Source: Cryobacterium sp. PH29-G1 (lineage in GTDB: Bacteria > Actinomycetota > Actinomycetes > Actinomycetales > Microbacteriaceae). From it: 64,000 nucleotides of DNA. The stretch lies in contig NZ_JASISY010000001.1 of assembly GCF_030063365.1 (NCBI RefSeq), positions 310,001-374,000 on the forward strand, given 5' to 3'. Every line of letters begins with the position of its first letter. The stretch's first letter is position 1. A program made the translations under genes and the position numbers. Under the pieces are notes generated by a model, which searched no databases, was not told the origin of the DNA, and worked only from the letters and a program-made list of their open reading frames with translations. Positions 1 through 64,000 of the stretch are shown here, in pieces.

Positions 1-241
1 GCAGACCGACCGGAATGAACAGCGCGATGTTCGCGCCGAATTCGATCGTGTTGTAGCCGAGCCAGGCTGGGACCCCGTGCTCGTGCAGCCAGAAGACGAC
101 CGAGGAAATCGATTCGTGCGCACCACGGTCAACCGGAGTGGGCCAGAAGGCGATCAGAGACAGAGCCACCAGGTAGGCGAGCGCGATCCACAGGGCAGCG
201 CGCCGCAGCACGCCGTGCCGACGCCGTCGACTAGCGGTCAT
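1..241 (-). CDS. VanZ-like family membrane protein, 3' end cut by window edge
   Basis: The minus-strand reading frame opens with ATG at 241 behind a GGAGGTGTC ribosome site and runs off the left edge, so only about 80 residues are visible. They read as an arginine-rich N-terminus, one hydrophobic helix (roughly residues 15-33), a short extracytoplasmic loop, then IEFGANIALFIPVGL. The phrase N-I-A-L-F-I-P-x-G matches the VanZ-like family, small integral membrane proteins named after the teicoplanin-resistance accessory protein VanZ; most members have no defined function. It is divergent from the secreted protein that begins at 392. Family call is good; a resistance role should not be assumed. 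Confidence 0.75.
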   Translation of the reverse strand, partial: MTASRRRRHGVLRRAALWIALAYLVALSLIAFWPTPVDRGAHESISSVVFWLHEHGVPAWLGYNTIEFGANIALFIPVGL

Positions 242-391
242 GACACCTCCTGGTTGCTAGCCAACTATGCCTTAGATTGCACCGCCCAAACGCACGGTCT
301 ACGCCACCTGGGGGTAGTCGGAACGGTGGAGCGGATGTTTACTGACGGTCCTCTCGTGCATTACTTTCTCCTGTCCCGAAAGGGGGCCGCC

Positions 392-868
392 GTGGTCAGA
401 GCACGGCTGGGTGCGCGGAGCCGCCGTCTCGCGCGCAGCGTGGCCACGATCGGGCTCGTCGCCGGCGCTCTGTCACCATTCACGATAGTGGCGGGGCTGC
501 CGGCCCCCGCGGCCGCAGAGACGACCGCGGCGGTATCGGTCGACTACACCGAGGTCGTGTGGACGGCCGGGTGGCAGGACGAGATCGACGCCTGTCGCGG
601 CGCCGTCGACGTTGGGGACCGCTACGGAACACCGGTCATCGCTGAGCACTGGTCCTGTGGGGGGTCCTGGTTTCCTGCGGAGGGCAGCACGGTCGCCCTG
701 ACCGGGGCGGTCACCGGAACCTTTCGGGTGGGGCCGGTCGCCGTCGTACTGAACGCTGCCACCGACAAAGCCGGTGCCATCCCGCATGGCTACGATCTGC
801 TCTACCAAACCTGTGTTGACGGCTCGAGCGCGACCATGTCGTTCACCGAGCTCACGCGTATTCGGTAG
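392..868 (+). CDS. Small secreted protein of unknown function
   Basis: The chosen start is GTG at 392, preceded by GAAAGGGGG with about 7 nt spacing; the open frame extends further upstream but without a better ribosome site. The 158-residue product starts with an arginine-rich n-region and a hydrophobic stretch ending in PAPAAA, a typical Sec signal peptide with cleavage near residue 41. The mature part (about 117 residues) carries three cysteines (CRGAV, SCGG, TCVD) and is rich in beta-prone residues. I recognise no domain. It is followed head to tail by the stop of a convergent efflux pump gene 17 nt away. Export is well supported; function is unknown. Confidence 0.6.
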   Translation: MVRARLGARSRRLARSVATIGLVAGALSPFTIVAGLPAPAAAETTAAVSVDYTEVVWTAGWQDEIDACRGAVDVGDRYGTPVIAEHWSCGGSWFPAEGSTVALTGAVTGTFRVGPVAVVLNAATDKAGAIPHGYDLLYQTCVDGSSATMSFTELTRIR

Positions 869-884
869 TTCGACCTCAGGCCCG

Positions 885-2381
885 CTAACCGGCGGCGGCG
901 GCCGGCCCGTTGCCGGCGACCCGCTTGGGCAAAGCGAACACGAGGATGAGCGCGAGGATACTGAAACCGGCACTCACTGCCATTGCCATGGTGGCGCTGT
1001 GCGTGAATGCCGTGGCGAGGGCATCCGCTCCGGGACCGGCCACGGCCAGGGTCCCGAAGAACACGCTGCCGATCACGGCGATTCCGACCGCGCTGCCGAC
1101 GCGCTGCATGACACCGACCACGCCGCTCGCGCCGCCGGCTTCGGAGCGGTCGACGGTCGCCACAATGAATGACACGTTCGGCGCGATGAAGAATCCGCTG
1201 CCGAGGCCCGCGATGAACAGGGGCGGAAGCAGGTGCCAGTTGGTGAGGTCGCCGGGCGTTGTCAGGAGCATGACCAGCCAGATCCAGATCAGGCCGATCG
1301 TGACGAAGGACACGCCGACCACGAGCACGGTGCGACCGAGGCGTTTGGCCAGCCGGTCGCTCTGCGAGGCCCCGAGAATCGTACCGATCGCGAACGGGAT
1401 GGAGACTAGGCCCGACTCGAGAGCGCTGTGCCCGAGGCCCGCCTGCCAGAGAATCGAGATTGTGAAGAAGATGCTCGTGAATGCCGCGAAGTAGACCAGG
1501 GCGAGAATGACACCGCCGGTGAATGCGGGATGCGAGAACAAGTGGGGCGGCACGAGCGGGCTGCCCGAACGCTTGGCGACAGAGACTTCCCACGCACCGA
1601 AAGCAACCATGAGCAGCACCCCGGCCGCGAGGGTGAGGAAGGTCCAGAGCGGCCAGCCCTGATCCTGACCCTCGATCAAGGGCACCAGGAGCGCCACGAG
1701 GCCGGCCGAGATGAGGACGAGCCCGAGCCAGTCGATGCCCGCACGCGACAGCTGCGTGGATTTTGGGAGTGCGGCGCCGCCGGGCAGCAGGAACACGGTG
1801 GCGATGAGGGCGAGAATACCGATCGGCAGGTTTACCCAGAACACCAGGCGCCAGCCATTCTCCACGCCGAAGGCCTCAATGATGAGCCCGCCGACGATCG
1901 GACCGAGTGCGGTGGAAACGCCGATGACCGATCCCATGATCGCGTACGCCTTGCCGCGGGCCTGGGGCGGGAACATCAGCTGAATGACGGCCGTCACCGC
2001 CGGTACGAACATGCCGCCGGCCAGCCCCTGAACAACGCGGGCAACAATCAACTGCAGGTCATTCTGGGCTAGGCCGCAGGCGAGGCTCGCGAGCGTGAAC
2101 ACGGCCAGGCCCGAGAAGAACACCCATTTGTGGCCGTAGCGGTCGCCGATTCGGCCGGCTGGAATGAGCGCGAGGCCGAAGGCGAGGGCGTAGCCGGAGA
2201 TGATCCACGACAGGGTGGCTTCGGAGGCATCGAGGCTGGTGCGGATGCTGGGAAGCGCGACATTGACGATGGTCGTGTCGAGCAGGGCCATGAACATGCC
2301 GGCGAGCAGCACGATCAGAGCCTGCCAGGCGCGGCGGGAGACGACGGGTGGCGTGCTCGTGGTGCTGGGACTTGCGGTCAT
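885..2381 (-). CDS. MFS drug:H+ antiporter, DHA2 (EmrB/QacA) family
   Basis: A 498-residue integral membrane protein with about 14 hydrophobic helices. Motif C-like and TM1 motifs of the DHA2 family are visible: LLDTTIVNVALPSI in the first helix and GRIGDRYGHKW in the TM2-TM3 loop (motif A). These pumps expel drugs or other amphiphiles using the proton gradient. The open frame continues upstream into the tRNA-Pro gene, which is not plausible as coding, so the start was set at ATG 2381 (MTASPSTTS); its ribosome site is weak. No regulator is adjacent. Substrate cannot be read from sequence. Confidence 0.85.
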   Translation of the reverse strand: MTASPSTTSTPPVVSRRAWQALIVLLAGMFMALLDTTIVNVALPSIRTSLDASEATLSWIISGYALAFGLALIPAGRIGDRYGHKWVFFSGLAVFTLASLACGLAQNDLQLIVARVVQGLAGGMFVPAVTAVIQLMFPPQARGKAYAIMGSVIGVSTALGPIVGGLIIEAFGVENGWRLVFWVNLPIGILALIATVFLLPGGAALPKSTQLSRAGIDWLGLVLISAGLVALLVPLIEGQDQGWPLWTFLTLAAGVLLMVAFGAWEVSVAKRSGSPLVPPHLFSHPAFTGGVILALVYFAAFTSIFFTISILWQAGLGHSALESGLVSIPFAIGTILGASQSDRLAKRLGRTVLVVGVSFVTIGLIWIWLVMLLTTPGDLTNWHLLPPLFIAGLGSGFFIAPNVSFIVATVDRSEAGGASGVVGVMQRVGSAVGIAVIGSVFFGTLAVAGPGADALATAFTHSATMAMAVSAGFSILALILVFALPKRVAGNGPAAAAG

Positions 2382-2462
2382 ACGAGGAGAAATCCATTCG
2401 CGCCGGTTTCCCGGCGATCCTCGGCAGGAGTGATGTTGATGCCGACAGGCGATACTACAACG

Positions 2463-2491
2463 AAACCCCCACTCCGATGGAGTGGGGGTTT
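2463..2491 (-). terminator. Rho-independent terminator-like hairpin downstream of tRNA-Pro
   Basis: Perfect 13-bp arms AAACCCCCACTCC and GGAGTGGGGGTTT enclose a 3-nt loop. The hairpin lies 50 bp downstream of the tRNA-Pro gene on the minus strand and upstream of the efflux pump start, so it most likely ends the tRNA transcript. The U-tract is short on both strands. Confidence 0.7.
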
Positions 2492-2502
2492 GCGATGTTT
2501 CG

Positions 2503-2540
2503 TGCTGTTCATATTTACTGCTGTTCATATTTACTGCTGT
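2503..2540. repeat. 16-bp tandem direct repeat abutting the tRNA-Pro 3' end
   Basis: TGCTGTTCATATTTAC occurs at 2503-2518 and again at 2519-2534 without mismatch, followed by a partial third copy (TGCTGT, 2535-2540) that runs into the tRNA-Pro discriminator base. It is AT-rich compared with its surroundings and sits between the tRNA and its terminator hairpin. Confidence 0.85.
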
Positions 2541-2613
2541 CGGGGTAACAGGATTTGAACCTGCGACCTCGTCGTCCCGAACGACGCGCGCTACCAAGCT
2601 GCGCCATACCCCG
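2540..2613 (-). tRNA. tRNA-Pro (anticodon CGG)
   Basis: Read on the minus strand the sequence folds as a cloverleaf: acceptor CGGGGTA pairs with TACCCCG, D-arm GCGC-AGCTTGGTA-GCGC, anticodon stem CGTCG/CGACG around the loop TTCGGGA (anticodon CGG, decoding CCG), and T-arm GCAGG-TTCAAAT-CCTGT. Discriminator base is A; the CCA end is not encoded. It lies between the metallophosphoesterase gene and the efflux pump, all on the minus strand. Confidence 0.97.
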
Positions 2614-2676
2614 ATGGCCCGTGGGCCTCAATCAGTATAGGTGCTCCAGGCCTCCCGTGACGAATTGAACGGGCAG

Positions 2677-3669
2677 TTAGGATGCGGTCAGGGTCAGCAG
2701 GGTCGCCTCGGGCGGGCAGGCGAAGCGCACCGGCGCGTAGATGGAAGTGCCGAGGCCGGCCGAGACGTTCAGAAAAGCGGTGCGCAGCCCGTGGTTCCAG
2801 AGGCTCAGGCCCTTCACCTGACGGCGCGGAATGTCGCAGTTGGTCACGAGCGCTCCGAAACCGGGCACGCAGACCTGGCCGCCGTGCGTGTGCCCGGCCA
2901 GAATCAGCTGGGCACCGTGGTTCACGAACGAATTCAACACGCGTTGGTAGGGCGCGTGAGCCACGCCCACCGTGAGAGTGGAACGCGCGGCTGCCGCTTC
3001 TTCCGGGTCGGGCCAGACGTCATCGCCGAGCGGATCGTTGGCTCGCAGATCGTCGATCGCGCGGGTGATCAGGTCGAGGCGGTCCCGTCCGATGTGCGGG
3101 TCGTCGACGCCGAAGAACTCCACGTGGGTGTCTTTCAGATCGAGGGACTCGGCCGCGTTGTTAATGTCGGTCCAGCCGAGATCGGCGAATACCCGGCGCA
3201 ACGCATCGGTGTCGAGTTCCTCGCGGTGCACGGTGCGTCGACTGGATGGCCCGCCGAAGTAGGTGAACGGGTTCTTCAGCTGCGGTCCGACATAGTCATT
3301 GGACCCGTTGACGAACACGCCGGGAATGCCCCGGAATGGTGCCAGGGCGTACTCGATTCCGGTGACGCCGTCTGCATGGCCGAGATTGTCCCCGGTATCG
3401 ACCACGAGGTCGGGCTTCAGCGCGGCGAGGCTGCGCACCCACTCTTGTTTGTTTTTCTGCCAGGGCGCCATGTGCAGGTCAGAGAGGTGCAGCACTCGAA
3501 TCGGGGCGGAACCCGGTGCGAGCACCGGAACACTCACCTCGCGCAGGGTGAACCGATTGCGTTCCACGAGCGAGCCCCAGGCGAAGGCGGCGAGGCCGAC
3601 CGCGCCCGCCGCCGCGAGCGATGTGCCGACGATCTGGCCGCCCGTGGCACGGCGACGAGCCGCGGTCAT
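2677..3669 (-). CDS. Calcineurin-like metallophosphoesterase (YkuE-like)
   Basis: A 330-residue protein with an N-terminal hydrophobic segment (about residues 10-33) that should anchor it or direct export, then the full metallophosphoesterase signature: HLSDLH, VDTGDN, NGSND and GHTHGGQ, which supply the ligands of a two-metal centre. Family members hydrolyse phosphomonoesters or diesters, and the YkuE group is often cell-surface associated. Its ATG overlaps the TGA of the upstream PBP gene (ATGA), indicating translational coupling and a shared operon. The PBP-metallophosphoesterase pair is a common actinobacterial arrangement and hints at cell-envelope work, but the substrate is unknown. Confidence 0.88.
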   Translation of the reverse strand: MTAARRRATGGQIVGTSLAAAGAVGLAAFAWGSLVERNRFTLREVSVPVLAPGSAPIRVLHLSDLHMAPWQKNKQEWVRSLAALKPDLVVDTGDNLGHADGVTGIEYALAPFRGIPGVFVNGSNDYVGPQLKNPFTYFGGPSSRRTVHREELDTDALRRVFADLGWTDINNAAESLDLKDTHVEFFGVDDPHIGRDRLDLITRAIDDLRANDPLGDDVWPDPEEAAAARSTLTVGVAHAPYQRVLNSFVNHGAQLILAGHTHGGQVCVPGFGALVTNCDIPRRQVKGLSLWNHGLRTAFLNVSAGLGTSIYAPVRFACPPEATLLTLTAS

Positions 3670-6251
3670 TCGGTCTTCTTCTCGGGGGCTGCTGCGGCGA
3701 ACTTGCCGATGACGATGGTCACTGCATCGCCGGGACGACTGGAGGTGCCGACTCCCGGCTGAACCGCGATGACCTTGCCGTCCTGCGCCTTGTCCGTGGT
3801 CGGCTCTTCAGTCTTGGCGACGGTGAAGGTGTACGGGTCGCCGGTGAGTGTGCTGCGGGCATCCGCTTCACTCTTGCCGACGACGTTGGGAATGGTCACG
3901 CCGGTGCCGTCGCTCGAGTACGCGGTGATGGTCGCGCCGCGGGTGGAGGACGAGCCGCCAGCCGGGTCGGTGCTGGCCACGGTTCCCACCGGCATCTCCG
4001 AGGCGGTGGCGCCGCCATCGACGAACGAGAATCCGGCCGCCTGAATGGTGCTCTTGGCCTCGGACATTGACTTGCCGCGCACGTCGGGAACGGGCACCGC
4101 CACCGCGTTGATGATGGCCGACGAAGCGTCGGGGAACGCCTCTCCGCCGTACTTGGCATTCGCGACACTCATGACGTCGGGCCAGACGTAGTGGCGGATG
4201 TATTGGGCTGACATGCCATTAAGTGAGGTAATGCGCTGATTCTTGAACGCGCCGCTCACGTTGACCACGCCGACAACGGTGGCGACCTGGCTGCTGGCTC
4301 CGCTCATCCAGGTGTCCTTGGCGGAGTCGGTGGTTCCGGTCTTGCCGATGATCGGCACCTTGGGCGAGGTGCGCGAGCCGGAGGCGGCTGCTGTTCCACT
4401 GCCCGTGGTCGTGGTCGCCATGGCGTACTGCATGCCGGCGGCGACGTCCGGTTCGACCGACTGCTTGCACTCCGACTTGGGCACCGGAAGTTCGGTTCCG
4501 TCTGAGCTGACCATGCTGCGAATGACAACGGGGCTGCAGGTCATGCCGTTGTTGGCGATGCCGGCGAAGGCGACGGCCATGGTAAGTGGAGCGACGTAGT
4601 TCGTGCCAATGACCGACGACGCGTTCTGGCCGAGCTCGCCGCCGTCGGCCGCGTGCACGAAGAAGTTCTCAGCGGTTTTTCTGATGCCGCACAGATCGAG
4701 TTTCTTGGCCATACCGATGAAGCCGGTGTTGATCGACCGGGTGGTCGAGTGCAGCGCCGATTCATTGGAGCCGCCCTCGCCGCCGTCATTCCTGGGGCTG
4801 AACTTAGTACCGTAACTCTGCGGCCCAAGGCAGCTGTCCTGGAACGTGCCCCAGTCCGATTTGACCCGCGAGTCAACCCGTTCGGTGAGGGCATGCCCCT
4901 CCTTTAGCCACTCGGCCAGTGTGAACACCTTGTAAGTTGAACCGGGCTGAAATCCGCCGGAACCGCCCGTGGCGTAGTCGGTGTTGTAGTTGATGCTCGT
5001 GAAAGTGCTGCCTGCGGGCTGCTCCTGCTGGCTGTAGTCCTTGTTTTGCGCCATCGCGAGCACCTCTCCGGTACCCACCTTCACGCTCGAAACGACCCCG
5101 CCCACGTCCCAGCCGGGAACCGTCTTGGGAACGTACTTGTTCAGAGAAGTCTCGGCAGCAGACTGCAGGTCGAGGTCGAGCGTGGTGTACACGTCGAATC
5201 CGCCCTGCTTGAAGTTGGCGAGGCGCTCGTCAGCATCCGCGCCGAAGGTGGGATCAGACTTGAGATTCTTGGTGACGTAGTCACAGAAGTAGGCGCTGCC
5301 GCCGGCGGTCTGGCATCCGGTGCTCGGCACGGTAATAACCGGTTCGATCGGCGTGGCGATCGCCGCGTCGAAATCGGCCTGGGTGATTTTGTCGTATTTG
5401 AGCATCTCGGTGAGGATGTAATCCCGGCGCACCTTGTTGGCGGCGTAGCCGTTGGCCGCGCCGTTCGTCTCGCTGTCGGGATGGTCGAGCTGAAACTTGA
5501 CCGGGTTGTTCACGATCGCCACGAGACTTGCCGCCTGCGGCAGTGTCAGATCGATGGCGGTCGTGTTGAAGTAATAGTTGGCGGCGGCTTCGATGCCGTA
5601 CACCGATCCGCCGTAGCCGGCGATATTGAGGTAGCCACGAAGAATTTCGTATTTTTCATACTTCTTCTCGAGGCCGATTGCCAGACGCATCTCGCGCAGC
5701 TTGCGATCAGCCGTGGTCTGGGTGGCATCCGTGTAGCATTCCTTCGCCGCGTCGGCGTCGGTCATGGCCTCGCATTTTTGCACGAGCACGTTCTTGACGT
5801 ATTGCTGGGTGATCGAGGAGCCACCACGGGTTCCACCACCGGCCAGAGTCTGTACAGCGCCGTTGAAGCTCGACTGAATGTCGACACCGCCATGCTCCAT
5901 GAATCGCGGATCTTCACCGGCGATAGCGGCGTCTTTGGCGAACTGGCTGATGGCGTCGGAGGCCACGTCGACCCGGTTTTGCTCGTAGAACGAGGCGAGG
6001 AGTACGCGGGTGCCCACCGGATCGTCGGCGTTGGTCGAGGCGTAGATATTGCTCTTCTGCGCCAGCCGATCGATGGCGAGATACTCGGGCAGGCTATCGA
6101 ACACGTTGATGGTGTTCGTAGCGGCAATGCCGGACAGGGCAACGGCTGGGGCGACGGCGGCGGTCACGAGAATGCCGGCAACGGCACTCATCCCGATGAG
6201 ACCCAGGAAACCCCCCAGAGCCCCGCTCACGGTTCGATTTTTGGCAGACAT
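3666..6251 (-). CDS. Class A penicillin-binding protein, glycosyltransferase/transpeptidase with PASTA domains
   Basis: An 861-residue bifunctional peptidoglycan synthase. After one N-terminal membrane helix comes a GT51 glycosyltransferase domain (EDPRFMEHGGVD with the catalytic Glu; GGSSITQQYVKN), then a penicillin-binding transpeptidase domain with STYK (active Ser), SIN and KTGTT motifs, and finally two PASTA repeats (beginning VPVPDVRGKS and VTIPNVVGKS) that usually bind muropeptides or beta-lactams. The start was set at ATG 6251 (MSAKNRT); a TTG at 6272 is an in-frame alternative. It is transcribed divergently from the DUF4177-like gene and coupled to the metallophosphoesterase downstream. 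Acts in the membrane to polymerise and crosslink cell wall (PonA type). Confidence 0.95.
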   Translation of the reverse strand: MSAKNRTVSGALGGFLGLIGMSAVAGILVTAAVAPAVALSGIAATNTINVFDSLPEYLAIDRLAQKSNIYASTNADDPVGTRVLLASFYEQNRVDVASDAISQFAKDAAIAGEDPRFMEHGGVDIQSSFNGAVQTLAGGGTRGGSSITQQYVKNVLVQKCEAMTDADAAKECYTDATQTTADRKLREMRLAIGLEKKYEKYEILRGYLNIAGYGGSVYGIEAAANYYFNTTAIDLTLPQAASLVAIVNNPVKFQLDHPDSETNGAANGYAANKVRRDYILTEMLKYDKITQADFDAAIATPIEPVITVPSTGCQTAGGSAYFCDYVTKNLKSDPTFGADADERLANFKQGGFDVYTTLDLDLQSAAETSLNKYVPKTVPGWDVGGVVSSVKVGTGEVLAMAQNKDYSQQEQPAGSTFTSINYNTDYATGGSGGFQPGSTYKVFTLAEWLKEGHALTERVDSRVKSDWGTFQDSCLGPQSYGTKFSPRNDGGEGGSNESALHSTTRSINTGFIGMAKKLDLCGIRKTAENFFVHAADGGELGQNASSVIGTNYVAPLTMAVAFAGIANNGMTCSPVVIRSMVSSDGTELPVPKSECKQSVEPDVAAGMQYAMATTTTGSGTAAASGSRTSPKVPIIGKTGTTDSAKDTWMSGASSQVATVVGVVNVSGAFKNQRITSLNGMSAQYIRHYVWPDVMSVANAKYGGEAFPDASSAIINAVAVPVPDVRGKSMSEAKSTIQAAGFSFVDGGATASEMPVGTVASTDPAGGSSSTRGATITAYSSDGTGVTIPNVVGKSEADARSTLTGDPYTFTVAKTEEPTTDKAQDGKVIAVQPGVGTSSRPGDAVTIVIGKFAAAAPEKKTE

Positions 6252-6301
6252 AGACTTGAGCGTAAGCGACAAATCTGAAAGCCCGCCTCAATAGGAGTCA
6301 C

Positions 6302-6469
6302 ATGCCCGCCTGGGAATACCTCACAACGCCGTTGATGATCCACAACACGGCCGCCATTTTGAACAACTGGGGAACGGACGGGTGGGAACTCGTGCAGGTC
6401 GTACCCGGCCCCGAAGGTGGCCTCGTTGCCTATCTGAAACGCCCACTCGCACCGAAGGAAGAGGCATAA
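6302..6469 (+). CDS. DUF4177-like small protein
   Basis: A 55-residue ORF opened by ATG at 6302 behind AGGAGTCAC. The sequence WEYLTTPLM...LNNWGTDGWELVQVV matches the short DUF4177 pattern (Trp-Glu-Tyr near the N-terminus, then GxxGWELV). No enzymatic motif is present and the family function is unknown. The stop is 2 nt from the RidA start, and the RidA ribosome site (GAAGGAAGAGG) lies inside this gene, so the two are certainly co-transcribed. Confidence 0.8.
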   Translation: MPAWEYLTTPLMIHNTAAILNNWGTDGWELVQVVPGPEGGLVAYLKRPLAPKEEA

Positions 6470-6471
6470 TC

Positions 6472-6942
6472 ATGTCGCACATCGAAGCACGCCTGGCCGA
6501 ACTGGGGCTCGAACTGCCCAATGTTGTGCCGCCGGTTGCCGCCTACCTGCCCGCCGTGATCAGCAACGGTTTCGTGTACACGGCCGGTCAGCTGCCGATG
6601 GTGTCGGGCGCGCTGCCCGCCGCCGGCAAGGTCGGTGACGGTCACGGCCTCGTTCCCGCCGCGGACGCGCAGGAATACGCCCGCACCTGTGCCTTGAACG
6701 GTCTCGCCGCCATCAAGAGCGTGATCGGGTCGCTTGACCGCATCACCCAGGTGGTCAAGGTCACCGGCTTCGTCGCCTCCGATCCGGCGTTCACCGGCCA
6801 GCCGACCGTGGTCAATGGCGCGTCGAACGTGCTGGTTGAGATCTTCGGCGACATCGGTCGGCACGCGCGCTCCGCCGTTGGTGTTGCGGTGCTGCCGCTC
6901 GACGCCCCGGTTGAGATTGAGTTCGTCGTCGCATTCGCCTAA
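6472..6942 (+). CDS. RidA/YjgF/YER057c family protein
   Basis: A 156-residue protein with the RidA fold signature: SNGFVYTAGQLP near residue 30, LNGLAAIKSVIGSLDRITQVVKV in the middle (two pieces of the conserved helix-strand), and an APVEIEFVVAFA C-terminal strand. RidA proteins hydrolyse reactive enamine/imine intermediates formed by PLP enzymes, thereby protecting other PLP enzymes. The classic catalytic arginine of true RidA (in RVEIE-type motifs) is not evident here, VEIEFVVAF being preceded by Pro-Val, so this is likely one of the Rid subfamilies with unproven chemistry. ATG at 6472 was chosen because the upstream frame lies within the DUF4177-like gene. Confidence 0.85.
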   Translation: MSHIEARLAELGLELPNVVPPVAAYLPAVISNGFVYTAGQLPMVSGALPAAGKVGDGHGLVPAADAQEYARTCALNGLAAIKSVIGSLDRITQVVKVTGFVASDPAFTGQPTVVNGASNVLVEIFGDIGRHARSAVGVAVLPLDAPVEIEFVVAFA

Positions 6943-6953
6943 CCCTGCCGCGT

Positions 6954-8174
6954 TTACCGGCGTGAGGCGGGTGCGGGCATCCGTTTTGAGACGGATGCCC
7001 CCACCCGCCGGCCCAGGGCCTGCGCCGGTCGTTCGACCCACCGGGTCATCAGCTGGGCCAAGACCAGGCTGAGCGGCACCGAAACGAGGGCGCCGAGCCA
7101 CCACCGTCCCTGGCCCGCGAGCAGCGCGAACGCCACGACGATGGGAAAGTGCACGAGGTAGAGGCTGAAGCTGATCGAGCCGAACCACGCCAGAAGGCGA
7201 CCGGTTCTCGACGGTGTCTGGCGTCGGGGTGCTTTCGTCGGCCAGAACGCTACCGTTGCGACAATCACGAAAGCTCCGGTCACGCGCATCGACAGTGTGA
7301 CCTCGCTCCACACCCCGCTCGTCAGGGGGCGGAGCATCCAATAGATCACGAGCAGAAATGGGCCGAGCGCCGCCACGGCCCAGCCGATCACGCGACCGCG
7401 AGCGCTCGCCAGAAGCAACTCGCTAGAGCGTTGGAGCTCATCATAGTTTGCGGCCAACAACGCGCCGAGGGCGAAGGGCGGCAAATACATGAGCGGCTGC
7501 GTGGCCGTGACGTACCCGACACTGGCGATCGCGCACCAGAACGCGGCCCAGGCCAGTACCCGGCCGACCGGGGCTATCGCGGGGCGGCGGGAAAGCGCTG
7601 CGATGACCACGAAGACAGGCAGCAGCAGAGAGAACCACATCTCCCAGGCCAGGGACCACAACGGCGGGTTGATGTCGGGGCGCTGAGTTTCACCGATGAT
7701 GCTCGCCTCTTGCAGCAGGTTGCCCAGTGCCAAATCGGGGGTGTCCTGCCGCGCGAGCCATGGACCGTCCGCTGCACCGACCGTGCGCGGCACGAGCACG
7801 ATCCAGATGATCGCGAGAGCGAGCGAGACCAGAACCGGCGCGGCCAAGCGGATGATGCGGCGCGGGTAGTAAGCGCCCCAGTCGTAGCTCGTGTTCGCCT
7901 GGCGGGCGGCGAGCGGTGAGCGCACGAGTACGAAGCCGCTGAGCACGAAGAACACCAGAACGAACTCGGGGCCGGCGACGAGCACCTTGAGCGGCGAGAG
8001 CGTGGCCCACCAGCCCACGGAAAAAAGCACCACCCCGGCACTCGACTCGTATGCCGTAGCGATTTGCGGCAGCGTCATCGACACGTGGTGCACCAGAACG
8101 ATAACTGCCGCCACCCCGCGGAGCGCATCCAGCCGGCCGAGGCGGCTGCGGGCGGGTACCTCGGGTCGTGGCAT
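6954..8174 (-). CDS. Acyltransferase 3 (OafA/YrhL-type) membrane protein
   Basis: A 406-residue polytopic protein with about ten hydrophobic helices. The N-terminal LDALRGVAAVIVLVHHV stretch is the hallmark of acyltransferase family 3, with R in LRG and the active-site HH in the first helix; SLAWEMWFSLLLPVF and an FxLSGF-type segment (VLSGFVLVRS) also fit. Such proteins transfer acetyl or other acyl groups from cytoplasmic donors to sugars of surface polymers or glycolipids. Start chosen at ATG 8174 (MPRPE); GTG at 8192 is possible. It converges with the RidA gene 11 nt away. The acceptor cannot be deduced. Confidence 0.85.
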   Translation of the reverse strand: MPRPEVPARSRLGRLDALRGVAAVIVLVHHVSMTLPQIATAYESSAGVVLFSVGWWATLSPLKVLVAGPEFVLVFFVLSGFVLVRSPLAARQANTSYDWGAYYPRRIIRLAAPVLVSLALAIIWIVLVPRTVGAADGPWLARQDTPDLALGNLLQEASIIGETQRPDINPPLWSLAWEMWFSLLLPVFVVIAALSRRPAIAPVGRVLAWAAFWCAIASVGYVTATQPLMYLPPFALGALLAANYDELQRSSELLLASARGRVIGWAVAALGPFLLVIYWMLRPLTSGVWSEVTLSMRVTGAFVIVATVAFWPTKAPRRQTPSRTGRLLAWFGSISFSLYLVHFPIVVAFALLAGQGRWWLGALVSVPLSLVLAQLMTRWVERPAQALGRRVGASVSKRMPAPASRR

Positions 8175-8222
8175 GCCGCCACAGTAGAACACAATGTCTG
8201 GGCGTGCGGGGTGAGCGCACGA

Positions 8223-8256
8223 CCGAGGCCGCCCTCCTGGCGGAAGGCGGCCTCGG
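8223..8256 (-). terminator. Hairpin downstream of acs
   Basis: An 11-bp perfect stem, CCGAGGCCGCC with GGCGGCCTCGG, separated by a 12-nt loop, lies 19 bp past the acs stop codon between acs and the acyltransferase gene. No U-tract follows on either strand, so it may be a factor-assisted or weak terminator. Confidence 0.5.
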
Positions 8257-8274
8257 GTTACGCGGGTGGAGCGG

Positions 8275-10248
<1,974 letters not shown>

Positions 10249-10422
10249 ATGTGTAATTCGCTCCTTTGCGGTACGTGCATGCAGGACATTGCCAGCTCAA
10301 TTGAACCCTACCGGTCGCGACCAATCTCTGTATACACAAATGAAATACTGAGAAATAGACCCTCATTTTCGAGTCAATTCGTCACCCCCGGTCGAGTGTC
10401 CTCCTTTATGAGGACATTGGAC

Positions 10423-10450
10423 TTGCTTTTTGGCTCGCGCTGCGTAAACT
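10423..10450 (+). promoter_or_regulatory. Candidate promoter of the 6C RNA
   Basis: TTGCTT (10423-10428) and TAAACT (10445-10450) are separated by 16 bp and sit just upstream of the first 6C RNA stem region. The match is to a sigma-70-like consensus; no experimental start is known. Confidence 0.5.
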
Positions 10451-10456
10451 AAATCA

Positions 10457-10560
10457 CGTCAGAACGAAAGTTCGACCGGTATCGCGCACGGTTCCCCCCA
10501 ATCTGCGCGGTGCTAGGCGGCACCTGTTCCCCCCAATAGGTGCCGCCCCTTCTATTTAAG
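10457..10560 (+). ncRNA. 6C small RNA (actinobacterial, two C6-loop hairpins)
   Basis: Two stem-loops each display exactly six cytosines in the loop, within the same TTCCCCCCAAT string: stem CGCGCA/TGCGCG at 10483-10509 (Cs at 10494-10499) and stem GGCGGCACCT/AGGTGCCGCC at 10516-10547 (Cs at 10529-10534), followed by CCTTCTATTT as terminator. A small GAAC-GAAA-GTTC hairpin precedes them. This is the layout of the 6C RNA family described in Actinobacteria (B11 in M. tuberculosis), whose C-rich loops base-pair with mRNA leaders. As in mycobacteria it lies immediately beside the tad locus. The 5' end is an estimate from the promoter. Confidence 0.88.
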
Positions 10561-10710
10561 CTTCACTCGCCTTGTGCTTCACGGGTCATCGTGGCGGTCG
10601 TGCTCGGTTTGCGTTCCGCGATGATCCCTCCCCAGGCTCGCCAGCGGGCGGATGTGCACACAAACGCCCCGGCCCATCGGTACGCGGATGGCTCGCCCTA
10701 GTGTCGAAGC

Positions 10711-11859
10711 ATGGGCCTGCCTTTTGTTGCCGTTCCGTCGTATGCCGTTCCGCTGCGTGCGGATGCTTCTACGGATGCTTCCGCTTCCCCGTTTCCGGCT
10801 CAGCCCGTGGCGCATCCGGCGGCTGTGCAGCCGACCGCCACCGGCGCGCGCCACCGCACAGCGACAACGGATGCCCCCAGACCCATTGGCGACGACGCTT
10901 CTTATGGTGGCAGCGCTCGCCGTGACGTTCGGGCGCTCGGCCCGTTGGCCGGTTACGCCGCCGATCCCGAAACGACCGACCTGTTTGTCAACGGGGAATC
11001 CGGGCTCTGGATCGACGCCGGGCACGGCCTCGTCTTCGCGCCGGCTTGGCAGTGTGACGAGACCGCGGTGCGCGAGTTGGCCGTTCGGCTCATCGCCCTC
11101 GGCGGGCGGCATATCGATGAGGCGAGCCCGTGCGTCGACGTGCGACTGGCCGATGGGATTCGCGTGCACGCGGTGCTTCCGCCGGTATCCAGCATGGGAA
11201 CGTTGCTCTCCATCCGGCTGCCGCACGCCGCCGATCGGAGTCTTGGTGCGCTCGCTGACGCCGGTTTGTTCGGCGTGGGGGAGGCATCCGCTGCCCGGTT
11301 GAATCGCCTGCGTGCGGCGGTGCGTGGCCGTCAGAATCTGCTCATCACCGGTGCGGCCGGGAGCGGAAAGACCACCCTGCTGGCAGCACTGCTCGGCGAG
11401 GCACCGGCCGACGAACGCATCGTGGCAATCGAAGATGTGGCGGAGCTGCGCATTCGGCATCCGCACGTGGTCGCACTCGAGGCCAGGCAAGCCAATCTGG
11501 AGGGTGCCGGGCGGATCGGTCTGGAAGCGCTGCTGCGGGAGGCGCTGCGCATGCGCCCGGACCGGCTCGTGCTCGGCGAGTGCCGAGGCGCTGAGATTCG
11601 GGAGTTGCTCGCCGCCCTCAACACCGGGCACGACGGGGGAGCGGGCACGCTGCACGCCAACTCCCTCGAAGACGTTCCGGCGCGGTTGGAGGCACTCGGA
11701 GCTCTCGCCGGGATGAGCGCTGCGGCCGTGGCCCGGCAGACCGTCAGTGCGATCGGGCTGGTCCTGCATCTGGAGCGCACCGACGGGGTGCGGCGGCTGG
11801 AGGCGGTCGGCCGGTTCACCCTCAACGGCCGTGACCGACTGACCATCGAGGCGGCCTGA
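10711..11859 (+). CDS. tadA: TadA/CpaF-type pilus assembly ATPase
   Basis: A 382-residue secretion ATPase of the type II/IV (CpaF) superfamily, driving assembly of Flp/tight-adherence pili from the cytoplasmic face. After a poorly conserved 70-residue Ala/Pro-rich leader come the N-domain phrase TTDLFVNGESGLWID, Walker A GAAGSGKTTLL, the Asp box AIEDVAELR, Walker B-like RLVLGECRGAE and the His box GHDGGAGTLHAN. First gene of the tad cluster; the next gene starts 63 nt downstream. The ATG at 10711 has no strong ribosome site, and a start further into the leader is possible. The TadZ/Ssd-like gene that precedes tadA in mycobacteria is absent. Confidence 0.9.
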   Translation: MGLPFVAVPSYAVPLRADASTDASASPFPAQPVAHPAAVQPTATGARHRTATTDAPRPIGDDASYGGSARRDVRALGPLAGYAADPETTDLFVNGESGLWIDAGHGLVFAPAWQCDETAVRELAVRLIALGGRHIDEASPCVDVRLADGIRVHAVLPPVSSMGTLLSIRLPHAADRSLGALADAGLFGVGEASAARLNRLRAAVRGRQNLLITGAAGSGKTTLLAALLGEAPADERIVAIEDVAELRIRHPHVVALEARQANLEGAGRIGLEALLREALRMRPDRLVLGECRGAEIRELLAALNTGHDGGAGTLHANSLEDVPARLEALGALAGMSAAAVARQTVSAIGLVLHLERTDGVRRLEAVGRFTLNGRDRLTIEAA

Positions 11860-11922
11860 TGCGCTCGCGCATAACGGTGCTGCTGCCGGCACCGGTCCGA
11901 GCAGCGGGGGAGGCGTCAGACC

Positions 11923-13002
11923 GTGCGGCGGGGTGAAGCGATTCCGCCAATCGAGGAGGTCGCGGCAGTCACACAGCGGCTCGCGGTGTTGTTGTCGGCC
12001 GGGGTTTCTCCGGTGTCGGCCTGGGGATACCTGCTGCCGGCGCGGGGCGGGACTGTCGTTGTGGGTGCGAGCGTGGGCGCCGGCGTGGGGGCCGAATCAT
12101 CGTCGGGCGGGGCGGAATCGGCGACGACGGGCATCTTGCGGGCTGCCGCGCGGGCTGCGGCCCGCGGTGACAGTGTGGCCGACGCCATCGCCGGGCAGGC
12201 ACGTCGGCAGACGTTGGTGGGCCTGGCGACCGGCGACGCCGCACGGGTGCGGGCCCCAGCCCGCGCCCGACGGCGGGGTACCGCAGCGGTTCAAGCCGAG
12301 CGGGCCTGGCTCGGGCTGGCTGCTGCCTGGCAGGTGGCCACGCAGGCCGGTGCGCCCCTAGCCGGATGTCTGCGCGAGCTTGCCGCGTCGCTGCGCGAAC
12401 TCGCCCAGGTGCAGCGCGATCTCGAGGTGGCGCTGGCCGCCCCGCGGGCGACGGCCCGGCTCGTGATGGTGCTGCCCGTGATCGGCGTGGTCTTCGGCAG
12501 CCTGATGGGTTTTGATTCCGTGCACACGCTGGTCGCAACCGTGCCGGGACTGGTCTGCCTCGGCGGCGGTGCACTTCTGATGCTCGCTGCCGCCAGCTGG
12601 AACCGCGCGCTCGTGCGCCGGGCGGCGCCGGCCGACCTGACGCCGGGGCTGCGGTTGGAACTCATGGCGATTGCTATGTCCGGCGGTGGGTCGATTGACC
12701 GTTCGCGCACGCTCGTTCAGGCAGGCACCGAGCGCTACGGCATCGCGCTCGGCGCCGGCGTCGACTCGATTGACCGGGTGCTTGATCTCTCCACGCGAGC
12801 GGGAGTTCCCGCAGCTGAACTTCTCCGCAGCGAGGCTGAGCAGCTGCGCCGTGATGCCCGCGGTGCCGGGCAACGCCGGGCGGCAACACTGTCGGTGACT
12901 CTGATGCTGCCGCTCGGCCTGTGCGTGTTGCCCGCGTTCATGCTGGTCGGCGTTGTTCCGTTGCTAATTAGCGTGCTGTCCTCCACGTTGACGACGTTCT
13001 GA
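11923..13002 (+). CDS. Type II secretion F-domain protein, TadB/TadC-like in one polypeptide
   Basis: GTG at 11923 behind GGGGGAGG. The 359-residue product is the inner-membrane platform of the tad pilus. Two T2SSF-like halves can be seen: TQRLAVLLSAGVSPVSAWGY with the following helical region up to two adjacent membrane helices (about residues 180-225), then LRLELMAIAMSGGGSIDRS to a C-terminal hydrophobic pair (about residues 325-355). Mycobacterial tad loci encode these as separate TadB and TadC proteins, so a fusion or a compact single protein is suggested. N-terminal half contains an Ala/Gly-rich insertion. Assignment to the family is firm; the fusion interpretation is inference. Confidence 0.8.
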   Translation: MRRGEAIPPIEEVAAVTQRLAVLLSAGVSPVSAWGYLLPARGGTVVVGASVGAGVGAESSSGGAESATTGILRAAARAAARGDSVADAIAGQARRQTLVGLATGDAARVRAPARARRRGTAAVQAERAWLGLAAAWQVATQAGAPLAGCLRELAASLRELAQVQRDLEVALAAPRATARLVMVLPVIGVVFGSLMGFDSVHTLVATVPGLVCLGGGALLMLAAASWNRALVRRAAPADLTPGLRLELMAIAMSGGGSIDRSRTLVQAGTERYGIALGAGVDSIDRVLDLSTRAGVPAAELLRSEAEQLRRDARGAGQRRAATLSVTLMLPLGLCVLPAFMLVGVVPLLISVLSSTLTTF

Positions 13003-13111
13003 AACTGTCCCCAGATGCGCGGATGCGGCGACGCACGTCGCGAGAACCGACCAGAGTGACAGTGCTCGTGCCGCCCAACTCGCGTCGATGGACGCCGAAG
13101 GAGACGAGTCT

Positions 13112-13291
13112 GTGTATACAAAGTCCACCCTGAAAAGCTGGGCCGATGAAGCCGGTGCCGCGACGGCAGAATATGTTGTGGCCACGATGGCCGCGGTCGG
13201 ATTCGCCGGGCTGCTCATCGTCATTTTGCGCAGCGACGAAGTGCGCGGCATGCTCACCGATCTCGTGCGACGTGCCCTCAATATCGGCTAG
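13112..13291 (+). CDS. DUF4244 Flp pilin-like peptide
   Basis: A 59-residue peptide starting at GTG 13112, 8 nt after GAAGGAG; an in-frame ATG at 13088 lies upstream of that ribosome site and is unlikely. It contains DEAGAATAEYVVATMAAVGF followed by more hydrophobic residues: the Glu-Tyr pair at the head of a single helix is the mark of Flp-type pilins, and the family is DUF4244, found in every actinobacterial tad cluster. Expected to be the major pilin subunit, processed by a prepilin peptidase not encoded here. The TadE-like gene overlaps its last 20 nt. Confidence 0.85.
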   Translation: MYTKSTLKSWADEAGAATAEYVVATMAAVGFAGLLIVILRSDEVRGMLTDLVRRALNIG

Positions 13292-13631
13292 CGCGGCTAG
13301 CTGGGGTGACCGGGGCAGCACGACCGCCGAATTTGCCACTGCCCTGCCGGCGGTCGTGCTCGTGCTGGCCTGCTGTCTCGGTGCCGTTCAGGTCGTTGGC
13401 GTGCAGGTGCGCTTGACGGACGCAGCCGCTACCGCCGCGCGTGCGCTGGCCCGCGGCGACACCGCTGGCCGTGCCGCGGGTCTCGTCTCGCAGGCGGTGG
13501 CCGGGGCGAGCCTCGCTTCCGAACAGCGGGGGGAGTTCGTCTGCGCCCGAGTCGCCGCTGCGGCCCTGCCGGGGATCTTCGCCGGCCTCACCCTCGAAGC
13601 ACGCTCCTGCGCCCTGGCCGGTGGCCGATGA
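13272..13631 (+). CDS. TadE-like pseudopilin
   Basis: 119 residues from GTG 13272, which overlaps the end of the pilin gene. The sequence GSTTAEFATALPAVVLVLACC carries the AEF/ALPxxx motif of TadE-like minor pilins followed by one membrane helix, then DAAATAARALARG and a small extracytoplasmic domain with two further cysteines. TadE-like proteins are minor subunits or assembly factors of Flp pili. The start codon is inferred from the position of the TadE motif, since an upstream open frame runs through the pilin gene. Its stop overlaps the next gene by 4 nt (ATGA). Confidence 0.8.
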   Translation: MPSISASAASWGDRGSTTAEFATALPAVVLVLACCLGAVQVVGVQVRLTDAAATAARALARGDTAGRAAGLVSQAVAGASLASEQRGEFVCARVAAAALPGIFAGLTLEARSCALAGGR

Positions 13632-13993
13632 GTGCGCGCTCCGGGCGCTCACCCGACCAGGCTGCCGAGCGCGGAGCGGGGTCGGTGCTCGCGCTCGCTC
13701 TGATCGGGGCCACGGTACTGCTGACCACCGTTGTCGTGTCGGTGCTGGCCCTGCTTGCCGCCGGGAGATCCGTGGCAACGGCGGCCGACGCGGCCGCGCT
13801 CGCCGCTGCCGACACCGCCTCCGGTGCCATCGCGGGGTACCCCTGCGAGGCAGCGGATGCGGCAGCAACGTTGAACGGGGCGGCCGTCACACACTGTGCC
13901 GTGGTCGGGCTGATCGCATCCGTTTCGGTACTGCGCCGAGTGCACGGCCTGGACATCTCCGCGAGTGCGCGGGCCGGACCGCCAACCGGGTGA
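13628..13993 (+). CDS. TadG-like/Rv3654c-like secreted tad-locus protein
   Basis: 121 residues, ATG at 13628 overlapping the preceding TGA. One N-terminal membrane helix (about residues 18-46) is preceded by ERGAGSVLALALIGA and followed by AADAAALAAADTASG, the alanine-rich phrase of TadG/TadE-like proteins; two cysteines occur in the mature part. The gene occupies the position of Rv3654c, the last gene of the mycobacterial tad cluster. Probably a minor pilin or envelope component; no catalytic motif. A GC-rich hairpin follows the stop. Confidence 0.75.
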   Translation: MSARSGRSPDQAAERGAGSVLALALIGATVLLTTVVVSVLALLAAGRSVATAADAAALAAADTASGAIAGYPCEAADAAATLNGAAVTHCAVVGLIASVSVLRRVHGLDISASARAGPPTG

Positions 13994-13994
13994 C

Positions 13995-14020
13995 CGATCC
14001 CGGGCGCGCTCACGGGATCG
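13995..14020. terminator. Hairpin at the end of the tad cluster
   Basis: CGATCCCG and CGGGATCG form an 8-bp stem around a 10-nt loop immediately after the last tad gene. There is no U-tract. It lies between convergent genes and could act on either strand. Confidence 0.4.
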
Positions 14021-14048
14021 ACCGGCATCAACCTGACCAGCAACGTGA

Positions 14049-14285
14049 TTAGGAGAAGAGCACCTCCAGGTAATGGTATTCGACCGCGCTCGGGCGCCCG
14101 GTGGAGTCGGAACCCTCGAATTCCAGTCCGGTGCCGCGCGCATAGAGGTAGCGTTTACCGGAATCACCTGGAATCTCGATGCGGGGCTGCGGATCGCCCG
14201 AGTCGAGAAAGGTCGTGGTGATTGTCTTGCCCTGAAGGGGCCCATCCGTCAACTTCGCGGTGTATGTGGCCGTTGTTGTACCCAT
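14049..14285 (-). CDS. Small conserved-looking hypothetical protein
   Basis: A 78-residue product starting at ATG 14285 (MGTTTATYTAKL). It is rich in beta-prone and polar residues (TDGPLQGKTITTTF, RIEIPGDSGKRYLYAR) and ends in EYHYLEVLFS; no membrane helix, signal peptide or known domain was recognised. A GTG at 14300 is in frame, but a promoter whose -10 ends only 5 nt before the ATG suggests a leaderless message starting at or very near 14285. Convergent with the tad cluster, divergent from topA. Confidence 0.6.
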   Translation of the reverse strand: MGTTTATYTAKLTDGPLQGKTITTTFLDSGDPQPRIEIPGDSGKRYLYARGTGLEFEGSDSTGRPSAVEYHYLEVLFS

Positions 14286-14290
14286 GGGTC

Positions 14291-14319
14291 TATTCTGCAC
14301 TTGGGCGGGTAAACAGCAA
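14291..14319 (-). promoter_or_regulatory. Promoter for a likely leaderless transcript
   Basis: On the minus strand TTGCTG (14319-14314) and AGAATA (14296-14291) are spaced 17 bp apart, and the ATG of the 78-residue protein follows 5 nt after the -10 box. With no Shine-Dalgarno sequence, transcription probably starts at the A of ATG, as is common in actinobacteria. Confidence 0.5.
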
Positions 14320-14492
14320 GGGTTTGGGATTGTTGTGGTGCAAGCTCAGAGCGAACTGGGCGACGGCTGGGAGCGCCGTGTGTGCGGCCGGGGCGCGCCG
14401 AACCGCGTCCCTCGATTAGGCAGGCACTCCATTCCGGTGTGTATGGTGTGCCTTGGCCCATCATTTGGCCACTACGTATAAAGAGGAGTCTG

Positions 14493-17400
14493 GTGCCAGG
14501 CACTAAGAAGCTGGTCATTGTTGAATCACCGACCAAGATGAAGTCGATCGCCGCGTATCTCGGCGACGGTTACGAAGTTTTGTCTTCGGTCGGTCACATT
14601 CGCGATTTGATCGAGCCGAAAAACCTGCCGCCTGAACTCAAGAAGGGTGCGCTCGGTCGATTCTCGGTCGACGTCGACAACGGTTTCGAACCGTACTACG
14701 TGGTGAGTGACGCCAAGAAGAAAACCGTGAGCGAACTCAAACGCGCCCTCAAGAATGCGAACGAACTCTTGCTCGCAACTGATGAGGACCGCGAGGGCGA
14801 GGCCATTGCCTGGCACCTGTTGCAGGTACTGCAGCCCAAGGTTCCGGTCAAGCGCATGGTGTTTCACGAGATCACCAAAGACGCGATCCTCGCCGCCAAA
14901 GACAACACCCGCGACCTCGACACCGCCCTGGTTGATGCCCAGGAGACCCGGCGCATCCTCGACCGCATCTACGGCTACGAAATTTCCCCGGTGCTGTGGC
15001 GCAAGGTTGGCCCCGGCCTGTCCGCAGGTCGCGTGCAGAGCGCAGCAACCCGCCTCGTCGTCGACCGGGAAAAGGAGCGCCTCGCGTTCGTCTCGGCCGG
15101 CTACTGGGACCTGCTCGCGCGACTGGCGGCATCCGCTTCAGAAACCGACCAGGCCTTCGACGCGAAGCTCGTGCGGCTGAACGGTGAGCGCATTGCCACC
15201 GGTGGCGACTTCGACGATTCCGGCGCGCTCAAGCCCACCGTGAAAGCGGTCACGCTCGACGCCGACGCCGCCCATGCCCTCACAACCGCCCTGCAGCACC
15301 CCGGCGTCAAGCTTGAGGTCACCAAGGTCACCTCCAAGCCGTACCGCCGCAGCCCCGCCGCACCGTTCACGACCTCGACTCTGCAGCAGGAAGCGGCGCG
15401 CAAGCTGCGTTTCACCGCCCGCCAGACCATGAGCGTTGCCCAATCGCTGTACGAAAACGGGTACATCACCTATATGCGTACCGACTCGCCGTCGCTCGGG
15501 CAGCAGGCGCTCACCGCCGCTCGCACGCAGGCTGCGGCGCTGTACGGTGCCGAAACGGTTCCGGATGCCCCGCGCGCCTACAAGGGCAAGAGCAAGAACG
15601 CGCAGGAAGCGCACGAGGCTATTCGCCCCTCCGGCGATACCTTCCGCACCCCGGCCTCGCTCGCCTCGAACCTGCGCGGAAACGACTTCAAGCTGTACGA
15701 CCTGATCTGGAAGCGCACCGTCGCCTCGCAGATGAAGGACGCTACCGGTTCGACCGCCTCCGTCACCATCGCGGCCGGTCCGACCGGAACCGCCCAGCAC
15801 CCGTCCGCGTCGGGCGCGCTCGCCGAGTTCTCCGCCAGTGGAACGGTCATCACCTTTCGCGGCTTCATGCTCGCCTACGAAGAATCGAAGGACGAAGAAC
15901 GCAACGCCGAGGCCGTGGCGACCGAGTCGAAGCTGCCGCCGCTCGAAGAGGGCCAGATGCTGGCTCTGCTCGATCTTGAGGCCAAGGGCCACGAGACCAC
16001 CCCGGCCGCTCGTTACACCGAGGCCAGCCTGGTCAAGAAGCTCGAAGAGCTGGGCATCGGTCGCCCGTCCACGTTCGCCTCGATCATCTCGACCATCACC
16101 GAGCGTGGCTATGTTACGCCGCGGGGCCAGTCTCTTGTTCCGAACTGGATCGCGTTCTCCGTCGTGCGCCTGCTCGAAGATTTCTTCAGCGACCTGGTCG
16201 AATACGACTTCACCGCCGAGATGGAGGACGACCTCGACCGCATTGCGGGCGGCGAAGCCAACCGTCTGGACTGGCTCAACAGCTTCTATTTCGGCAGCGA
16301 TAAGCACCGCGGTCTGCGCCAGGTCATCGACAACCTCGGTGAGATCGACCCGCGCGTGATCAACTCGGTCGCCATCAGCGACGACATCACCCTGCGCATC
16401 GGCAAGTACGGCCCCTACCTTGAGGTCATCGACCCGGACGCTGCAGCGGATGCCCCGCCCCGCCGGGTCAACATTCCGCCGGAACTCGCCCCCGATGAAC
16501 TGACCGCCGCCAAAGCCCGCGAGCTCATCGATGCTCCGGTCGTCGTTGACCGCGTGATCGGAATCAACCCGGACAACGGCAAGGAGATCGTCGCGAAGGA
16601 CGGCCGCTTCGGTCCGTACGTTACCGAACTCGCGCCGGCCCCGGCCGAACCCATTATTCCGGTGGTCGTTGCCGCTCCGGCGCAGACCGTAGACCCCGTC
16701 ACCGGCGAGGTCACCGTGACCAAACCCAAGCGCAAGCCGGCTGCGAAAAAGGTGGCCGCTGCGGACAAGCCGCGCACGGCATCCATTTTCAAATCGATGG
16801 ATCTGGCCACCGTTGACCTTGAAACCGCGTTGCGTCTGCTGGCGCTGCCGCGCGTTGTCGGTCTCGACCCGGAGACCGGAACCGAGATTCTGGCCCAGAA
16901 CGGCAAGTTCGGACCGTACCTGAAGAAGGGCATCGACACCCGGTCGCTCACGAGCGAAGACCAGATCTTCGACATTGACCTGCCGGGTGCGCTCGAGCTT
17001 TACGCCCAGCCGAAGTATGGTGCCCGCCGGGCCTCGAGTGCTCTGAAAGAGTTCGAAGAACCCGATCCTGAGAGCGGCAAGGCGATTAAGATCAAGGACG
17101 GCCGATTCGGCGCGTACGTCACGGACGGGGTCACCAACGCGACGATTCCCAAGTCGGAAGATATCGAGGAGATCGACTTCGACCGGGCCGTGCAGCTGCT
17201 CGCCGATAAGCGGGCCAAGGGTCCGGCCGCGCCACGCAAGAAGGCACCGGCCAAGAAGAAGCCGGCCGTGAAGAAGGCGCCGACCGCGGCGGCGAAGGCG
17301 GCCACGGCGAAGAAGGCTGCCGCTACCCGAGCCGCGAACGCGGCAGCCAAGGCAGCATTGGCCAGCACGGATGCGCCCGTGGCCGCGGCTAAGAAGACTG

Positions 17401-17525
17401 CAGTCAAGAAGGCAGCGGTCAAAAAGCCGGCTGCGAAAAAGCCGGCCGTGAAGAAGACCGTCGGCACACTTCCGGATTCCGCTGCGACGACGACGGTCGC
17501 GCCGAAGGCTGCGCACCCGGAGTGA
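14493..17525 (+). CDS. topA: DNA topoisomerase I
   Basis: 1010 residues from GTG 14493, 4 nt after AAGAGGAG. It relaxes negative supercoils by single-strand passage. The N-terminal Toprim domain (VIVESPTKMKSIAAYLG; TDEDREGEAIAWHL with the acidic DxDxE residues) is followed by the type IA core with the nucleophile Tyr327 in TYMRTDSPSLG and HEAIRPSG. The C-terminal part lacks zinc fingers; instead there are four TopA_C repeats (KYGPYLE, GRFGPYVT, GKFGPYLKKG, GRFGAYVTDG) and a long Lys/Ala/Pro tail, as in other actinobacterial TopA, where the tail aids processivity. The stop overlaps the tmk start (GTGA), so both are translationally coupled. Confidence 0.97.
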   Translation: MPGTKKLVIVESPTKMKSIAAYLGDGYEVLSSVGHIRDLIEPKNLPPELKKGALGRFSVDVDNGFEPYYVVSDAKKKTVSELKRALKNANELLLATDEDREGEAIAWHLLQVLQPKVPVKRMVFHEITKDAILAAKDNTRDLDTALVDAQETRRILDRIYGYEISPVLWRKVGPGLSAGRVQSAATRLVVDREKERLAFVSAGYWDLLARLAASASETDQAFDAKLVRLNGERIATGGDFDDSGALKPTVKAVTLDADAAHALTTALQHPGVKLEVTKVTSKPYRRSPAAPFTTSTLQQEAARKLRFTARQTMSVAQSLYENGYITYMRTDSPSLGQQALTAARTQAAALYGAETVPDAPRAYKGKSKNAQEAHEAIRPSGDTFRTPASLASNLRGNDFKLYDLIWKRTVASQMKDATGSTASVTIAAGPTGTAQHPSASGALAEFSASGTVITFRGFMLAYEESKDEERNAEAVATESKLPPLEEGQMLALLDLEAKGHETTPAARYTEASLVKKLEELGIGRPSTFASIISTITERGYVTPRGQSLVPNWIAFSVVRLLEDFFSDLVEYDFTAEMEDDLDRIAGGEANRLDWLNSFYFGSDKHRGLRQVIDNLGEIDPRVINSVAISDDITLRIGKYGPYLEVIDPDAAADAPPRRVNIPPELAPDELTAAKARELIDAPVVVDRVIGINPDNGKEIVAKDGRFGPYVTELAPAPAEPIIPVVVAAPAQTVDPVTGEVTVTKPKRKPAAKKVAAADKPRTASIFKSMDLATVDLETALRLLALPRVVGLDPETGTEILAQNGKFGPYLKKGIDTRSLTSEDQIFDIDLPGALELYAQPKYGARRASSALKEFEEPDPESGKAIKIKDGRFGAYVTDGVTNATIPKSEDIEEIDFDRAVQLLADKRAKGPAAPRKKAPAKKKPAVKKAPTAAAKAATAKKAAATRAANAAAKAALASTDAPVAAAKKTAVKKAAVKKPAAKKPAVKKTVGTLPDSAATTTVAPKAAHPE

Positions 17526-18139
17526 CCGGCCTCTTCATCACCCTCGAGGGCGGCGACGGATCCGGAAAGACCACCCAGGCGCTCCTGCTCACCAACTGGC
17601 TGCAGGAGCGGGGGCGCACGGTGCTGCGCACCCGCGAGCCCGGTGGAACGGACGTCGGCGTTGCGATTCGGCAGATCGTGCTGCATCACCGCGGGGAAGT
17701 CGACCCGCGCGCTGAGGCTCTGCTGTACGCCGCTGACCGTGCCCAGCATGTGGGAACGAAGCTGCGGCCGGCGCTCGCCCGCGGTGATGTGGTTGTGCAG
17801 GACCGCTATCTCGACTCGTCGGTGGCGTACCAGGGCGCCGGACGGGTGCTCGGGGCCACCGAGGTGCGCGACCTCTCGCTCTGGGCCGCCGAGGGACTGT
17901 TGCCCGATCTCACCGTGCTGCTCGACCTCGATGAGGTCGTCGCGCGCGCTCGCCTCGATGCCGAGGACAAGGTCTTCGACCGACTCGAGGCCGAGAAAAA
18001 CGACTTTCATGCTCGCGTGCGTGCCGCATTCCTCGAACTGGCCGCCGCCGAACCCCACCGTTTTCTCGTCGTTGACGCCGCGGCGCCCGTCGCCGAGATC
18101 GCGGCTCTCATCCGCGCCCGGGTAGCTTCCCTGCTCTGA
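17522..18139 (+). CDS. tmk: Thymidylate kinase
   Basis: 205 residues, normal for dTMP kinase, which phosphorylates dTMP to dTDP. P-loop GGDGSGKTT at residues 9-17, the DR(Y/x) motif in TREPGGT and VQDRYLDSSVAYQG, and a lid segment RLDAEDKVFDRLEAE. GTG start overlaps the topA stop by 4 nt. It is followed after a 132-bp gap, filled by repeat copy A, by the DNA polymerase III delta-prime gene; the topA-tmk-holB order is standard in actinobacteria. Confidence 0.96.
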   Translation: MTGLFITLEGGDGSGKTTQALLLTNWLQERGRTVLRTREPGGTDVGVAIRQIVLHHRGEVDPRAEALLYAADRAQHVGTKLRPALARGDVVVQDRYLDSSVAYQGAGRVLGATEVRDLSLWAAEGLLPDLTVLLDLDEVVARARLDAEDKVFDRLEAEKNDFHARVRAAFLELAAAEPHRFLVVDAAAPVAEIAALIRARVASLL

Positions 18140-18144
18140 TCTCA

Positions 18145-18217
18145 CGGGCCCGGGCCCACCTTATGCAACTGGGCCCACGATCTATCACGGGCCCAGTTTC
18201 CGGGCCCGGGCCCGGGC
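18145..18217 (+). repeat. GGGCCC-rich nested palindromic intergenic repeat, copy A
   Basis: An inner hairpin AACTGGGCCC/GGGCCCAGTT (10 bp, loop ACGATCTATCAC) is flanked on both sides by tracts of alternating GGG and CCC (GGGCCCGGGCCC) that are self-complementary and can pair to enclose the inner hairpin. The conserved skeleton is shared with copies at 49605 and 56039, all in the same orientation: CCGGGCCCACC, an 8-nt spacer, the inner hairpin with ATCTA in its loop, then TTTCCGGGCCCGGGCCCGG. Copy A fills the gap between tmk and holB. Confidence 0.9.
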
Positions 18218-18271
18218 AATAGAAGGACGGGCGGGAGGCGGACTGTCGGTGGACCGGGTTACCCTTGACTC

Positions 18272-19510
18272 ATGGCAGTGTGGGACAACCTAACGGGACA
18301 GGCCGACGCGATCGCCATCCTCCAAGCGGCGGCGCAGCGCCTGCCGTCCGGCGCGGGCGCTGGCTCTGCTGCGGGTACCGGCCTGACGGGGGACATGGCC
18401 GCGAGCGATGCCGCGGGGAGCGCGACCAGCCGGGCCACCATCGAGTCGAGCTCGATGACCCACGCCTGGCTCATTACCGGGCCGCCCGGCTCCGGCCGGT
18501 CCAACCTCGCCTTCGCCTTCGCGGCGGCGCTACTGAGTCCGGGCACTCCCGAAGGCGACCTCGCGGCCGCGCGTCAGGTCGAGGCGCGCACCCACCCCGA
18601 CCTCAGCGTGCTCACGACCGAGGGCGTCATCATCAAGATGGAATCCGTGAAGGAGGCCGTCGCCCGCTCGCAGTACTCGCCGTCGGTCGGCCGCTACCGG
18701 GTCGTCGTCGTCGAAGACGCCGACCGCATGGTCGAACGTACCTCCAACGTGCTGTTGAAGGCCCTTGAAGAGCCCCCGGAGCGCACCGTGTGGATCCTGT
18801 GCGCGCCCAGCGAGGCCGACCTGCTCCCCACTATCCGCTCCCGCGTACGCACCGTGCGTCTGCGCGTACCGAGCGTGGCCGATGTGGCCGATCTGCTCGT
18901 GCGGCGCAACGGCGTCGACCCGGTCATCGCCGACAGTAGCGCTCGTCTTGCCCAGAGCCACATCGGAATGGCCCGGCGGCTCGCGACCAATGCCGACGCG
19001 CGGGCCCGACGCGAGGAGACCCTGCGCACGGCCCTCGGCATCCGCTCGGTGTCAGCGGCCGTCAATGCGGCGGCGCGGCTGCTCGCCATTGCCGGTGACG
19101 ATGCCAAGGCGATCACTCTGGAGCTCGACGCTGCTGAACGAGACGGCATGCTGCGCTCGCTCGGTGTCGAGGCCGGCCAATCCGTGCCGCCGGCGCTCCG
19201 CAGCCAAGTCAAGGCGCTCGAAGATGATCAGAAACGCCGCGCCGTGCGCAGCCTGCGCGATGGGATCGACCGCATTCTGGTCGATCTCGCCTCGCTCTAC
19301 CGGGACGTGGTGATGGTGCAGCTTGGCCGGGAACACGTCGTGATCAACCTCGAACTGCTCGCCGAACTGCGTACGGCCAGCGCGACGAGCGCTCCCGAAG
19401 CCACGGTCGCCACCATGGATGCGATCGCCCTGGCCCGTGAGCGGATCCAATCCAACGTGGCTCCGGCTCTCGCGCTGGAGGCAATGCTCGTGTCGGCGAT
19501 CCGTCGCTAG
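18272..19510 (+). CDS. holB: DNA polymerase III subunit delta-prime
   Basis: 412 residues. Clamp-loader subunit of the replicative polymerase, needed to open the sliding clamp. The AAA+ fold is seen in LITGPPGSGRSNLAFA (P-loop with Arg in place of the Lys, normal for delta-prime, which does not hydrolyse ATP), RVVVVEDADRM (Walker B position), SNVLLKALEEPPERTVWIL and the sensor/SRC-like PTIRSRVRTV with Cys replaced. An insertion of about 45 Ala/Gly/Ser-rich residues separates the first helix from the P-loop. ATG at 18272 has no strong ribosome site. Downstream of tmk, as expected. Confidence 0.93.
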   Translation: MAVWDNLTGQADAIAILQAAAQRLPSGAGAGSAAGTGLTGDMAASDAAGSATSRATIESSSMTHAWLITGPPGSGRSNLAFAFAAALLSPGTPEGDLAAARQVEARTHPDLSVLTTEGVIIKMESVKEAVARSQYSPSVGRYRVVVVEDADRMVERTSNVLLKALEEPPERTVWILCAPSEADLLPTIRSRVRTVRLRVPSVADVADLLVRRNGVDPVIADSSARLAQSHIGMARRLATNADARARREETLRTALGIRSVSAAVNAAARLLAIAGDDAKAITLELDAAERDGMLRSLGVEAGQSVPPALRSQVKALEDDQKRRAVRSLRDGIDRILVDLASLYRDVVMVQLGREHVVINLELLAELRTASATSAPEATVATMDAIALARERIQSNVAPALALEAMLVSAIRR

Positions 19511-19595
19511 CCGGCCTGCTGCCACCCGCACGCTCCCAGCCGCCTTCGGTAGCCTCTAACGCAGCATCCGTTTCATGTCACGAAAGAGGAACTCG

Positions 19596-21131
19596 TTGAA
19601 TCGCAGCATCCGCGCCCTCAGCACCACGGCGGTCGTCCTAACTCTCGCACTCGTGCTCAGCGGATGCTCCTCGCTGTTCGCGCAGGATGCCGGACCCGCC
19701 GAATCTACCCCCACCGGCGAGACGGTCGGCGGTGGCCTTGATTCGTTCTACAGCCAGGTGTTGCAGTGGGATGACTGTGGTGACGGACTCCAATGCTCCG
19801 ACGCGACCGCACCGCTGGACTACTCCGACCCCGCTGCCGGTGATATCTCGCTGGCGCTCGTGCGGCACGTCGCCACGGGGAACGACCGTATCGGCTCCCT
19901 GCTCGTGAATCCCGGCGGACCAGGTGGTTCCGGCTACGACTTCGTCAAGGACTCGCTCGACTATGCCACCGACAAGACGCTGCAATCGAGCTTCGACATC
20001 GTCGGCTTTGACCCGCGCGGGGTCGGTCGCTCCTCCGCCGTATCCTGCTACGACTCGGCCGATATGGACGAATACCTCTATGGCCTAACCACGGCCGAGC
20101 GTGGCACGGATGCCTGGATCGCCGAACTGGCGGCCTCTTCCGATGCCTTCGCTGCCGCCTGCGCCGAACAAACCGGAGCGCTGCTCGGTACTATAGACAC
20201 CGAAAGTGCCGCCCGCGACCTCGACCTGCTGCGCGCGGTGCTCGGCGATACTGAACTGAACTACCTCGGCTACTCGTACGGCACATTTCTCGGTGCCACC
20301 TACGCCGAGCTCTTTCCTGACAAAGTCGGCCGCCTGGTGCTAGACGGTGCCGTTGATCCGTCGACCAGCAACTTTGAGGTGACCAAAACTCAGGCGGTCG
20401 GGTTCGAAAACGCCCTGCGCGCCTACCTGGCCGACTGTCTGGCGGGGGAGGACTGCCCGTTCCGGGGCAGCGTTGACAGCGCTATGACAACGATCGGCTC
20501 GCTCATGACGTCGGTAGATGCCAGCCCGATCACGGCAACCGATGGCCGCCAGCTGGGCGCCAATGCGCTGCTGACCGCGATTATCTACCCGCTCTACCAA
20601 GCCACCGCATGGCCCCAGCTCAGCGTCATGTTCGATACCGTGTTGCACGGCAATGCCGACGGTGCCTTCCAATTCGCCGACGCGTACAACGGGCGCGATG
20701 CCGACGGCAACTACGCCGACAACTCAACCGAATCCTTCATGGCAATCAACTGCATCGACTACTCGTACAACGCCGACCCCACCATCATGCGCGCTCAGGC
20801 CGCAGAAATGGCCGCAGCAGCCCCGGTCATCGGTGCGTATATGAGCTTCGGAGACATCGCCTGCGCTAACTGGCCCGAAAAGTTCACGGGAGAACGCGCG
20901 GAGATTCACGCGCCTGGTGCGGCGCCCATTATGGTCGTCGGCACGACCAATGACCCGGCAACGCCCTATGTCTGGGCGCAGCGGCTCGCTGAGCAGCTCG
21001 ACAGCGGCAATCTGGTGACCTATACCGGTGAAGGACACACGGCCTACAACAAGTCCAACTCGTGCGTGAACGATGCGGTCGACGCGTATCTGGTAGACGG
21101 GATCGTTCCGGCTGCCGACCCGCAGTGCTAG
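19596..21131 (+). CDS. Secreted lipoprotein alpha/beta hydrolase, TAP-like tripeptidyl aminopeptidase
   Basis: TTG at 19596 is preceded by AAAGAGGA at proper spacing; an ATG at 19575 is in frame but lies upstream of that ribosome site, so the TTG start (511 residues) is preferred. The N-terminus is a lipoprotein signal with lipobox LSGC. The mature enzyme has the oxyanion loop NPGGPGGSGYDFV, the nucleophile in GYSYGTFLGATYAE, a charge-relay Asp in TTNDPATPY and His in GEGHTAY; the last 100 residues form the TAP-like C-terminal domain. Members release tripeptides or process extracellular proteins and peptides in actinobacteria (SlpD/SlpE/Tap relatives). Monocistronic-looking, 50 nt before a TetR gene. 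Confidence 0.9.
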   Translation: MNRSIRALSTTAVVLTLALVLSGCSSLFAQDAGPAESTPTGETVGGGLDSFYSQVLQWDDCGDGLQCSDATAPLDYSDPAAGDISLALVRHVATGNDRIGSLLVNPGGPGGSGYDFVKDSLDYATDKTLQSSFDIVGFDPRGVGRSSAVSCYDSADMDEYLYGLTTAERGTDAWIAELAASSDAFAAACAEQTGALLGTIDTESAARDLDLLRAVLGDTELNYLGYSYGTFLGATYAELFPDKVGRLVLDGAVDPSTSNFEVTKTQAVGFENALRAYLADCLAGEDCPFRGSVDSAMTTIGSLMTSVDASPITATDGRQLGANALLTAIIYPLYQATAWPQLSVMFDTVLHGNADGAFQFADAYNGRDADGNYADNSTESFMAINCIDYSYNADPTIMRAQAAEMAAAAPVIGAYMSFGDIACANWPEKFTGERAEIHAPGAAPIMVVGTTNDPATPYVWAQRLAEQLDSGNLVTYTGEGHTAYNKSNSCVNDAVDAYLVDGIVPAADPQC

Positions 21132-21181
21132 GGGTGCCGCCCGTTCGATGTGCACGTGTGCGCACCGTGAAATAATTGGGG

Positions 21182-21823
21182 ATGCCGATCGAAACTGAAC
21201 CGCTGGGTCTTCGCGAGCGTAAGCGCCGTGCTACCCGGCGCGCCATCCAACATGCCGTACTCACTCTGGCGCGCGAGAGGGGTGTCGACCATGTCACGGT
21301 TGAGGACATCAGCCGCCTCGCCAACGTTTCACCACGCACCTTTTTCAACTATTTCCCCTCGAAAGATGCGGCTTTGATCGGGGATACACCGGGAATGGCC
21401 TCCGCTGCCGATATTGAGAAATTTGTGACCGGCGGCGGCGAGAATGCCGATGTGCTGGCCGACCTGGCCGTGTTGCTCTCCCAAAGCCTGGCGCACACCG
21501 AGGTAGACCTTGAGATTAACCAGCTGCGGCGCGCGGTCATGAAGGAAAACGCGTACCTGCTCGGTATAGGCATGGCAACACTGCGCGATTTTGAAGACCA
21601 GCTGCAGCAAATTGTTGCGCACCGTTTTACAGCGGATGCCCCCGACCTCGCCAACCACCCGACGGAGCTCAACCAGCGGGCGCTGTTGCTCACGCTCGTA
21701 GCTGTCGCGTCGATTCGCCATGCGTGGCGGGTCTGGGCTGAGGGCGACGGTGTACGCGCGCTTTCGGAGTGCATCGACGCCTCCTTCGCCGAGGTGTACA
21801 GGATCACTCGGAAAAACGACTAG
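21182..21823 (+). CDS. TetR-family transcriptional regulator
   Basis: 213 residues from ATG 21182 (a TTG two codons upstream is also open). N-terminal helix-turn-helix: ATRRAIQHAVLTLARERG, then VEDISRLANVSPRTFFNYFPSKDAAL, the standard TetR DNA-binding signature. The C-terminal ligand domain shows no recognisable pocket. Neither neighbour is a transporter or enzyme on the opposite strand, so its target cannot be inferred from position; the preceding peptidase gene is in the same orientation and could be co-transcribed. Confidence 0.9.
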   Translation: MPIETEPLGLRERKRRATRRAIQHAVLTLARERGVDHVTVEDISRLANVSPRTFFNYFPSKDAALIGDTPGMASAADIEKFVTGGGENADVLADLAVLLSQSLAHTEVDLEINQLRRAVMKENAYLLGIGMATLRDFEDQLQQIVAHRFTADAPDLANHPTELNQRALLLTLVAVASIRHAWRVWAEGDGVRALSECIDASFAEVYRITRKND

Positions 21824-21869
21824 GCTTGGCTGCTGTGTCACCGAGTACCTTTTGGGGTGCTCTGGTAAC

Positions 21870-21945
21870 GCCGCCTTAGCTCAGTTGGTAGAGCATCTCA
21901 CTCGTAATGAGAAGGTCGTCAGTTCGATTCTGACAGGCGGCTCCA
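21870..21945 (+). tRNA. tRNA-Thr (anticodon CGT)
   Basis: Cloverleaf with acceptor GCCGCCT/AGGCGGC, D-arm GCTC-AGTTGGTA-GAGC, anticodon stem TCTCA/TGAGA around CTCGTAA (anticodon CGT), T-arm GTCAG-TTCGATT-CTGAC, discriminator T and an encoded CCA. It stands at the border of a gene-poor stretch with repeats, a setting typical of integration sites, although no second copy of its 3' end was found in the window. Confidence 0.97.
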
Positions 21946-22225
21946 CTAAAAATCCTGATCAGACGTAGTTTCTAAAACCGTCTCAGCGGTATGTTTCTCC
22001 GAATTTGCTCACAATTTGCCCGCATCTGTTCTAAGTGCGCGGCCTTGTGCTGATCGCGAGCGTGGCGGTGTTCCGGACCGTGGGTAGGGCGTTGTTAGAG
22101 TCGGTCCCAACGATCGATTGGCGTCCTGATCCTCCAGCGGCGACCAATCACCCCGACTATCGCCCCTGCTACAGCAGCAGCGGCGATTGCATCGGCAGCT
22201 GGGAGTCGCTGCCCATGCGTTTAGA

Positions 22226-22840
22226 TCAGAAGAGACTGGTCGCGCTGATCCACGACACACTGTACGTAGCCGGTGTGTTGCATACGGTGACGGGACTTTC
22301 CAGCGTGATGGTCCGCGATGAATCCCAATTGGGCGGACTCACGTAGGCCACATCGGCGACGGCTGTTTCACAGTCGTAGGCTCCGGCATTGGTGAAGTGG
22401 ATGGTGCTGTAAGCAGACGCCCCAGGAGCAATGGGCACCACCTCTGGTAGCCCGTTGTCTTCCGCGCGCTTGCCGACGACTGCCCCCGTAGCGCTGTCTG
22501 CGAGGTTGAAGATGGAAAGCGGTCCCTCGACCAGACAGGTGTCGCCGCTGGTGTTAGTGAACGTGATCTCGGAGTAAAACGAACCTGCACCGCTGGCCAT
22601 CGGCTGTGCGGCGATCGAGATATCCAGGTTATCCCCGTCACATTCAGCGGCTCCGACGGGCTCGGACTCAGCCGGACCAGGCATTTCGGGCGAAGGGGAA
22701 GCCGACTGGGAAGCCGAAGGGTGACGGGTACTAGAGGGCGAAGGGGGCGAAGTCGCTGCCGCACCGCTCACCTGGCCAGAGCAGCCAGTCAAGAAGAAGA
22801 TGACGATGAATCCAGCGCAGAGTGCAGGCGTTTTCTTCAT
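22226..22840 (-). CDS. DUF4232 lipoprotein
   Basis: 204 residues from ATG 22840 behind GGGGGAAG. Signal peptide of a lipoprotein with lipobox LTGC at about residues 17-20, then a Ser/Pro/Ala-rich linker of some 40 residues, then a domain with FTNTSGDTCLVEGPLSIF and VPIAPGASAYSTIHF, matching DUF4232, a beta-sandwich found in actinobacterial surface lipoproteins. Four cysteines in the domain probably form disulfides. Cell-surface anchored; function unknown. It stands alone, facing away from the tRNA-Thr. Confidence 0.85.
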   Translation of the reverse strand: MKKTPALCAGFIVIFFLTGCSGQVSGAAATSPPSPSSTRHPSASQSASPSPEMPGPAESEPVGAAECDGDNLDISIAAQPMASGAGSFYSEITFTNTSGDTCLVEGPLSIFNLADSATGAVVGKRAEDNGLPEVVPIAPGASAYSTIHFTNAGAYDCETAVADVAYVSPPNWDSSRTITLESPVTVCNTPATYSVSWISATSLF

Positions 22841-23057
22841 GACTTCCCCCCGGTTGTCGTCGTGTCAATTGATGCATATGCCTGCGCTCTGCGACTAGGG
22901 ACGGCGAAGTCACGAGGTACGAGCAAAATCGCAACCCTGCGACCGGATATTTACCGCTCACAGTCGCAGACGTTATCCACGACCACCGTAACGCGTCTCG
23001 GAACCTTGGTGCCTCATATATCCTGGCTTGAAGACGGCAAGAGCCTTTAACTCGTGA

Positions 23058-23111
23058 CCCGTTAGACGCATGTGAGCGGGATTTCCTGACGGGCAGGGTA
23101 ACGCGACAAGT
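23058..23111. repeat. Degenerate direct repeat R1, mobile-element-end-like
   Basis: CCCGT-x-AGAC-xxx-TGTGAGCGGG-x-TTTCC, then ACGCGACAAGT at the right end, is shared with R2 at 25773-25828 in the same orientation, 2.7 kb away. The outer TGT and ACA trinucleotides and the GC-rich inner part resemble terminal sequences of IS481/IS3-type elements, but no transposase is near. Confidence 0.65.
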
Positions 23112-23226
23112 GCGTTCACGCGGGCGGTGGCGCCCAGCCTCGGCGAGATTATTCCCGTTGGCTGTCCGGCACTCGGGCACTCGACGCCCCGGAGGTTGGG
23201 CACCCCGCCAGGCACCTGCGCGCGTC

Positions 23227-23294
23227 TCGTGGCACGTGTTTGGGAAGTTGGCACGCGTTCAAACCAGTGCCAACGTCCCAAACAGGTGCCACGA
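23227..23294. repeat. 28-bp-arm inverted repeat with 12-nt loop
   Basis: Left arm 23227-23254 and right arm 23267-23294 are complementary at 26 of 28 positions (TCGTGGCAC-x-TGTTTGGGA-x-GTTGGCAC against its reverse complement), with loop GCGTTCAAACCA. The two mismatches are at matching places, splitting the stem into 9-, 9- and 8-bp blocks. It lies 112 bp upstream of the tautomerase gene. It could be a transcript hairpin, a recombination site or a degenerate small transposable element. Confidence 0.85.
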
Positions 23295-23405
23295 CGGCGT
23301 GGCCGTGCAGAGCCTCACGGACGTTGACCGTTTGCGGTTCCATTTGCGGAATTCAATGCGTGCGTGTTCGGACAAGCCGCACTTGGCGACCTGCCAAACT
23401 GAAGC

Positions 23406-23792
23406 ATGGCTCAAATCAAAATTTACGGTCACAAATCGGCGCTTGCTCCGCGCATCTCTTCGCTGTCCGACGCGATCCACGCAGCGGCGGTATCGGCGCT
23501 TCAGCTGCCGATGGAGAAGCGGTTCCACCGTTTCATTACCCTTAGCCCCGACGAGTTCATCACGCCTGAGGATCGTTCGATCGACTACACCATCGTCGAG
23601 GTCAGCATGTTTGAGGGCAGATCGACGGAAACAAAGAAGGACTTCATCCGCGAACTCATCAGCAATGTTGCAGCCGTCGGTGTCACTCCGCACGATCTAG
23701 AAATCACGATCACGGAGACGCCGCGTGCGAACTGGGGCATTCGAGGAGTGCCCGCTGACGAGCTGACGCTGAACTACGCAGTTGACGTTTGA
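23406..23792 (+). CDS. Tautomerase-fold family protein lacking Pro1
   Basis: 128 residues. The sequence MAQIKIYGHKSALAPRISSL, SMFEGRSTETKKDFI and ITITETPRANWGIRGVPADE belongs to the tautomerase/MIF superfamily (family commonly annotated as tautomerase family protein in actinobacteria). In classical 4-oxalocrotonate tautomerase-type enzymes the residue after Met is the catalytic Pro1; here it is Ala, so proton-transfer chemistry by Pro1 is impossible with this start. No upstream in-frame start would give a Pro. Cytoplasmic, alone between two repeat-bearing gaps. Ribosome site (GAAG) is weak. Confidence 0.8.
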   Translation: MAQIKIYGHKSALAPRISSLSDAIHAAAVSALQLPMEKRFHRFITLSPDEFITPEDRSIDYTIVEVSMFEGRSTETKKDFIRELISNVAAVGVTPHDLEITITETPRANWGIRGVPADELTLNYAVDV

Positions 23793-24353
23793 GCACGCGG
23801 GTACCTCTATTGTTCTGAAGGCGTCCCGCCTGTAGTCACCTATTTCAGTTCCGTGCATCAGACTGCCTGAGGCTCGCGGGTTAAGGACCGTGCCTCGGTG
23901 ACCCGCGTGCTCAACTGGGCGGCGGATATGGTTCGACCATCGCTTGCACGCGACGTTTTGCCTCCGGGGGAAGCTTGCGGATTGCTCGGGCTGCGACGGG
24001 CAGGATCTGAACCGTGTACGTCACGACAGACCGAGGTCACGCTTTACGTCCTCCCAAGGAACGGGCGTCTCACCAAGTGGCTCTGTTTCCTCCCAAGCTG
24101 CATCGACTGCCCGGATGTCCGCGAGGGTGTGTTTCCCACAACCGCGACGCGAGCGGGCCGATCGTGTAGCGCTCGGAAACGTCCGCGACCGACCCCGTCG
24201 ACCCGGTTGACGGCGGTGCGACCAATTCCTACGACACCGGCTTCCTGAGAGTTGAGCCGCTGCTTCCTTTCAGAGTCGTCCATAAAACGCGCGACGTCAG
24301 CGCACCGCAGTAGAGTTCCGGCGAGTCAGCTTCACCGACGAATTTATCCGGCA
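23793..24353. other. 561-bp stretch without a convincing gene
   Basis: Several short frames are open on both strands (for example 23898-24248 plus and 24044-24283 minus), but none has a ribosome site, a recognisable motif or normal amino-acid composition. It may hold decayed coding sequence of an inserted element and the promoter of the downstream esterase gene. Confidence 0.5.
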
Positions 24354-25691
24354 GTGGAGCTGACGCCCGACCGCGCAGACGGGACGCTCATCAACGACTT
24401 CGGCACCTCCCTGCTTCGCATCGATATCGTCACTGGCCCGGTGCTCTATGTCGTGCTGGGTCTGGCGACGGTGCAGCTGCTGTATCTCCTCCTCCGCGCC
24501 CCGACCTTGGCCTGGATGCTGACGGTCGTGATCGCTGCTACCGCCGGGGCCGGGGTCGCCGTGGGGATCTGGTTCGTGGTCGTGATTGTCGTCGACGCGT
24601 TCGGAATGTCGCCGGGCCTGGCGAGTTTCCTCTGGTTTGCCGCCACGTGCTCGGCGGTCGCCCTGGCCCTGGCCAATTTTCGGGGAGCGCGCCGACGTCG
24701 CAAAATCATGGCTGCGGCATCGGTTCTCATCTTTCTGGCGTCGGGGTCGTTGGCGATCAATGCGAGCTTCGGGCTCAACCGCACGTTGGGCTCTCTCTTC
24801 GGGGTGACGACGGAAACGGCGATCGCGCTGCCTGCCACCGTCACACCTTCGAAGACCGGTCCGCTTTACCAGAGCTGGGTCGCTCCGCCCGATCTCCCCG
24901 CGCAGGGCACGACGGGGAGCCGGGTCATCCCCAACACGATCTCGGGATTCACCTCACGGCCGGCCGGGATCTACCTTCCACCGGCAGCGCTCGTCCCCCA
25001 TGCGCCGGCGCTACCGCTGGTCATCCTGCTCATGGGGCAGCCGGGCAACCCCGATCCGTCGTTCATCGCCGCGACCCTTGACCAGGATGCTGCCGCCCAC
25101 GCGGGTCTCGCACCGATCGTCATCGTCGCGGACCAGCTCGGCGACCCGGCCAGCGACCCGCTGTGCCTGGACACTCCGAACTACGGCAATGCTGAAACGT
25201 TCATCACCCAGGACGTCGTGAACTGGGCGCGGGCGAACCTGAACATCATCAATGACCCGAGGTACTGGACCATCGCCGGATATTCCAACGGCGGACAGTG
25301 CGCCATCTCCCTCGCCGCCAAACACCCAAACCTGTTCTCCAACGTCGTCGACATCTCCGGTGAGGAATTCCCCGGCTCCGAGATTCAGGCGGCGACCCTC
25401 GCCGACGTCTTCCACGGCGACCAGGCCTCCTACGACGCGATGAAACCACTCAACCTGCTCGCCGCCAAGAAATTCACCGACACGGTCGCCGTCTTCACCG
25501 TCGGGTCCAACGACACAGGATTCGTCCCCGGACAGAAGCGGATGGCCGCGGCCGCGTCAGCCGCGGGCATGACGGTCACCTATTGGGAATCGCCCAACGG
25601 CGGGCACGTCCTTCCCGCTCTCACCGACGGCCTCGACGAGGCCTTCGTTGTGCTTTACCCACGACTCGGACTCGCGCCGAAGACCGATTGA
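24354..25691 (+). CDS. Membrane-anchored alpha/beta-hydrolase-fold esterase
   Basis: About 445 residues from GTG 24354; the frame is open to 24252, and no candidate start has a good ribosome site, so the N-terminus is uncertain. Four membrane helices (roughly residues 20-150) precede an extracytoplasmic esterase D-type domain with LPLVILLMGQPGNPDPS, the nucleophile elbow GYSNGGQCAISLAAKHP and a C-terminal SPNGGHVLPAL containing the catalytic His. The layout resembles actinobacterial membrane esterases related to the mycolyltransferase/antigen 85 fold. Substrate is unknown. It stands alone within the gene-poor segment and is followed by direct repeat R2. Confidence 0.7.
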   Translation: MELTPDRADGTLINDFGTSLLRIDIVTGPVLYVVLGLATVQLLYLLLRAPTLAWMLTVVIAATAGAGVAVGIWFVVVIVVDAFGMSPGLASFLWFAATCSAVALALANFRGARRRRKIMAAASVLIFLASGSLAINASFGLNRTLGSLFGVTTETAIALPATVTPSKTGPLYQSWVAPPDLPAQGTTGSRVIPNTISGFTSRPAGIYLPPAALVPHAPALPLVILLMGQPGNPDPSFIAATLDQDAAAHAGLAPIVIVADQLGDPASDPLCLDTPNYGNAETFITQDVVNWARANLNIINDPRYWTIAGYSNGGQCAISLAAKHPNLFSNVVDISGEEFPGSEIQAATLADVFHGDQASYDAMKPLNLLAAKKFTDTVAVFTVGSNDTGFVPGQKRMAAAASAAGMTVTYWESPNGGHVLPALTDGLDEAFVVLYPRLGLAPKTD

Positions 25692-25772
25692 CCACGGGGC
25701 TGACTGGCAGCTCGTGCCCATACACAAGGAAACGCCGCTGCGCATGATCGAGTGTGCGCCGTCACCGGGCGT

Positions 25773-25828
25773 CCCGTAAGACTCCTGTGAGCGGGGTTTC
25801 CCTACGATCGGGGATAAACGCGACAAGT
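25773..25828. repeat. Degenerate direct repeat R2, partner of R1
   Basis: Same orientation and order of conserved blocks as R1 (CCCGT, AGAC, TGTGAGCGGG, TTTCC, ACGCGACAAGT) with about 10 substitutions and a 2-nt length difference. It closes the esterase side of the gene-poor segment, 17 bp before the stop of the small membrane protein gene. Confidence 0.65.
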
Positions 25829-25844
25829 TGTCAAGCGGTGCTCG

Positions 25845-26111
25845 CTACGGCGCAGCGGTCTCTTCCGGCGTGGTTCTGAGGTGTCGGGCCCCGTCACGGT
25901 CGTCGCGGGCCGCTTCGGGGAAGATGCTGCGCGTTTCGGCGCGGCGTCGGCGGCCCGGAACCAGATCGCCCGGATACACCGTTGGCAGGATGCGAGAGAT
26001 CGCGAGCGTGGCATAGATGACCGTGTTCACGGCTACGAACGCGGCAAGAACGGAGAAGAATTCGGAGCGCAGGACAGTTTCGGGAAACAAAATCCCGGCT
26101 GGAAACAACAT
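25845..26111 (-). CDS. Small membrane protein coupled to a GT2 glycosyltransferase
   Basis: 88 residues. Its ATG shares one base with the TGA of the glycosyltransferase gene (TGATG), so translation is coupled and it has no ribosome site of its own. One hydrophobic segment (about residues 18-40, VLAAFVAVNTVIYATLAISR) is followed by PTVYPGDL and a highly charged C-terminus. I recognise no family. Probably an accessory subunit of the glycosyltransferase, comparable in position to the small partner proteins of polysaccharide synthases. Confidence 0.7.
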   Translation of the reverse strand: MLFPAGILFPETVLRSEFFSVLAAFVAVNTVIYATLAISRILPTVYPGDLVPGRRRRAETRSIFPEAARDDRDGARHLRTTPEETAAP

Positions 26112-27556
26112 CAGTTGCCACCGGGCGTTGTCGCCGCGCCGAGCGTTCGGACACGTGGACGGGTCGACTGGGTGGCGGCGCCCCACTGCCCCTGTCGGCC
26201 GCGGGTGATGTCGATGATTCCCTTCACGTAGACGAGGTTTAGGAACATATCGAAGCACAGCTCCGGCAGCACGGTGACAGCCAGCAGGCGCGCCGGCCAA
26301 CCGCCTTTCCACGCGGATACGACGCGTTCGAGCATGAACACCAGTCCGAGGCCCAGCCAGAATGGATACCAGATCCACTCGTCCAGCGACAGCAGGGTAA
26401 GCAGGATGAGAGTCAAAAAGGAGGTGAGGGCGATGACGCTGTATCCGATGCCGAGTTGTTGGGCCCAGTATCGCAGGGTGGGTGGGGTGACGCCGTAAAC
26501 GCTGAGGTTCTCCAGCGCTCCGCGCTGCCAGCGCAGGCGCTGCACCCACAGAGCGCGCAGGGTGGGCATCACCTCGGTGACCACCGTGCACTCGGCCGGC
26601 GAGGTGATGAGCGCTCCCAGCGTCTTCAAGGCGATGGTGAGCTCGTTGTCTTCGGTCAGGGCGTGGGTGTCGTAGACGTCGTGGGGCTGCCCCGGGAGGA
26701 GGCCGCCTCGGTTGAGCGCAATCTCGCGCAGGGCCCGGGACCGAAACATAGAAGAGGTACCGGTGAGCACGAATACCTTGCCGCGGCGACGCTTCAACTG
26801 GGAGGAATAGCGCACAAATTCGTTGCGCTGCATCTGGCCGAGCAGGCCAGCACCCGGTTCTCCGTAGAACAAGCCCCCGATGGCCATGAGCGCGCGATCA
26901 TTCTCGAATCGAGCGACGCCGCTCGCAAGGAAACCCGCATCCAGCGTAGTGTCGGCATCCAGGACCATGACGATGTCGTTGTCGCCGAGGTCGGGGAGGA
27001 TGACCGCGAGCACCTGGTTGAGGGCGCCCGCCTTCTTCTGCGTGTTTCCCTGCGTCTCAAAGACCTCAAGACCATGGCTGCGCGCGATGGCCGCCGTGTT
27101 GTCGGTGCAATTGTCGGCGACGACAATGACCCGCTCCGGGCGGTGGGACTGCGACAAAAGCGCGGTCACCGTGGCCGAGAGTGTTGCTTCCTCGTTGTAG
27201 GCCGGGATGAGGACGGTAAACGAGACCGGGCCGGCGTAGACACCCCCTGTCAGGGACATCACGATCTTCGGCGCCAGCGGGGCGAGGGTTCGGTTCGACG
27301 ACCGACGAGACGTATTGGTCACCCGCCATTCCAGCACGCTGATCCCGGCGGCAAAAAACACGGCGAGGGCGATTGCTGCCACGAGCACGTGGGGTGCGGG
27401 AGCCTCGAGGGCGTAGAGGAAGGTCCACATCCCGAGAGACCCGCTGTCGGCCGGCGGACTGGCGGTCGGCAGATCCCGGCTCACGGCGAGCCAGACTACC
27501 GCCGCTCCCGCTGCAACGGTCGTGCCCACAGCAAGACCCACTCCACGATCGAGCAT
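26111..27556 (-). CDS. Processive GT2-family membrane glycosyltransferase
   Basis: 481 residues from ATG 27556 behind GGGGGG. Two N-terminal membrane helices (about residues 5-30 and 60-85), then a GT2 domain with FTVLIPAYNEEATL, VVADNCTDNT, the DxD motif LDADTTLD, TEDNELTIAL (catalytic base region) and QRLRWQRGALEN, the Q-x-x-R-W motif of processive inverting enzymes such as poly-GlcNAc, cellulose or hyaluronan synthases. Three further helices follow. It should polymerise or export a surface polysaccharide. Upstream in the same orientation is a methyltransferase (56 nt); downstream is a coupled small membrane protein. Sugar specificity is unknown. Confidence 0.88.
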   Translation of the reverse strand: MLDRGVGLAVGTTVAAGAAVVWLAVSRDLPTASPPADSGSLGMWTFLYALEAPAPHVLVAAIALAVFFAAGISVLEWRVTNTSRRSSNRTLAPLAPKIVMSLTGGVYAGPVSFTVLIPAYNEEATLSATVTALLSQSHRPERVIVVADNCTDNTAAIARSHGLEVFETQGNTQKKAGALNQVLAVILPDLGDNDIVMVLDADTTLDAGFLASGVARFENDRALMAIGGLFYGEPGAGLLGQMQRNEFVRYSSQLKRRRGKVFVLTGTSSMFRSRALREIALNRGGLLPGQPHDVYDTHALTEDNELTIALKTLGALITSPAECTVVTEVMPTLRALWVQRLRWQRGALENLSVYGVTPPTLRYWAQQLGIGYSVIALTSFLTLILLTLLSLDEWIWYPFWLGLGLVFMLERVVSAWKGGWPARLLAVTVLPELCFDMFLNLVYVKGIIDITRGRQGQWGAATQSTRPRVRTLGAATTPGGN

Positions 27557-27612
27557 GTAACCCCCCAAATAACGGTTCCAGCTTACTCGCGGTTTACGCG
27601 GTGGCGGCGACG

Positions 27613-28461
27613 TCAGCCGGGCAGCGGGCGCCGCCCCTGCGTGAAGCGCACCTGCTGTTCCAGCGTGAAGCCGCCGCGCGGGTCGCGTGCCGCTTTCAAC
27701 CGCTCGGCTGCCTGCGCCAGAACCTCGGCTCGGTTTGGTTCCGGCACCGCTAGCCAGTGCGACAACTGGCCGTGCGACATCGACCAGCGATACCAGTGAT
27801 CGACATCGTTGAAATGCACCGGCAGATCGAACGAGGTGGTGCGGATGTCGTCGAAACCCGCGATGCGAAAGAGGGCTTCGACCCCGGCATCCGTTGCGAA
27901 AGGGCCACGGATGCCGCTCGTGCGCGCGTCGAGCAGCTGGGGTGGAAGGTACTGGGTGAATACGTCGTCCAGGTCTTCCCAGGCCGGATCGCGAGGGCCG
28001 AAGGTGGAAACAGCGAGGCGACCGCCCGGCACGAGCAGGTCCCACCAGACGCGGAGAGCGGCGCCCGGCTCGGGCAGGAAGAAGAGCACGAGTGAGGCGA
28101 CGGCCAGGTCGTACGACGCCGGCGGCAGGTTCGGGTATGAAGCATCAGCGACGAGGAAGGTCACCGTGCCGAGGCCGCGCGCCGTGGAATCACGGCGGGT
28201 TGCCGCGACCATCTGCTCGGCGAGATCGAGCGCGGTCACGTGGCCGTTCGGCCCGACGGCCGCGGCTAACGGCCACAGGGCTGCGCCGCGGCCGGTGCCG
28301 AGATCCAGGGCTCGCTCACCCGGTCGGGGCGAGCACTCTGCCACGAGTCGCTCGGCGATCGGAGTGAACCAGGGCACCCCGACCGCGTCATAGGTGTCGG
28401 CCACCCGGTTGAACAGGCCCGCCACTCGGGCGCTCATCTCGGCCGCTTGTTCGTGTTCCAT
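27613..28461 (-). CDS. Class I SAM-dependent methyltransferase
   Basis: 282 residues. Motif I ALDLGTGRGAALWPLA binds the SAM methionine part, VTALDLAEQMVAAT gives the acidic residue for ribose, and VADASYPNLPPASYDLAVASLVLFFLPEP contains motifs II-III (read in two parts). Overall it is UbiE/MenG-like. The substrate is open: small metabolites, quinones and sugars are all possible. ATG 28461 has no clear ribosome site. It lies in the same direction as the glycosyltransferase and may be the first gene of that three-gene unit. Confidence 0.85.
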   Translation of the reverse strand: MEHEQAAEMSARVAGLFNRVADTYDAVGVPWFTPIAERLVAECSPRPGERALDLGTGRGAALWPLAAAVGPNGHVTALDLAEQMVAATRRDSTARGLGTVTFLVADASYPNLPPASYDLAVASLVLFFLPEPGAALRVWWDLLVPGGRLAVSTFGPRDPAWEDLDDVFTQYLPPQLLDARTSGIRGPFATDAGVEALFRIAGFDDIRTTSFDLPVHFNDVDHWYRWSMSHGQLSHWLAVPEPNRAEVLAQAAERLKAARDPRGGFTLEQQVRFTQGRRPLPG

Positions 28462-28548
28462 GGGAACAGTCTGGCCCGCGTGAGCGGCTGGCGAAAGTGG
28501 ACAGCACGGATGCCGCAGCGGACTGGAATTTTCACCGATCCGGCGGCG

Positions 28549-28974
28549 CTATGGCGCCGGAACGACCAACACCGGAATCCTGGAGAATTCGAGCACCCTC
28601 AGCGTGTGGCTGCCGATAGAAGGAATGGCGTGGCCCGGTCGGTCGACGCGGGCCATGACGATTAACGTCGCGTCGACCGCGCGCGCCTCCTCGAGGATTT
28701 CGGCGGCGACCTTGCCGGTTCGTCGATGGCCCGCGACGTCGATGCCGGACGCCAGACCCACGGCAATGACATGGTTGAGGACAGCATCTGCCGCAAGCTC
28801 CCGACGTCTGGCCAGGGCCACGGTTGGGTCTAGATGCCGGTCGATCGCGCCGTCTTCGATGACCATAACGGCGCGTAGGCGTGCACCGAGACGCCGGGCC
28901 TGGTCGACAGCGACGTCGACCGCAGTGAACGCCGCAGGTGAATCGTTGACGGCGACCAGTATTGTGCCGCTCAT
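28549..28974 (-). CDS. Universal stress protein (UspA family), last gene of the V-ATPase operon
   Basis: 141 residues. Starts ILVAVNDSPAAFTAVDVAVDQA, the standard Usp first strand and helix, and ends IGSHTLRVLEFSRIPVLVVP, the last strand. The nucleotide-binding consensus G-2x-G-9x-G-S/T is only partly kept (PGHAIPSIGSHTL), so ATP binding is uncertain. Its ATG overlaps the TGA of the V-ATPase subunit D gene (ATGA), so it is translated together with the ATPase. This suggests a regulatory or stress link with the pump, but that is inference. Confidence 0.88.
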   Translation of the reverse strand: MSGTILVAVNDSPAAFTAVDVAVDQARRLGARLRAVMVIEDGAIDRHLDPTVALARRRELAADAVLNHVIAVGLASGIDVAGHRRTGKVAAEILEEARAVDATLIVMARVDRPGHAIPSIGSHTLRVLEFSRIPVLVVPAP

Positions 28975-29603
28975 GAGGACTCCAATTCGGGAACCCTCGG
29001 TCGGGGTACGGGCTTCTCAGTTCTGTCCGCAGCCCAGCGCACCCGCAGGCTCTCTTCGAGCTCCTGGTCTTCGAGCGCGCGGCGGATTGCCCTCAGTCCG
29101 TCTTCCAAAAGGGGAATCCAACGATTTTCGACGGCCCGCTGACGGGTCCGTGTCGCGGTGAGTTCGGTGGACAGCAACAGAACCGCGCGCTGCACGACCG
29201 CGTGCTGGACTGCGGCGGTGAGGGCCGATCGATGCGCGATTGCCGCGAAGGCCAACGCCGAGCTGCCACCCGACAACGGGACACCGGGCAACCGGCAGCT
29301 GGCCTCCTCCGGGTACGTGACACCCATGGCACCGCCCCAGCGGATCTCGACCTCGGCCGAGTCGGACGGTGAAGCCGCCTCGATTTGCGCTCGGCCGTCT
29401 AGGCCGGCGGCGCGGCCCAGCCACATGGCCGCCTCCCGCGCCCGCTCCTCCCATTCCTGGCGGATGCCGTCAGCGTGCAACTGCAGTCGCTCAAGTTCAT
29501 CGGCCATGATGTGTTGTTTACGGTCGAGCAGAGCAGCGCCGTGTTTGGCCGTGAGCAGCCGGCGTTCGAGACGGACTTTTCCCGATCGACCAGTGTCGGT
29601 CAT
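28971..29603 (-). CDS. atpD: V/A-type ATPase subunit D (central stalk)
   Basis: 210 residues. N-terminal GRSGKVRLERRLLTAKHG followed by LLDRKQHIMADELERL is the family signature of the long coiled-coil axle that rotates inside the A3B3 head. The C-terminal helix (VENRWIPLLEDGLRAIRRAL) completes the coiled coil. Start overlaps the stop of subunit B and its own stop overlaps the Usp start, both by 4 nt. Symbol follows V/A-type naming and must not be confused with F-type AtpD. Confidence 0.92.
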   Translation of the reverse strand: MTDTGRSGKVRLERRLLTAKHGAALLDRKQHIMADELERLQLHADGIRQEWEERAREAAMWLGRAAGLDGRAQIEAASPSDSAEVEIRWGGAMGVTYPEEASCRLPGVPLSGGSSALAFAAIAHRSALTAAVQHAVVQRAVLLLSTELTATRTRQRAVENRWIPLLEDGLRAIRRALEDQELEESLRVRWAADRTEKPVPRPRVPELESS

Positions 29604-31042
29604 GTCGCCTCCGGTTCGCTCGGCAGATATCGGTCCAGGAATTCGGTGGACAGCATGGTCAGTTCCCGCCGCGGCAGCGCGGCCAATGCGGACCAGGCCC
29701 GGTCCAGCGTGTCCTCGAGGGAACGCCGGTCGTCGTGACCCTGGTTCAGCAACCCCTGTTCGAGCAGGCCTCGGTAGGCGATGTAGCTGCGGTCGGTTTC
29801 GCTGAGGGCCGCGGCTCCCACTAGCTCGGCCAACTCGGCGGACTGCCGGGCATGTGCCAGGGCGGCAAGTACCTGCGCGGCCACATCGAGGTGGTCCTCG
29901 CGGGTACGGCCGGCACCGGCGCCGCTACGCATCAGGCGCGACAGGGACGACAGCGCATCGACGGGTGGGTAGATCCCGCGTGCGGCGACCTCGGGGGAGA
30001 GCACGATCTGTCCTTCCGTGATGTAGCCGGTCAGATCGGGCACCGGATGCGTGATGTCGCCGGCGGGCATCGTGAGCACCGGCACGATAGTCACCGAGCC
30101 CTGCTGCCCCCGCACTCGGCCGCAGCGTTCGTACAGGCTGGCCAAATCGCTGTAGAGGTAGCCCGGGTATCCACGCCGGGCCGGGATCTCGCGACGGGCA
30201 GCGGAAACTTCTCGCACGGCTTCGGCATAGCTGGTCATGTCCGACATGATGACCAAGACGTCGTGACCTTCCGTATAGGCCAGGTTCTCGGCAATGGTCA
30301 GCGCGATTCGAGGGGTGAGGATGCGTTCGATGACGGGGTCGTCTGCGGCGTTGATCAACAGCACGAGTTCGCCGGCCGCTGAGCGTTCTTCCAAACGGTC
30401 TCGCACGAAGGCAATGTCTGCGTGGGTCAGACCCATTGCCGCGAACACAACGCGGAAGGTGGTGCCTCCGGAGGTTGCCTGGGCGGCGATCTGCGTGGCC
30501 AGCGTGAGGTGGGGGAGCCCGGGAACGGAAAAGATGGGGAGTTTCTGACCCCTGACCAGGGTGGTCAACGCGTCGATGACGGAAATACCGGTCAGGACCG
30601 GTTCCTGCGGTGGCTCTCGATAGACCGGGTTGAGCGGCCATCCGCTGACCGGCAGAGTGGTGTCCCCGGTTACGGGAGGGCCGCCGTCGAGGGGCTCGCC
30701 GCGGCCGTTGCACACGCGCCCGAGCCAGCCGCTCCCGACCGGAATGCGCAGGGGGCGGCCGGCAAATCGCACCCGAACGCCGCCGGGCGCCATCGCATCC
30801 GTCCCCTCCAGCACTTGCAGCGTCACGAGATCATGATCCACCTCCAACACCAGGCCGTGTCGTTCCCGGCCAGCGAAGTCGACCGTGGCGAACTCGTCCC
30901 ACCCGACGTCGTCGACATCTCCCATCACCAGCAGCGGGCCGCGCAATTCACGCACGTCGCCGTGCGAAATCTGGGCCACCCCCGGGTTCGGCCCCTCGTC
31001 AGGGCGCTCAGTGCCGGATGGCGCGGTCGTTGGGTCCGTCAT
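29600..31042 (-). CDS. atpB: V/A-type ATPase subunit B
   Basis: 480 residues, normal size. The non-catalytic head subunit. Begins with a 25-residue unconserved leader, then the beta-barrel, GSGWLGRVCNGRGEPLDGG, ISVIDALTTLVRGQKLPIFS, and LPHLTLATQIAAQA in place of a Walker A motif, as in all B subunits. VIMSDMTSYAEAVREVSAAR and GYPGYLYSDLASLYERCG are diagnostic. ATGA overlaps on both sides (A upstream, D downstream). Confidence 0.96.
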   Translation of the reverse strand: MTDPTTAPSGTERPDEGPNPGVAQISHGDVRELRGPLLVMGDVDDVGWDEFATVDFAGRERHGLVLEVDHDLVTLQVLEGTDAMAPGGVRVRFAGRPLRIPVGSGWLGRVCNGRGEPLDGGPPVTGDTTLPVSGWPLNPVYREPPQEPVLTGISVIDALTTLVRGQKLPIFSVPGLPHLTLATQIAAQATSGGTTFRVVFAAMGLTHADIAFVRDRLEERSAAGELVLLINAADDPVIERILTPRIALTIAENLAYTEGHDVLVIMSDMTSYAEAVREVSAARREIPARRGYPGYLYSDLASLYERCGRVRGQQGSVTIVPVLTMPAGDITHPVPDLTGYITEGQIVLSPEVAARGIYPPVDALSSLSRLMRSGAGAGRTREDHLDVAAQVLAALAHARQSAELAELVGAAALSETDRSYIAYRGLLEQGLLNQGHDDRRSLEDTLDRAWSALAALPRRELTMLSTEFLDRYLPSEPEAT

Positions 31043-32787
31043 GAGAGTTCCTCCAGCTTGCGCACAACGTCGGCCCGTCGGGAGGCGACGCCAGCGGCAT
31101 CCGCCGGCCCGGTTTCTTCACGGGCCCGAAGCACCGGCCCGTGGTCGGCTTGTTCGATGGTCGTCGCCGAGACGCCGCGCTCCACCAGCTGCTGACAGGT
31201 GTCGACGACGTCGAGCACCAGATCGAGCAGAGCCGCGCCCTTCTCCGCCGAGCAGAAGCCGTCGTTGGGGCTCAGTGCGTTCTGCATCAGAACTCCGTCT
31301 CGCAACAGGCGCCCGCCCAGCAAAACCATGCGTTCATGCCCGGGGAGCGAGTTCGCGCCGATGATTTCGGCGAGGTCTCCGAGGCGGTCGGCTTCGGCCA
31401 GAAGCGCCGCGGCGCGGGCGCGCCGCGGCGCCCAACCCGGGTCTCCGTTTGCGGTGTGCCAGCGGCCGAGCGCTTCTTCGTCACGCGTGAATGATCCGGT
31501 CCAGCTCACCGCTGGATAATGCCGTGAGTAGGCCAGATCCCGGTCGAGCAGCCAGAGGCACCGAACGAAACGCTGGGTGTCGGTGGTAACAGGCTCGGTC
31601 ATATCGCCGCCCGGCGGCGATACCGCTCCGATGACGGTGACGGATGCCGTCTGCCCGCCGAGCGTGGTCACTCGACCGGCCCGCTCGTAAAACGCGGCCA
31701 GCTCGGATGCGAGGTTCGCCGGGTATCCCTCTTCCGCCGGCAGGTCCCCGTTTCTGTTGGCAAACTCTCGCAGCGCCTCGGCCCAGCGGGAGGTGGAGTC
31801 GGCAATCACCACCACGTCGTAGCCCATGTCCCGGTAATATTCGGCCACGCAAATGCCGGTGTAGATGCTGGCCTCGCGGGCCATCATCGGCATATTAGAG
31901 GTATTGGCGATGATGACCGTGCGGTCGATGAGTTTGCCGCCGGTGCGCTCATCGACGAGCTGGGACAAGCCGTCGAGCACATCGGCCATCTCATTGCCTC
32001 GTTCGCCGCAGCCCACGTAGACGATCACATCCGCGTCACTCCACTTGGCAATCTGCTGGAGCATCATGGTCTTACCGGTACCGAACCCGCCGGGCACGGC
32101 CGCGGCGGCACCGCGGGCCAGCGGATACATCAAATCGAGCACACGCTGCCCGGTGTGGAGCGGGACGACTCCAGCGGTACGGTCGCGGAACGGGCGGGCA
32201 GCGCGCACCGGCCAGCGTTCCGACAGCAGCACCTCCTGGGTGCCGACGCGGGCGATCGGATCCAGCGCGTGCACCTCCATCTCGGATGTCAGCCAGGTGA
32301 GAGTGCCGAAAATGCCCGGTGGTACGAGCGCCCGGTGTTCCACCGACCCGGCGCCGGGGACTGTGCCGAGAACATCCCCCGGTGAAACCTGGTCGCCGAC
32401 GGCGACTGACGGTACGAACGTCCAGATGCGCTCCATGGTGGCGGGATCGTCGGTCGAGGTGGTGCGATCCTGCGTCAGCCAGAGCGGCGCTGACGAGAGC
32501 GGACGCATCAGTCCGTCGAAGACGGCACCGAGAAGGCCGGGGCCGAGCAGACCGGTGAGTTGACTGCCGGTGGCTTCAACGGTGTCGCCGACCTTGACCC
32601 CGCCGGTGTATTCGTAAGCCTGAAGCGTTGCGCGGTTGCCCGCGATTGCCACGGTCTCCGCACTGATGCGCTGAGGACCCACGGCCAAAACCTCGAGCAT
32701 GGAGACGTCCGGTACTCCGTCGACTTCCATCAGGGGGCCGCTGACCCGCACGATGGCACCTGTGCGGGGCTTGCCTACCGCGACCAC
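31039..32787 (-). CDS. atpA: V/A-type ATPase catalytic subunit A
   Basis: 582 residues from GTG 32787, overlapping the subunit E gene by 13 nt. Walker A GGFGTGKT at residues 233-240, catalytic Glu262 in CGERGNEMADVL, SRWAEALREFANRNGDLPAEEGYP, and the bulge domain (TWLTSEMEVHALDPIARVGT region) that distinguishes V/A-type A from F-type beta. Hydrolyses or makes ATP at the three A-B interfaces. Ends overlapping the subunit B start by 4 nt. Confidence 0.97.
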   Translation of the reverse strand: MVAVGKPRTGAIVRVSGPLMEVDGVPDVSMLEVLAVGPQRISAETVAIAGNRATLQAYEYTGGVKVGDTVEATGSQLTGLLGPGLLGAVFDGLMRPLSSAPLWLTQDRTTSTDDPATMERIWTFVPSVAVGDQVSPGDVLGTVPGAGSVEHRALVPPGIFGTLTWLTSEMEVHALDPIARVGTQEVLLSERWPVRAARPFRDRTAGVVPLHTGQRVLDLMYPLARGAAAAVPGGFGTGKTMMLQQIAKWSDADVIVYVGCGERGNEMADVLDGLSQLVDERTGGKLIDRTVIIANTSNMPMMAREASIYTGICVAEYYRDMGYDVVVIADSTSRWAEALREFANRNGDLPAEEGYPANLASELAAFYERAGRVTTLGGQTASVTVIGAVSPPGGDMTEPVTTDTQRFVRCLWLLDRDLAYSRHYPAVSWTGSFTRDEEALGRWHTANGDPGWAPRRARAAALLAEADRLGDLAEIIGANSLPGHERMVLLGGRLLRDGVLMQNALSPNDGFCSAEKGAALLDLVLDVVDTCQQLVERGVSATTIEQADHGPVLRAREETGPADAAGVASRRADVVRKLEELS

Positions 32788-33299
32788 AGGCCGTCCACCT
32801 CCGGCGCCATCCGGTCGAGTGTGCCGGCGGCGAGAGTCGGCAGGGAGAAATCGACACGGCGGGAGCCGGCCTCGGCGATGACGCCGCCGTCGGGGCTCTC
32901 GGTGACCGTCGTATCGGGCCCGAGCAGCATGCGGCTTCGCTCGGTGAGTCGGTCGAGCAGGGTCGGATACCGTTCGTCGGTTCGCAGCGCGAGGGCTGAC
33001 TCTCGTACCTGTCCCTGCAGCTGTAGTCGCAGGGCATTGCGCGTGGTCAGCACGGCCTCATGGGCCTGACGCCGTACCCGAGCGGAACGCATCCTGGACT
33101 CGGACTGGGCGGCGGCTTCGCCGTCGGCGGTTGCGGCCGCGAGGATCGTGGCGGCCTTCAACTGGGCCGCATCCACTAGCGCCTGCGCCTGGGTGTGTGC
33201 ACTGTCCAAGATCTCAGCGGCTGTCGCGCGCGCTGCAGCATGCATGGAATCGCGAAGCGGTGCCAGGCTGGAATCTGACCCGGATGGAAGTCCCGTCAT
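32775..33299 (-). CDS. atpE: V/A-type ATPase subunit E (peripheral stalk)
   Basis: 174 residues. The N-terminal 100 residues form a long Ala/Gln/Glu-rich helix (RATAAEILDSAHTQAQALVD and onwards) expected to pair with the G/H subunit as the stator; the C-terminal globular part (TVTESPDGGVIAEAGSRRVD) matches the E family. ATG overlaps the end of subunit F (ATGA). Confidence 0.85.
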   Translation of the reverse strand: MTGLPSGSDSSLAPLRDSMHAAARATAAEILDSAHTQAQALVDAAQLKAATILAAATADGEAAAQSESRMRSARVRRQAHEAVLTTRNALRLQLQGQVRESALALRTDERYPTLLDRLTERSRMLLGPDTTVTESPDGGVIAEAGSRRVDFSLPTLAAGTLDRMAPEVDGLWSR

Positions 33300-33520
33300 A
33301 GCGGCAGCACCGCGGTGAGGGGGGAATGCGGGGCGGAGACTGCTGCGCCTAGCGCGTGTGCCGCACGTGGGGTCAAGAGCACGACTCCGGTGCGATCCGG
33401 CAGCGCGGCCCAGGCCTGACGTACGGCGTCGTCGGTTTCGGCCGCATAGAGGTGGGCACCGGCGAGCGTGAAGCCCTCAAGCAGTGCTTGTTCACCCAGC
33501 GCGGCAACAGTGGTCGACAT
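33296..33520 (-). CDS. atpF: V/A-type ATPase subunit F
   Basis: 74 residues, shorter than the 100 or so usual for subunit F. ALGEQALLEGFTLAGAHLY and TGVVLLTPRAAHALG keep the CheY-like fold signature of this rotor-associated regulatory subunit; the C-terminal helix that contacts D appears to be missing or very short. ATG 33520 lies 11 nt after the K gene. Assignment rests on both the motif and the operon position. Confidence 0.85.
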   Translation of the reverse strand: MSTTVAALGEQALLEGFTLAGAHLYAAETDDAVRQAWAALPDRTGVVLLTPRAAHALGAAVSAPHSPLTAVLPL

Positions 33521-33531
33521 CGCGATCCGCC

Positions 33532-35253
<1,722 letters not shown>

Positions 35254-35267
<14 letters not shown>

Positions 35268-36180
35268 CGAGCACCTCGCTTGATCCTGTTCCTGACGCCG
35301 CGGCGGCCAGAGCCGCGCGCACCCGCCAGGCGTCCACGGCCAACACCGCAATGGCACCCAGCACGATATCCGGTCCGGGCAGGGAGCCGCGCATGAGACG
35401 AAAACCATCGGCTTCCACACTCGCCCGGAGTCGCGACTCCGCTCGCCACAGATCGTCGGGGGTGCTGATGCCCAGCAGCACGGCCTGGGCCGAGCGCGGC
35501 AGAAAGCTGCGCAGCTCGGTGAGGTCGGCAGCAGTCTCCCACTTGTCGCCGAGCAGCGGACGCACCAGTTGACGCATTCGCGTGGACGGCTCTGCTCTAT
35601 CGACCAGGCGAAGCCGAGCCACGGTCACCGTGGCGACACCTACGGCCCACGGACGCGCGGCTGCCGTCGCTTCGGTCAGTCGACGAAGCCAGGCCAGAGT
35701 CAGAACGTCTTGCAGCGCGGTGGTGTCACCGGGCCCGGGGTCACCCCAGACAGACGTGCGCAGGGCATCCGTCAGCTCATCGGTCGACGTCACCAGTTGT
35801 AGCCGTGGCCAGGCGGATGCGAGCGACCCGAGTTCGAAAGGCTCGACCGTGGTGCTTTCATCGGCAAGACGACGGAACAGGGTGAGAATATTGTCGCGTT
35901 CATACGCGCCGGCGGCTGCCCGGGCCAGCCTCGTTCCTGCTCCCGGCATCCAACCGGCCAACACTCTGAGCTGCCACAGCACGGTGTCGTGGGTGGCGCG
36001 TTCCGCAGCGGCGAGAGTGCTGCCGCTGTCCAGGAGGTGGGCGTAGACCGTGTTTTCGAGCAGGGACAGGCCCCCTTCCAGACTGAGCTGGGCGGCGATT
36101 GTGCGGCTTGCTCCCGCGCCGACGCGGCGTTGTGCCAGGGAACGCGCCCGCACAGATGCGGCAACCCAATCGGACTTCAT
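35254..36180 (-). CDS. atpC: V/A-type ATPase subunit C (V0-d/AC39-like)
   Basis: 308 residues, ATG overlapping the G/H gene by 4 nt. Family features are modest: WVAASVRARSLAQRRVGAG, YERDNILTLFRRLAD (the most diagnostic piece) and LRSFLPRSAQAVLLGI. The subunit caps the c-ring and links the central axle to it. Arg/Ala-rich as expected for this genome. Placement between G/H and I supports the call. Confidence 0.85.
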
Positions 36181-36611
36181 CGCCGCAGGGTGAGTTGCTC
36201 AGACACGAGGGCGTCCATGACCTTGTGCACGGCCGTGGCCAGCTGGGCGGTGCCGGTCTCCTCGAGTTCCGCCGCTTTGCGGCTGGACTGTTCTAACAAC
36301 TGGGCATCATGTTCCGACGCGGTGCGCAGGACGGCCGCTGCGGCACGAGCCTGCTCGGCGCCCACGTCCAGCCGGGCGCGGGCGATCACGGCATCCGCCC
36401 GCTCCTGAGCGCGGGACAGCTCGTCGCTCGCGCTCTGCCGGGCGTCCTCGACCAGCTTCCGACAGGCTTCCACGTCGGCGGCGAGAGCGGCGAAGACAGG
36501 CGCCAGTTCAGCCGCCGGGCCCAGGGCATCCGAAGCCGCATCGCCACTCGGGGACGCCGCTCCGGGCGCGCCTACCGGGCGGAACCTGTCTAAAATATTC
36601 GATCGTGCCAC
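36177..36611 (-). CDS. V/A-type ATPase stalk subunit G/H-like, first gene of the operon
   Basis: 144 residues from GTG 36611 behind a strong GGAGGT site. After a 45-residue Pro/Ser/Gly-rich leader the protein is one long Ala/Glu/Arg helix (ACRKLVEDARQSASDELSRA onwards) predicted to be a coiled coil, the form of the stator subunit that pairs with E. No other motif exists, so the call rests on composition, length and operon position. Confidence 0.75.
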   Translation of the reverse strand: MARSNILDRFRPVGAPGAASPSGDAASDALGPAAELAPVFAALAADVEACRKLVEDARQSASDELSRAQERADAVIARARLDVGAEQARAAAAVLRTASEHDAQLLEQSSRKAAELEETGTAQLATAVHKVMDALVSEQLTLRR

Positions 36612-36721
36612 GGTACCTCCTCGGTAAGCACGCTAAGCAGGGCAAGTCTAGAACGGTACCGAGCCGATTTTGGACACCGCTCGCCGCGGTGCGCGCGAGC
36701 GACGCGTGAACCAAAGCCGCG

Positions 36722-36741
36722 GACGCCGCGTGCGCGGCGTC
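36722..36741. promoter_or_regulatory. Perfect 9-bp-arm palindrome between divergent operons
   Basis: GACGCCGCG and CGCGGCGTC flank a 2-nt centre (TG). It lies in the 205-bp gap between the V-ATPase operon and the GH65 fusion gene, about 110 bp upstream of the former and 75 bp upstream of the latter. The position suits a shared operator, but GC-rich palindromes also arise by chance here. Confidence 0.4.
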
Positions 36742-36816
36742 GGACCGGGAACCACCGGCCCCGCCTGTAGGGTCTGAGGAGTACCTGGGTGTTCCCAAGG
36801 GGTGAGGAGCGCATTC

Positions 36817-39800
36817 GTGAGCGAGAACCAGCCGGTGCCTGCAGCGCGCGGGGCCTACGACGCCGTCATCCTGGACATGGATGGTGTGGTCACGCAGACG
36901 GCATCCGTGCATGCGAGCGCCTGGAAAGACCTGTTCGATGAGGTGCTTCCTCAGCTCTCGACCGCCCCGGTCAAACCTTTTGATGCCGACGCTGACTATC
37001 GGCGCTACGTAGACGGACGCCCCCGGGAAGACGGAATCCGGGTCTTTCTGGCCTCGCGCGGGATTACGCTGCCCGAGGGGGTGGCCACTCACCGCGTCGA
37101 TGAGCCGATCGTACAGCCGGGTCTGCTTCCCACGATCGCGTCGCTGGCCGAACGCAAACAAGCGCTCTTCGATGAGCGTCTTGCCGCCAACGGTACGGTA
37201 CCGTTTGCCGACGCGGTCGCACTGCTGCACCGGCTGCGCCGGCAGGGTGTTCCCACGGCGGTCGTGACGTCGAGCCGCAACTGCGTTGCGGTACTCACGG
37301 CGGCGGGCCTGACCGGCTTTTTTGATGTCCGGGTCGACGGAACGGATGCACTCAGATTGTCGCTGCCCGGCAAACCCGATCCGGCCATGTTCCTGGAGGC
37401 GGCGCGACAGCTGCAGGTGGCACCCGGCCGGGCCGTCGTCGTCGAGGATGCCGAGGCGGGGGTGCAGGCCGCGGCGGCCGGCGGATTCGGGCTGGTCGTC
37501 GGCATGGACCGGGCGGGGGTCGGCGAACATCTTCGGGCGGCTGGCGCCGATCGCATCGTGTCCGATCTGGGCGAGTTGGATCCCAGTCTCCTCCGGGCGT
37601 TCCCCGGTTGGGCCGGCAGCGAATCCGGCAGCGAACCATGGCTGCTCTGCTACGACGGTTTCGATCCGGTCACCGAGGGGCGACGCGAAGCGCTCTGCAC
37701 GCTCGGCAACGGCTACTGGGGAACCCGCGGCGCGGCCTCGGAAGTGGAGGCCGACTCCGTGCACTATCCCGGCACGTATCTGGCCGGTGTCTACAACCGG
37801 GTGAGAACCGATCTGGGCGAGCATTCGATCGTGGATGAGCACATGGTCAACGCGCCCAATTGGCTCCCCCTGAACTTTCGGGTGGCCGACAACGCGTGGT
37901 TCCGCCCGAGCAGCGATCAGGTCGTGACGTACCGACAAGAGTTGGACCTGCGTCGAGCTGTGCTGAGCCGCGTCATCCGCTTTCGAGACGCGGCGGGGCG
38001 AACCACCCGCGTTACCTCACACCGCTTCGTCTCGCAGTCTGCGCCGCATCTGGCCGTGATCGAGACCGTGTTCGAGGCTGAAGACTGGTCCGGTCCGCTC
38101 ACCGTGCGGTCGGCACTCGACGGCCGGGTGGCGAACCGCAATGTCGCCGCCGATCGCATGCTCACGGGCGAAAATCTCCTGCCCCGCACGGCAGACGCCC
38201 TGAACGACGAAACTGTTCTGCTGGAGATGGCGACGACGCAGTCCGGCATCCACCTGGCGATGGCAGCGCGCACCCGAGCGTTCTCGGATGGCCAACAGCT
38301 CGCGGTGGACCGGCGGCTGCTCACCGACGACCGCGGCTGGGTCGCGCACGAATTCGAGTTGGCGTTGGAGCCGGGTCGACCGCTCCGGGTGGAGAAGATC
38401 GTCGTCGTCAGTACGTCCAGGGATCGCGCGATAGCGTCCCCGGTCGTGGCGGTTTCGACCTGGATTCAGCGGCTGCCAGACACCGTCGACCTGCAACGGG
38501 CGCACGAACGGCGGTGGGAGATCTTGTGGGAAGAGTTCGCCGTGCAGATCCATGCCGGCGAACGTCAGCGCCTCGCCCTCAACCTGAATACCTTCCACGT
38601 ACTGCAGTCGGTGGCCGAAGCCGACTCCGACCTCGACGCCGGCATCCCGGCCAGGGGGCTGCACGGCGAGGGGTATCGCGGTCATATTTTTTGGGACGAA
38701 ATGTTCGTCTACCCCCTCCTCACACTGTGCCGGCCCGACCTGAGTCGGACCCTGCTCGGGTACCGCTACCGACGTTTGAACGAAGCGCGGGCATTGGCTC
38801 GCGCCGCCGGCTTTGACGGTGCCATGTTTCCCTGGCAGAGCGGCATCGACGGGAGTGACGTGACGCCGGCCGAACTCTTCAACACGCGCAGCGGCGAGTG
38901 GATGCCCGACCACTCCCATCGTCAGCGTCACGTTGGGCTCGCCGTCGCCTACAGTGTTTGGCAGTATTACGAAGCGACCGGCGATGTCGACTATCTCATC
39001 CGGCAAGGGGCCGAGTTGCTGATCGAGGTGGCGCGATTCTTTGTCTCCCTCGCCGGCTATGACGCGGCAGCCGACCGGTACGACATCGATGGCACCATGG
39101 GGCCCGATGAATTCCATGACGGCTACCCCGGAAAACCGGGGTTGGGGATACGCAACAACGCCTATACGAATGTTCTGACAGCGTGGGTGCTGGGTCGTGC
39201 GGTGCACACCGTGTCCCTGCTGGAGGAGCACCACTGCCGTCCGCTCTGGGATCGGATCGCTTTGCGGCCGGACGAGGTCGCGCTCTGGCAGCACATGAGC
39301 AGTCGCCTGCGCGTTCCCTTCCACGCCGACGGGGTGATCAGCCAGTTCGACGGCTATGAAGACCTGCCCGAGTTCGCCTGGGAGGCGTATCGGTCCCGAT
39401 ACGGCGACCTGGGACGGCTCGATCTCATCCTCAACGCCGAGGGGGATCGCACCAACAACTACCGTGTGTCAAAGCAGGCGGACGTTCTGATGCTTCTGTA
39501 CCTGTTCTCCGCCGAAGAACTCCGCGAGCTGCTGCACGAGATGGGCTATCCGTTGGCGCCGGAGGTGATCGTGAAAACGGTGGAATTCTATGCTGCACGT
39601 TCGACGCAGGGGTCGACGCTGAGCAATGTCGCGCACTCCTGGGTTGAGGCCCGCCGCGACCGCGAGCGGTCCTGGACCTTCTTGACAACCGCATTGGAGA
39701 CGGATCTTTCCGACATTCAGGGTGGTACGACCCACGAGGGAATTCATCTGGGGGCCATGGCCGGATCCGTTGACATCGTGCGCCGTTGCTATACCGGGCT

Positions 39801-40047
39801 GGAAATTCGCGACGACAAACTGTGGCTGCATCCGCTGTTGCCCGCGGAGCTCGCCTACATCGACTTCACCATCAATTACCGGGAGCAGCCGATCCGGCTG
39901 GAGGTGACGGCGACCAATCTTCGATTGCACGTACGTGCGGGCGGCACGGCCGCGGTCACCGTCATGGTCGATGGGGTGGAAACCACCCTGGCTCCGGGGG
40001 AGGTGCGCGACTTCACGTTGGCGCCTCCCCGGGCCCCGGCGGAATGA
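36817..40047 (+). CDS. Fused beta-phosphoglucomutase-like HAD / GH65 disaccharide phosphorylase
   Basis: 1076 residues from GTG 36817 behind TGAGGAG. Residues about 10-255 are a HAD domain with ILDMDGVVTQTASVHASAW (Asp20 nucleophile, Asp22), TSSRN, GKPDPAMFLEA and VVVEDAEAGVQAA, as in beta-phosphoglucomutase. Residues about 270-1070 are GH65: DGFDPVTEGRREALCTLGNG, HIFWDEMFVYPLL, general acid Glu765 in GPDEFHDG, and EGIHLGAMAG in the C-terminal part. GH65 enzymes phosphorolyse trehalose, maltose, kojibiose or nigerose to glucose plus beta-glucose-1-phosphate, which the HAD half would turn into glucose-6-phosphate. Substrate specificity is not readable. Divergent from the V-ATPase operon. Confidence 0.92.
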   Translation: MSENQPVPAARGAYDAVILDMDGVVTQTASVHASAWKDLFDEVLPQLSTAPVKPFDADADYRRYVDGRPREDGIRVFLASRGITLPEGVATHRVDEPIVQPGLLPTIASLAERKQALFDERLAANGTVPFADAVALLHRLRRQGVPTAVVTSSRNCVAVLTAAGLTGFFDVRVDGTDALRLSLPGKPDPAMFLEAARQLQVAPGRAVVVEDAEAGVQAAAAGGFGLVVGMDRAGVGEHLRAAGADRIVSDLGELDPSLLRAFPGWAGSESGSEPWLLCYDGFDPVTEGRREALCTLGNGYWGTRGAASEVEADSVHYPGTYLAGVYNRVRTDLGEHSIVDEHMVNAPNWLPLNFRVADNAWFRPSSDQVVTYRQELDLRRAVLSRVIRFRDAAGRTTRVTSHRFVSQSAPHLAVIETVFEAEDWSGPLTVRSALDGRVANRNVAADRMLTGENLLPRTADALNDETVLLEMATTQSGIHLAMAARTRAFSDGQQLAVDRRLLTDDRGWVAHEFELALEPGRPLRVEKIVVVSTSRDRAIASPVVAVSTWIQRLPDTVDLQRAHERRWEILWEEFAVQIHAGERQRLALNLNTFHVLQSVAEADSDLDAGIPARGLHGEGYRGHIFWDEMFVYPLLTLCRPDLSRTLLGYRYRRLNEARALARAAGFDGAMFPWQSGIDGSDVTPAELFNTRSGEWMPDHSHRQRHVGLAVAYSVWQYYEATGDVDYLIRQGAELLIEVARFFVSLAGYDAAADRYDIDGTMGPDEFHDGYPGKPGLGIRNNAYTNVLTAWVLGRAVHTVSLLEEHHCRPLWDRIALRPDEVALWQHMSSRLRVPFHADGVISQFDGYEDLPEFAWEAYRSRYGDLGRLDLILNAEGDRTNNYRVSKQADVLMLLYLFSAEELRELLHEMGYPLAPEVIVKTVEFYAARSTQGSTLSNVAHSWVEARRDRERSWTFLTTALETDLSDIQGGTTHEGIHLGAMAGSVDIVRRCYTGLEIRDDKLWLHPLLPAELAYIDFTINYREQPIRLEVTATNLRLHVRAGGTAAVTVMVDGVETTLAPGEVRDFTLAPPRAPAE

Positions 40048-40058
40048 ACCTCCGGCTG

Positions 40059-40090
40059 TATTGATATTCATCGATATATAGGGTCATACT
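40059..40090 (+). promoter_or_regulatory. arsD promoter with ArsR-like operator
   Basis: TATTGAT-ATTC-ATCGATA (40059-40076) is a 7-4-7 inverted repeat with one mismatch, the AT-rich type bound by ArsR/SmtB repressors. It overlaps a candidate -35 TTGATA (40061-40066); a -10-like CATACT lies at 40085-40090 (18-bp spacing). Such placement implies repression relieved by As(III)/Sb(III). Confidence 0.6.
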
Positions 40091-40116
40091 GGGTATAACG
40101 ACCTGAGGAGATTGAT

Positions 40117-40533
40117 ATGGCTGCCATCCGAATCTACGAACCGGCCCTGTGCTGTGACACCGGAGTCTGCGGCGTCGACGTCGATGAGTCCCTCGTGGCG
40201 GTGACCGCGACGGTCCGCAGCCTGCAGGACCTCGGCGCCGATATTCAGCGCCACAACCTGGCCACCGATCCGCTCGCCTTCACCACCGATGAGACGGTAC
40301 GTGCCTTCATGCACGTCGTCGGATCCACCGGGCTGCCGCTCACCGTCGTCGACGGCGTCACCGTGGCGACCGGTGCATACCCCTCGAAGTCACAGTTGCT
40401 CGCCTTCGCCGGCTTCGCTCCTGAACCGACCGAACCGACCGAACCGACCGAACCGAACGAGCGCCCGCAGCTGGGCCTGACCGAGAAATCTGACAGCGGA
40501 TGCTGCGGCGGCGCTGCAACTGCCTGCTGCTGA
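40117..40533 (+). CDS. arsD: Arsenite metallochaperone ArsD
   Basis: 138 residues from ATG 40117 behind GAGGAG. Binds As(III) and hands it to ArsA. The metalloid site Cys12-Cys13-Cys18 (CCDTGVC) is at exactly the positions known for ArsD, and the C-terminus adds two vicinal pairs (Cys129-130, Cys137-138). Before them is a Glu-Pro-Thr repeat (EPTEPTEPTEPNE) made by a 9-bp DNA tandem repeat. ArsA follows after 4 nt. No arsR or arsenite exporter is encoded nearby. Confidence 0.95.
   Translation: MAAIRIYEPALCCDTGVCGVDVDESLVAVTATVRSLQDLGADIQRHNLATDPLAFTTDETVRAFMHVVGSTGLPLTVVDGVTVATGAYPSKSQLLAFAGFAPEPTEPTEPTEPNERPQLGLTEKSDSGCCGGAATACC
40423..40458 (+). repeat. 9-bp in-frame tandem repeat in arsD
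   Basis: GAACCGACC is repeated perfectly at 40423-40431, 40432-40440 and 40441-40449, with a fourth copy (GAACCGAAC) at 40450-40458. It encodes Glu-Pro-Thr units forming a flexible linker, and its length is likely to vary between strains by slippage. Confidence 0.9.
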
Positions 40534-40537
40534 CACC

Positions 40538-42295
40538 GTGAAGTTTTTGGAACACCCGCCCCGCTTTCTCTTCTTCACCGGCAAAGGCGGCGTGGGAAAA
40601 ACATCCGTTGCCTGTGCCACGGCCATTGAGCTGGCCGAAAACGGTCGCCGGGTACTGCTGGTGAGCACCGACCCGGCCTCCAACATCGGGCAGGTGTTCG
40701 GTCTCACGATCGGCAATACCGTGACCCCGATAGACGCCATCTCCGGGCTGTGGACGCTCGAAATTGATCCAGAGCAGGCAGCGGATGCCTATCGCGAACG
40801 GATCATCGCCCCCGTTCGCGGACTGCTGCCGGACCGGGAGCTCGCGAGCATTGTCGAGGGTTTGTCCGGCTCGTGCACGACCGAGGTCGCCTCATTTGAT
40901 GAGTTCACGAATCTGCTGACCGACGACAGCCTGCTGGAGACGTACGACCACATCGTCTTCGACACGGCCCCGACCGGGCACACCATCCGCCTGCTGCAGC
41001 TACCGGGGTCCTGGACGGAGTTTCTTGACGCCGGCAAGGGCGACCCCTCCTGCCTCGGCCCGTTGTCCGGATTGGAGAAGCACAAGGCGGTCTACGCCGC
41101 AGCGGTCGCCGCTCTGGCTGATCCCGACCGCACCCGGCTGGTGCTCGTGGCCCGCGCCCAGGCATCCGCTCTGGCGGAGATCGATCGAACCTTCGGCGAA
41201 CTGCACCAAATCGGCATTCCCGGAGGCTATGTCGTGATCAACGGTGTACTGCCCGACAAAGCGGGAATCGAACCGATCGCCACCGCGGTGCGCAACCGGG
41301 AGGCGGCGGCGCTGAATCATCTTCCCGCCAGCCTCGCCGCCCTGCCCACGGATATTCTCGAACTCAAGGCCGGCAACATGATGGGCGTCGGGGCGCTCCG
41401 CACCCTGTTTCGGGCCGGCACTGACGGAGATACCCCACCGCAATCGATGGTCGAGGTGCCGGATGCCCCGCTCGGCCGGTTCGTCGACGAGCTGGAGCAG
41501 ACCGGTCACGGACTGGTCCTGTGCATGGGCAAGGGCGGCGTGGGCAAGACCACGATCGCCGCGGCGCTCGCCGTGGCCCTCGCCGAGCGCGGTCACCCGG
41601 TGCACCTCACAACGACGGACCCGGCCGCCCATCTGGTCGACACACTGCATGGAAGCCTGCCCGGGCTGCGTGTCTCGCGCATCGACCCGGTCGAGGCTAT
41701 TGCCGAGTATCGGGACAACGTCATGGCGACCAAGGGCAAGAACCTCGACGACGATGGCCGGGCGGCCCTCGCCGAAGACCTGCTCTCACCGTGCACCGAC
41801 GAGGTGGCAGTGTTTCGGCAGTTTTCCAAGGCCGTGCACGAATCACGGCATGAGTTCGTGGTGGTCGATACCGCCCCGACCGGCCACACCCTGTTGCTGC
41901 TGGATGCCACGGGGTCGTATCACCGAGAGATCTCGCGTCAGATGGGCGACAGCATGTCGTTCGTCACACCGTTGATGCGCCTGCAGGATCCGGCCCTGAC
42001 GAAGGTGTTGCTGGTTACCCTCGCCGAGACGACGCCGGTGCTCGAAGCCGAGGGATTGCAGCAAGACCTGGAACGCGCCGGGATTCACCCCTGGGGTTGG
42101 GTCGTCAACAATTCCATCGCCGCGGCGCACCCCGAGACCCCGTTCCTGCAAGCGCGCGCCGCCAACGAAGCCACCCAGATCGCGGAGGTCTTCGCCCGCG
42201 CTGACCGGGTCGCGATCGTTCCGCTGCTGGCCGAGGAACCGGTCGGAGTCGACAAGCTCGCCGCCCTCACCGCGCTGGCGTCGCAACCCGCCTGA
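40538..42295 (+). CDS. arsA: Arsenite-stimulated ATPase ArsA
   Basis: 585 residues from GTG 40538. Two homologous halves, each with a deviant P-loop GKGGVGKT (residues 15-22 and 331-338) and the signal-transduction motif DTAPTGHT. In the classical system ArsA receives As(III) from ArsD and energises the ArsB pump. Cysteines that form the metalloid site are present in SCTTEV and SPCTDEV, at positions like Cys113 and Cys422. Full length; the pump partner must be encoded elsewhere. Confidence 0.96.
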   Translation: MKFLEHPPRFLFFTGKGGVGKTSVACATAIELAENGRRVLLVSTDPASNIGQVFGLTIGNTVTPIDAISGLWTLEIDPEQAADAYRERIIAPVRGLLPDRELASIVEGLSGSCTTEVASFDEFTNLLTDDSLLETYDHIVFDTAPTGHTIRLLQLPGSWTEFLDAGKGDPSCLGPLSGLEKHKAVYAAAVAALADPDRTRLVLVARAQASALAEIDRTFGELHQIGIPGGYVVINGVLPDKAGIEPIATAVRNREAAALNHLPASLAALPTDILELKAGNMMGVGALRTLFRAGTDGDTPPQSMVEVPDAPLGRFVDELEQTGHGLVLCMGKGGVGKTTIAAALAVALAERGHPVHLTTTDPAAHLVDTLHGSLPGLRVSRIDPVEAIAEYRDNVMATKGKNLDDDGRAALAEDLLSPCTDEVAVFRQFSKAVHESRHEFVVVDTAPTGHTLLLLDATGSYHREISRQMGDSMSFVTPLMRLQDPALTKVLLVTLAETTPVLEAEGLQQDLERAGIHPWGWVVNNSIAAAHPETPFLQARAANEATQIAEVFARADRVAIVPLLAEEPVGVDKLAALTALASQPA

Positions 42296-42315
42296 ACCGG
42301 GTGTCGCGTCCGCGT

Positions 42316-42585
42316 TCAGCCGGCCATCCCGGGATACACCTTGACGAAGGTGATGTTTTTCGTGGGGTGTACCGTCTTCGCCGGCGCGCGGGAGAAACCC
42401 TTGGCGCCCTCGAGATGGTTCCGCCCACGAAACTCGGCCAGGGCCGTGTCAAAGACGGCGTTCAGTTGGGCTCCGGTGAATTCCTCCGGGGCCCCCGCGG
42501 TGAAGCTGATGCTGATGAGCGTGTTGTCGGGAAAGTGCCGGTTCATGCGGATGAAGCCATCGGCATCCTGCTGCAGGGTGATCAT
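42316..42585 (-). CDS. Hypothetical protein
   Basis: 89 residues from ATG 42585 with no ribosome site; a CAAACT sequence 6 nt upstream of the ATG could be a -10 box of a leaderless message. Contains MNRHFPDNTLISISF and GAQLNAVFDTALAEFRGRN; no membrane helix or known motif. Convergent with arsA (20 nt between stops) and divergent from the efflux pump. Composition is protein-like, so probably real. Confidence 0.55.
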   Translation of the reverse strand: MITLQQDADGFIRMNRHFPDNTLISISFTAGAPEEFTGAQLNAVFDTALAEFRGRNHLEGAKGFSRAPAKTVHPTKNITFVKVYPGMAG

Positions 42586-42662
42586 CGGTCTAGTTTGACC
42601 TATTAAATTCGCGTGAGCGTACTAAAGACCCGCAACGGCGGCCGGTGGAGTTTAATCAGGTC

Positions 42663-44045
42663 ATGACACGTGCACCGGCCGCTACACAACGACTCGTTCT
42701 CGCCGTCGCTGTGCTCGCCTCGTTCATCGCTTTTTTGGATGGCACGGTGATCAATGTGGCTCTCCCCGCGATCACGCGCGAGCTCGGCGGCGGCATCGCG
42801 ACGCAGCAGTGGGTCGTCGATGCCTACCTCATCACCCTCGGCGGCATCATTCTGTTGGCTGGTTCGCTCTCCGACGCGTTCGGGCGCAAACGGGTGCTGT
42901 TTTGGGGTCTCGTGGGGTTCGCCGCGGCATCCGTTTTGTGTGCGCTGGCGCCGACCGCTGCCTTTCTGATCGGCGCGCGCGCCCTGCAGGGCGTAGCCGG
43001 TGCTCTGCTGGTACCGAGCTCGCTCGCCCTCATCTTCAGCACATTTTCGGGTGCCGGTCAGGCCCGCGCCATCGGCACCTGGACCGCCTGGACCAGCACC
43101 GCCTTCATCGCCGGCCCGCTCATCGGCGGTGTGCTGGTCGACGTCGCGTCCTGGCGACTGGTGTTCGCCATCAACATCGTGCCGATTCTGGTGACCCTCT
43201 GGCTGCTCGCGCGTCTCCCGGGCGATCGGGCAGCGGATGCCGGCACCCGCGTTGATATCGTCGGCGCCGTTCTGGGCGTGCTTGGCCTCGCCCTGCCCGT
43301 CTTCGCACTGATCGAACACGCGAACTTCGGGTGGGGCAGCCCGGTCATTCTGGTGCCGCTCTCGGTGGGTTTTTTGTGCTTTGCCGCGTTCATCGGGCAC
43401 GAGAGCCGCACTCGGCAGCCCATGATGCCGCTGAGCCTGTTTCGAGTGCGCAATTTCTGGGTGGGTAACGTGGCAACGACCCTGATCTATGCGGCGCTGT
43501 CGCTCGGTTCGTTTATTCTCGCCGTCTTCCTGCAGCAGGTCGGCGGGTATACCGCGACGCAGGCCGGCCTGGCCCTGTTGCCGGTGAGCATCCTGAGCAT
43601 TGCCCTGTCCGGTATCGTCGGGCGGCTGGCCGGCAGGTTCGGCCCGCGACTGTTCATGTTCATCGGCCCGATCACCGCGGGAATCGGCTTCTTCACCATG
43701 CTGCGGGTCGGCCCCGGTGTCGTCTATGCCAGCCAGGTGCTGCCCGGCGTCGTCATCTTCGGCCTGGGCCTGACCATCACGGTCGCTCCGCTGACCTCCG
43801 CCATCCTCGGCGCCATCGACCCGAATCGGGCCGGTATCGCCTCGGCCGTCAACAACGCGGTGTCGCGGGTGGCTGGACTCGTCATGATTGCGGCGGCAAG
43901 CATCATCGTCGGCCCGATTCTTGATTTGGCGGGGTTTCATCGGGCGGCGATTGCGACCGGAATACTGCTGGTCGGCGGCGGAATCGTGTCAGGACTCGGG
44001 ATTCAGAACCCCGTGTCGGTGCCTGCGGATAAGCTGCAGGCATGA
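42663..44045 (+). CDS. MFS drug:H+ antiporter, DHA2 (EmrB/QacA) family
   Basis: 460 residues from ATG 42663 (GTG 42645 is an upstream alternative). About 14 hydrophobic helices; FLDGTVINVALPAI in TM1, GSLSDAFGRKRVLFWG as motif A, and WTAWTSTAFIAGPLIGGVLV as motif C. Proton-driven efflux of unknown compounds. Its stop overlaps the start of an oxidoreductase gene (ATGA). Confidence 0.87.
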   Translation: MTRAPAATQRLVLAVAVLASFIAFLDGTVINVALPAITRELGGGIATQQWVVDAYLITLGGIILLAGSLSDAFGRKRVLFWGLVGFAAASVLCALAPTAAFLIGARALQGVAGALLVPSSLALIFSTFSGAGQARAIGTWTAWTSTAFIAGPLIGGVLVDVASWRLVFAINIVPILVTLWLLARLPGDRAADAGTRVDIVGAVLGVLGLALPVFALIEHANFGWGSPVILVPLSVGFLCFAAFIGHESRTRQPMMPLSLFRVRNFWVGNVATTLIYAALSLGSFILAVFLQQVGGYTATQAGLALLPVSILSIALSGIVGRLAGRFGPRLFMFIGPITAGIGFFTMLRVGPGVVYASQVLPGVVIFGLGLTITVAPLTSAILGAIDPNRAGIASAVNNAVSRVAGLVMIAAASIIVGPILDLAGFHRAAIATGILLVGGGIVSGLGIQNPVSVPADKLQA

Positions 44046-45028
44046 CGGCTCACATTCGCTGGGGAATCCTGGCCACCGGCGGCATCGCCCACATGTTCAC
44101 CAATGATCTCGTGCAGAACGGCCACACGGTACAAGCCGTCGGGTCACGCAACCAGGCCTCAACGGATGCGTTTGCCGAAGAATTCGGCATCCCGACCGCG
44201 CATTCCAGCTACGAGGCCCTCGTGAACGACCCCGACGTCGACGTCATTTACGTGTCAACGCCGCATCCGTTTCACGCCGAACACGCCACCCTCGCGCTGA
44301 ACGCCGGCAAACACGTGCTGATCGAGAAGCCGATCGCGCTCAACGCCCGTGAAGCCCGGCAGATCGTTGATTTGGCCGCGAGCAAGAACCTGCTGGTGCT
44401 CGAAGCCATGTGGACCAGATTTTTGCCGCACATGGTGCGCATTCGCGAGATTCTGGCCTCCGGCACCCTCGGCGATGTGCGCAGCCTGCTCGCCGACCAC
44501 ACTCAGGACATGCCCGACGATCCGGCACACCGGATCAACGCCTTGGAGCTCGGGGGCGGCGCGCTACTCGATCTCGGTGTCTACCCGGTGAGCCTCGCGC
44601 ACGCCGTTTTCGGGGCGCCAGACTCGATTCTGGCCAGCGCCTCGTTCAAATCCACCGGAGTGGACGCTCAGGTCGCGACGATCTTCCGGTATCCCGGCGG
44701 CCAGATCGCCACGACATTCACGGCCAGCAACACGCGTGGCCCCACGTCGGCGACGATCATCGGCACCGACGGGCGCATCGACATCGACGCCGTCTGGTAT
44801 ACGCCGACCAGTTTTCGGGTGCTCGACAATCTCGGCGCGGTGCTCGAAACGTTCGAGCCGACCCAATTCACCGGTCGTGGCATGCACTTCGAAGCGGCCG
44901 AAGCGGAGGCTCTGATTCGTGCCGGCAAGGTATCGAGCGACATCATGCCGGCCGAGGAATCCGTCGCCATCATGACCACCCTCGACACGGTGCGGGCTCA
45001 GATCGGTCTGCGCTACCCGGGTGAATAG
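44042..45028 (+). CDS. Gfo/Idh/MocA family oxidoreductase
   Basis: 328 residues. Rossmann fold: WGILATGGIAHMFTNDL near the N-terminus and the catalytic-site motif HVLIEKPIALNAREA with the Lys of E-K-P; GGGALLDLGVYPVSLA in the C-terminal domain. Members oxidise or reduce sugars, inositols or dihydrodiols with NAD(P); similarity is to the dihydrodiol dehydrogenase-like group. Coupled to the efflux gene by a 4-nt overlap; a metabolic link between them is not evident. Confidence 0.9.
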   Translation: MTAHIRWGILATGGIAHMFTNDLVQNGHTVQAVGSRNQASTDAFAEEFGIPTAHSSYEALVNDPDVDVIYVSTPHPFHAEHATLALNAGKHVLIEKPIALNAREARQIVDLAASKNLLVLEAMWTRFLPHMVRIREILASGTLGDVRSLLADHTQDMPDDPAHRINALELGGGALLDLGVYPVSLAHAVFGAPDSILASASFKSTGVDAQVATIFRYPGGQIATTFTASNTRGPTSATIIGTDGRIDIDAVWYTPTSFRVLDNLGAVLETFEPTQFTGRGMHFEAAEAEALIRAGKVSSDIMPAEESVAIMTTLDTVRAQIGLRYPGE

Positions 45029-45074
45029 TTCGACGGCAAGGTGCGTCGGTTAGCATACGGAGGTGGACGAACCA

Positions 45075-46535
45075 GTGCAGAAACCCGAACCCGCTCCGGC
45101 TGGTGCCGCCCCGCGCGGTGGGATCGCACGCGTGTTCACCCGGCACCGGCGCGCCTGGCTGATCGTCGCCGGCGGCGTCGCGTTCGTGCTGCTGGGCAGT
45201 GGCGCCGTTTTTGCCGGAACCCAGACCGGCGTGACGCAACCGGCGGCAGCATCCGTGGTGACCACGCCGACACCGAGCCCCACGCCCACCGTCGATCCGG
45301 CCCGGCCGGTTCCGGCCGAGGCCACCGCCGCCAGCCAGCTGCGTACCTGCTCGGTCGCCGCGCTGGCCGCCGACAGCCGCCTCGCTGAATTCCAGGCCCA
45401 GGTGGTCAATGCCACAACCGGTGAGGTGCTCTTCGACCGGGGCGGCACGACCTCCTCGCGCACGGCGAGCGTTATGAAGGTGCTCACTTCGGCCGCCGCC
45501 CTCAACGTTCTCGGTAGTGATTATCGAGCCAGCACCCGCGTCGTGCAGGGTGCCGAACCCGGCCAGGTCGTGCTCGTCGGTGGTGGAGACCTCACCCTGT
45601 CGCGGCTGCCCACGGGCCAGGAATCGTTCTACACGGGTGCCGCGCACCTCGACGACCTCGCGACGCAGACCATGGTCGCCTGGGCCGCCGATCCGGCCAA
45701 CCCGCCGATCAGCTCGCTCGTGCTCGACTCCTCCTACTTTTCCGGCCCGGATTGGGACGCGGGCTGGGCCCGCACCGAACTCGGCCTCGGCTACATGCCG
45801 GAGATCACCGCGCTCATGGTCGACGGCGACCGCAACGACCCCACCCGCAGCACCTCGGCTCGCAGCGAAGACCCGATCATGCGGGCCGGGCAGGCATTCG
45901 CCGACGCCCTCGGCGGCGGCGTGACCATCAGCCAGGGCACTGCCCCGGCCGGCGCAGCTCCACTCGGTGTCGTACAGTCCGCTCCGGTGTCAACGCTCAT
46001 TCAGCAGGCGCTGATCGTGAGCGACAACACCATCGCCGAGATGCTCGCCCGGCTCGTGGCCATCGAATACGGCGCCGGAAATTCGTTCTCCGCACTGCAG
46101 GAGGGCATCGTGGGGGGTCTCGCCGCGTACGGCATCGACACGACCGGCATGATCATCACTGACGGCTCGGGGCTCAGCCCCAACAACGCGGTCTCGCCGG
46201 CCTATCTGACCGCGCTGTTCATCAAGGTCAACGCGCGGGAGGGAAACCTGGGGGTGCTGTTCGACGGCCTGCCGGTAGCCGGCGGTCCGCGCGGATCGCT
46301 CTCCTACAGCGACCGGTTCGCCGGTGCCAATTCCGCCGCCGACGGCGCCGTCTTCGCGAAGACCGGCTGGATCGATACCGGTTACACGCTGGCCGGCATT
46401 ATCCACGCCGCCGACGGCACCCCGCTCACCTTCGCTATTTATGCCATCGGCAACGTGAATTCGAACGCAAAAATCGCCATCGACACGTTGACCACCGGAT
46501 TCTTTCACTGCGGCGATAACCTGTCCAACAACTGA
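45075..46535 (+). CDS. dacB: D-alanyl-D-alanine carboxypeptidase/endopeptidase, PBP4 type
   Basis: GTG 45075 lies 8-11 nt after GGAGGTGG; a GTG at 45063 overlaps that ribosome site and is less likely. The 486-residue protein has a cytosolic tail, one membrane helix (about residues 30-52), a Pro/Thr-rich linker and a penicillin-binding domain with S132-V-M-K135, S316-D-N318 and K429-T-G431. Peptidase family S13. It trims or cleaves peptidoglycan cross-links outside the membrane. Stand-alone transcription unit, followed 32 nt later by nicotinamidase. Confidence 0.93.
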   Translation: MQKPEPAPAGAAPRGGIARVFTRHRRAWLIVAGGVAFVLLGSGAVFAGTQTGVTQPAAASVVTTPTPSPTPTVDPARPVPAEATAASQLRTCSVAALAADSRLAEFQAQVVNATTGEVLFDRGGTTSSRTASVMKVLTSAAALNVLGSDYRASTRVVQGAEPGQVVLVGGGDLTLSRLPTGQESFYTGAAHLDDLATQTMVAWAADPANPPISSLVLDSSYFSGPDWDAGWARTELGLGYMPEITALMVDGDRNDPTRSTSARSEDPIMRAGQAFADALGGGVTISQGTAPAGAAPLGVVQSAPVSTLIQQALIVSDNTIAEMLARLVAIEYGAGNSFSALQEGIVGGLAAYGIDTTGMIITDGSGLSPNNAVSPAYLTALFIKVNAREGNLGVLFDGLPVAGGPRGSLSYSDRFAGANSAADGAVFAKTGWIDTGYTLAGIIHAADGTPLTFAIYAIGNVNSNAKIAIDTLTTGFFHCGDNLSNN

Positions 46536-46567
46536 CCGTGTACTAACTGACTCTCGAAGGAGACATC

Positions 46568-47158
46568 GTGACCCACGCACTGTTCATCATCGACGTTCAG
46601 AATGACTTCACCGAGGGCGGCGCCCTCGCCGTTGACGGGGGTACCGCCGTCGCGACGGGTGTGAGCGCGCTGCTGGCGCAGCATCCGCTCGTCTATAAAT
46701 ATGTCTTCGCTTCGCGCGACTGGCACGATATCGGCAACGACAACGGGGGCCACTTCGCCCGCGACACGACGCCCGACTACGTCACGACCTGGCCGGTGCA
46801 TTGTGTTGCCGGCACCACGGGCGCCGAATACCACCCCGCTCTCACGACCGATGCCGTCACGTTTCACATTCGCAAGGGGCAGGGCAAGCCCGCCTACTCC
46901 ATCTTTGAGGGCACCACAGAAGCGGGGCAGAGTGTGGGGGCATTGCTGAGCGAGCACGGCGTGACTGACGTCGACATCGTCGGTCTGGCCACCGACTACT
47001 GCGTGCGCGCTTCCACCCTTGACGCTTTGGAACACGGCCAGCACGTGCGCGTGCTGACCGATCTCGTGGCCGGGGTCGCCCCGGAATCCACCGCGACGGC
47101 CCTCGCCGAGATGGCGCACGCCGGCGCGGTGTTCGCAGAGAGCGATGCCGTCGAGTGA
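46568..47158 (+). CDS. pncA: Nicotinamidase (isochorismatase family)
   Basis: 196 residues from GTG 46568 after GAAGGAG. Converts nicotinamide to nicotinate for NAD salvage (the enzyme that activates pyrazinamide in mycobacteria). Catalytic triad Asp9 (IIDVQNDF), Lys103 (IRKGQG) and Cys145 (ATDYCV); metal ligands Asp51, His53 and His62 in SRDWHDIGNDNGGHF. The gene overlaps the next by 4 nt. Confidence 0.94.
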   Translation: MTHALFIIDVQNDFTEGGALAVDGGTAVATGVSALLAQHPLVYKYVFASRDWHDIGNDNGGHFARDTTPDYVTTWPVHCVAGTTGAEYHPALTTDAVTFHIRKGQGKPAYSIFEGTTEAGQSVGALLSEHGVTDVDIVGLATDYCVRASTLDALEHGQHVRVLTDLVAGVAPESTATALAEMAHAGAVFAESDAVE

Positions 47159-47886
47159 CCGATTTCGCTCGGCGCCTGGACGGCGTGCGCATAGCCTTTG
47201 ATGCAGCGCCGGGAGCACGGCCGGTTCTGCTCGTGCACGGTTTCGCGTCGACCGCCGAGGTCACCTGGGGTGGCTCGGGCTGGGTTCGTGCGCTGGCAGA
47301 GGCCCAGCGCGGGGCGATCACCCCCGACCTGCGCGGTCATGGACGCAGCGATAAGCCGCACCACGCCGCCGACTATGAGCCTCGGCAACTCGCCGCCGAC
47401 CTGGTGGTTGTGCTCGACACGCTCGAACTTGAGCGGGTCGACGTGATCGGCTATTCGATGGGATCGCGGGTTGTTGCCGCCCTGGCCCGGCTGGTGCCGG
47501 AACGCGTGCACCGCCTCGTGCTCGGTGGCGCCGGCCCCATCGAACTGTTTGCAACCTGGGATGCTGACGCCGTCAACCGGTTCGTGGCCCACGGCGACCT
47601 GCCGGCCGACCCCACCATCGCCGCGGTGCTCGGCCCGATAATCGCATCGGGTGCCGATCTGGACGCCCTCGTGGCCTGTGTGCAGGGTTTTGCCGGGAGT
47701 ACGCTCGACGTGCCGGCGGGCATCCCCCAGCTGTTTGTCGCCGGCGGGGCGGACCCGATTACGGCGGGGATTGCCACGCTCGCCGCCGACCGCGGCGCGC
47801 GGTATCTGGAGTTGCCCGGACGCACCCACCTTAACGCGCTCACCTCCCGCGAGTTCAGAGAGGCTGCGCTACAGTTTCTGGCCTGA
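47155..47886 (+). CDS. Alpha/beta hydrolase
   Basis: 243 residues from GTG 47155, coupled to pncA. VLLVHGFASTAEVTWGG supplies the oxyanion hole, GYSMGSRVVAALA the nucleophilic Ser, AGGADPIT the Asp and GRTHLNAL the His. Cytoplasmic; could be an esterase, lactonase or C-C hydrolase. The substrate is not predicted. Confidence 0.88.
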   Translation: MTDFARRLDGVRIAFDAAPGARPVLLVHGFASTAEVTWGGSGWVRALAEAQRGAITPDLRGHGRSDKPHHAADYEPRQLAADLVVVLDTLELERVDVIGYSMGSRVVAALARLVPERVHRLVLGGAGPIELFATWDADAVNRFVAHGDLPADPTIAAVLGPIIASGADLDALVACVQGFAGSTLDVPAGIPQLFVAGGADPITAGIATLAADRGARYLELPGRTHLNALTSREFREAALQFLA

Positions 47887-48063
47887 CCCGGGCGTACCGG
47901 TCTGTGAAATGACCGCCAACGGCCGCGGAACGAGTGGCGCCCCGCGCACGATGTGCACGGGATGGTGGTTGGGCAGCGCTCTCGTGCAAGCGCTGAGGTG
48001 AGGCCCGCGCGTACGGTGGAGTCACGGCGGGACTCACGGCGCCGCACTCAACGTGGAGGACTC

Positions 48064-49506
48064 ATGACAACGAACGACACCCTGGCAACCCCGACGCTGG
48101 ACACCCTAGACGGACTGCTCGCCGCCATCACCCCGACGACGGGGGAGACGCGCGAAATGCTCAACCCCGCGACCGGCGATGTCGTCGGCCTCGCCCCGGT
48201 GCACACCGTCGACGATCTCGAAGCGGCCATCGCTGCCGCCAAGCTGGCCCAGCCGGCCTGGGCGGCCCTCGGCCACGAAGCGCGCAGCGCCATCATGATG
48301 CGCGCCGCTGACGCGATCGATGCCGCCGCTGAGCCCCTCGCCCAGCTGCTCTCGCGTGAGCAGGGCAAACCGCTCAACGGACCGAATGCGCGTTTCGAGG
48401 TCGGTGGAGCCTCCGGGTGGCTGCGCGCCGCGGCCGCGACCCCGCTGGAGTCCGAGGTGGTGTTCGACGACGGCACCACCCACGCCGCGATCACCTACCG
48501 CCCGATCGGCGTCGTCGGCGCGATCGGTCCGTGGAACTGGCCGATGATGATCTCGATTTGGCAGATCGCGCCCGCGCTGCGGATGGGAAACGCCGTCGTC
48601 GTCAAGCCCTCCGAGTACACGCCGTTGAGCGTTCTCGCCCTCGTGGCCGTCATGAACCAGGTGCTGCCCGAGGGACTCGTCACCGTCGTCTCCGGCGGTC
48701 GCGAGATCGGAGCCGGCCTCGCCGTGCACCCCGGCATCGGCAAGGTCATGTTCACCGGATCGACCGCAACCGGCAAGGCCATCATCCGCAGCTCGGCCGA
48801 CACGGTCAAGCGCCTCACTCTCGAGCTCGGCGGCAACGATGCCGGCATCGTGCTGCCCGACGCCGACCCCGAGGCTATTGCCGAGGGACTGTTCTGGGGT
48901 GCGTTCATCAACACCGGCCAGACCTGCGCCGCCCTCAAGCGCCTGTACGTGCACGACGACATCTACGACGCTGTTTGCGACGCGCTGACAGCGTTCGCGG
49001 CAAAAATGCCGATGGGCGTCGGAATCGACGAGAACAACGTGCTCGGTCCGCTGCAGAACAAGGCGCAGTTCGACATTGTCGCCGGTCTCGTGCAGGCTGC
49101 GAAGGATTCCGGCGCTCGTGTGCTCATCGGTGGCAATCCCGATTTGGAAGCACCGGGCTACTTCTACCCGACCACCCTGATCGCGGACATCGACGACGCC
49201 AACCCGCTCGTCGCCGAGGAACAGTTCGGGCCGGTGCTTCCGATCATCCGCTATACCGACCTCGACGATGCCATCGCTCGTGCGAACAACGTTGATGTGG
49301 GACTGGGCGGTTCTGTCTGGTCGAGCGACCTCGTTCGGGCTCGCGAGGTTGCCGCCCGTCTCGAGACCGGTACCGTCTGGATCAACGCGCACGGCATGGT
49401 GCACCCGATGATTCCGTTCGGCGGGGCGAAGCAGTCCGGCTACGGGCTGGAGTTCGGCGTCGAGGGTCTCAAGGCGCTTGGCGTGCCGCAGGTCATCAAC
49501 GGCTAG
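48064..49506 (+). CDS. NAD(P)-dependent aldehyde dehydrogenase
   Basis: 480 residues from ATG 48064 behind GGAGG. Motifs: IGPWNWPMM, VVVKPSEYTPLS, FTGSTATGK, catalytic Glu in LELGGNDAG and Cys in NTGQTCAALKR, and PFGGAKQSGYG. Oxidises an aldehyde to an acid; substrate unknown. It lies upstream of the aromatic catabolism cluster but is separated from it by a strong terminator and by repeat copy B, so a joint role is uncertain. Confidence 0.92.
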   Translation: MTTNDTLATPTLDTLDGLLAAITPTTGETREMLNPATGDVVGLAPVHTVDDLEAAIAAAKLAQPAWAALGHEARSAIMMRAADAIDAAAEPLAQLLSREQGKPLNGPNARFEVGGASGWLRAAAATPLESEVVFDDGTTHAAITYRPIGVVGAIGPWNWPMMISIWQIAPALRMGNAVVVKPSEYTPLSVLALVAVMNQVLPEGLVTVVSGGREIGAGLAVHPGIGKVMFTGSTATGKAIIRSSADTVKRLTLELGGNDAGIVLPDADPEAIAEGLFWGAFINTGQTCAALKRLYVHDDIYDAVCDALTAFAAKMPMGVGIDENNVLGPLQNKAQFDIVAGLVQAAKDSGARVLIGGNPDLEAPGYFYPTTLIADIDDANPLVAEEQFGPVLPIIRYTDLDDAIARANNVDVGLGGSVWSSDLVRAREVAARLETGTVWINAHGMVHPMIPFGGAKQSGYGLEFGVEGLKALGVPQVING

Positions 49507-49526
49507 GTATCCGTTCAGCAGTACAG

Positions 49527-49557
49527 AAGAGCCCCCGTCGGTGACGGGGGCTCTTTC
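49527..49557 (+). terminator. Rho-independent terminator
   Basis: A 13-bp perfect stem, AAGAGCCCCCGTC with GACGGGGGCTCTT, loop GGT, followed by TCT, sits 20 bp after the aldehyde dehydrogenase stop. Confidence 0.85.
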
Positions 49558-49604
49558 TGGTACCTGGCTCACGGTTTTCGGTGCCCGGCTCCGAGCAGTA
49601 TTGG

Positions 49605-49670
49605 CCGGGCCCACCTTACGCAAGCGGGCCCATGATCTACCATGGGCCCGCTTTCCGGGCCCGGGCCCGG
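49605..49670 (+). repeat. GGGCCC-rich nested palindromic intergenic repeat, copy B
   Basis: Inner hairpin AAGCGGGCCCATG/CATGGGCCCGCTT is 13 bp, the longest of the three copies, with loop ATCTAC. Flanks CCGGGCCCACC and CCGGGCCCGGGCCCGG are as in copy A. It sits between two convergent genes just after a conventional terminator, so it is not itself needed as terminator for the plus strand. Confidence 0.9.
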
Positions 49671-49686
49671 TCGAAATGGGGCGCGG

Positions 49687-51033
49687 CTACTCGTGGGCGC
49701 TGACGCCGAGCGGAATCCCGCGGGTCTCCTTTACGAGGGTCACCGCGACGAAGGAGATCGCAGCCAGTGCCATGAGGTAGATGCCGATGGAGAACGACTG
49801 ACCGGTCTGATCGAGCAACAACTGCGCGATGAGCGGTGCGAAAGCTCCACCGAGAATAGCGCCGAGGGCATATCCGATCGACACCCCCGAGTAGCGAACC
49901 TGGGCCGGGAACATCTCGGCGTAGAGCGCGGCCTGCGGGCCGTAGGACAGGCCGAGCCCGCTCGCCAACACGATCAGGGATACCGCGAACCACACGATAT
50001 CGCCGGTGTCGATGAGGGCGAACATCGGGATCGCCCAGAGGAACAGAAAGGCATAGCCGATCTGGAAGGTACGGATGCGACCGATCTTGTCGGAGAGGAT
50101 GCCGCCGAACATGGTGGAGGCGAGCCAGAACACGGCTGCCACGGTGCTGGCGACGAGCACCGGGGTGCGGTCCATGCCGAGTCCGCCGGCCTCAACGGGC
50201 TTGGTGGCGTAGGAGCTGAAGAACGCGATGAGCATGTAGCCGGCCGCGTTGTTGGCGATGAAGATGAGTGCGGTGAGGATGACCTGACGCGAGTGGTTCT
50301 GGAAGAGCTGCTTGAGCGGAGCGGCAGATTCCTTCTTGCGAGTCTGCATCTCCTGAAAGACCGGGCTCTCGGACACCGCGCGGCGAATGACCCACCCGAC
50401 GACGATGAGGAGCACCGACACGAGGAACGGGATGCGCCAGCCCCAGGTGAGGAAGGCCTCTTCGCTCATCGAGGTGGTCACGGCGATCATGACGCCGGTG
50501 GCGAGGATGAGGCCAACCGGAACGCCGATCTGCGGGTAGGCGCCGAAGAAGCCACGCTTGTTGTCTGGTGCGTGTTCGACCGACATGAGCGCGGCACCGC
50601 CCCATTCTCCGCCGGCCGAGAAGCCCTGCAGGATGCGCAGCACGATCAGCAGCACGGGTGCCCCGACGCCGATCTGGTCGTAGGTCGGCAGCAGGCCGAT
50701 GAGTGCCGTTGCCGCACCCATCGTGACGAGGGTGAAGACGAGCATCGCCTTGCGGCCGATGCGGTCACCGAGGTGGCCGGCGACAATGGCGCCCAGCGGG
50801 CGGAACAGGAAGCTGATTCCGAGTGATGCCCAGGCGATCAGCTGGGCCAAGGGGGCATTCTCTCCGGCGAGCGGGGCGAAAAACAGGCCCGCCAGTACGA
50901 GCCCGGCGGCCTGAGCGTAGATGAAGAAGTCGTACCACTCGATGGTGGTACCCACCATGGTGCCGGCGAGAACTCGCCGTTCTTCGTTCCGTTTGGCGCT
51001 GGAAATCGGTGTGCGCTCGGTCGTTAAGGCCAT
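49687..51033 (-). CDS. MHS-family metabolite:H+ symporter
   Basis: 448 residues from ATG 51033 behind GAGGGAG. Twelve hydrophobic helices; GTTIEWYDFFIYAQAAGLV in TM1, GHLGDRIGRKAMLVFTL as the MFS motif A, and GGEWGGAALMSVEHAPDNKR, which identifies the metabolite:H+ symporter group (shikimate, citrate, proline and aromatic acid carriers). About 60 percent alike by eye to the second MHS transporter at 60007, which flanks the other side of the hpa cluster. Probably imports an aromatic acid. Confidence 0.9.
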   Translation of the reverse strand: MALTTERTPISSAKRNEERRVLAGTMVGTTIEWYDFFIYAQAAGLVLAGLFFAPLAGENAPLAQLIAWASLGISFLFRPLGAIVAGHLGDRIGRKAMLVFTLVTMGAATALIGLLPTYDQIGVGAPVLLIVLRILQGFSAGGEWGGAALMSVEHAPDNKRGFFGAYPQIGVPVGLILATGVMIAVTTSMSEEAFLTWGWRIPFLVSVLLIVVGWVIRRAVSESPVFQEMQTRKKESAAPLKQLFQNHSRQVILTALIFIANNAAGYMLIAFFSSYATKPVEAGGLGMDRTPVLVASTVAAVFWLASTMFGGILSDKIGRIRTFQIGYAFLFLWAIPMFALIDTGDIVWFAVSLIVLASGLGLSYGPQAALYAEMFPAQVRYSGVSIGYALGAILGGAFAPLIAQLLLDQTGQSFSIGIYLMALAAISFVAVTLVKETRGIPLGVSAHE

Positions 51034-51253
51034 GGAATACTCCCTCGTATCTCACTGCGGTGCTGGGGGTCGGGTACTGCTGCGGGTATTGCGGCGGGTG
51101 ACGCTGCAAAGTGTGGGGATTGTGCGGTGAAACCGGCACTGGGGCAGTATGACAGTAAAACCGTGAATTACCTACCTAGCGGTCAGTATTGTGAGCGTCG
51201 TGTTCGGGTGCGCCCGGGCGCTGCACCGTTCGATCAACGCTAGTTTGGAGGAA

Positions 51254-52501
51254 ATGACCTCCACGAAACCACCATCGACGCAGGCGCGTGCCGCGGTCGG
51301 CGTGCTTCTCACCGGCCTCATCGTGGCTATGCTGTGGCCGATCGTCACCGCGTTCCTACTCAGCCCCTATGACGTGGGCGAGACCTGCGCTGGGGTCAAC
51401 GGGTCAACTCACCGGCTGCGCTACGATTTCTTTCCGCCGCGCCTGCTCTGTGCCACCGGGGGCGACGGGTGGGTGGTGGCGACCGACGGTGGCGTGACCA
51501 TCGGCTTGTCGCTCGTGCTCGTTCTCGCCGTCGCGGCCATGATCGTCGGCGTGGTTGTCGGCGTATGGTCGGTGCCGACGCTCGCGCCGGCGGCATCCGC
51601 TGAGAATTTCGCCTATCTGGCGGGCAGCCTGCCGTCACTCCGGGTGCGTCGCCTGCGCCGGCTGTGTGGGCTGCTCGCGGTGGCCTCCGTGGTGTCGCCG
51701 GTGTGGATGCTCTACCTGGGGCTCGGCGTCGGTTATGGCGGCTCGGCCGCGCCCGACCCGTACACGCTGATTTTCGGCTACCTCGCGCAGCTCGTCGCGG
51801 CGGCAGCCATTCCACTGCTCGCGCTCGCGGCGGGCATCGGCGGCTGGGTGCCGCGGGCACGCCAACGGTCGGGGGGAGCGGATGCGGCGTCCATTGCGGT
51901 TGCCGGGCTGGTCGCTGCGGCCGTGCTGCTCTGCCTCACCCTGGCGCTCGGGCTCGGGGCGATCGCGAAGGTTGTGGCTGCCGGCGAACGGTCGGAGCTC
52001 CCGGCTGCAGGGAACGTTGAACTCCTGCAGACTCCGGCCCTGCCCCCGCAAATTGTGCCACCGGCTGCGCCCTCGACCGCGCTGGCGGCGGTTGAACTCG
52101 AGCAGCAATTCGGCGCGTTTGTCGCGCGAACCACCGCCCGCTTCGGGCCGGCGTTTGAGGCCCCGGCCGCGCAGGGAGAGGTTCCCGGCGCGGCGCTCGA
52201 CCTCGCCGGGGCGACCACGCCGTACTCCTTTCAGTGCGCAGACGGCGCCGGCGTCGGGTATGGCATGAACCTAACGTTCTCGGGCGCGAACACCGACGAC
52301 TGGGACGTCAATTACGACGCCGCAGCAGCCGCGTTTCTGCGCATCACCGACGGGTGGGCCGCCGACGGATACCCGAGCCAGACCTACAACAGCGAGTTCC
52401 TCGCCTATGCCGACGAGCCCAGTATCGTGTCTCAACTGCGGGCACGCCACATCGGGTCGATCGTGCGGGTGGGTGTGCAGAGCCTGTGTGTGGCCGAATA
52501 G
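51254..52501 (+). CDS. Polytopic membrane protein with extracytoplasmic C-terminal domain, unknown
   Basis: 415 residues from ATG 51254 (GGAGG only 2 nt upstream; start may shift). Five membrane helices in the first 260 residues, then an Ala/Pro-rich linker and a domain of about 120 residues with two cysteines (FQCADG, SLCVAE) and GANTDDWDVNYDAAAAAFLR. I do not recognise a family. Stop codon abuts the IclR gene stop on the other strand. Confidence 0.65.
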   Translation: MTSTKPPSTQARAAVGVLLTGLIVAMLWPIVTAFLLSPYDVGETCAGVNGSTHRLRYDFFPPRLLCATGGDGWVVATDGGVTIGLSLVLVLAVAAMIVGVVVGVWSVPTLAPAASAENFAYLAGSLPSLRVRRLRRLCGLLAVASVVSPVWMLYLGLGVGYGGSAAPDPYTLIFGYLAQLVAAAAIPLLALAAGIGGWVPRARQRSGGADAASIAVAGLVAAAVLLCLTLALGLGAIAKVVAAGERSELPAAGNVELLQTPALPPQIVPPAAPSTALAAVELEQQFGAFVARTTARFGPAFEAPAAQGEVPGAALDLAGATTPYSFQCADGAGVGYGMNLTFSGANTDDWDVNYDAAAAAFLRITDGWAADGYPSQTYNSEFLAYADEPSIVSQLRARHIGSIVRVGVQSLCVAE

Positions 52502-53242
52502 TCAGCTGACTTCGGCGACGATCGTGCGAGCCGCGGCGGTGAGGACGGCGCCGATATCGGCGGGGGAATGCCGGCTGGAGATGTAGACGACGGCCAGAGA
52601 CGCGGGGGAGTCCCCGGGAACCAGCAGCGGAACGGCAATCGACGACAGGCCGGGAATGACCTCGTTGTGGCTTGAGGCATAGCCGAGGGCGGCGACCTCC
52701 CCAGCCTCACTGCGGCGGGTTTCCGATTGGCCGAGCGCGGCCCACTCCGTGGCGCTCAGACCGGACTGGATGGCGATTCCCGGTGCGCCCATGTTCAGCG
52801 GATGCCGCGTGCCGGGCTGCTGCGCGACCGTCGCATGGGCCTGCCGCGGCTCGATACTCACGAGAGTGAAGATTTCGCCCTGGTCGAGCACCGCGACGAA
52901 CGCGGTCATGCCGAGTTCGTTGGCGATGCGGGTGAGCACGGGCAGGGCAGCGGCCTGCAGATCGCGGGACACCCCGCGGGCCAGGGCAGCCAGCCGCGCG
53001 CCGAGCCGCACCTGTCCGGCCGGATCCCGCACGACGAGGCCGTGATCCTCGAGGGTGCGCAGAATGCGGTAGGCGATCGAGCGGTGCACGTCGAGGGCGG
53101 CAGCGAGTGCGACGATGCTCATCGGTTCGGCGGTGTCAGCGAGAATTTCCAGCACGCGGATGCCGCGCGACAGGGTTTGCGAGTGCGCGGCGGGCGCCGG
53201 CCGGGGGCGGCCGGAGTTTTCGGCGAATTCTGGGATCGACAC
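52502..53242 (-). CDS. IclR-family transcriptional regulator
   Basis: 246 residues from GTG 53242. N-terminal winged helix: SRGIRVLEILADTAEPMSIV followed by LAAALDVHRSIAYRILRTLE; C-terminal effector domain with AIPVL-like VLTRIANELGMTAFVAVLD and VPLLVPGDSPASLAVV. IclR regulators commonly control aromatic catabolism with a pathway intermediate as effector. It is the last gene in line with hpaI (38-nt gap) and may regulate the cluster or a transporter. Confidence 0.9.
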   Translation of the reverse strand: MSIPEFAENSGRPRPAPAAHSQTLSRGIRVLEILADTAEPMSIVALAAALDVHRSIAYRILRTLEDHGLVVRDPAGQVRLGARLAALARGVSRDLQAAALPVLTRIANELGMTAFVAVLDQGEIFTLVSIEPRQAHATVAQQPGTRHPLNMGAPGIAIQSGLSATEWAALGQSETRRSEAGEVAALGYASSHNEVIPGLSSIAVPLLVPGDSPASLAVVYISSRHSPADIGAVLTAAARTIVAEVS

Positions 53243-53280
53243 CCTCTTATTCTCGCATTCGGCTCGGTCGCTCTGTCGCT

Positions 53281-54102
53281 TTAGTAACTCGGCCGCGGAA
53301 GCTCAGACCCGGCCGGACCCGTGGGGCGAATGAAGGTCGCGGCGAGCGTCTCGGATGCCCGGGCGAGGATGGCTACGTCGGCACCGACGAGCACAAACCG
53401 GGCACCCGCCGCCAGGTAGCGTTCGGCGGTCGCCGGCGCGAAAGCATTGACGCCGACCGGTTTGCCGAGCGCCGTGACGGTGCGGATACACTGCTCGACC
53501 GCGGCGACGACGTCGGGGTGGTCCTGCTGGCCGAGCAGGCCCATCGATGCGGCGAGGTCGGAGGGACCGATGAACAAGCCGTCCACCCCGTCGACGATCG
53601 CGATCTCGGCGACGTTGGCCACGGCATCCGTCGTCTCGATCTGCACGAACAGTGCGATCGTCTCGTCGGCGCGGGCCAGGTAGCCGTCGATGCGGTTCCA
53701 CCGGGAGGCCCGGGCGAGAGCACTGCCGACTCCGCGAACGCCGTGCGGCGGGTAGCGCACCGCGGCGACCATGTCACGGGCCTGTTCGGCGGTATCGACC
53801 ATGGGAATGAGCAGATTCTGCACACCGAGGTCGAGGAGCTGCTTCACGATGATCCGATCCCCGATTGGAGCGCGCACCAGCGGCATGATCGGGTAACCGT
53901 GCACGGCCTGCAGCTGGCTCAGCGTCGACTCCAGGCCGTTCGGGCTGTGCTCCGTGTCGATCAGGAGCCAGTCGAGACCGCTGCCGGCGCAGATTTCCGC
54001 GACCAGGGCGCTGCCGGAACACACCCACATACCGATCTGCGCACGTTCACTGCCCGCCAGAACGTCGCGGAAGGTCGGCTCCGCTGCTACTCGAATCGGC
54101 AT
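53281..54102 (-). CDS. hpaI: HpcH/HpaI-type aldolase (4-hydroxy-2-oxoheptanedioate aldolase)
   Basis: 273 residues from ATG 54102 after GGGAG; the gene overlaps hpaH by 16 nt. Class II pyruvate aldolase: LLIDTEHSPN, VQIETTDAVANV with the metal-binding Glu, DGLFIGPSDLAASMG with the Asp ligand, and VNAFAPATAERYLAAGARFV. Splits 4-hydroxy-2-oxoheptanedioate to pyruvate and succinic semialdehyde, the last step of the homoprotocatechuate pathway. Cluster context supports this specificity over the related sugar-acid aldolases. Confidence 0.9.
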   Translation of the reverse strand: MPIRVAAEPTFRDVLAGSERAQIGMWVCSGSALVAEICAGSGLDWLLIDTEHSPNGLESTLSQLQAVHGYPIMPLVRAPIGDRIIVKQLLDLGVQNLLIPMVDTAEQARDMVAAVRYPPHGVRGVGSALARASRWNRIDGYLARADETIALFVQIETTDAVANVAEIAIVDGVDGLFIGPSDLAASMGLLGQQDHPDVVAAVEQCIRTVTALGKPVGVNAFAPATAERYLAAGARFVLVGADVAILARASETLAATFIRPTGPAGSELPRPSY

Positions 54103-54872
54103 GTGATGGCTCCCAGCGGTCCATAGTCGGCGTGTACGGTATCGCCCTGTTCCACCCACATGGGCCGGGTGAACGAGCCGGCCAGGATGATCTCCCCGGC
54201 CTCGAGGCTGGTTCCGTGCTGTGCGAGCTTGTTCGCCAGCCAGTAGACGCCGGCAGCGGGGTGGTTGAGCACGGCCGCAGCCACCCCGGATTCCTCGATG
54301 GTCTGATTGCGGTAGAGCAGTGCCGACACCCAGCGCAGGTCGATGTCACCGACCTTCACCGGTGTGCCGCCCACCACCATTCCGCCCATCGCCGCGTTGT
54401 CGGAGATGGTGTCGACGATCGTGCGGCCAGGCATCTCGATGCGCGAGCTGAGGATCTCCAGCGCCGGAACCACGTACTCGGTGGCATCGAGCACGTCGAA
54501 GAGCGTGCAGTTCGGCCCGGACAGCGGCTTACCGAGCACGAACGCGAGCTCGACCTCAATCCGCACGTTCGAAAAGCTGTCGAAACGGATGCTCGCGCCA
54601 TTCTCGTAGACCTCGTCAGCGAAGATCACCCCGTAATCGGGCTCCGTTATGCCGGTCGCGACCTGCATGACCTTGGAGGTCAGGCCGATCTTGCGGCCGA
54701 CGAGCCGACGGCCGGCCGCGATGCCGCGCTCCTTCCACAGGCTCTGTACGGCGTAAGCGTCTTCGACGGTCATGCCCGGGTGTCGGGTGGTCAGAAGGGG
54801 AACCGTCGACCGGGTGCGGCCGGCCGCAACGAGTTCGTCGGCGATCTCTTCTATGACTGACTGGTCAAGCAT
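54087..54872 (-). CDS. hpaH: 2-oxo-hept-4-ene-1,7-dioate hydratase
   Basis: 261 residues from ATG 54872 behind TAGGAGGT. Belongs to the hydratase/decarboxylase family (MhpD/HpcG). RLVGRKIGLTSKVMQ, EPDYGVIFADEV, RIEVELAFVLGKPL with the acidic metal ligands (E-x-E), and ADYGPLGAITCRFE at the end. Adds water to 2-oxohept-4-ene-1,7-dioate. Ten nucleotides after hpaD. Confidence 0.92.
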   Translation of the reverse strand: MLDQSVIEEIADELVAAGRTRSTVPLLTTRHPGMTVEDAYAVQSLWKERGIAAGRRLVGRKIGLTSKVMQVATGITEPDYGVIFADEVYENGASIRFDSFSNVRIEVELAFVLGKPLSGPNCTLFDVLDATEYVVPALEILSSRIEMPGRTIVDTISDNAAMGGMVVGGTPVKVGDIDLRWVSALLYRNQTIEESGVAAAVLNHPAAGVYWLANKLAQHGTSLEAGEIILAGSFTRPMWVEQGDTVHADYGPLGAITCRFE

Positions 54873-54882
54873 GAGCTACCTC

Positions 54883-55956
54883 CTAGAGGGTGTTGCCGAG
54901 TTTGAAGCCGGCCACGCTGTCGTCTTTGCGGGTGTATGAGAAGCCGTCGGCGCCCACGGTGACGGCCATTTCGCTGGACTCGGTGCGTTCGATGACGGGC
55001 TGCGGGTTGCCGTCCAGGTCGAGCACGAGCGAGGCATCGGTGTACCAGCTGGGGACCACGGGGTTGCCCCACCAGTCGCGGCGCTGGTTGTCGTGCACGT
55101 CCCAGGTGACCACGGGGTTGTCGGGGTCGCCGGTGTAGTAGTCCTGCGTGTAGATCTCGATGCGGTGACCGTCGGGGTCGCGCAGGTAGAGGTAGAACGC
55201 ATTCGAGACACCGTGCCGGCCCGGGCCGCGCTCGATCAGGTCGCTCTTGCGCAGCGCGCCCAGCTTGTCGCAGATGTAGATGATGTTGTGCTTCTCCTGC
55301 GTGGAGAAAGCGATGTGGTGCATGCGTGGCCCGTTGCCGCCGGTGAGGGCGGTGTCGTGCACGGTGTCCTTGCGGCGCATCCAGGCCGCATAGGTGACTC
55401 CGTCGGAGTCCTGGATGTCTTCGGTAACGCGAAAGCCCAGGTCTTCGAGGTATTTGCGGCCGCGGCCGACGTCGGGGGTGACCTGGTTGAAGTGGTCGAG
55501 TCGCACGAGCGCGCCCGGTCCCATCAGGTCGTAGCGCCAGGCGAGGCGTTCGACGTGGGTGGTGGCGTAGAAGAATTCGTAGGGGAAGCCGAGCGGGTCT
55601 TCGACGCGCACGCTGTCGCCGATGCCCTTGGTGAAGCCTTCGGTGCGGCGTTCGGTACGGCAGCCGAGCTCGCGGTAGTACGCCTCGGCGAGGTCGACGT
55701 CTTCGGGGCTGCGCACCCGGTAGGCAAACGCTGCGACGGCGGCCACCGGCCCTTGGCGCAGCACCAGATTGTGGTGGATGAACTCCTCGAAGGAGCGCAG
55801 GTAGATCTCGGTGTCGCTCTCCTCGGTGACGACGAGGCCGAGAATGTCAACGTAGAACTCGCGGGATTTGGCCAGGTCGGTCACGACGATGTCCATGTAG
55901 GCGCAGCGCAGAATGTCGGGCGGGGTCGTGGTGGGAGTGGGGATGGGGTTGGTCAT
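54883..55956 (-). CDS. hpaD: Homoprotocatechuate (3,4-dihydroxyphenylacetate) 2,3-dioxygenase
   Basis: 357 residues, ATG 55956 behind GAGGAG. Type I extradiol dioxygenase with two vicinal-oxygen-chelate modules. Metal ligands fall at His155, His214 and Glu267, and the second-sphere residues Asn157, His200, Arg243, His248 and Tyr257 match the numbering known for the Brevibacterium fuscum enzyme, so it should be active with Fe(II) or Mn(II). It opens 3,4-dihydroxyphenylacetate at the 2,3 bond to 5-carboxymethyl-2-hydroxymuconate semialdehyde. A 171-nt gap with repeat copy C separates it from hpaE upstream. Confidence 0.96.
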   Translation of the reverse strand: MTNPIPTPTTTPPDILRCAYMDIVVTDLAKSREFYVDILGLVVTEESDTEIYLRSFEEFIHHNLVLRQGPVAAVAAFAYRVRSPEDVDLAEAYYRELGCRTERRTEGFTKGIGDSVRVEDPLGFPYEFFYATTHVERLAWRYDLMGPGALVRLDHFNQVTPDVGRGRKYLEDLGFRVTEDIQDSDGVTYAAWMRRKDTVHDTALTGGNGPRMHHIAFSTQEKHNIIYICDKLGALRKSDLIERGPGRHGVSNAFYLYLRDPDGHRIEIYTQDYYTGDPDNPVVTWDVHDNQRRDWWGNPVVPSWYTDASLVLDLDGNPQPVIERTESSEMAVTVGADGFSYTRKDDSVAGFKLGNTL

Positions 55957-56038
55957 GGGGTTCTCCTCGTTGAGGTTTTCTGAAACGGATGCGTGGGGCC
56001 GGCCGTTGAGACGGCCAGTGATGGTCCGGGGTGCTGCA

Positions 56039-56104
56039 CCGGGCCCACCCTATGAGAGTGGGCCCAGTATCTAACCTGGGCCGGCTTTCCGGGCCCGGGC
56101 CCGG
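56039..56104 (+). repeat. GGGCCC-rich nested palindromic intergenic repeat, copy C
   Basis: The most diverged copy: inner arms AGTGGGCCCAG and CTGGGCCGGCT keep ten of eleven pairs including one G-U, loop TATCTAAC, flanks as in copies A and B. It lies inside the hpa operon, in the gap between hpaE and hpaD, reading antisense to the operon. Confidence 0.85.
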
Positions 56105-56127
56105 AAAGCGAACGGGCGGCGGCGGGG

Positions 56128-57642
56128 CTAGTTGCCGCCGAAGCGGGGCGTGTGCACGGGGGCGAGCGTGATGTGCACGGCCTGCGAATCGGTGTAGAAG
56201 TCGATCGAACGGTAGCCGCCCTCGTGGCCGAGACCGGAGGCCTTGACGCCGCCGAACGGGGTGCGCAGGTCACGCACGTTGTGCGAGTTCAACCACACCA
56301 TTCCGGCATCGACTGCCTGCGAGAAATTGTGCGCGCGAGTGAGGTCGGTGGTCCAGATGTAGGCGGCCAAACCGTACTTCACACCGTTGGCCAGTTCGAG
56401 TGCCTCGGCATCCGTGTCGAACGGGGTGATGGCGACGACCGGACCGAAAATCTCTTCTTGAAAGATGCGGGCGGTCGGGGCGACGTCCGCGAAGACCGTG
56501 GGGGAGACGTAGTTGCCCTCGCTGAGGTTGGCCGGGCGGCCACCACCGGCGAGCAGGCGTCCCTCGGTCTTGCCGATTTCGACGTAGCTCATGACCTTCG
56601 CGTAGTGCTCGGGGTGTACGAGCGCGCCGACCTCGGTCTTCGGGTCGTGCGGGTCGCCGACCACGATGCTCTGGGCGCGGGCCGCGTAGCGGGCGCAGAA
56701 GTCATCGTAGACCGACCGCTCCACCAGGATGCGGCTCGATGCGGTGCACCGCTCACCGTTCAGCGAGAATACTCCGAACAGGGTCGAGTCGATCGCGGCG
56801 TCGAGGTCGGCATCGGCGAAGACCACGGCAGGCGATTTGCCGCCGAGCTCCATCGACATGCCCTTGAGATTGGCCGCGCAATTGCGGTAAATGGTCTGGC
56901 CGGTCGTGGTCTCGCCGGTGAACGAGATGAGCGGCACATCCGGATGCTTGACCAGCGCATCGCCGGCCTCCTCGCCGATACCGTTGACCAGATTGAACAC
57001 ACCGTCGGGCACGCCGGCGGTGCGAAAGATCTCCGCCCAGAGGCTCGCCGACAGGGGGGTGAATTCGGCCGGTTTGAGTACGACGGTGCAGCCGGAGGCC
57101 AGCGCGGGGGCGAGCTTCCAGCTTTCGAGCATGAACGGGGTGTTCCACGGAGTGATGAGACCGGCGACACCGACCGGCTTGCGGTTGACGTAGTTGATCT
57201 GTCGGCCGGGCACCTTATAGGTGTCGTCGATCTGGGCGACGATCAGGTCGGCGAAGAACCGAAAGTTCTCGGCGGCGCGCTGCGCCTGACCGAGTGCCTG
57301 CGTGATCGGCAGCCCGGTGTCGAATGTCTCCAGCTCAGCCAGTCGGGCGTCCTGCGCCTCGACGGCGTCAGCGATGCGATGCAACACCCGGGCCCGGGCG
57401 CGGGGCAGCATGCGCGGCCAGGGTCCGTTGTCGAACGCCTCCTTCGCTGCCGCGACGGCCAGATCGATGTCGGCCTGCTGGCCGGCGGCCGCTGTGGCGT
57501 AGGTCTGGTTGGAGACCGGGTCGAGCACGTCGAAGGTTTCCCCGCCGACGCTGTCGACGAATTCTCCACCGATGAAGTGACGGATGCTCGTGGGCAGGTC
57601 GGTGGGGATATAGTGCGTGGTCTGGACAGACGTCTGTGTCAT
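56128..57642 (-). CDS. hpaE: 5-carboxymethyl-2-hydroxymuconate semialdehyde dehydrogenase
   Basis: 504 residues. Aldehyde dehydrogenase with ITPWNTPFMLESWKLAPAL, VLKPAEFTPLS, FTGETTTGQ, Glu in MELGGKSPAV and Cys in NGERCTASSR. The NGERCTA form and the hpa context point to the semialdehyde formed by HpaD, which is oxidised to 5-carboxymethyl-2-hydroxymuconate. Lies 2 nt after the GntR gene. Confidence 0.92.
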   Translation of the reverse strand: MTQTSVQTTHYIPTDLPTSIRHFIGGEFVDSVGGETFDVLDPVSNQTYATAAAGQQADIDLAVAAAKEAFDNGPWPRMLPRARARVLHRIADAVEAQDARLAELETFDTGLPITQALGQAQRAAENFRFFADLIVAQIDDTYKVPGRQINYVNRKPVGVAGLITPWNTPFMLESWKLAPALASGCTVVLKPAEFTPLSASLWAEIFRTAGVPDGVFNLVNGIGEEAGDALVKHPDVPLISFTGETTTGQTIYRNCAANLKGMSMELGGKSPAVVFADADLDAAIDSTLFGVFSLNGERCTASSRILVERSVYDDFCARYAARAQSIVVGDPHDPKTEVGALVHPEHYAKVMSYVEIGKTEGRLLAGGGRPANLSEGNYVSPTVFADVAPTARIFQEEIFGPVVAITPFDTDAEALELANGVKYGLAAYIWTTDLTRAHNFSQAVDAGMVWLNSHNVRDLRTPFGGVKASGLGHEGGYRSIDFYTDSQAVHITLAPVHTPRFGGN

Positions 57643-57644
57643 GG

Positions 57645-58358
57645 TCAGGCTCTCTTTCTCGGGGAGGGTTCGGATGCTGGGTGGGGGTGATGCGATTTCT
57701 GGAAGGCGAGTAGGGCATTCATTGTGCCGGTGCGGTGGGCGCGCGCGGCCAGCTCAAGGGTGAGAGCGTCCGAGCCCGACTCGATCAGCTGCAGCAGCTG
57801 TTCGTGCTCCGCGACGGATTCGCGGGCCCGGCCCGGTACGAAGCTGAACGTGGAGTCGCGCAACACCTTCATGCGGTTCCAACCGCGGTGCACCAGCTCC
57901 AGGATGTGCGGGTTCGGGCAGTTCTCGAACAGGATTGCGTGAAAGTCGAGGTTGAGTTCGGTGAACCGGTGCGGGTTGAGGTCTTCGAGGGAAGCGATCA
58001 TGGCCCGGTTGACCGTGCGGGCGCGTTCGATGTCGTCGGCGGTGATGAAGGGTGCGGACAGGGCGGTCGCGACGCCCTCGACGACGCTCAAGGTCTGCAT
58101 CGTGTAGAGATATTCGGTCTCCTCGATCATCGCGACCTGAGCGCCGACGTTGCGCTCGAAGGTGACCAGGCCCTCCGCCTCGAGTCGGCGGATCGCCTCG
58201 CGCACCGGAACGACGCTCACGCCGAGCTCCTTGCCGATCGCGCCGAGCACCAGGCGGTAGCCCGGGGTGAACGTGCTGTCGGAGATGCGGGCTTTGATCC
58301 ATTGATAGGCGAGTTGCGACTTGCTGAGTCCGGCCGCCTGGCCGGTTACTTCAGCCAT
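57645..58358 (-). CDS. GntR-family (FCD) transcriptional regulator
   Basis: 237 residues from ATG 58358, overlapping the upstream FAH-fusion gene by 13 nt. N-terminal winged helix (LAYQWIKARISDSTFTPGYR, VVPVREAIRRLEAEGLV), then the all-helical FCD effector domain with LNLDFHAILFENCPNPHI and AEHEQLLQLIESG (metal-binding His residues). Being second in the operon it should control its own transcription from the hpaG promoter, where two identical-looking operators lie. Effector probably a pathway acid. Confidence 0.92.
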   Translation of the reverse strand: MAEVTGQAAGLSKSQLAYQWIKARISDSTFTPGYRLVLGAIGKELGVSVVPVREAIRRLEAEGLVTFERNVGAQVAMIEETEYLYTMQTLSVVEGVATALSAPFITADDIERARTVNRAMIASLEDLNPHRFTELNLDFHAILFENCPNPHILELVHRGWNRMKVLRDSTFSFVPGRARESVAEHEQLLQLIESGSDALTLELAARAHRTGTMNALLAFQKSHHPHPASEPSPRKRA

Positions 58359-59809
58359 TCCTGGTACCGTGCCTTCCACTGTGCGTTCATCGGGTACAGC
58401 CCGTCGACGACCTCGCCCGCTGCGACCATCTGGGCAATGAAGGTCTCCTCGCGTTCCTGCTCGATCGCGTCCGCGACGATTTCTTCGATCAAACGGGGCG
58501 GAATCACCAGAACGCCGTCGGCGTCCCCGACGATGACATCGCCGGGCTGTACGGAAGCGCCGCCACAGGCGATGGTGAGGTCGGTGTCCCACGGCACATG
58601 CTTGCGGCCGAGTACGGCTGGATGAGCGTTGGCGAAGTAGGTCGGCATCTCGAGCGCGGAGACGGCGGCCACGTCGCGCACGCCGCCATCCGTCACCAGG
58701 CCGGCCGCGCCGTTGACCTGGGCGCGGAGCGCGAGGATATCGCCGACCGTGCCGGTGCCGGTCTCGCCGCGGGCCTCGATCACGAGCACATCATCGGGGC
58801 GGAGCGAATCGAAGGCGCGCTTTTGCGCGTTGTAGCCGCCACCGTGGGAGGTGAAGAGGTCTTCCCGGTTGGGAATGAACCGCAGGGTGCGGGCGAGACC
58901 GACCAGGCGCCTGCTCGGACGAGTGGACTGGAGTCCGTCGATCGAGACGTTGTTCAGGCCGCGCTTGCGCAGCTGGGAGCTGAGCGTGGCGGTGCCGACC
59001 GAGTTGATTTTGGCTTTGAGTTCCTCGGTCAGGACGGAGGCTGCGCCGGTCGAAGCGGTCAGTCCGGCCGCCTCGGCCGACCCCCAGGCCTCGGCCCGCT
59101 GCAGATCGTCGATCTTCGGCCGGGCACCGTATTCGGCCAGTGCGATCGTGCCGGCGACGACCGGAGTGACCAATCGGCCGGTGCTCGGCGCGCCGGGCAC
59201 GCCCGGGGCATCCACCTCGACCTCGACGACGTCGCTGGGCTGTACAACGGAGGAACCGGCGGGGGTGCCGGTGAGAATCACGTCACCGGGTTCGAGTGTC
59301 ATGAGTTGCGAGAGATCGGCGACCAGGCGGCCGAACGGGAAGACCAGTTGCTCGGTGGTGTCGTCCTGCACGAGAACGCCATTGACCCAGGTGCGCACGC
59401 GCAGGGCATCCGGTTCAACGTCTCTGGCGTTGATCACGTTCGGGCCGAGCGGCGTGAAGCCGTCGCCTCCCTTGGACTTCAGGTTCGATCCCTTGTCGGC
59501 GTAGCGCAGATCGTAGACGCCGAAGTCGTTCGCTGCGGTGATGCCCGAGACGGCCGCCCAGCCCTCCTCGGGGCTCACCCGGCGGATGCTACGGCCGATG
59601 ATCAGGGCGATCTCGCCTTCGAAGGCGAGCAGCTCGGTGCCGGCCGGGCGCTCGATCGGGGTGCCGGACGCGCTCACCGAGCTGCCAGGCTTCAGAAAGT
59701 AGGAGGGCTGCTCCGGTACGCGGCCGCGCTGGGCGATGCGGGACGGATAGTTCAGGTGCAGGGCGATTACCTTGCCGGGGGTGCCGGTGAATGGTGTGGG
59801 GTTCTGCAT
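58346..59809 (-). CDS. FAH-domain decarboxylase/isomerase fused to an RraA-like aldolase domain
   Basis: 487 residues from ATG 59809 behind GAGGA. Residues 1-225 are one fumarylacetoacetate-hydrolase domain with metal ligands in FEGEIALI (Glu64, Glu66) and NDFGVYD (Asp95), and GDVILTGTPAGSS. Residues about 255-487 are RraA/HMG-aldolase-like: the D-X20-R-D motif (Asp357, Arg378, Asp379 in TDGGVRD) is intact, as in catalytic class II pyruvate aldolases/oxaloacetate decarboxylases and unlike E. coli RraA. Standard HpaG has two FAH halves, so the second is replaced here. Probably performs decarboxylation and isomerisation of 5-oxopent-3-ene-1,2,5-tricarboxylate. Confidence 0.88.
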   Translation of the reverse strand: MQNPTPFTGTPGKVIALHLNYPSRIAQRGRVPEQPSYFLKPGSSVSASGTPIERPAGTELLAFEGEIALIIGRSIRRVSPEEGWAAVSGITAANDFGVYDLRYADKGSNLKSKGGDGFTPLGPNVINARDVEPDALRVRTWVNGVLVQDDTTEQLVFPFGRLVADLSQLMTLEPGDVILTGTPAGSSVVQPSDVVEVEVDAPGVPGAPSTGRLVTPVVAGTIALAEYGARPKIDDLQRAEAWGSAEAAGLTASTGAASVLTEELKAKINSVGTATLSSQLRKRGLNNVSIDGLQSTRPSRRLVGLARTLRFIPNREDLFTSHGGGYNAQKRAFDSLRPDDVLVIEARGETGTGTVGDILALRAQVNGAAGLVTDGGVRDVAAVSALEMPTYFANAHPAVLGRKHVPWDTDLTIACGGASVQPGDVIVGDADGVLVIPPRLIEEIVADAIEQEREETFIAQMVAAGEVVDGLYPMNAQWKARYQEWLK

Positions 59810-59836
59810 AGGGTGTCCTCTCGCGGCGCTGCGTGT

Positions 59837-59854
59837 GTATTTGAAATGATATAC
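59837..59854. promoter_or_regulatory. Candidate GntR operator 1
   Basis: GTAT-N10-ATAC inverted repeat, followed by GAT, 28 bp upstream of the FAH-fusion start. Including the following GAT it agrees with operator 2 at 18 of 21 positions. Likely bound by the FCD regulator encoded in the operon. Confidence 0.6.
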
Positions 59855-59917
59855 GATCTCGCTGAGGATGCAACCCTTTCAGCATCTTTCATTCGGGCCG
59901 CTCCGCCAATTGCGTTC

Positions 59918-59935
59918 GTATCTCAAATCATATAC
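59918..59935. promoter_or_regulatory. Candidate GntR operator 2
   Basis: Second GTAT-N10-ATAC site, same orientation, centre 81 bp from operator 1 and 72 bp upstream of the MHS transporter start. Two sites in one divergent intergenic region suggest joint control of both directions, possibly with DNA looping. Confidence 0.6.
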
Positions 59936-60006
59936 GATGCAATGGAATTCGCAGGCCGTGGACATGGTCGGCCGTGCGACCGACCATGACAAGGGAGTCA
60001 CAGCAG

Positions 60007-61377
60007 ATGTCATCTGTTTCGACAGCAGCACCGCCCATTCAACGCTCGTCCGATCGGCGACGGGTGGCGATGGCCACGGTCATCGGAACCACGATCGAAT
60101 GGTACGACTTCTTCCTCTATGCCAGTGCCGCTGGCCTGATCTTCGCCGAGCTGTTCTTCAAGCCGGCCGGCCCGCAGATCGGCATCCTGCTCGCCTTCGC
60201 CTCGGTCGGCGTGAGTTTCCTGTTTCGCCCGATCGGGGCATTCCTGGCCGGCCACTTCGGCGACCGGCTCGGACGCCGCGCCATGCTCGTGGTCACGCTC
60301 ATCCTGATGGGGTCGGCGACGACTTTGATCGGGGTTCTGCCGACCTACTCGCAGATCGGCGTTGCGGCGCCGGTCATCCTGCTGTTGCTGCGCATTCTGC
60401 AGGGCATCTCCGCTGGCGGGGAATGGGGTGGCGCTGTGCTGATGGCCGTCGAACATGCACCCGACGGGAAGCGCGGCCGATTTGGCGCGTTCCCGCAGAT
60501 CGGTGTACCGCTCGGCCTGCTGCTGGCTTCCGGCGTGCTCGCCCTGATGACCGGTGTAATCTCGCCCGGTGCTGCCTTCCTCGAGTGGGGCTGGCGCATC
60601 CCGTTCCTGCTCAGCTTCGTGCTGATCGTGGCCGGCTACATCGTTCGCCGCAGCGTTGACGAGAGCCCGGTGTTCAAGGAAATCGCCAAACGTAAACAGC
60701 AGACTAAGGTTCCCATTGTCGTGCTGTTCCGCAAGCACTGGCTGCTTGTCATTCTCGGGGCGCTGACGTTCGCGGGCAACAGCGCAGCCGGCTACATGAC
60801 CACCGGCGGGTACCTGCAGAACTATGCCACCGATCCGAACGGCTTCGTCGGGATGGAACGCACCCCGGTGCTGTTGGCCGTCACCGGTTCAGCGGTGGTC
60901 TGGCTGGCGATGACCTGGATCGCCGGTGGTCTCTCTGACAAGATCGGCCGGCGTAATACCTACATCATCGGATGGATCGTGCAGCTGGCCACGGTGTTTT
61001 TACTGTTTCCCCTGGTCAACACCGGGAACGTCTGGCTGCTGTTTCTTGGCCTGTCGCTGTTCACCGTGGGCAACGGGTTTACCTACGGGCAGCAGGCGGC
61101 GTATTTCACCGAGTTGTTCCCGGCGTCGATCCGGTACTCCGGCGTCGCGATCACCTACGCACTCGGAGCGATTATCGGTGGCGCCTTCGCTCCGCTGGTG
61201 GCTGCGGCACTCGTGCAGGCAACTGGAACAGCCCTGTCCGTGGCCTTCTACATTGCCGGGGTCACGGTCATCGCCTTCGCGGCGACGTTGTTGCTGCGTG
61301 ACCGCACCGGGATCCCGCTCGGTCCCGATCATGAAGCCGAGCAAGCCATTGGCCAGATCTACGGCATGGCGCGGTAG
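60007..61377 (+). CDS. MHS-family metabolite:H+ symporter
   Basis: 456 residues; ATG 60007 follows GGGAG (GTG 59974 and ATG 59986 are upstream alternatives with no ribosome site). Twelve hydrophobic helices; GTTIEWYDFFLYASAAGLIF, GHFGDRLGRRAMLVVTL and GGEWGGAVLMAVEHAPDGKR place it in the metabolite:H+ symporter group. Divergent from the hpa operon across an intergenic region with two operators, so probably the (4-hydroxy/3,4-dihydroxy)phenylacetate importer. It is a paralogue of the transporter at 49687. Confidence 0.9.
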   Translation: MSSVSTAAPPIQRSSDRRRVAMATVIGTTIEWYDFFLYASAAGLIFAELFFKPAGPQIGILLAFASVGVSFLFRPIGAFLAGHFGDRLGRRAMLVVTLILMGSATTLIGVLPTYSQIGVAAPVILLLLRILQGISAGGEWGGAVLMAVEHAPDGKRGRFGAFPQIGVPLGLLLASGVLALMTGVISPGAAFLEWGWRIPFLLSFVLIVAGYIVRRSVDESPVFKEIAKRKQQTKVPIVVLFRKHWLLVILGALTFAGNSAAGYMTTGGYLQNYATDPNGFVGMERTPVLLAVTGSAVVWLAMTWIAGGLSDKIGRRNTYIIGWIVQLATVFLLFPLVNTGNVWLLFLGLSLFTVGNGFTYGQQAAYFTELFPASIRYSGVAITYALGAIIGGAFAPLVAAALVQATGTALSVAFYIAGVTVIAFAATLLLRDRTGIPLGPDHEAEQAIGQIYGMAR

Positions 61378-61503
61378 CGCTCGTGCCACCAGTGCGTCAC
61401 CGCGTTCACGCGGCCGGGTGCGCGCTTCACGACCTGCGCCGGTGCACACCAAGCGTGCGCCGGTTGACAACTCCGTCGGCGAGTTCACGCGTAGCGTGCT
61501 GGC

Positions 61504-62130
61504 ATGAGCGCAACGGTGGGCATGGCGGGGGGCATCGAGATCTGGGCCGCGGCCTGGATGGGACTCGCGCTCGCGCTCACCGGGGCGAGCGTGCTCTGCG
61601 GGCTCGCGGACCTGCGCCGGCCTCGACGCCCGTGGCGGGCGTTCATGGCCGCAGCCCTCGCGCTGGCCATGGTCGTCTCGACTCTCGATATGGCGCTTCC
61701 GGGAACGCTGCTCTCGCCCCTGGCCTGGGCGGCCCTGCTCCTCACGCTCATGCTGGCGAGCCTGCCCGGCATTCGATCGGCGCTCGGGAGCGATCGTCGA
61801 TCAGCAGCGCAGCACGCGGCCGGGCTTCTCTTCATGGCCACGATGTGGCTGGCCATGCTTCCGCCGGTTCCGGCCGCTGGAACGGATGCTGCCGCGCCCG
61901 TCACCGTGCACGCAGCACACGCGCATGCGGTTGGATCGCTCGCTCTGCCACTGGGGTGGGCGCTGATCGCGGCATCCGCTCTCGTTGTCGTGCTCGTTGT
62001 GGCCGCCGCCCGCCGCTGGGCTGAGCGGCCGAGCATTCGCCAGCGCTGCGCGGCCGCGCAACACGCCAGCATGGGCCTGGCCATGTCGGCAATGACGGTC
62101 GGCATGATCGTGCCGCTGGTGTTGGGCTGA
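61504..62130 (+). CDS. DUF5134-like integral membrane protein
   Basis: 208 residues, six hydrophobic helices and many Met and His (MAGGIEIWAAAWMGLAL, HAAGLLFMATMWLAMLPP, HAAHAHAVGSL, AQHASMGLAMSAMTVGMI). The His/Met pattern and topology match the actinobacterial DUF5134 family, sometimes found near copper genes. No function established. No gene of related role is adjacent. Confidence 0.7.
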   Translation: MSATVGMAGGIEIWAAAWMGLALALTGASVLCGLADLRRPRRPWRAFMAAALALAMVVSTLDMALPGTLLSPLAWAALLLTLMLASLPGIRSALGSDRRSAAQHAAGLLFMATMWLAMLPPVPAAGTDAAAPVTVHAAHAHAVGSLALPLGWALIAASALVVVLVVAAARRWAERPSIRQRCAAAQHASMGLAMSAMTVGMIVPLVLG

Positions 62131-62224
62131 GCAAAGCAGCAGGGGCGTCCAGCAGCCCTCAGGGTGGGCGCAGATAGGCTTACTACCGTCAGATCGACGG
62201 GCAGACACAAGTATGGGAGATGCA

Positions 62225-63706
62225 ATGACAGTTGTTACCGACGCGCGCACGAACGAATCCGAGCTGCTCGCTCGCGTTCCTGGCCAGCTCTACATCAACG
62301 GCAAATGGGTCGCCGCGACCGGCGGACGCACCCTCGATGTGACAGACCCGGCCACCGGCCTGGTTATTAAGACCATCGCCGACGCCAGCGTGGCCGACGG
62401 CGCCGCCGCCCTCGATGCCGCCGACGCCGCACAGGCCGATTGGGCAGCGACCCCCGCCCGTGTTCGCGGTGAAATTTTGCGTCGTGCCTTCGACCTTCTG
62501 CAGGAACGTAAGCAGGAGTTTGCGCTGCTCATGACCATCGAAATGGGCAAGCCGCTGCCCGAGGCGCTCGGTGAGGTCGCCTACGGCGGCGAATTCCTGC
62601 GCTGGTTCAGCGAAGAAGCCGTGCGCATCAGCGGCCGCTACGGCGCCAACCCGGAGGGCACCGGTCAGATGATCGTCACCCAGCACCCGGTCGGCCCCTG
62701 CTTCCTGATCACGCCGTGGAACTTTCCGCTCGCCATGGCGACCCGCAAGATCGCTCCGGCGCTCGCTGCCGGCTGCACCGTTGTGGTCAAGCCGGCCGCG
62801 CTGACGCCGTTGACCACCCTGCACTTTGTGGCTTTGCTCGAAGAGGCCGGCCTGCCAGCCGGTGTCGTCAACGTCATCACGACGTCGCAGTCCGGAGCGG
62901 TCTCCGAGCCGATCATCGCCGACCCGCGCCTGCGCAAGCTCAGCTTCACCGGGTCGACCGCGGTCGGCAAATCGCTCATCAAGCTGTCCGCCGAGAACGT
63001 GCTGCGCACCTCGATGGAGCTCGGCGGCAACGCCCCGTTCGTCGTCTTCGCCGACGCCGACCTCGACAAGGCCGTTGATGGCGCCCTCATCGCGAAGTTC
63101 CGCAATATCGGCCAGGCCTGCACGGCGGCCAACCGCTTCATCGTGCACGAGTCCGTCGCGGCCGAATTCGCCCGCCGGATCACCGAGCGGGTCGAAGCCT
63201 TCCAGATCGGGCGCGGCACCGAAGCCGGCATCACGATCGGCCCGCTGATCGACTCTAAGGCTGTCGCGAAGGCCGATTCCCTGGTGCAGGACGCGCTCAC
63301 CCGTGGCGCGACGCTGCTCACCGGTGGCGCTGCGATCGAGGGTGACGGTAGTTTCTACGCCCCCACCGTGGTCGCCGACGTACAGCCCGGCAGCGACATT
63401 CTGCGTGACGAAATCTTCGGCCCGGTGCTGGCGATCAGCACTTTCACCGACGAAGCGGATGCCGTGCGCCTCGCCAACGACACCGAGTATGGCCTGATCA
63501 GCTATGTTTTCACGACCGACCTGGCCCGTGGGCAGCGCATGATCGATAAACTGCAGACCGGCATGATGGGCCTGAACACCGGCGTTGTCTCCAATGCCGC
63601 CGCACCGTTCGGCGGCGTCAAGCAGTCCGGCCTCGGTCGCGAAGGCGGTCTCGAGGGCATCCAGGAATACCTCTCGACGAAGTACACGCTCACGCCGACT
63701 CCGTAA
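62225..63706 (+). CDS. gabD: Succinate-semialdehyde dehydrogenase-like aldehyde dehydrogenase
   Basis: 493 residues from ATG 62225, 5 nt after GGGAG; an ATG at 62213 overlaps that site. ITPWNFPLAMATRKIAPALAAG, VKPAALTPLTTL, FTGSTAVGKSL, Glu in MELGGNAPF, Cys in GQACTAANR and PFGGVKQSGLGREGG are typical of GabD/SSADH. It would oxidise the succinic semialdehyde released by HpaI to succinate, closing the pathway to the citric acid cycle. Not in the same operon; the link is by position and chemistry. Confidence 0.9.
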   Translation: MTVVTDARTNESELLARVPGQLYINGKWVAATGGRTLDVTDPATGLVIKTIADASVADGAAALDAADAAQADWAATPARVRGEILRRAFDLLQERKQEFALLMTIEMGKPLPEALGEVAYGGEFLRWFSEEAVRISGRYGANPEGTGQMIVTQHPVGPCFLITPWNFPLAMATRKIAPALAAGCTVVVKPAALTPLTTLHFVALLEEAGLPAGVVNVITTSQSGAVSEPIIADPRLRKLSFTGSTAVGKSLIKLSAENVLRTSMELGGNAPFVVFADADLDKAVDGALIAKFRNIGQACTAANRFIVHESVAAEFARRITERVEAFQIGRGTEAGITIGPLIDSKAVAKADSLVQDALTRGATLLTGGAAIEGDGSFYAPTVVADVQPGSDILRDEIFGPVLAISTFTDEADAVRLANDTEYGLISYVFTTDLARGQRMIDKLQTGMMGLNTGVVSNAAAPFGGVKQSGLGREGGLEGIQEYLSTKYTLTPTP

Positions 63707-63966
63707 CCATCGACAGCGAAACGCGACGGGGTGCATCCGTTTTGCCTTCGATCGGGGAAGTAAGAGCGTAAGCGGTTTTCGCCCGTGGAGGGCCACAGTA
63801 CGCATGTCGGGTGTGCTGCTGTGGCCCCTCGTGGTGCCCAATCGGGTGAAGCCCATTGAGGCGAGGAAAACTCACTATGCTGGTGTGCGCGGAAGTTAAC
63901 ACCCGAGGTGTCTGGCTGCCGCGTTCCTGCCCCGTTCGAGTTTCGGCCCGAAGGACCCACCCCGAC

Positions 63967-64000
63967 GTGAGCTCAACCACCGACGATGACGCGGCTCTAA
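63967..64000 (+). CDS. Possible start of a gene cut by the right window edge
   Basis: GTG at 63967, preceded by GAAGGA about 12 nt upstream, opens a frame (SSTTDDDAAL) to the window edge. Too short to identify; listed as tentative. The 260 bp between the dehydrogenase and this point holds a 9-bp hairpin (63790-63827, GGGCCACAG/CTGTGGCCC) that may end the dehydrogenase transcript. Confidence 0.3.
   Translation, partial: MSSTTDDDAAL

Follow-up and report, generated by a model that had tools for sequence, protein, structure and literature searches.

Nested palindromes in the window

Three copies of a nested palindrome lie between genes in the window, the whole 64,000-nt stretch analysed here, which is part of contig 11 of the 3.80-Mb draft genome (31 contigs) of Cryobacterium sp. 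PH29-G1. The neighbouring genes are tmk, holB, two aldehyde dehydrogenase genes, an MFS transporter gene, and a glyoxalase-type gene. All three copies were found where the preliminary description had placed them, and they share an ungapped common core of 66 nt with 92% mean column identity (alignment of three). The element consists of a left arm Y (GGGCCCACCTTATG), an inner hairpin with an ATCTA loop, and a right arm P (TTTCCGGGCCCGGGCCCGG), and its ends are CCGGGCCC/GGGCCCGG. The features are as follows.

18150..18215, + strand: element copy A, 66-nt core, between tmk and holB
18165..18200, + strand: inner hairpin of copy A, columns 16-31 with 36-51; loop region CGATCTATCA; stem broken near the loop
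18197..18215, + strand: P arm of copy A, TTTCCGGGCCCGGGCCCGG
49528..49555, + strand: U-tailed terminator-like hairpin of the left gene at site B, separate from the element; seen in the sequence and compared with relatives
49605..49670, + strand: element copy B, between convergent aldehyde dehydrogenase and MFS transporter genes
49620..49655, + strand: inner hairpin of copy B, 13-bp stem
49652..49670, + strand: P arm of copy B
56039..56104, + strand: element copy C, between two minus-strand genes
56054..56089, + strand: inner hairpin of copy C; loop region AGTATCTAACCT, between the two main subfamilies
56086..56107, + strand: P arm of copy C, a perfect 22-bp palindrome, TTTCCGGGCCCGGGCCCGGAAA

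The P end of copy B lies 16 nt from the stop codon of the MFS gene, and in copy C 23 nt separate the P end from the stop codon that closes the aldehyde dehydrogenase gene at 56128-57642. Copy A is among the exceptions to this orientation: it turns its Y end towards the tmk stop codon, the holB start lies beyond its P end, and an extra GGGCCC copy stretches it out to 18145. At three or fewer mismatches, TTTCCGGGCCCGGGCCCGG has six matches in the window (three places on both strands) against 0.12 expected. The + strand folds with z-scores, relative to shuffled sequence, of -5.9 for A (73 nt), -6.0 for B, and -5.4 for C. An Rfam scan of the window returned only two tRNAs above the gathering score and no family for the element, the best weak match at copy B reaching 20.2 bits against a cut-off of 36. 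The preliminary description had the two arms of the inner stem changing together and a 13-bp stem in copy B. The stem length agrees, and the change from CT/AG in A to GC/GC in B is present; however, the stem of A is broken near the loop (A-C, C-A), which makes the coupling a tendency rather than a rule.

Copy number, setting, and evolution of the family

That the three copies belong to a genome-wide, REP/BIME-like family was borne out in the own genome, where the 17-mer TTTCCGGGCCCGGGCCC at no more than one mismatch had 69 forward and 67 reverse matches (1 and 0 for a reversed-pattern control). A covariance model built from 25 copies (R1) gave 146 hits with both strands summed, which were reduced by hand, each inspected, to about 79 places; the covariance-model scan proposed in the preliminary description thus recovered further copies in the own genome and in relatives. 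The arms occur in the combinations Y-P, P-P, and Y-Y. A single strand and an intergenic position, both noted earlier, hold for the window copies, but genome-wide the places lie on both strands and 3 of the 79 are inside called ORFs (C13:22921, C14:14697, and C25:240459), which may be real insertions into coding sequence or the result of wrongly called gene ends.

A search of named genomes with an exact pattern yielded 46 stretches, all from Cryobacterium. R1 was positive in 22 of 60 genomes, the own one included and all within the genus, and across the family Microbacteriaceae in 7 of 249 genomes and 2 of 85 genera. Relatives carry subfamilies of identical geometry and other letters, for instance with GGCGCA/TGCGCC arms. 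A second model built from 38 diverse copies (R2) was positive in 50 of 57 Cryobacterium genomes and, across the family, in 16 of 248 genomes and 8 of 85 genera, some of them by one weak hit. The phage and plasmid sequences searched held no match to the element, and the open-access full text searched gave no name for it, in agreement with the earlier statement that none had been described. Clusters of two to four copies occur in related sequence at C27:799-1326, C2:119128-119402, and C13:33-782 of the own genome (L183, L145, and L164); C27 begins with what appears to be a 16S rRNA 5' end, which would place an element array upstream of an rRNA operon. At about 8700-8900 of L161 (C11:267.7-267.9 kb) and at C31:75.4 kb, full copies adjoin short arrays in which only the Y arm is repeated in tandem, in units of GGGCCCACCTTAGGCA or GGGCCCACTGCGTG.

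With genes called by a purpose-written codon-usage caller, 65 copies could be oriented; in 50 of 64, the gene on the right has its 3' end facing the P arm. Divergent gaps held only 1 of the 54 copies with both neighbours called, compared with 60 of 249 gaps of at least 40 nt in the same stretches, the element-holding ones included (Fisher p = 5e-5). In 23 convergent gaps, the median distance from the P end to the facing stop codon was 24 nt, and P was the end closer to a stop codon in 17 of the gaps and Y in 5, with 1 tie. A scan for U-tailed terminators found them at 6 of 65 element-side gene ends versus 15 of 135 others, and 5 of the 6 were within the element; leaving these out gives 1 of 65 (p = 0.02), a figure biased by the element filling the space. 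Such terminators are rare in the scan with or without an element, and most elements have no U tail. At site B, relatives (L222-L228) carry a hairpin, CCGTGCCGCCCGG..CCGGGCGGCACGG, 3' of the MFS gene, which the own genome lacks, having the element beside the stop codon (window 49671-49700). The chromosomal copies may act as 3'-end stem-loops.

The gap at site C is short in many relatives and element-filled in others: the orthologous site has a model hit in 7 other Cryobacterium genomes, whereas 13 more of that genus and 2 from another genus lack one. The site-C tree, which scored PH31 as present from a truncated copy where R2 has no hit, is weakly resolved; parsimony requires 4 changes and is compatible with a single origin. 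At one clean filled/empty pair, GATGCTGGG-element-CGCGGCTA versus GATGCTGGGCGCGGCTA, no target-site duplication longer than GGG was seen. Correia and RUP elements are MITEs, which are short, inverted, non-coding, and present in many copies. The element shares these traits, and the patchy occupation of site C together with the clean pair would suit a MITE-like origin from an unrelated transposon, of the DDE or another type, with the nuclease-like gene described below as its cargo. However, the loci examined showed no same-ended transposon and no target duplication, the empty site included, and the called genes near the examined clusters contained no transposase (first 45 residues judged; six Pfam-scanned), which makes a MITE origin improbable. 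Junctions that lack the element (L214 and L216, which are site C in G322 and G016, and L204 in G313) carry other palindromes in its place, for example of the GGTCTCGACGGGCTCGACC type.

Pairing was assessed among copies and between orthologs. In the 38 diverse copies, 89.3% of pair cells were paired compared with 74.0% in shuffled alignments, 17 of 25 pairs showed double changes, and the covariation score was 0.375 compared with 0.125 shuffled and at most 0.077 in slid controls. Taken by themselves, the first 25 copies from the own genome gave a weaker signal, with 3 pairs showing double changes, a number reached by 400 of 500 shuffles; their double-change cells were equalled in 16 of 500 and their covariation score in 4 of 500. 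Counts from alignments A2 and A3 lean towards structure, many members having come from the covariance model, and the slid controls and the in-place comparison of orthologs are the better structural evidence. For orthologous junctions, 35 own sites with an orthologous region among the fetched loci gave 83 entries (56 model-positive, 27 negative), an uneven sample in that many loci were fetched because they bear the element. Four entries come from two other-genus genomes (three from one of them), all scored absent at site C, and a single ortholog was scored against each of three own copies that share one gap. Across nine stem columns of 47 single-element ortholog pairs, 60 double changes kept pairing and 26 did not, while 21 single changes kept it and 62 broke or mended it; with the partner shifted by 1 or 2 columns, 3-18 paired double changes were left, versus 60 in place. 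Stem pairing is favoured but not strictly kept, and many stem cells of own-genome copies are unpaired.

The compensatory changes had been taken in the preliminary description to suggest selection on structure. Double changes across subfamilies and between orthologs in place support this, although concerted replacement or strand-switch repair can also make them. If strand-switch repair of imperfect palindromes, and not stem selection, were the source of the paired changes, the inverted loop seen in 3 of the 47 ortholog pairs and the many unpaired cells would be accommodated; yet the spread, the copy number, and the bracketed gene would have no explanation. As the whole account, such repair is very improbable, but it may act beside the best one.

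Compared by sequence, the copies evolve in concert. At column 17, 47 of 55 own Y-P copies have C, versus 7 of 94 copies of relatives, and at orthologous sites 27 of 30 own C letters stand opposite a different letter in the partner genome. In 43 of the 55 own copies this C sits opposite T, with the base pair broken; because the change breaks the pair, its spread had a cause other than pairing. At one junction, copies in different species may come from different subfamilies. The wobble asymmetry (52 A-C versus 23 G-T in own copies, 53 versus 67 in relatives) reveals no consistent transcribed strand.

The bracketed gene in Cryobacterium

In a genome of another genus (G119), two identical elements bracket a single gene. 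Its relative in the own genome (C6:41939-42922, 44% identity over 317 residues) is flanked by inverted elements at C6:41741 and C6:42966, P arms outward, and has rlmB (SpoU methylase) and a DUF4032 gene as neighbours. Both genes carry an AbiEi_4 N terminus. In the predicted structure, the N-terminal half folds like an AbiEi antitoxin, and the C-terminal domain has a Vsr/I-Bth0305I-like fold of the EDxHD homing-endonuclease type, which Foldseek alone does not place (Vsr E = 0.31). Residues E221, D252, E263, D265, and K269 are invariant in 72 sequences and are candidate catalytic residues. Searches with the protein gave no match in PDB by sequence, in NCBIfam, or among phage proteins, and 4 distant matches on plasmids (27-35% identity); the database records examined name the protein family for the antitoxin domain only or as hypothetical. 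The candidate partner resembles free-standing EDxHD homing endonucleases such as I-Bth0305I in the predicted fold of its C-terminal domain but differs in its fusion to an AbiEi-type winged helix and in the palindromes, which occur in tens of copies and not as one cognate gene site. With the AbiE type IV toxin-antitoxin system it shares the AbiEi_4 N-terminal domain; unlike that system, the own locus lacks the AbiEii nucleotidyltransferase toxin, and the protein has an extra nuclease-like domain.

AbiEi antitoxins are autorepressors that bind inverted repeats. The AbiEi-like fold and the bracketing of the gene by the sites would therefore fit palindromes that serve as operators, through which the winged helix represses its own gene, with the dispersed copies as a regulon. 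However, the copies follow stop codons and seldom occupy divergent gaps, which bear promoters; moreover, the sites flank the gene on both sides, and the conserved nuclease-like domain would be left unexplained. We consider the operator model unlikely.

A further comparison is with REP/REPIN elements and their RAYT (TnpA-REP) proteins. Both comprise dispersed extragenic palindromes that lie mostly behind genes and rarely in divergent gaps, together with one repeat-bracketed gene, and the element matches the broad description of REP-like sequences as many extragenic palindromes, mostly downstream of ORFs and seldom divergent. Tagged REPs, as defined in PMC3733652, are 20-40 bp palindromes that carry an unpaired tag, GTAG or CGTC, at one end. 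The element here is 66 nt long and nested, the foot of its consensus hairpin has neither tag, and its candidate partner is of the AbiEi/Vsr type, of another fold than Y1. Although copy number and 3' location are REP-like (PMC3733652), an ordinary REP/REPIN moved by a RAYT (Y1 tyrosine transposase) is a very remote prospect. A RAYT/Y1 partner was rejected in its own right: PF01797 was found in 0 of 37 genomes, the own and 23 other Cryobacterium genomes included, versus 5 of 14 control genomes. PMC3733652 also names untagged or CGTC REPs without a known partner, which are likewise palindromic repeats without RAYT; unlike them, the Cryobacterium repeats bracket a candidate partner gene.

Among 23 AbiEi_4 hits in six genomes, 8 were element-flanked on both sides, four of them representing a single orthologous locus (own C6, PH31-L1 C22, Y82 C24, and C. 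glaciale C9). The 30 best homologue loci in the 57 Cryobacterium genomes had elements on both sides in 23 (counting L322, where the second element is a weak 35-nt hit), on one side in 4, and on neither in 3. The bracketed loci occupy few genomic contexts, two of which are common to 14 and 7 species; since most are two orthologous loci, independent events number far below 23. The 23 genomes with a bracketed gene had a median of 82 R2 hits (29 to at least 91) and the other 34 a median of 5.5 (0-34; p = 1.6e-10), with both strands summed, kinship ignored, and flanks in the 34 covered only for loci among the 30 best. Full-length matches to this gene group (group A) were hand-sorted at 52% identity or more, leaving out broken or partial ones (G003, G005, G018 C21, G024, G321, and G323). 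Five genomes (G025, G029, G319, G320, and G322) have 24-31 element hits and no full-length group-A match, and copies can therefore persist without the gene.

Behind rlmB, the 13 examined genomes without the gene at that place had no R2 hits. G319 has a solo P palindrome there and G322 two P remnants; as P arms are palindromic, they are also direct repeats, and the unit could be lost by recombination between them, with a single P left behind. By eye, 8 of the 13 (G029, G016, G017, G030, G316, G006, G019, and G025) carry an unrelated long hairpin at this junction, and G199, G034, and G306 carry none.

Repeat families beside homologues and the proposed system

Twenty paralogues, 33-38% identical, had been intended as a negative control, and their own shared flank repeats changed the reading. 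None of the 20 has an R2 element within 1.5 kb, in genomes with 31 to at least 91 element hits each. In a model-free test that compared both 450-nt flanks of each gene, a shared repeat (score of at least 25) was present at 23 of 30 group-A loci, 16 of 20 paralogues, and 3 of 111 other own genes of 800-1300 nt; those three control genes all have an element within 450 nt, two of them on both sides. Most of the 16 paralogue repeats are nested palindromes of about 60-70 nt from families distinct from that of group A; the nested fold is less clear in L352 and L353, and L339, L341, L344, and L348 are longer composites. A second, unrelated family of the own genome (CGCGGGAGTTGCGCC type) brackets the C15 paralogue (L339, own C15:14144-17499) and has four further near-full-length copies of 61-64 nt, 79-83% identical, in the fetched loci (L189:1499, L170:3511, L153:37, and L148:13059). 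Repeat similarity within the same subclade had a median of 24.0 (142 pairs) versus 7.5 (678 pairs), a comparison confounded by orthologous loci.

Homologues with E up to 1e-40 occur in 80 of 247 Microbacteriaceae genomes and 41 of 85 genera. Thirty loci were fetched, 2 of which were too short; at a score of at least 20, a shared flank repeat was found at 24 of 28 loci, at 19 of 23 outside Cryobacterium, and under 12 of 14 genus labels, whereas outer windows of the same loci gave 0 of 84 (highest score 16). By eye, 14 of the 19 repeats outside Cryobacterium are nested palindromes (nine genus labels), three are single hairpins (L400, L404, and L405), and two are unfolded (L392, 23 nt, and L398).

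These loci bear on whether the elements are purely host-kept 3'-end stem-loops and the bracketed gene a chance passenger. The unrelated hairpins seen by eye at the rlmB junction, the short distance from P end to stop codon in convergent gaps, and the missing terminator hairpin at site B favour that account; however, it is hard to reconcile with other-genus homologues bracketed by repeats of different letters, and it leaves the genome-wide concerted letter changes unexplained. We judge it unlikely as well.

Our preferred reading, to which we give a probability of roughly 60%, is that the REP-like family of 66-nt nested palindromes and the DNA-binding nuclease gene form a two-part system. Sequence comparison supports both the family and its partner gene well, and the chemistry is proposed from it. 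The nuclease would recognise its own palindrome family and cut DNA there or close by; repair of the breaks by copying would spread the palindrome, with or without the gene, and would overwrite divergent copies, homogenising the family genome-wide. Copies would persist behind stop codons, where a strong stem-loop is harmless or useful, and there would take the place of other hairpins that terminate neighbouring transcripts or keep them apart. Extended to the homologues, the chances are about even that this is a new kind of repeat system, selfish or domesticated, in which each 60-70-nt palindrome family has its own nuclease of AbiEi-winged-helix/Vsr type, spreads and is homogenised by cut and copy-repair, and supplies copies that become host 3'-end hairpins. 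It looks like an undescribed route for spreading and maintaining repeated DNA, and the open-access literature searched held nothing linking AbiEi or Vsr-type proteins to palindromic repeats. Three findings go beyond the preliminary description: the partner nuclease gene, the lack of a Y1 transposase, and the distinct families of repeats that flank paralogues.

The candidate partner has a nuclease-like fold and nested-palindrome brackets in Cryobacterium and, by eye, under nine other genus labels. If the two-part system is real, it would add a second enzyme class for repeat dispersal and a gene-conversion route to the concerted evolution of small bacterial repeats, and it would suggest a likely role for a protein family annotated, in the records examined, only by its antitoxin domain or as hypothetical. 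In G321, G003, and G024, the group-A genes appear to be split or to carry frameshifts, which suggests that the partner is degenerating in genomes that still have some elements.
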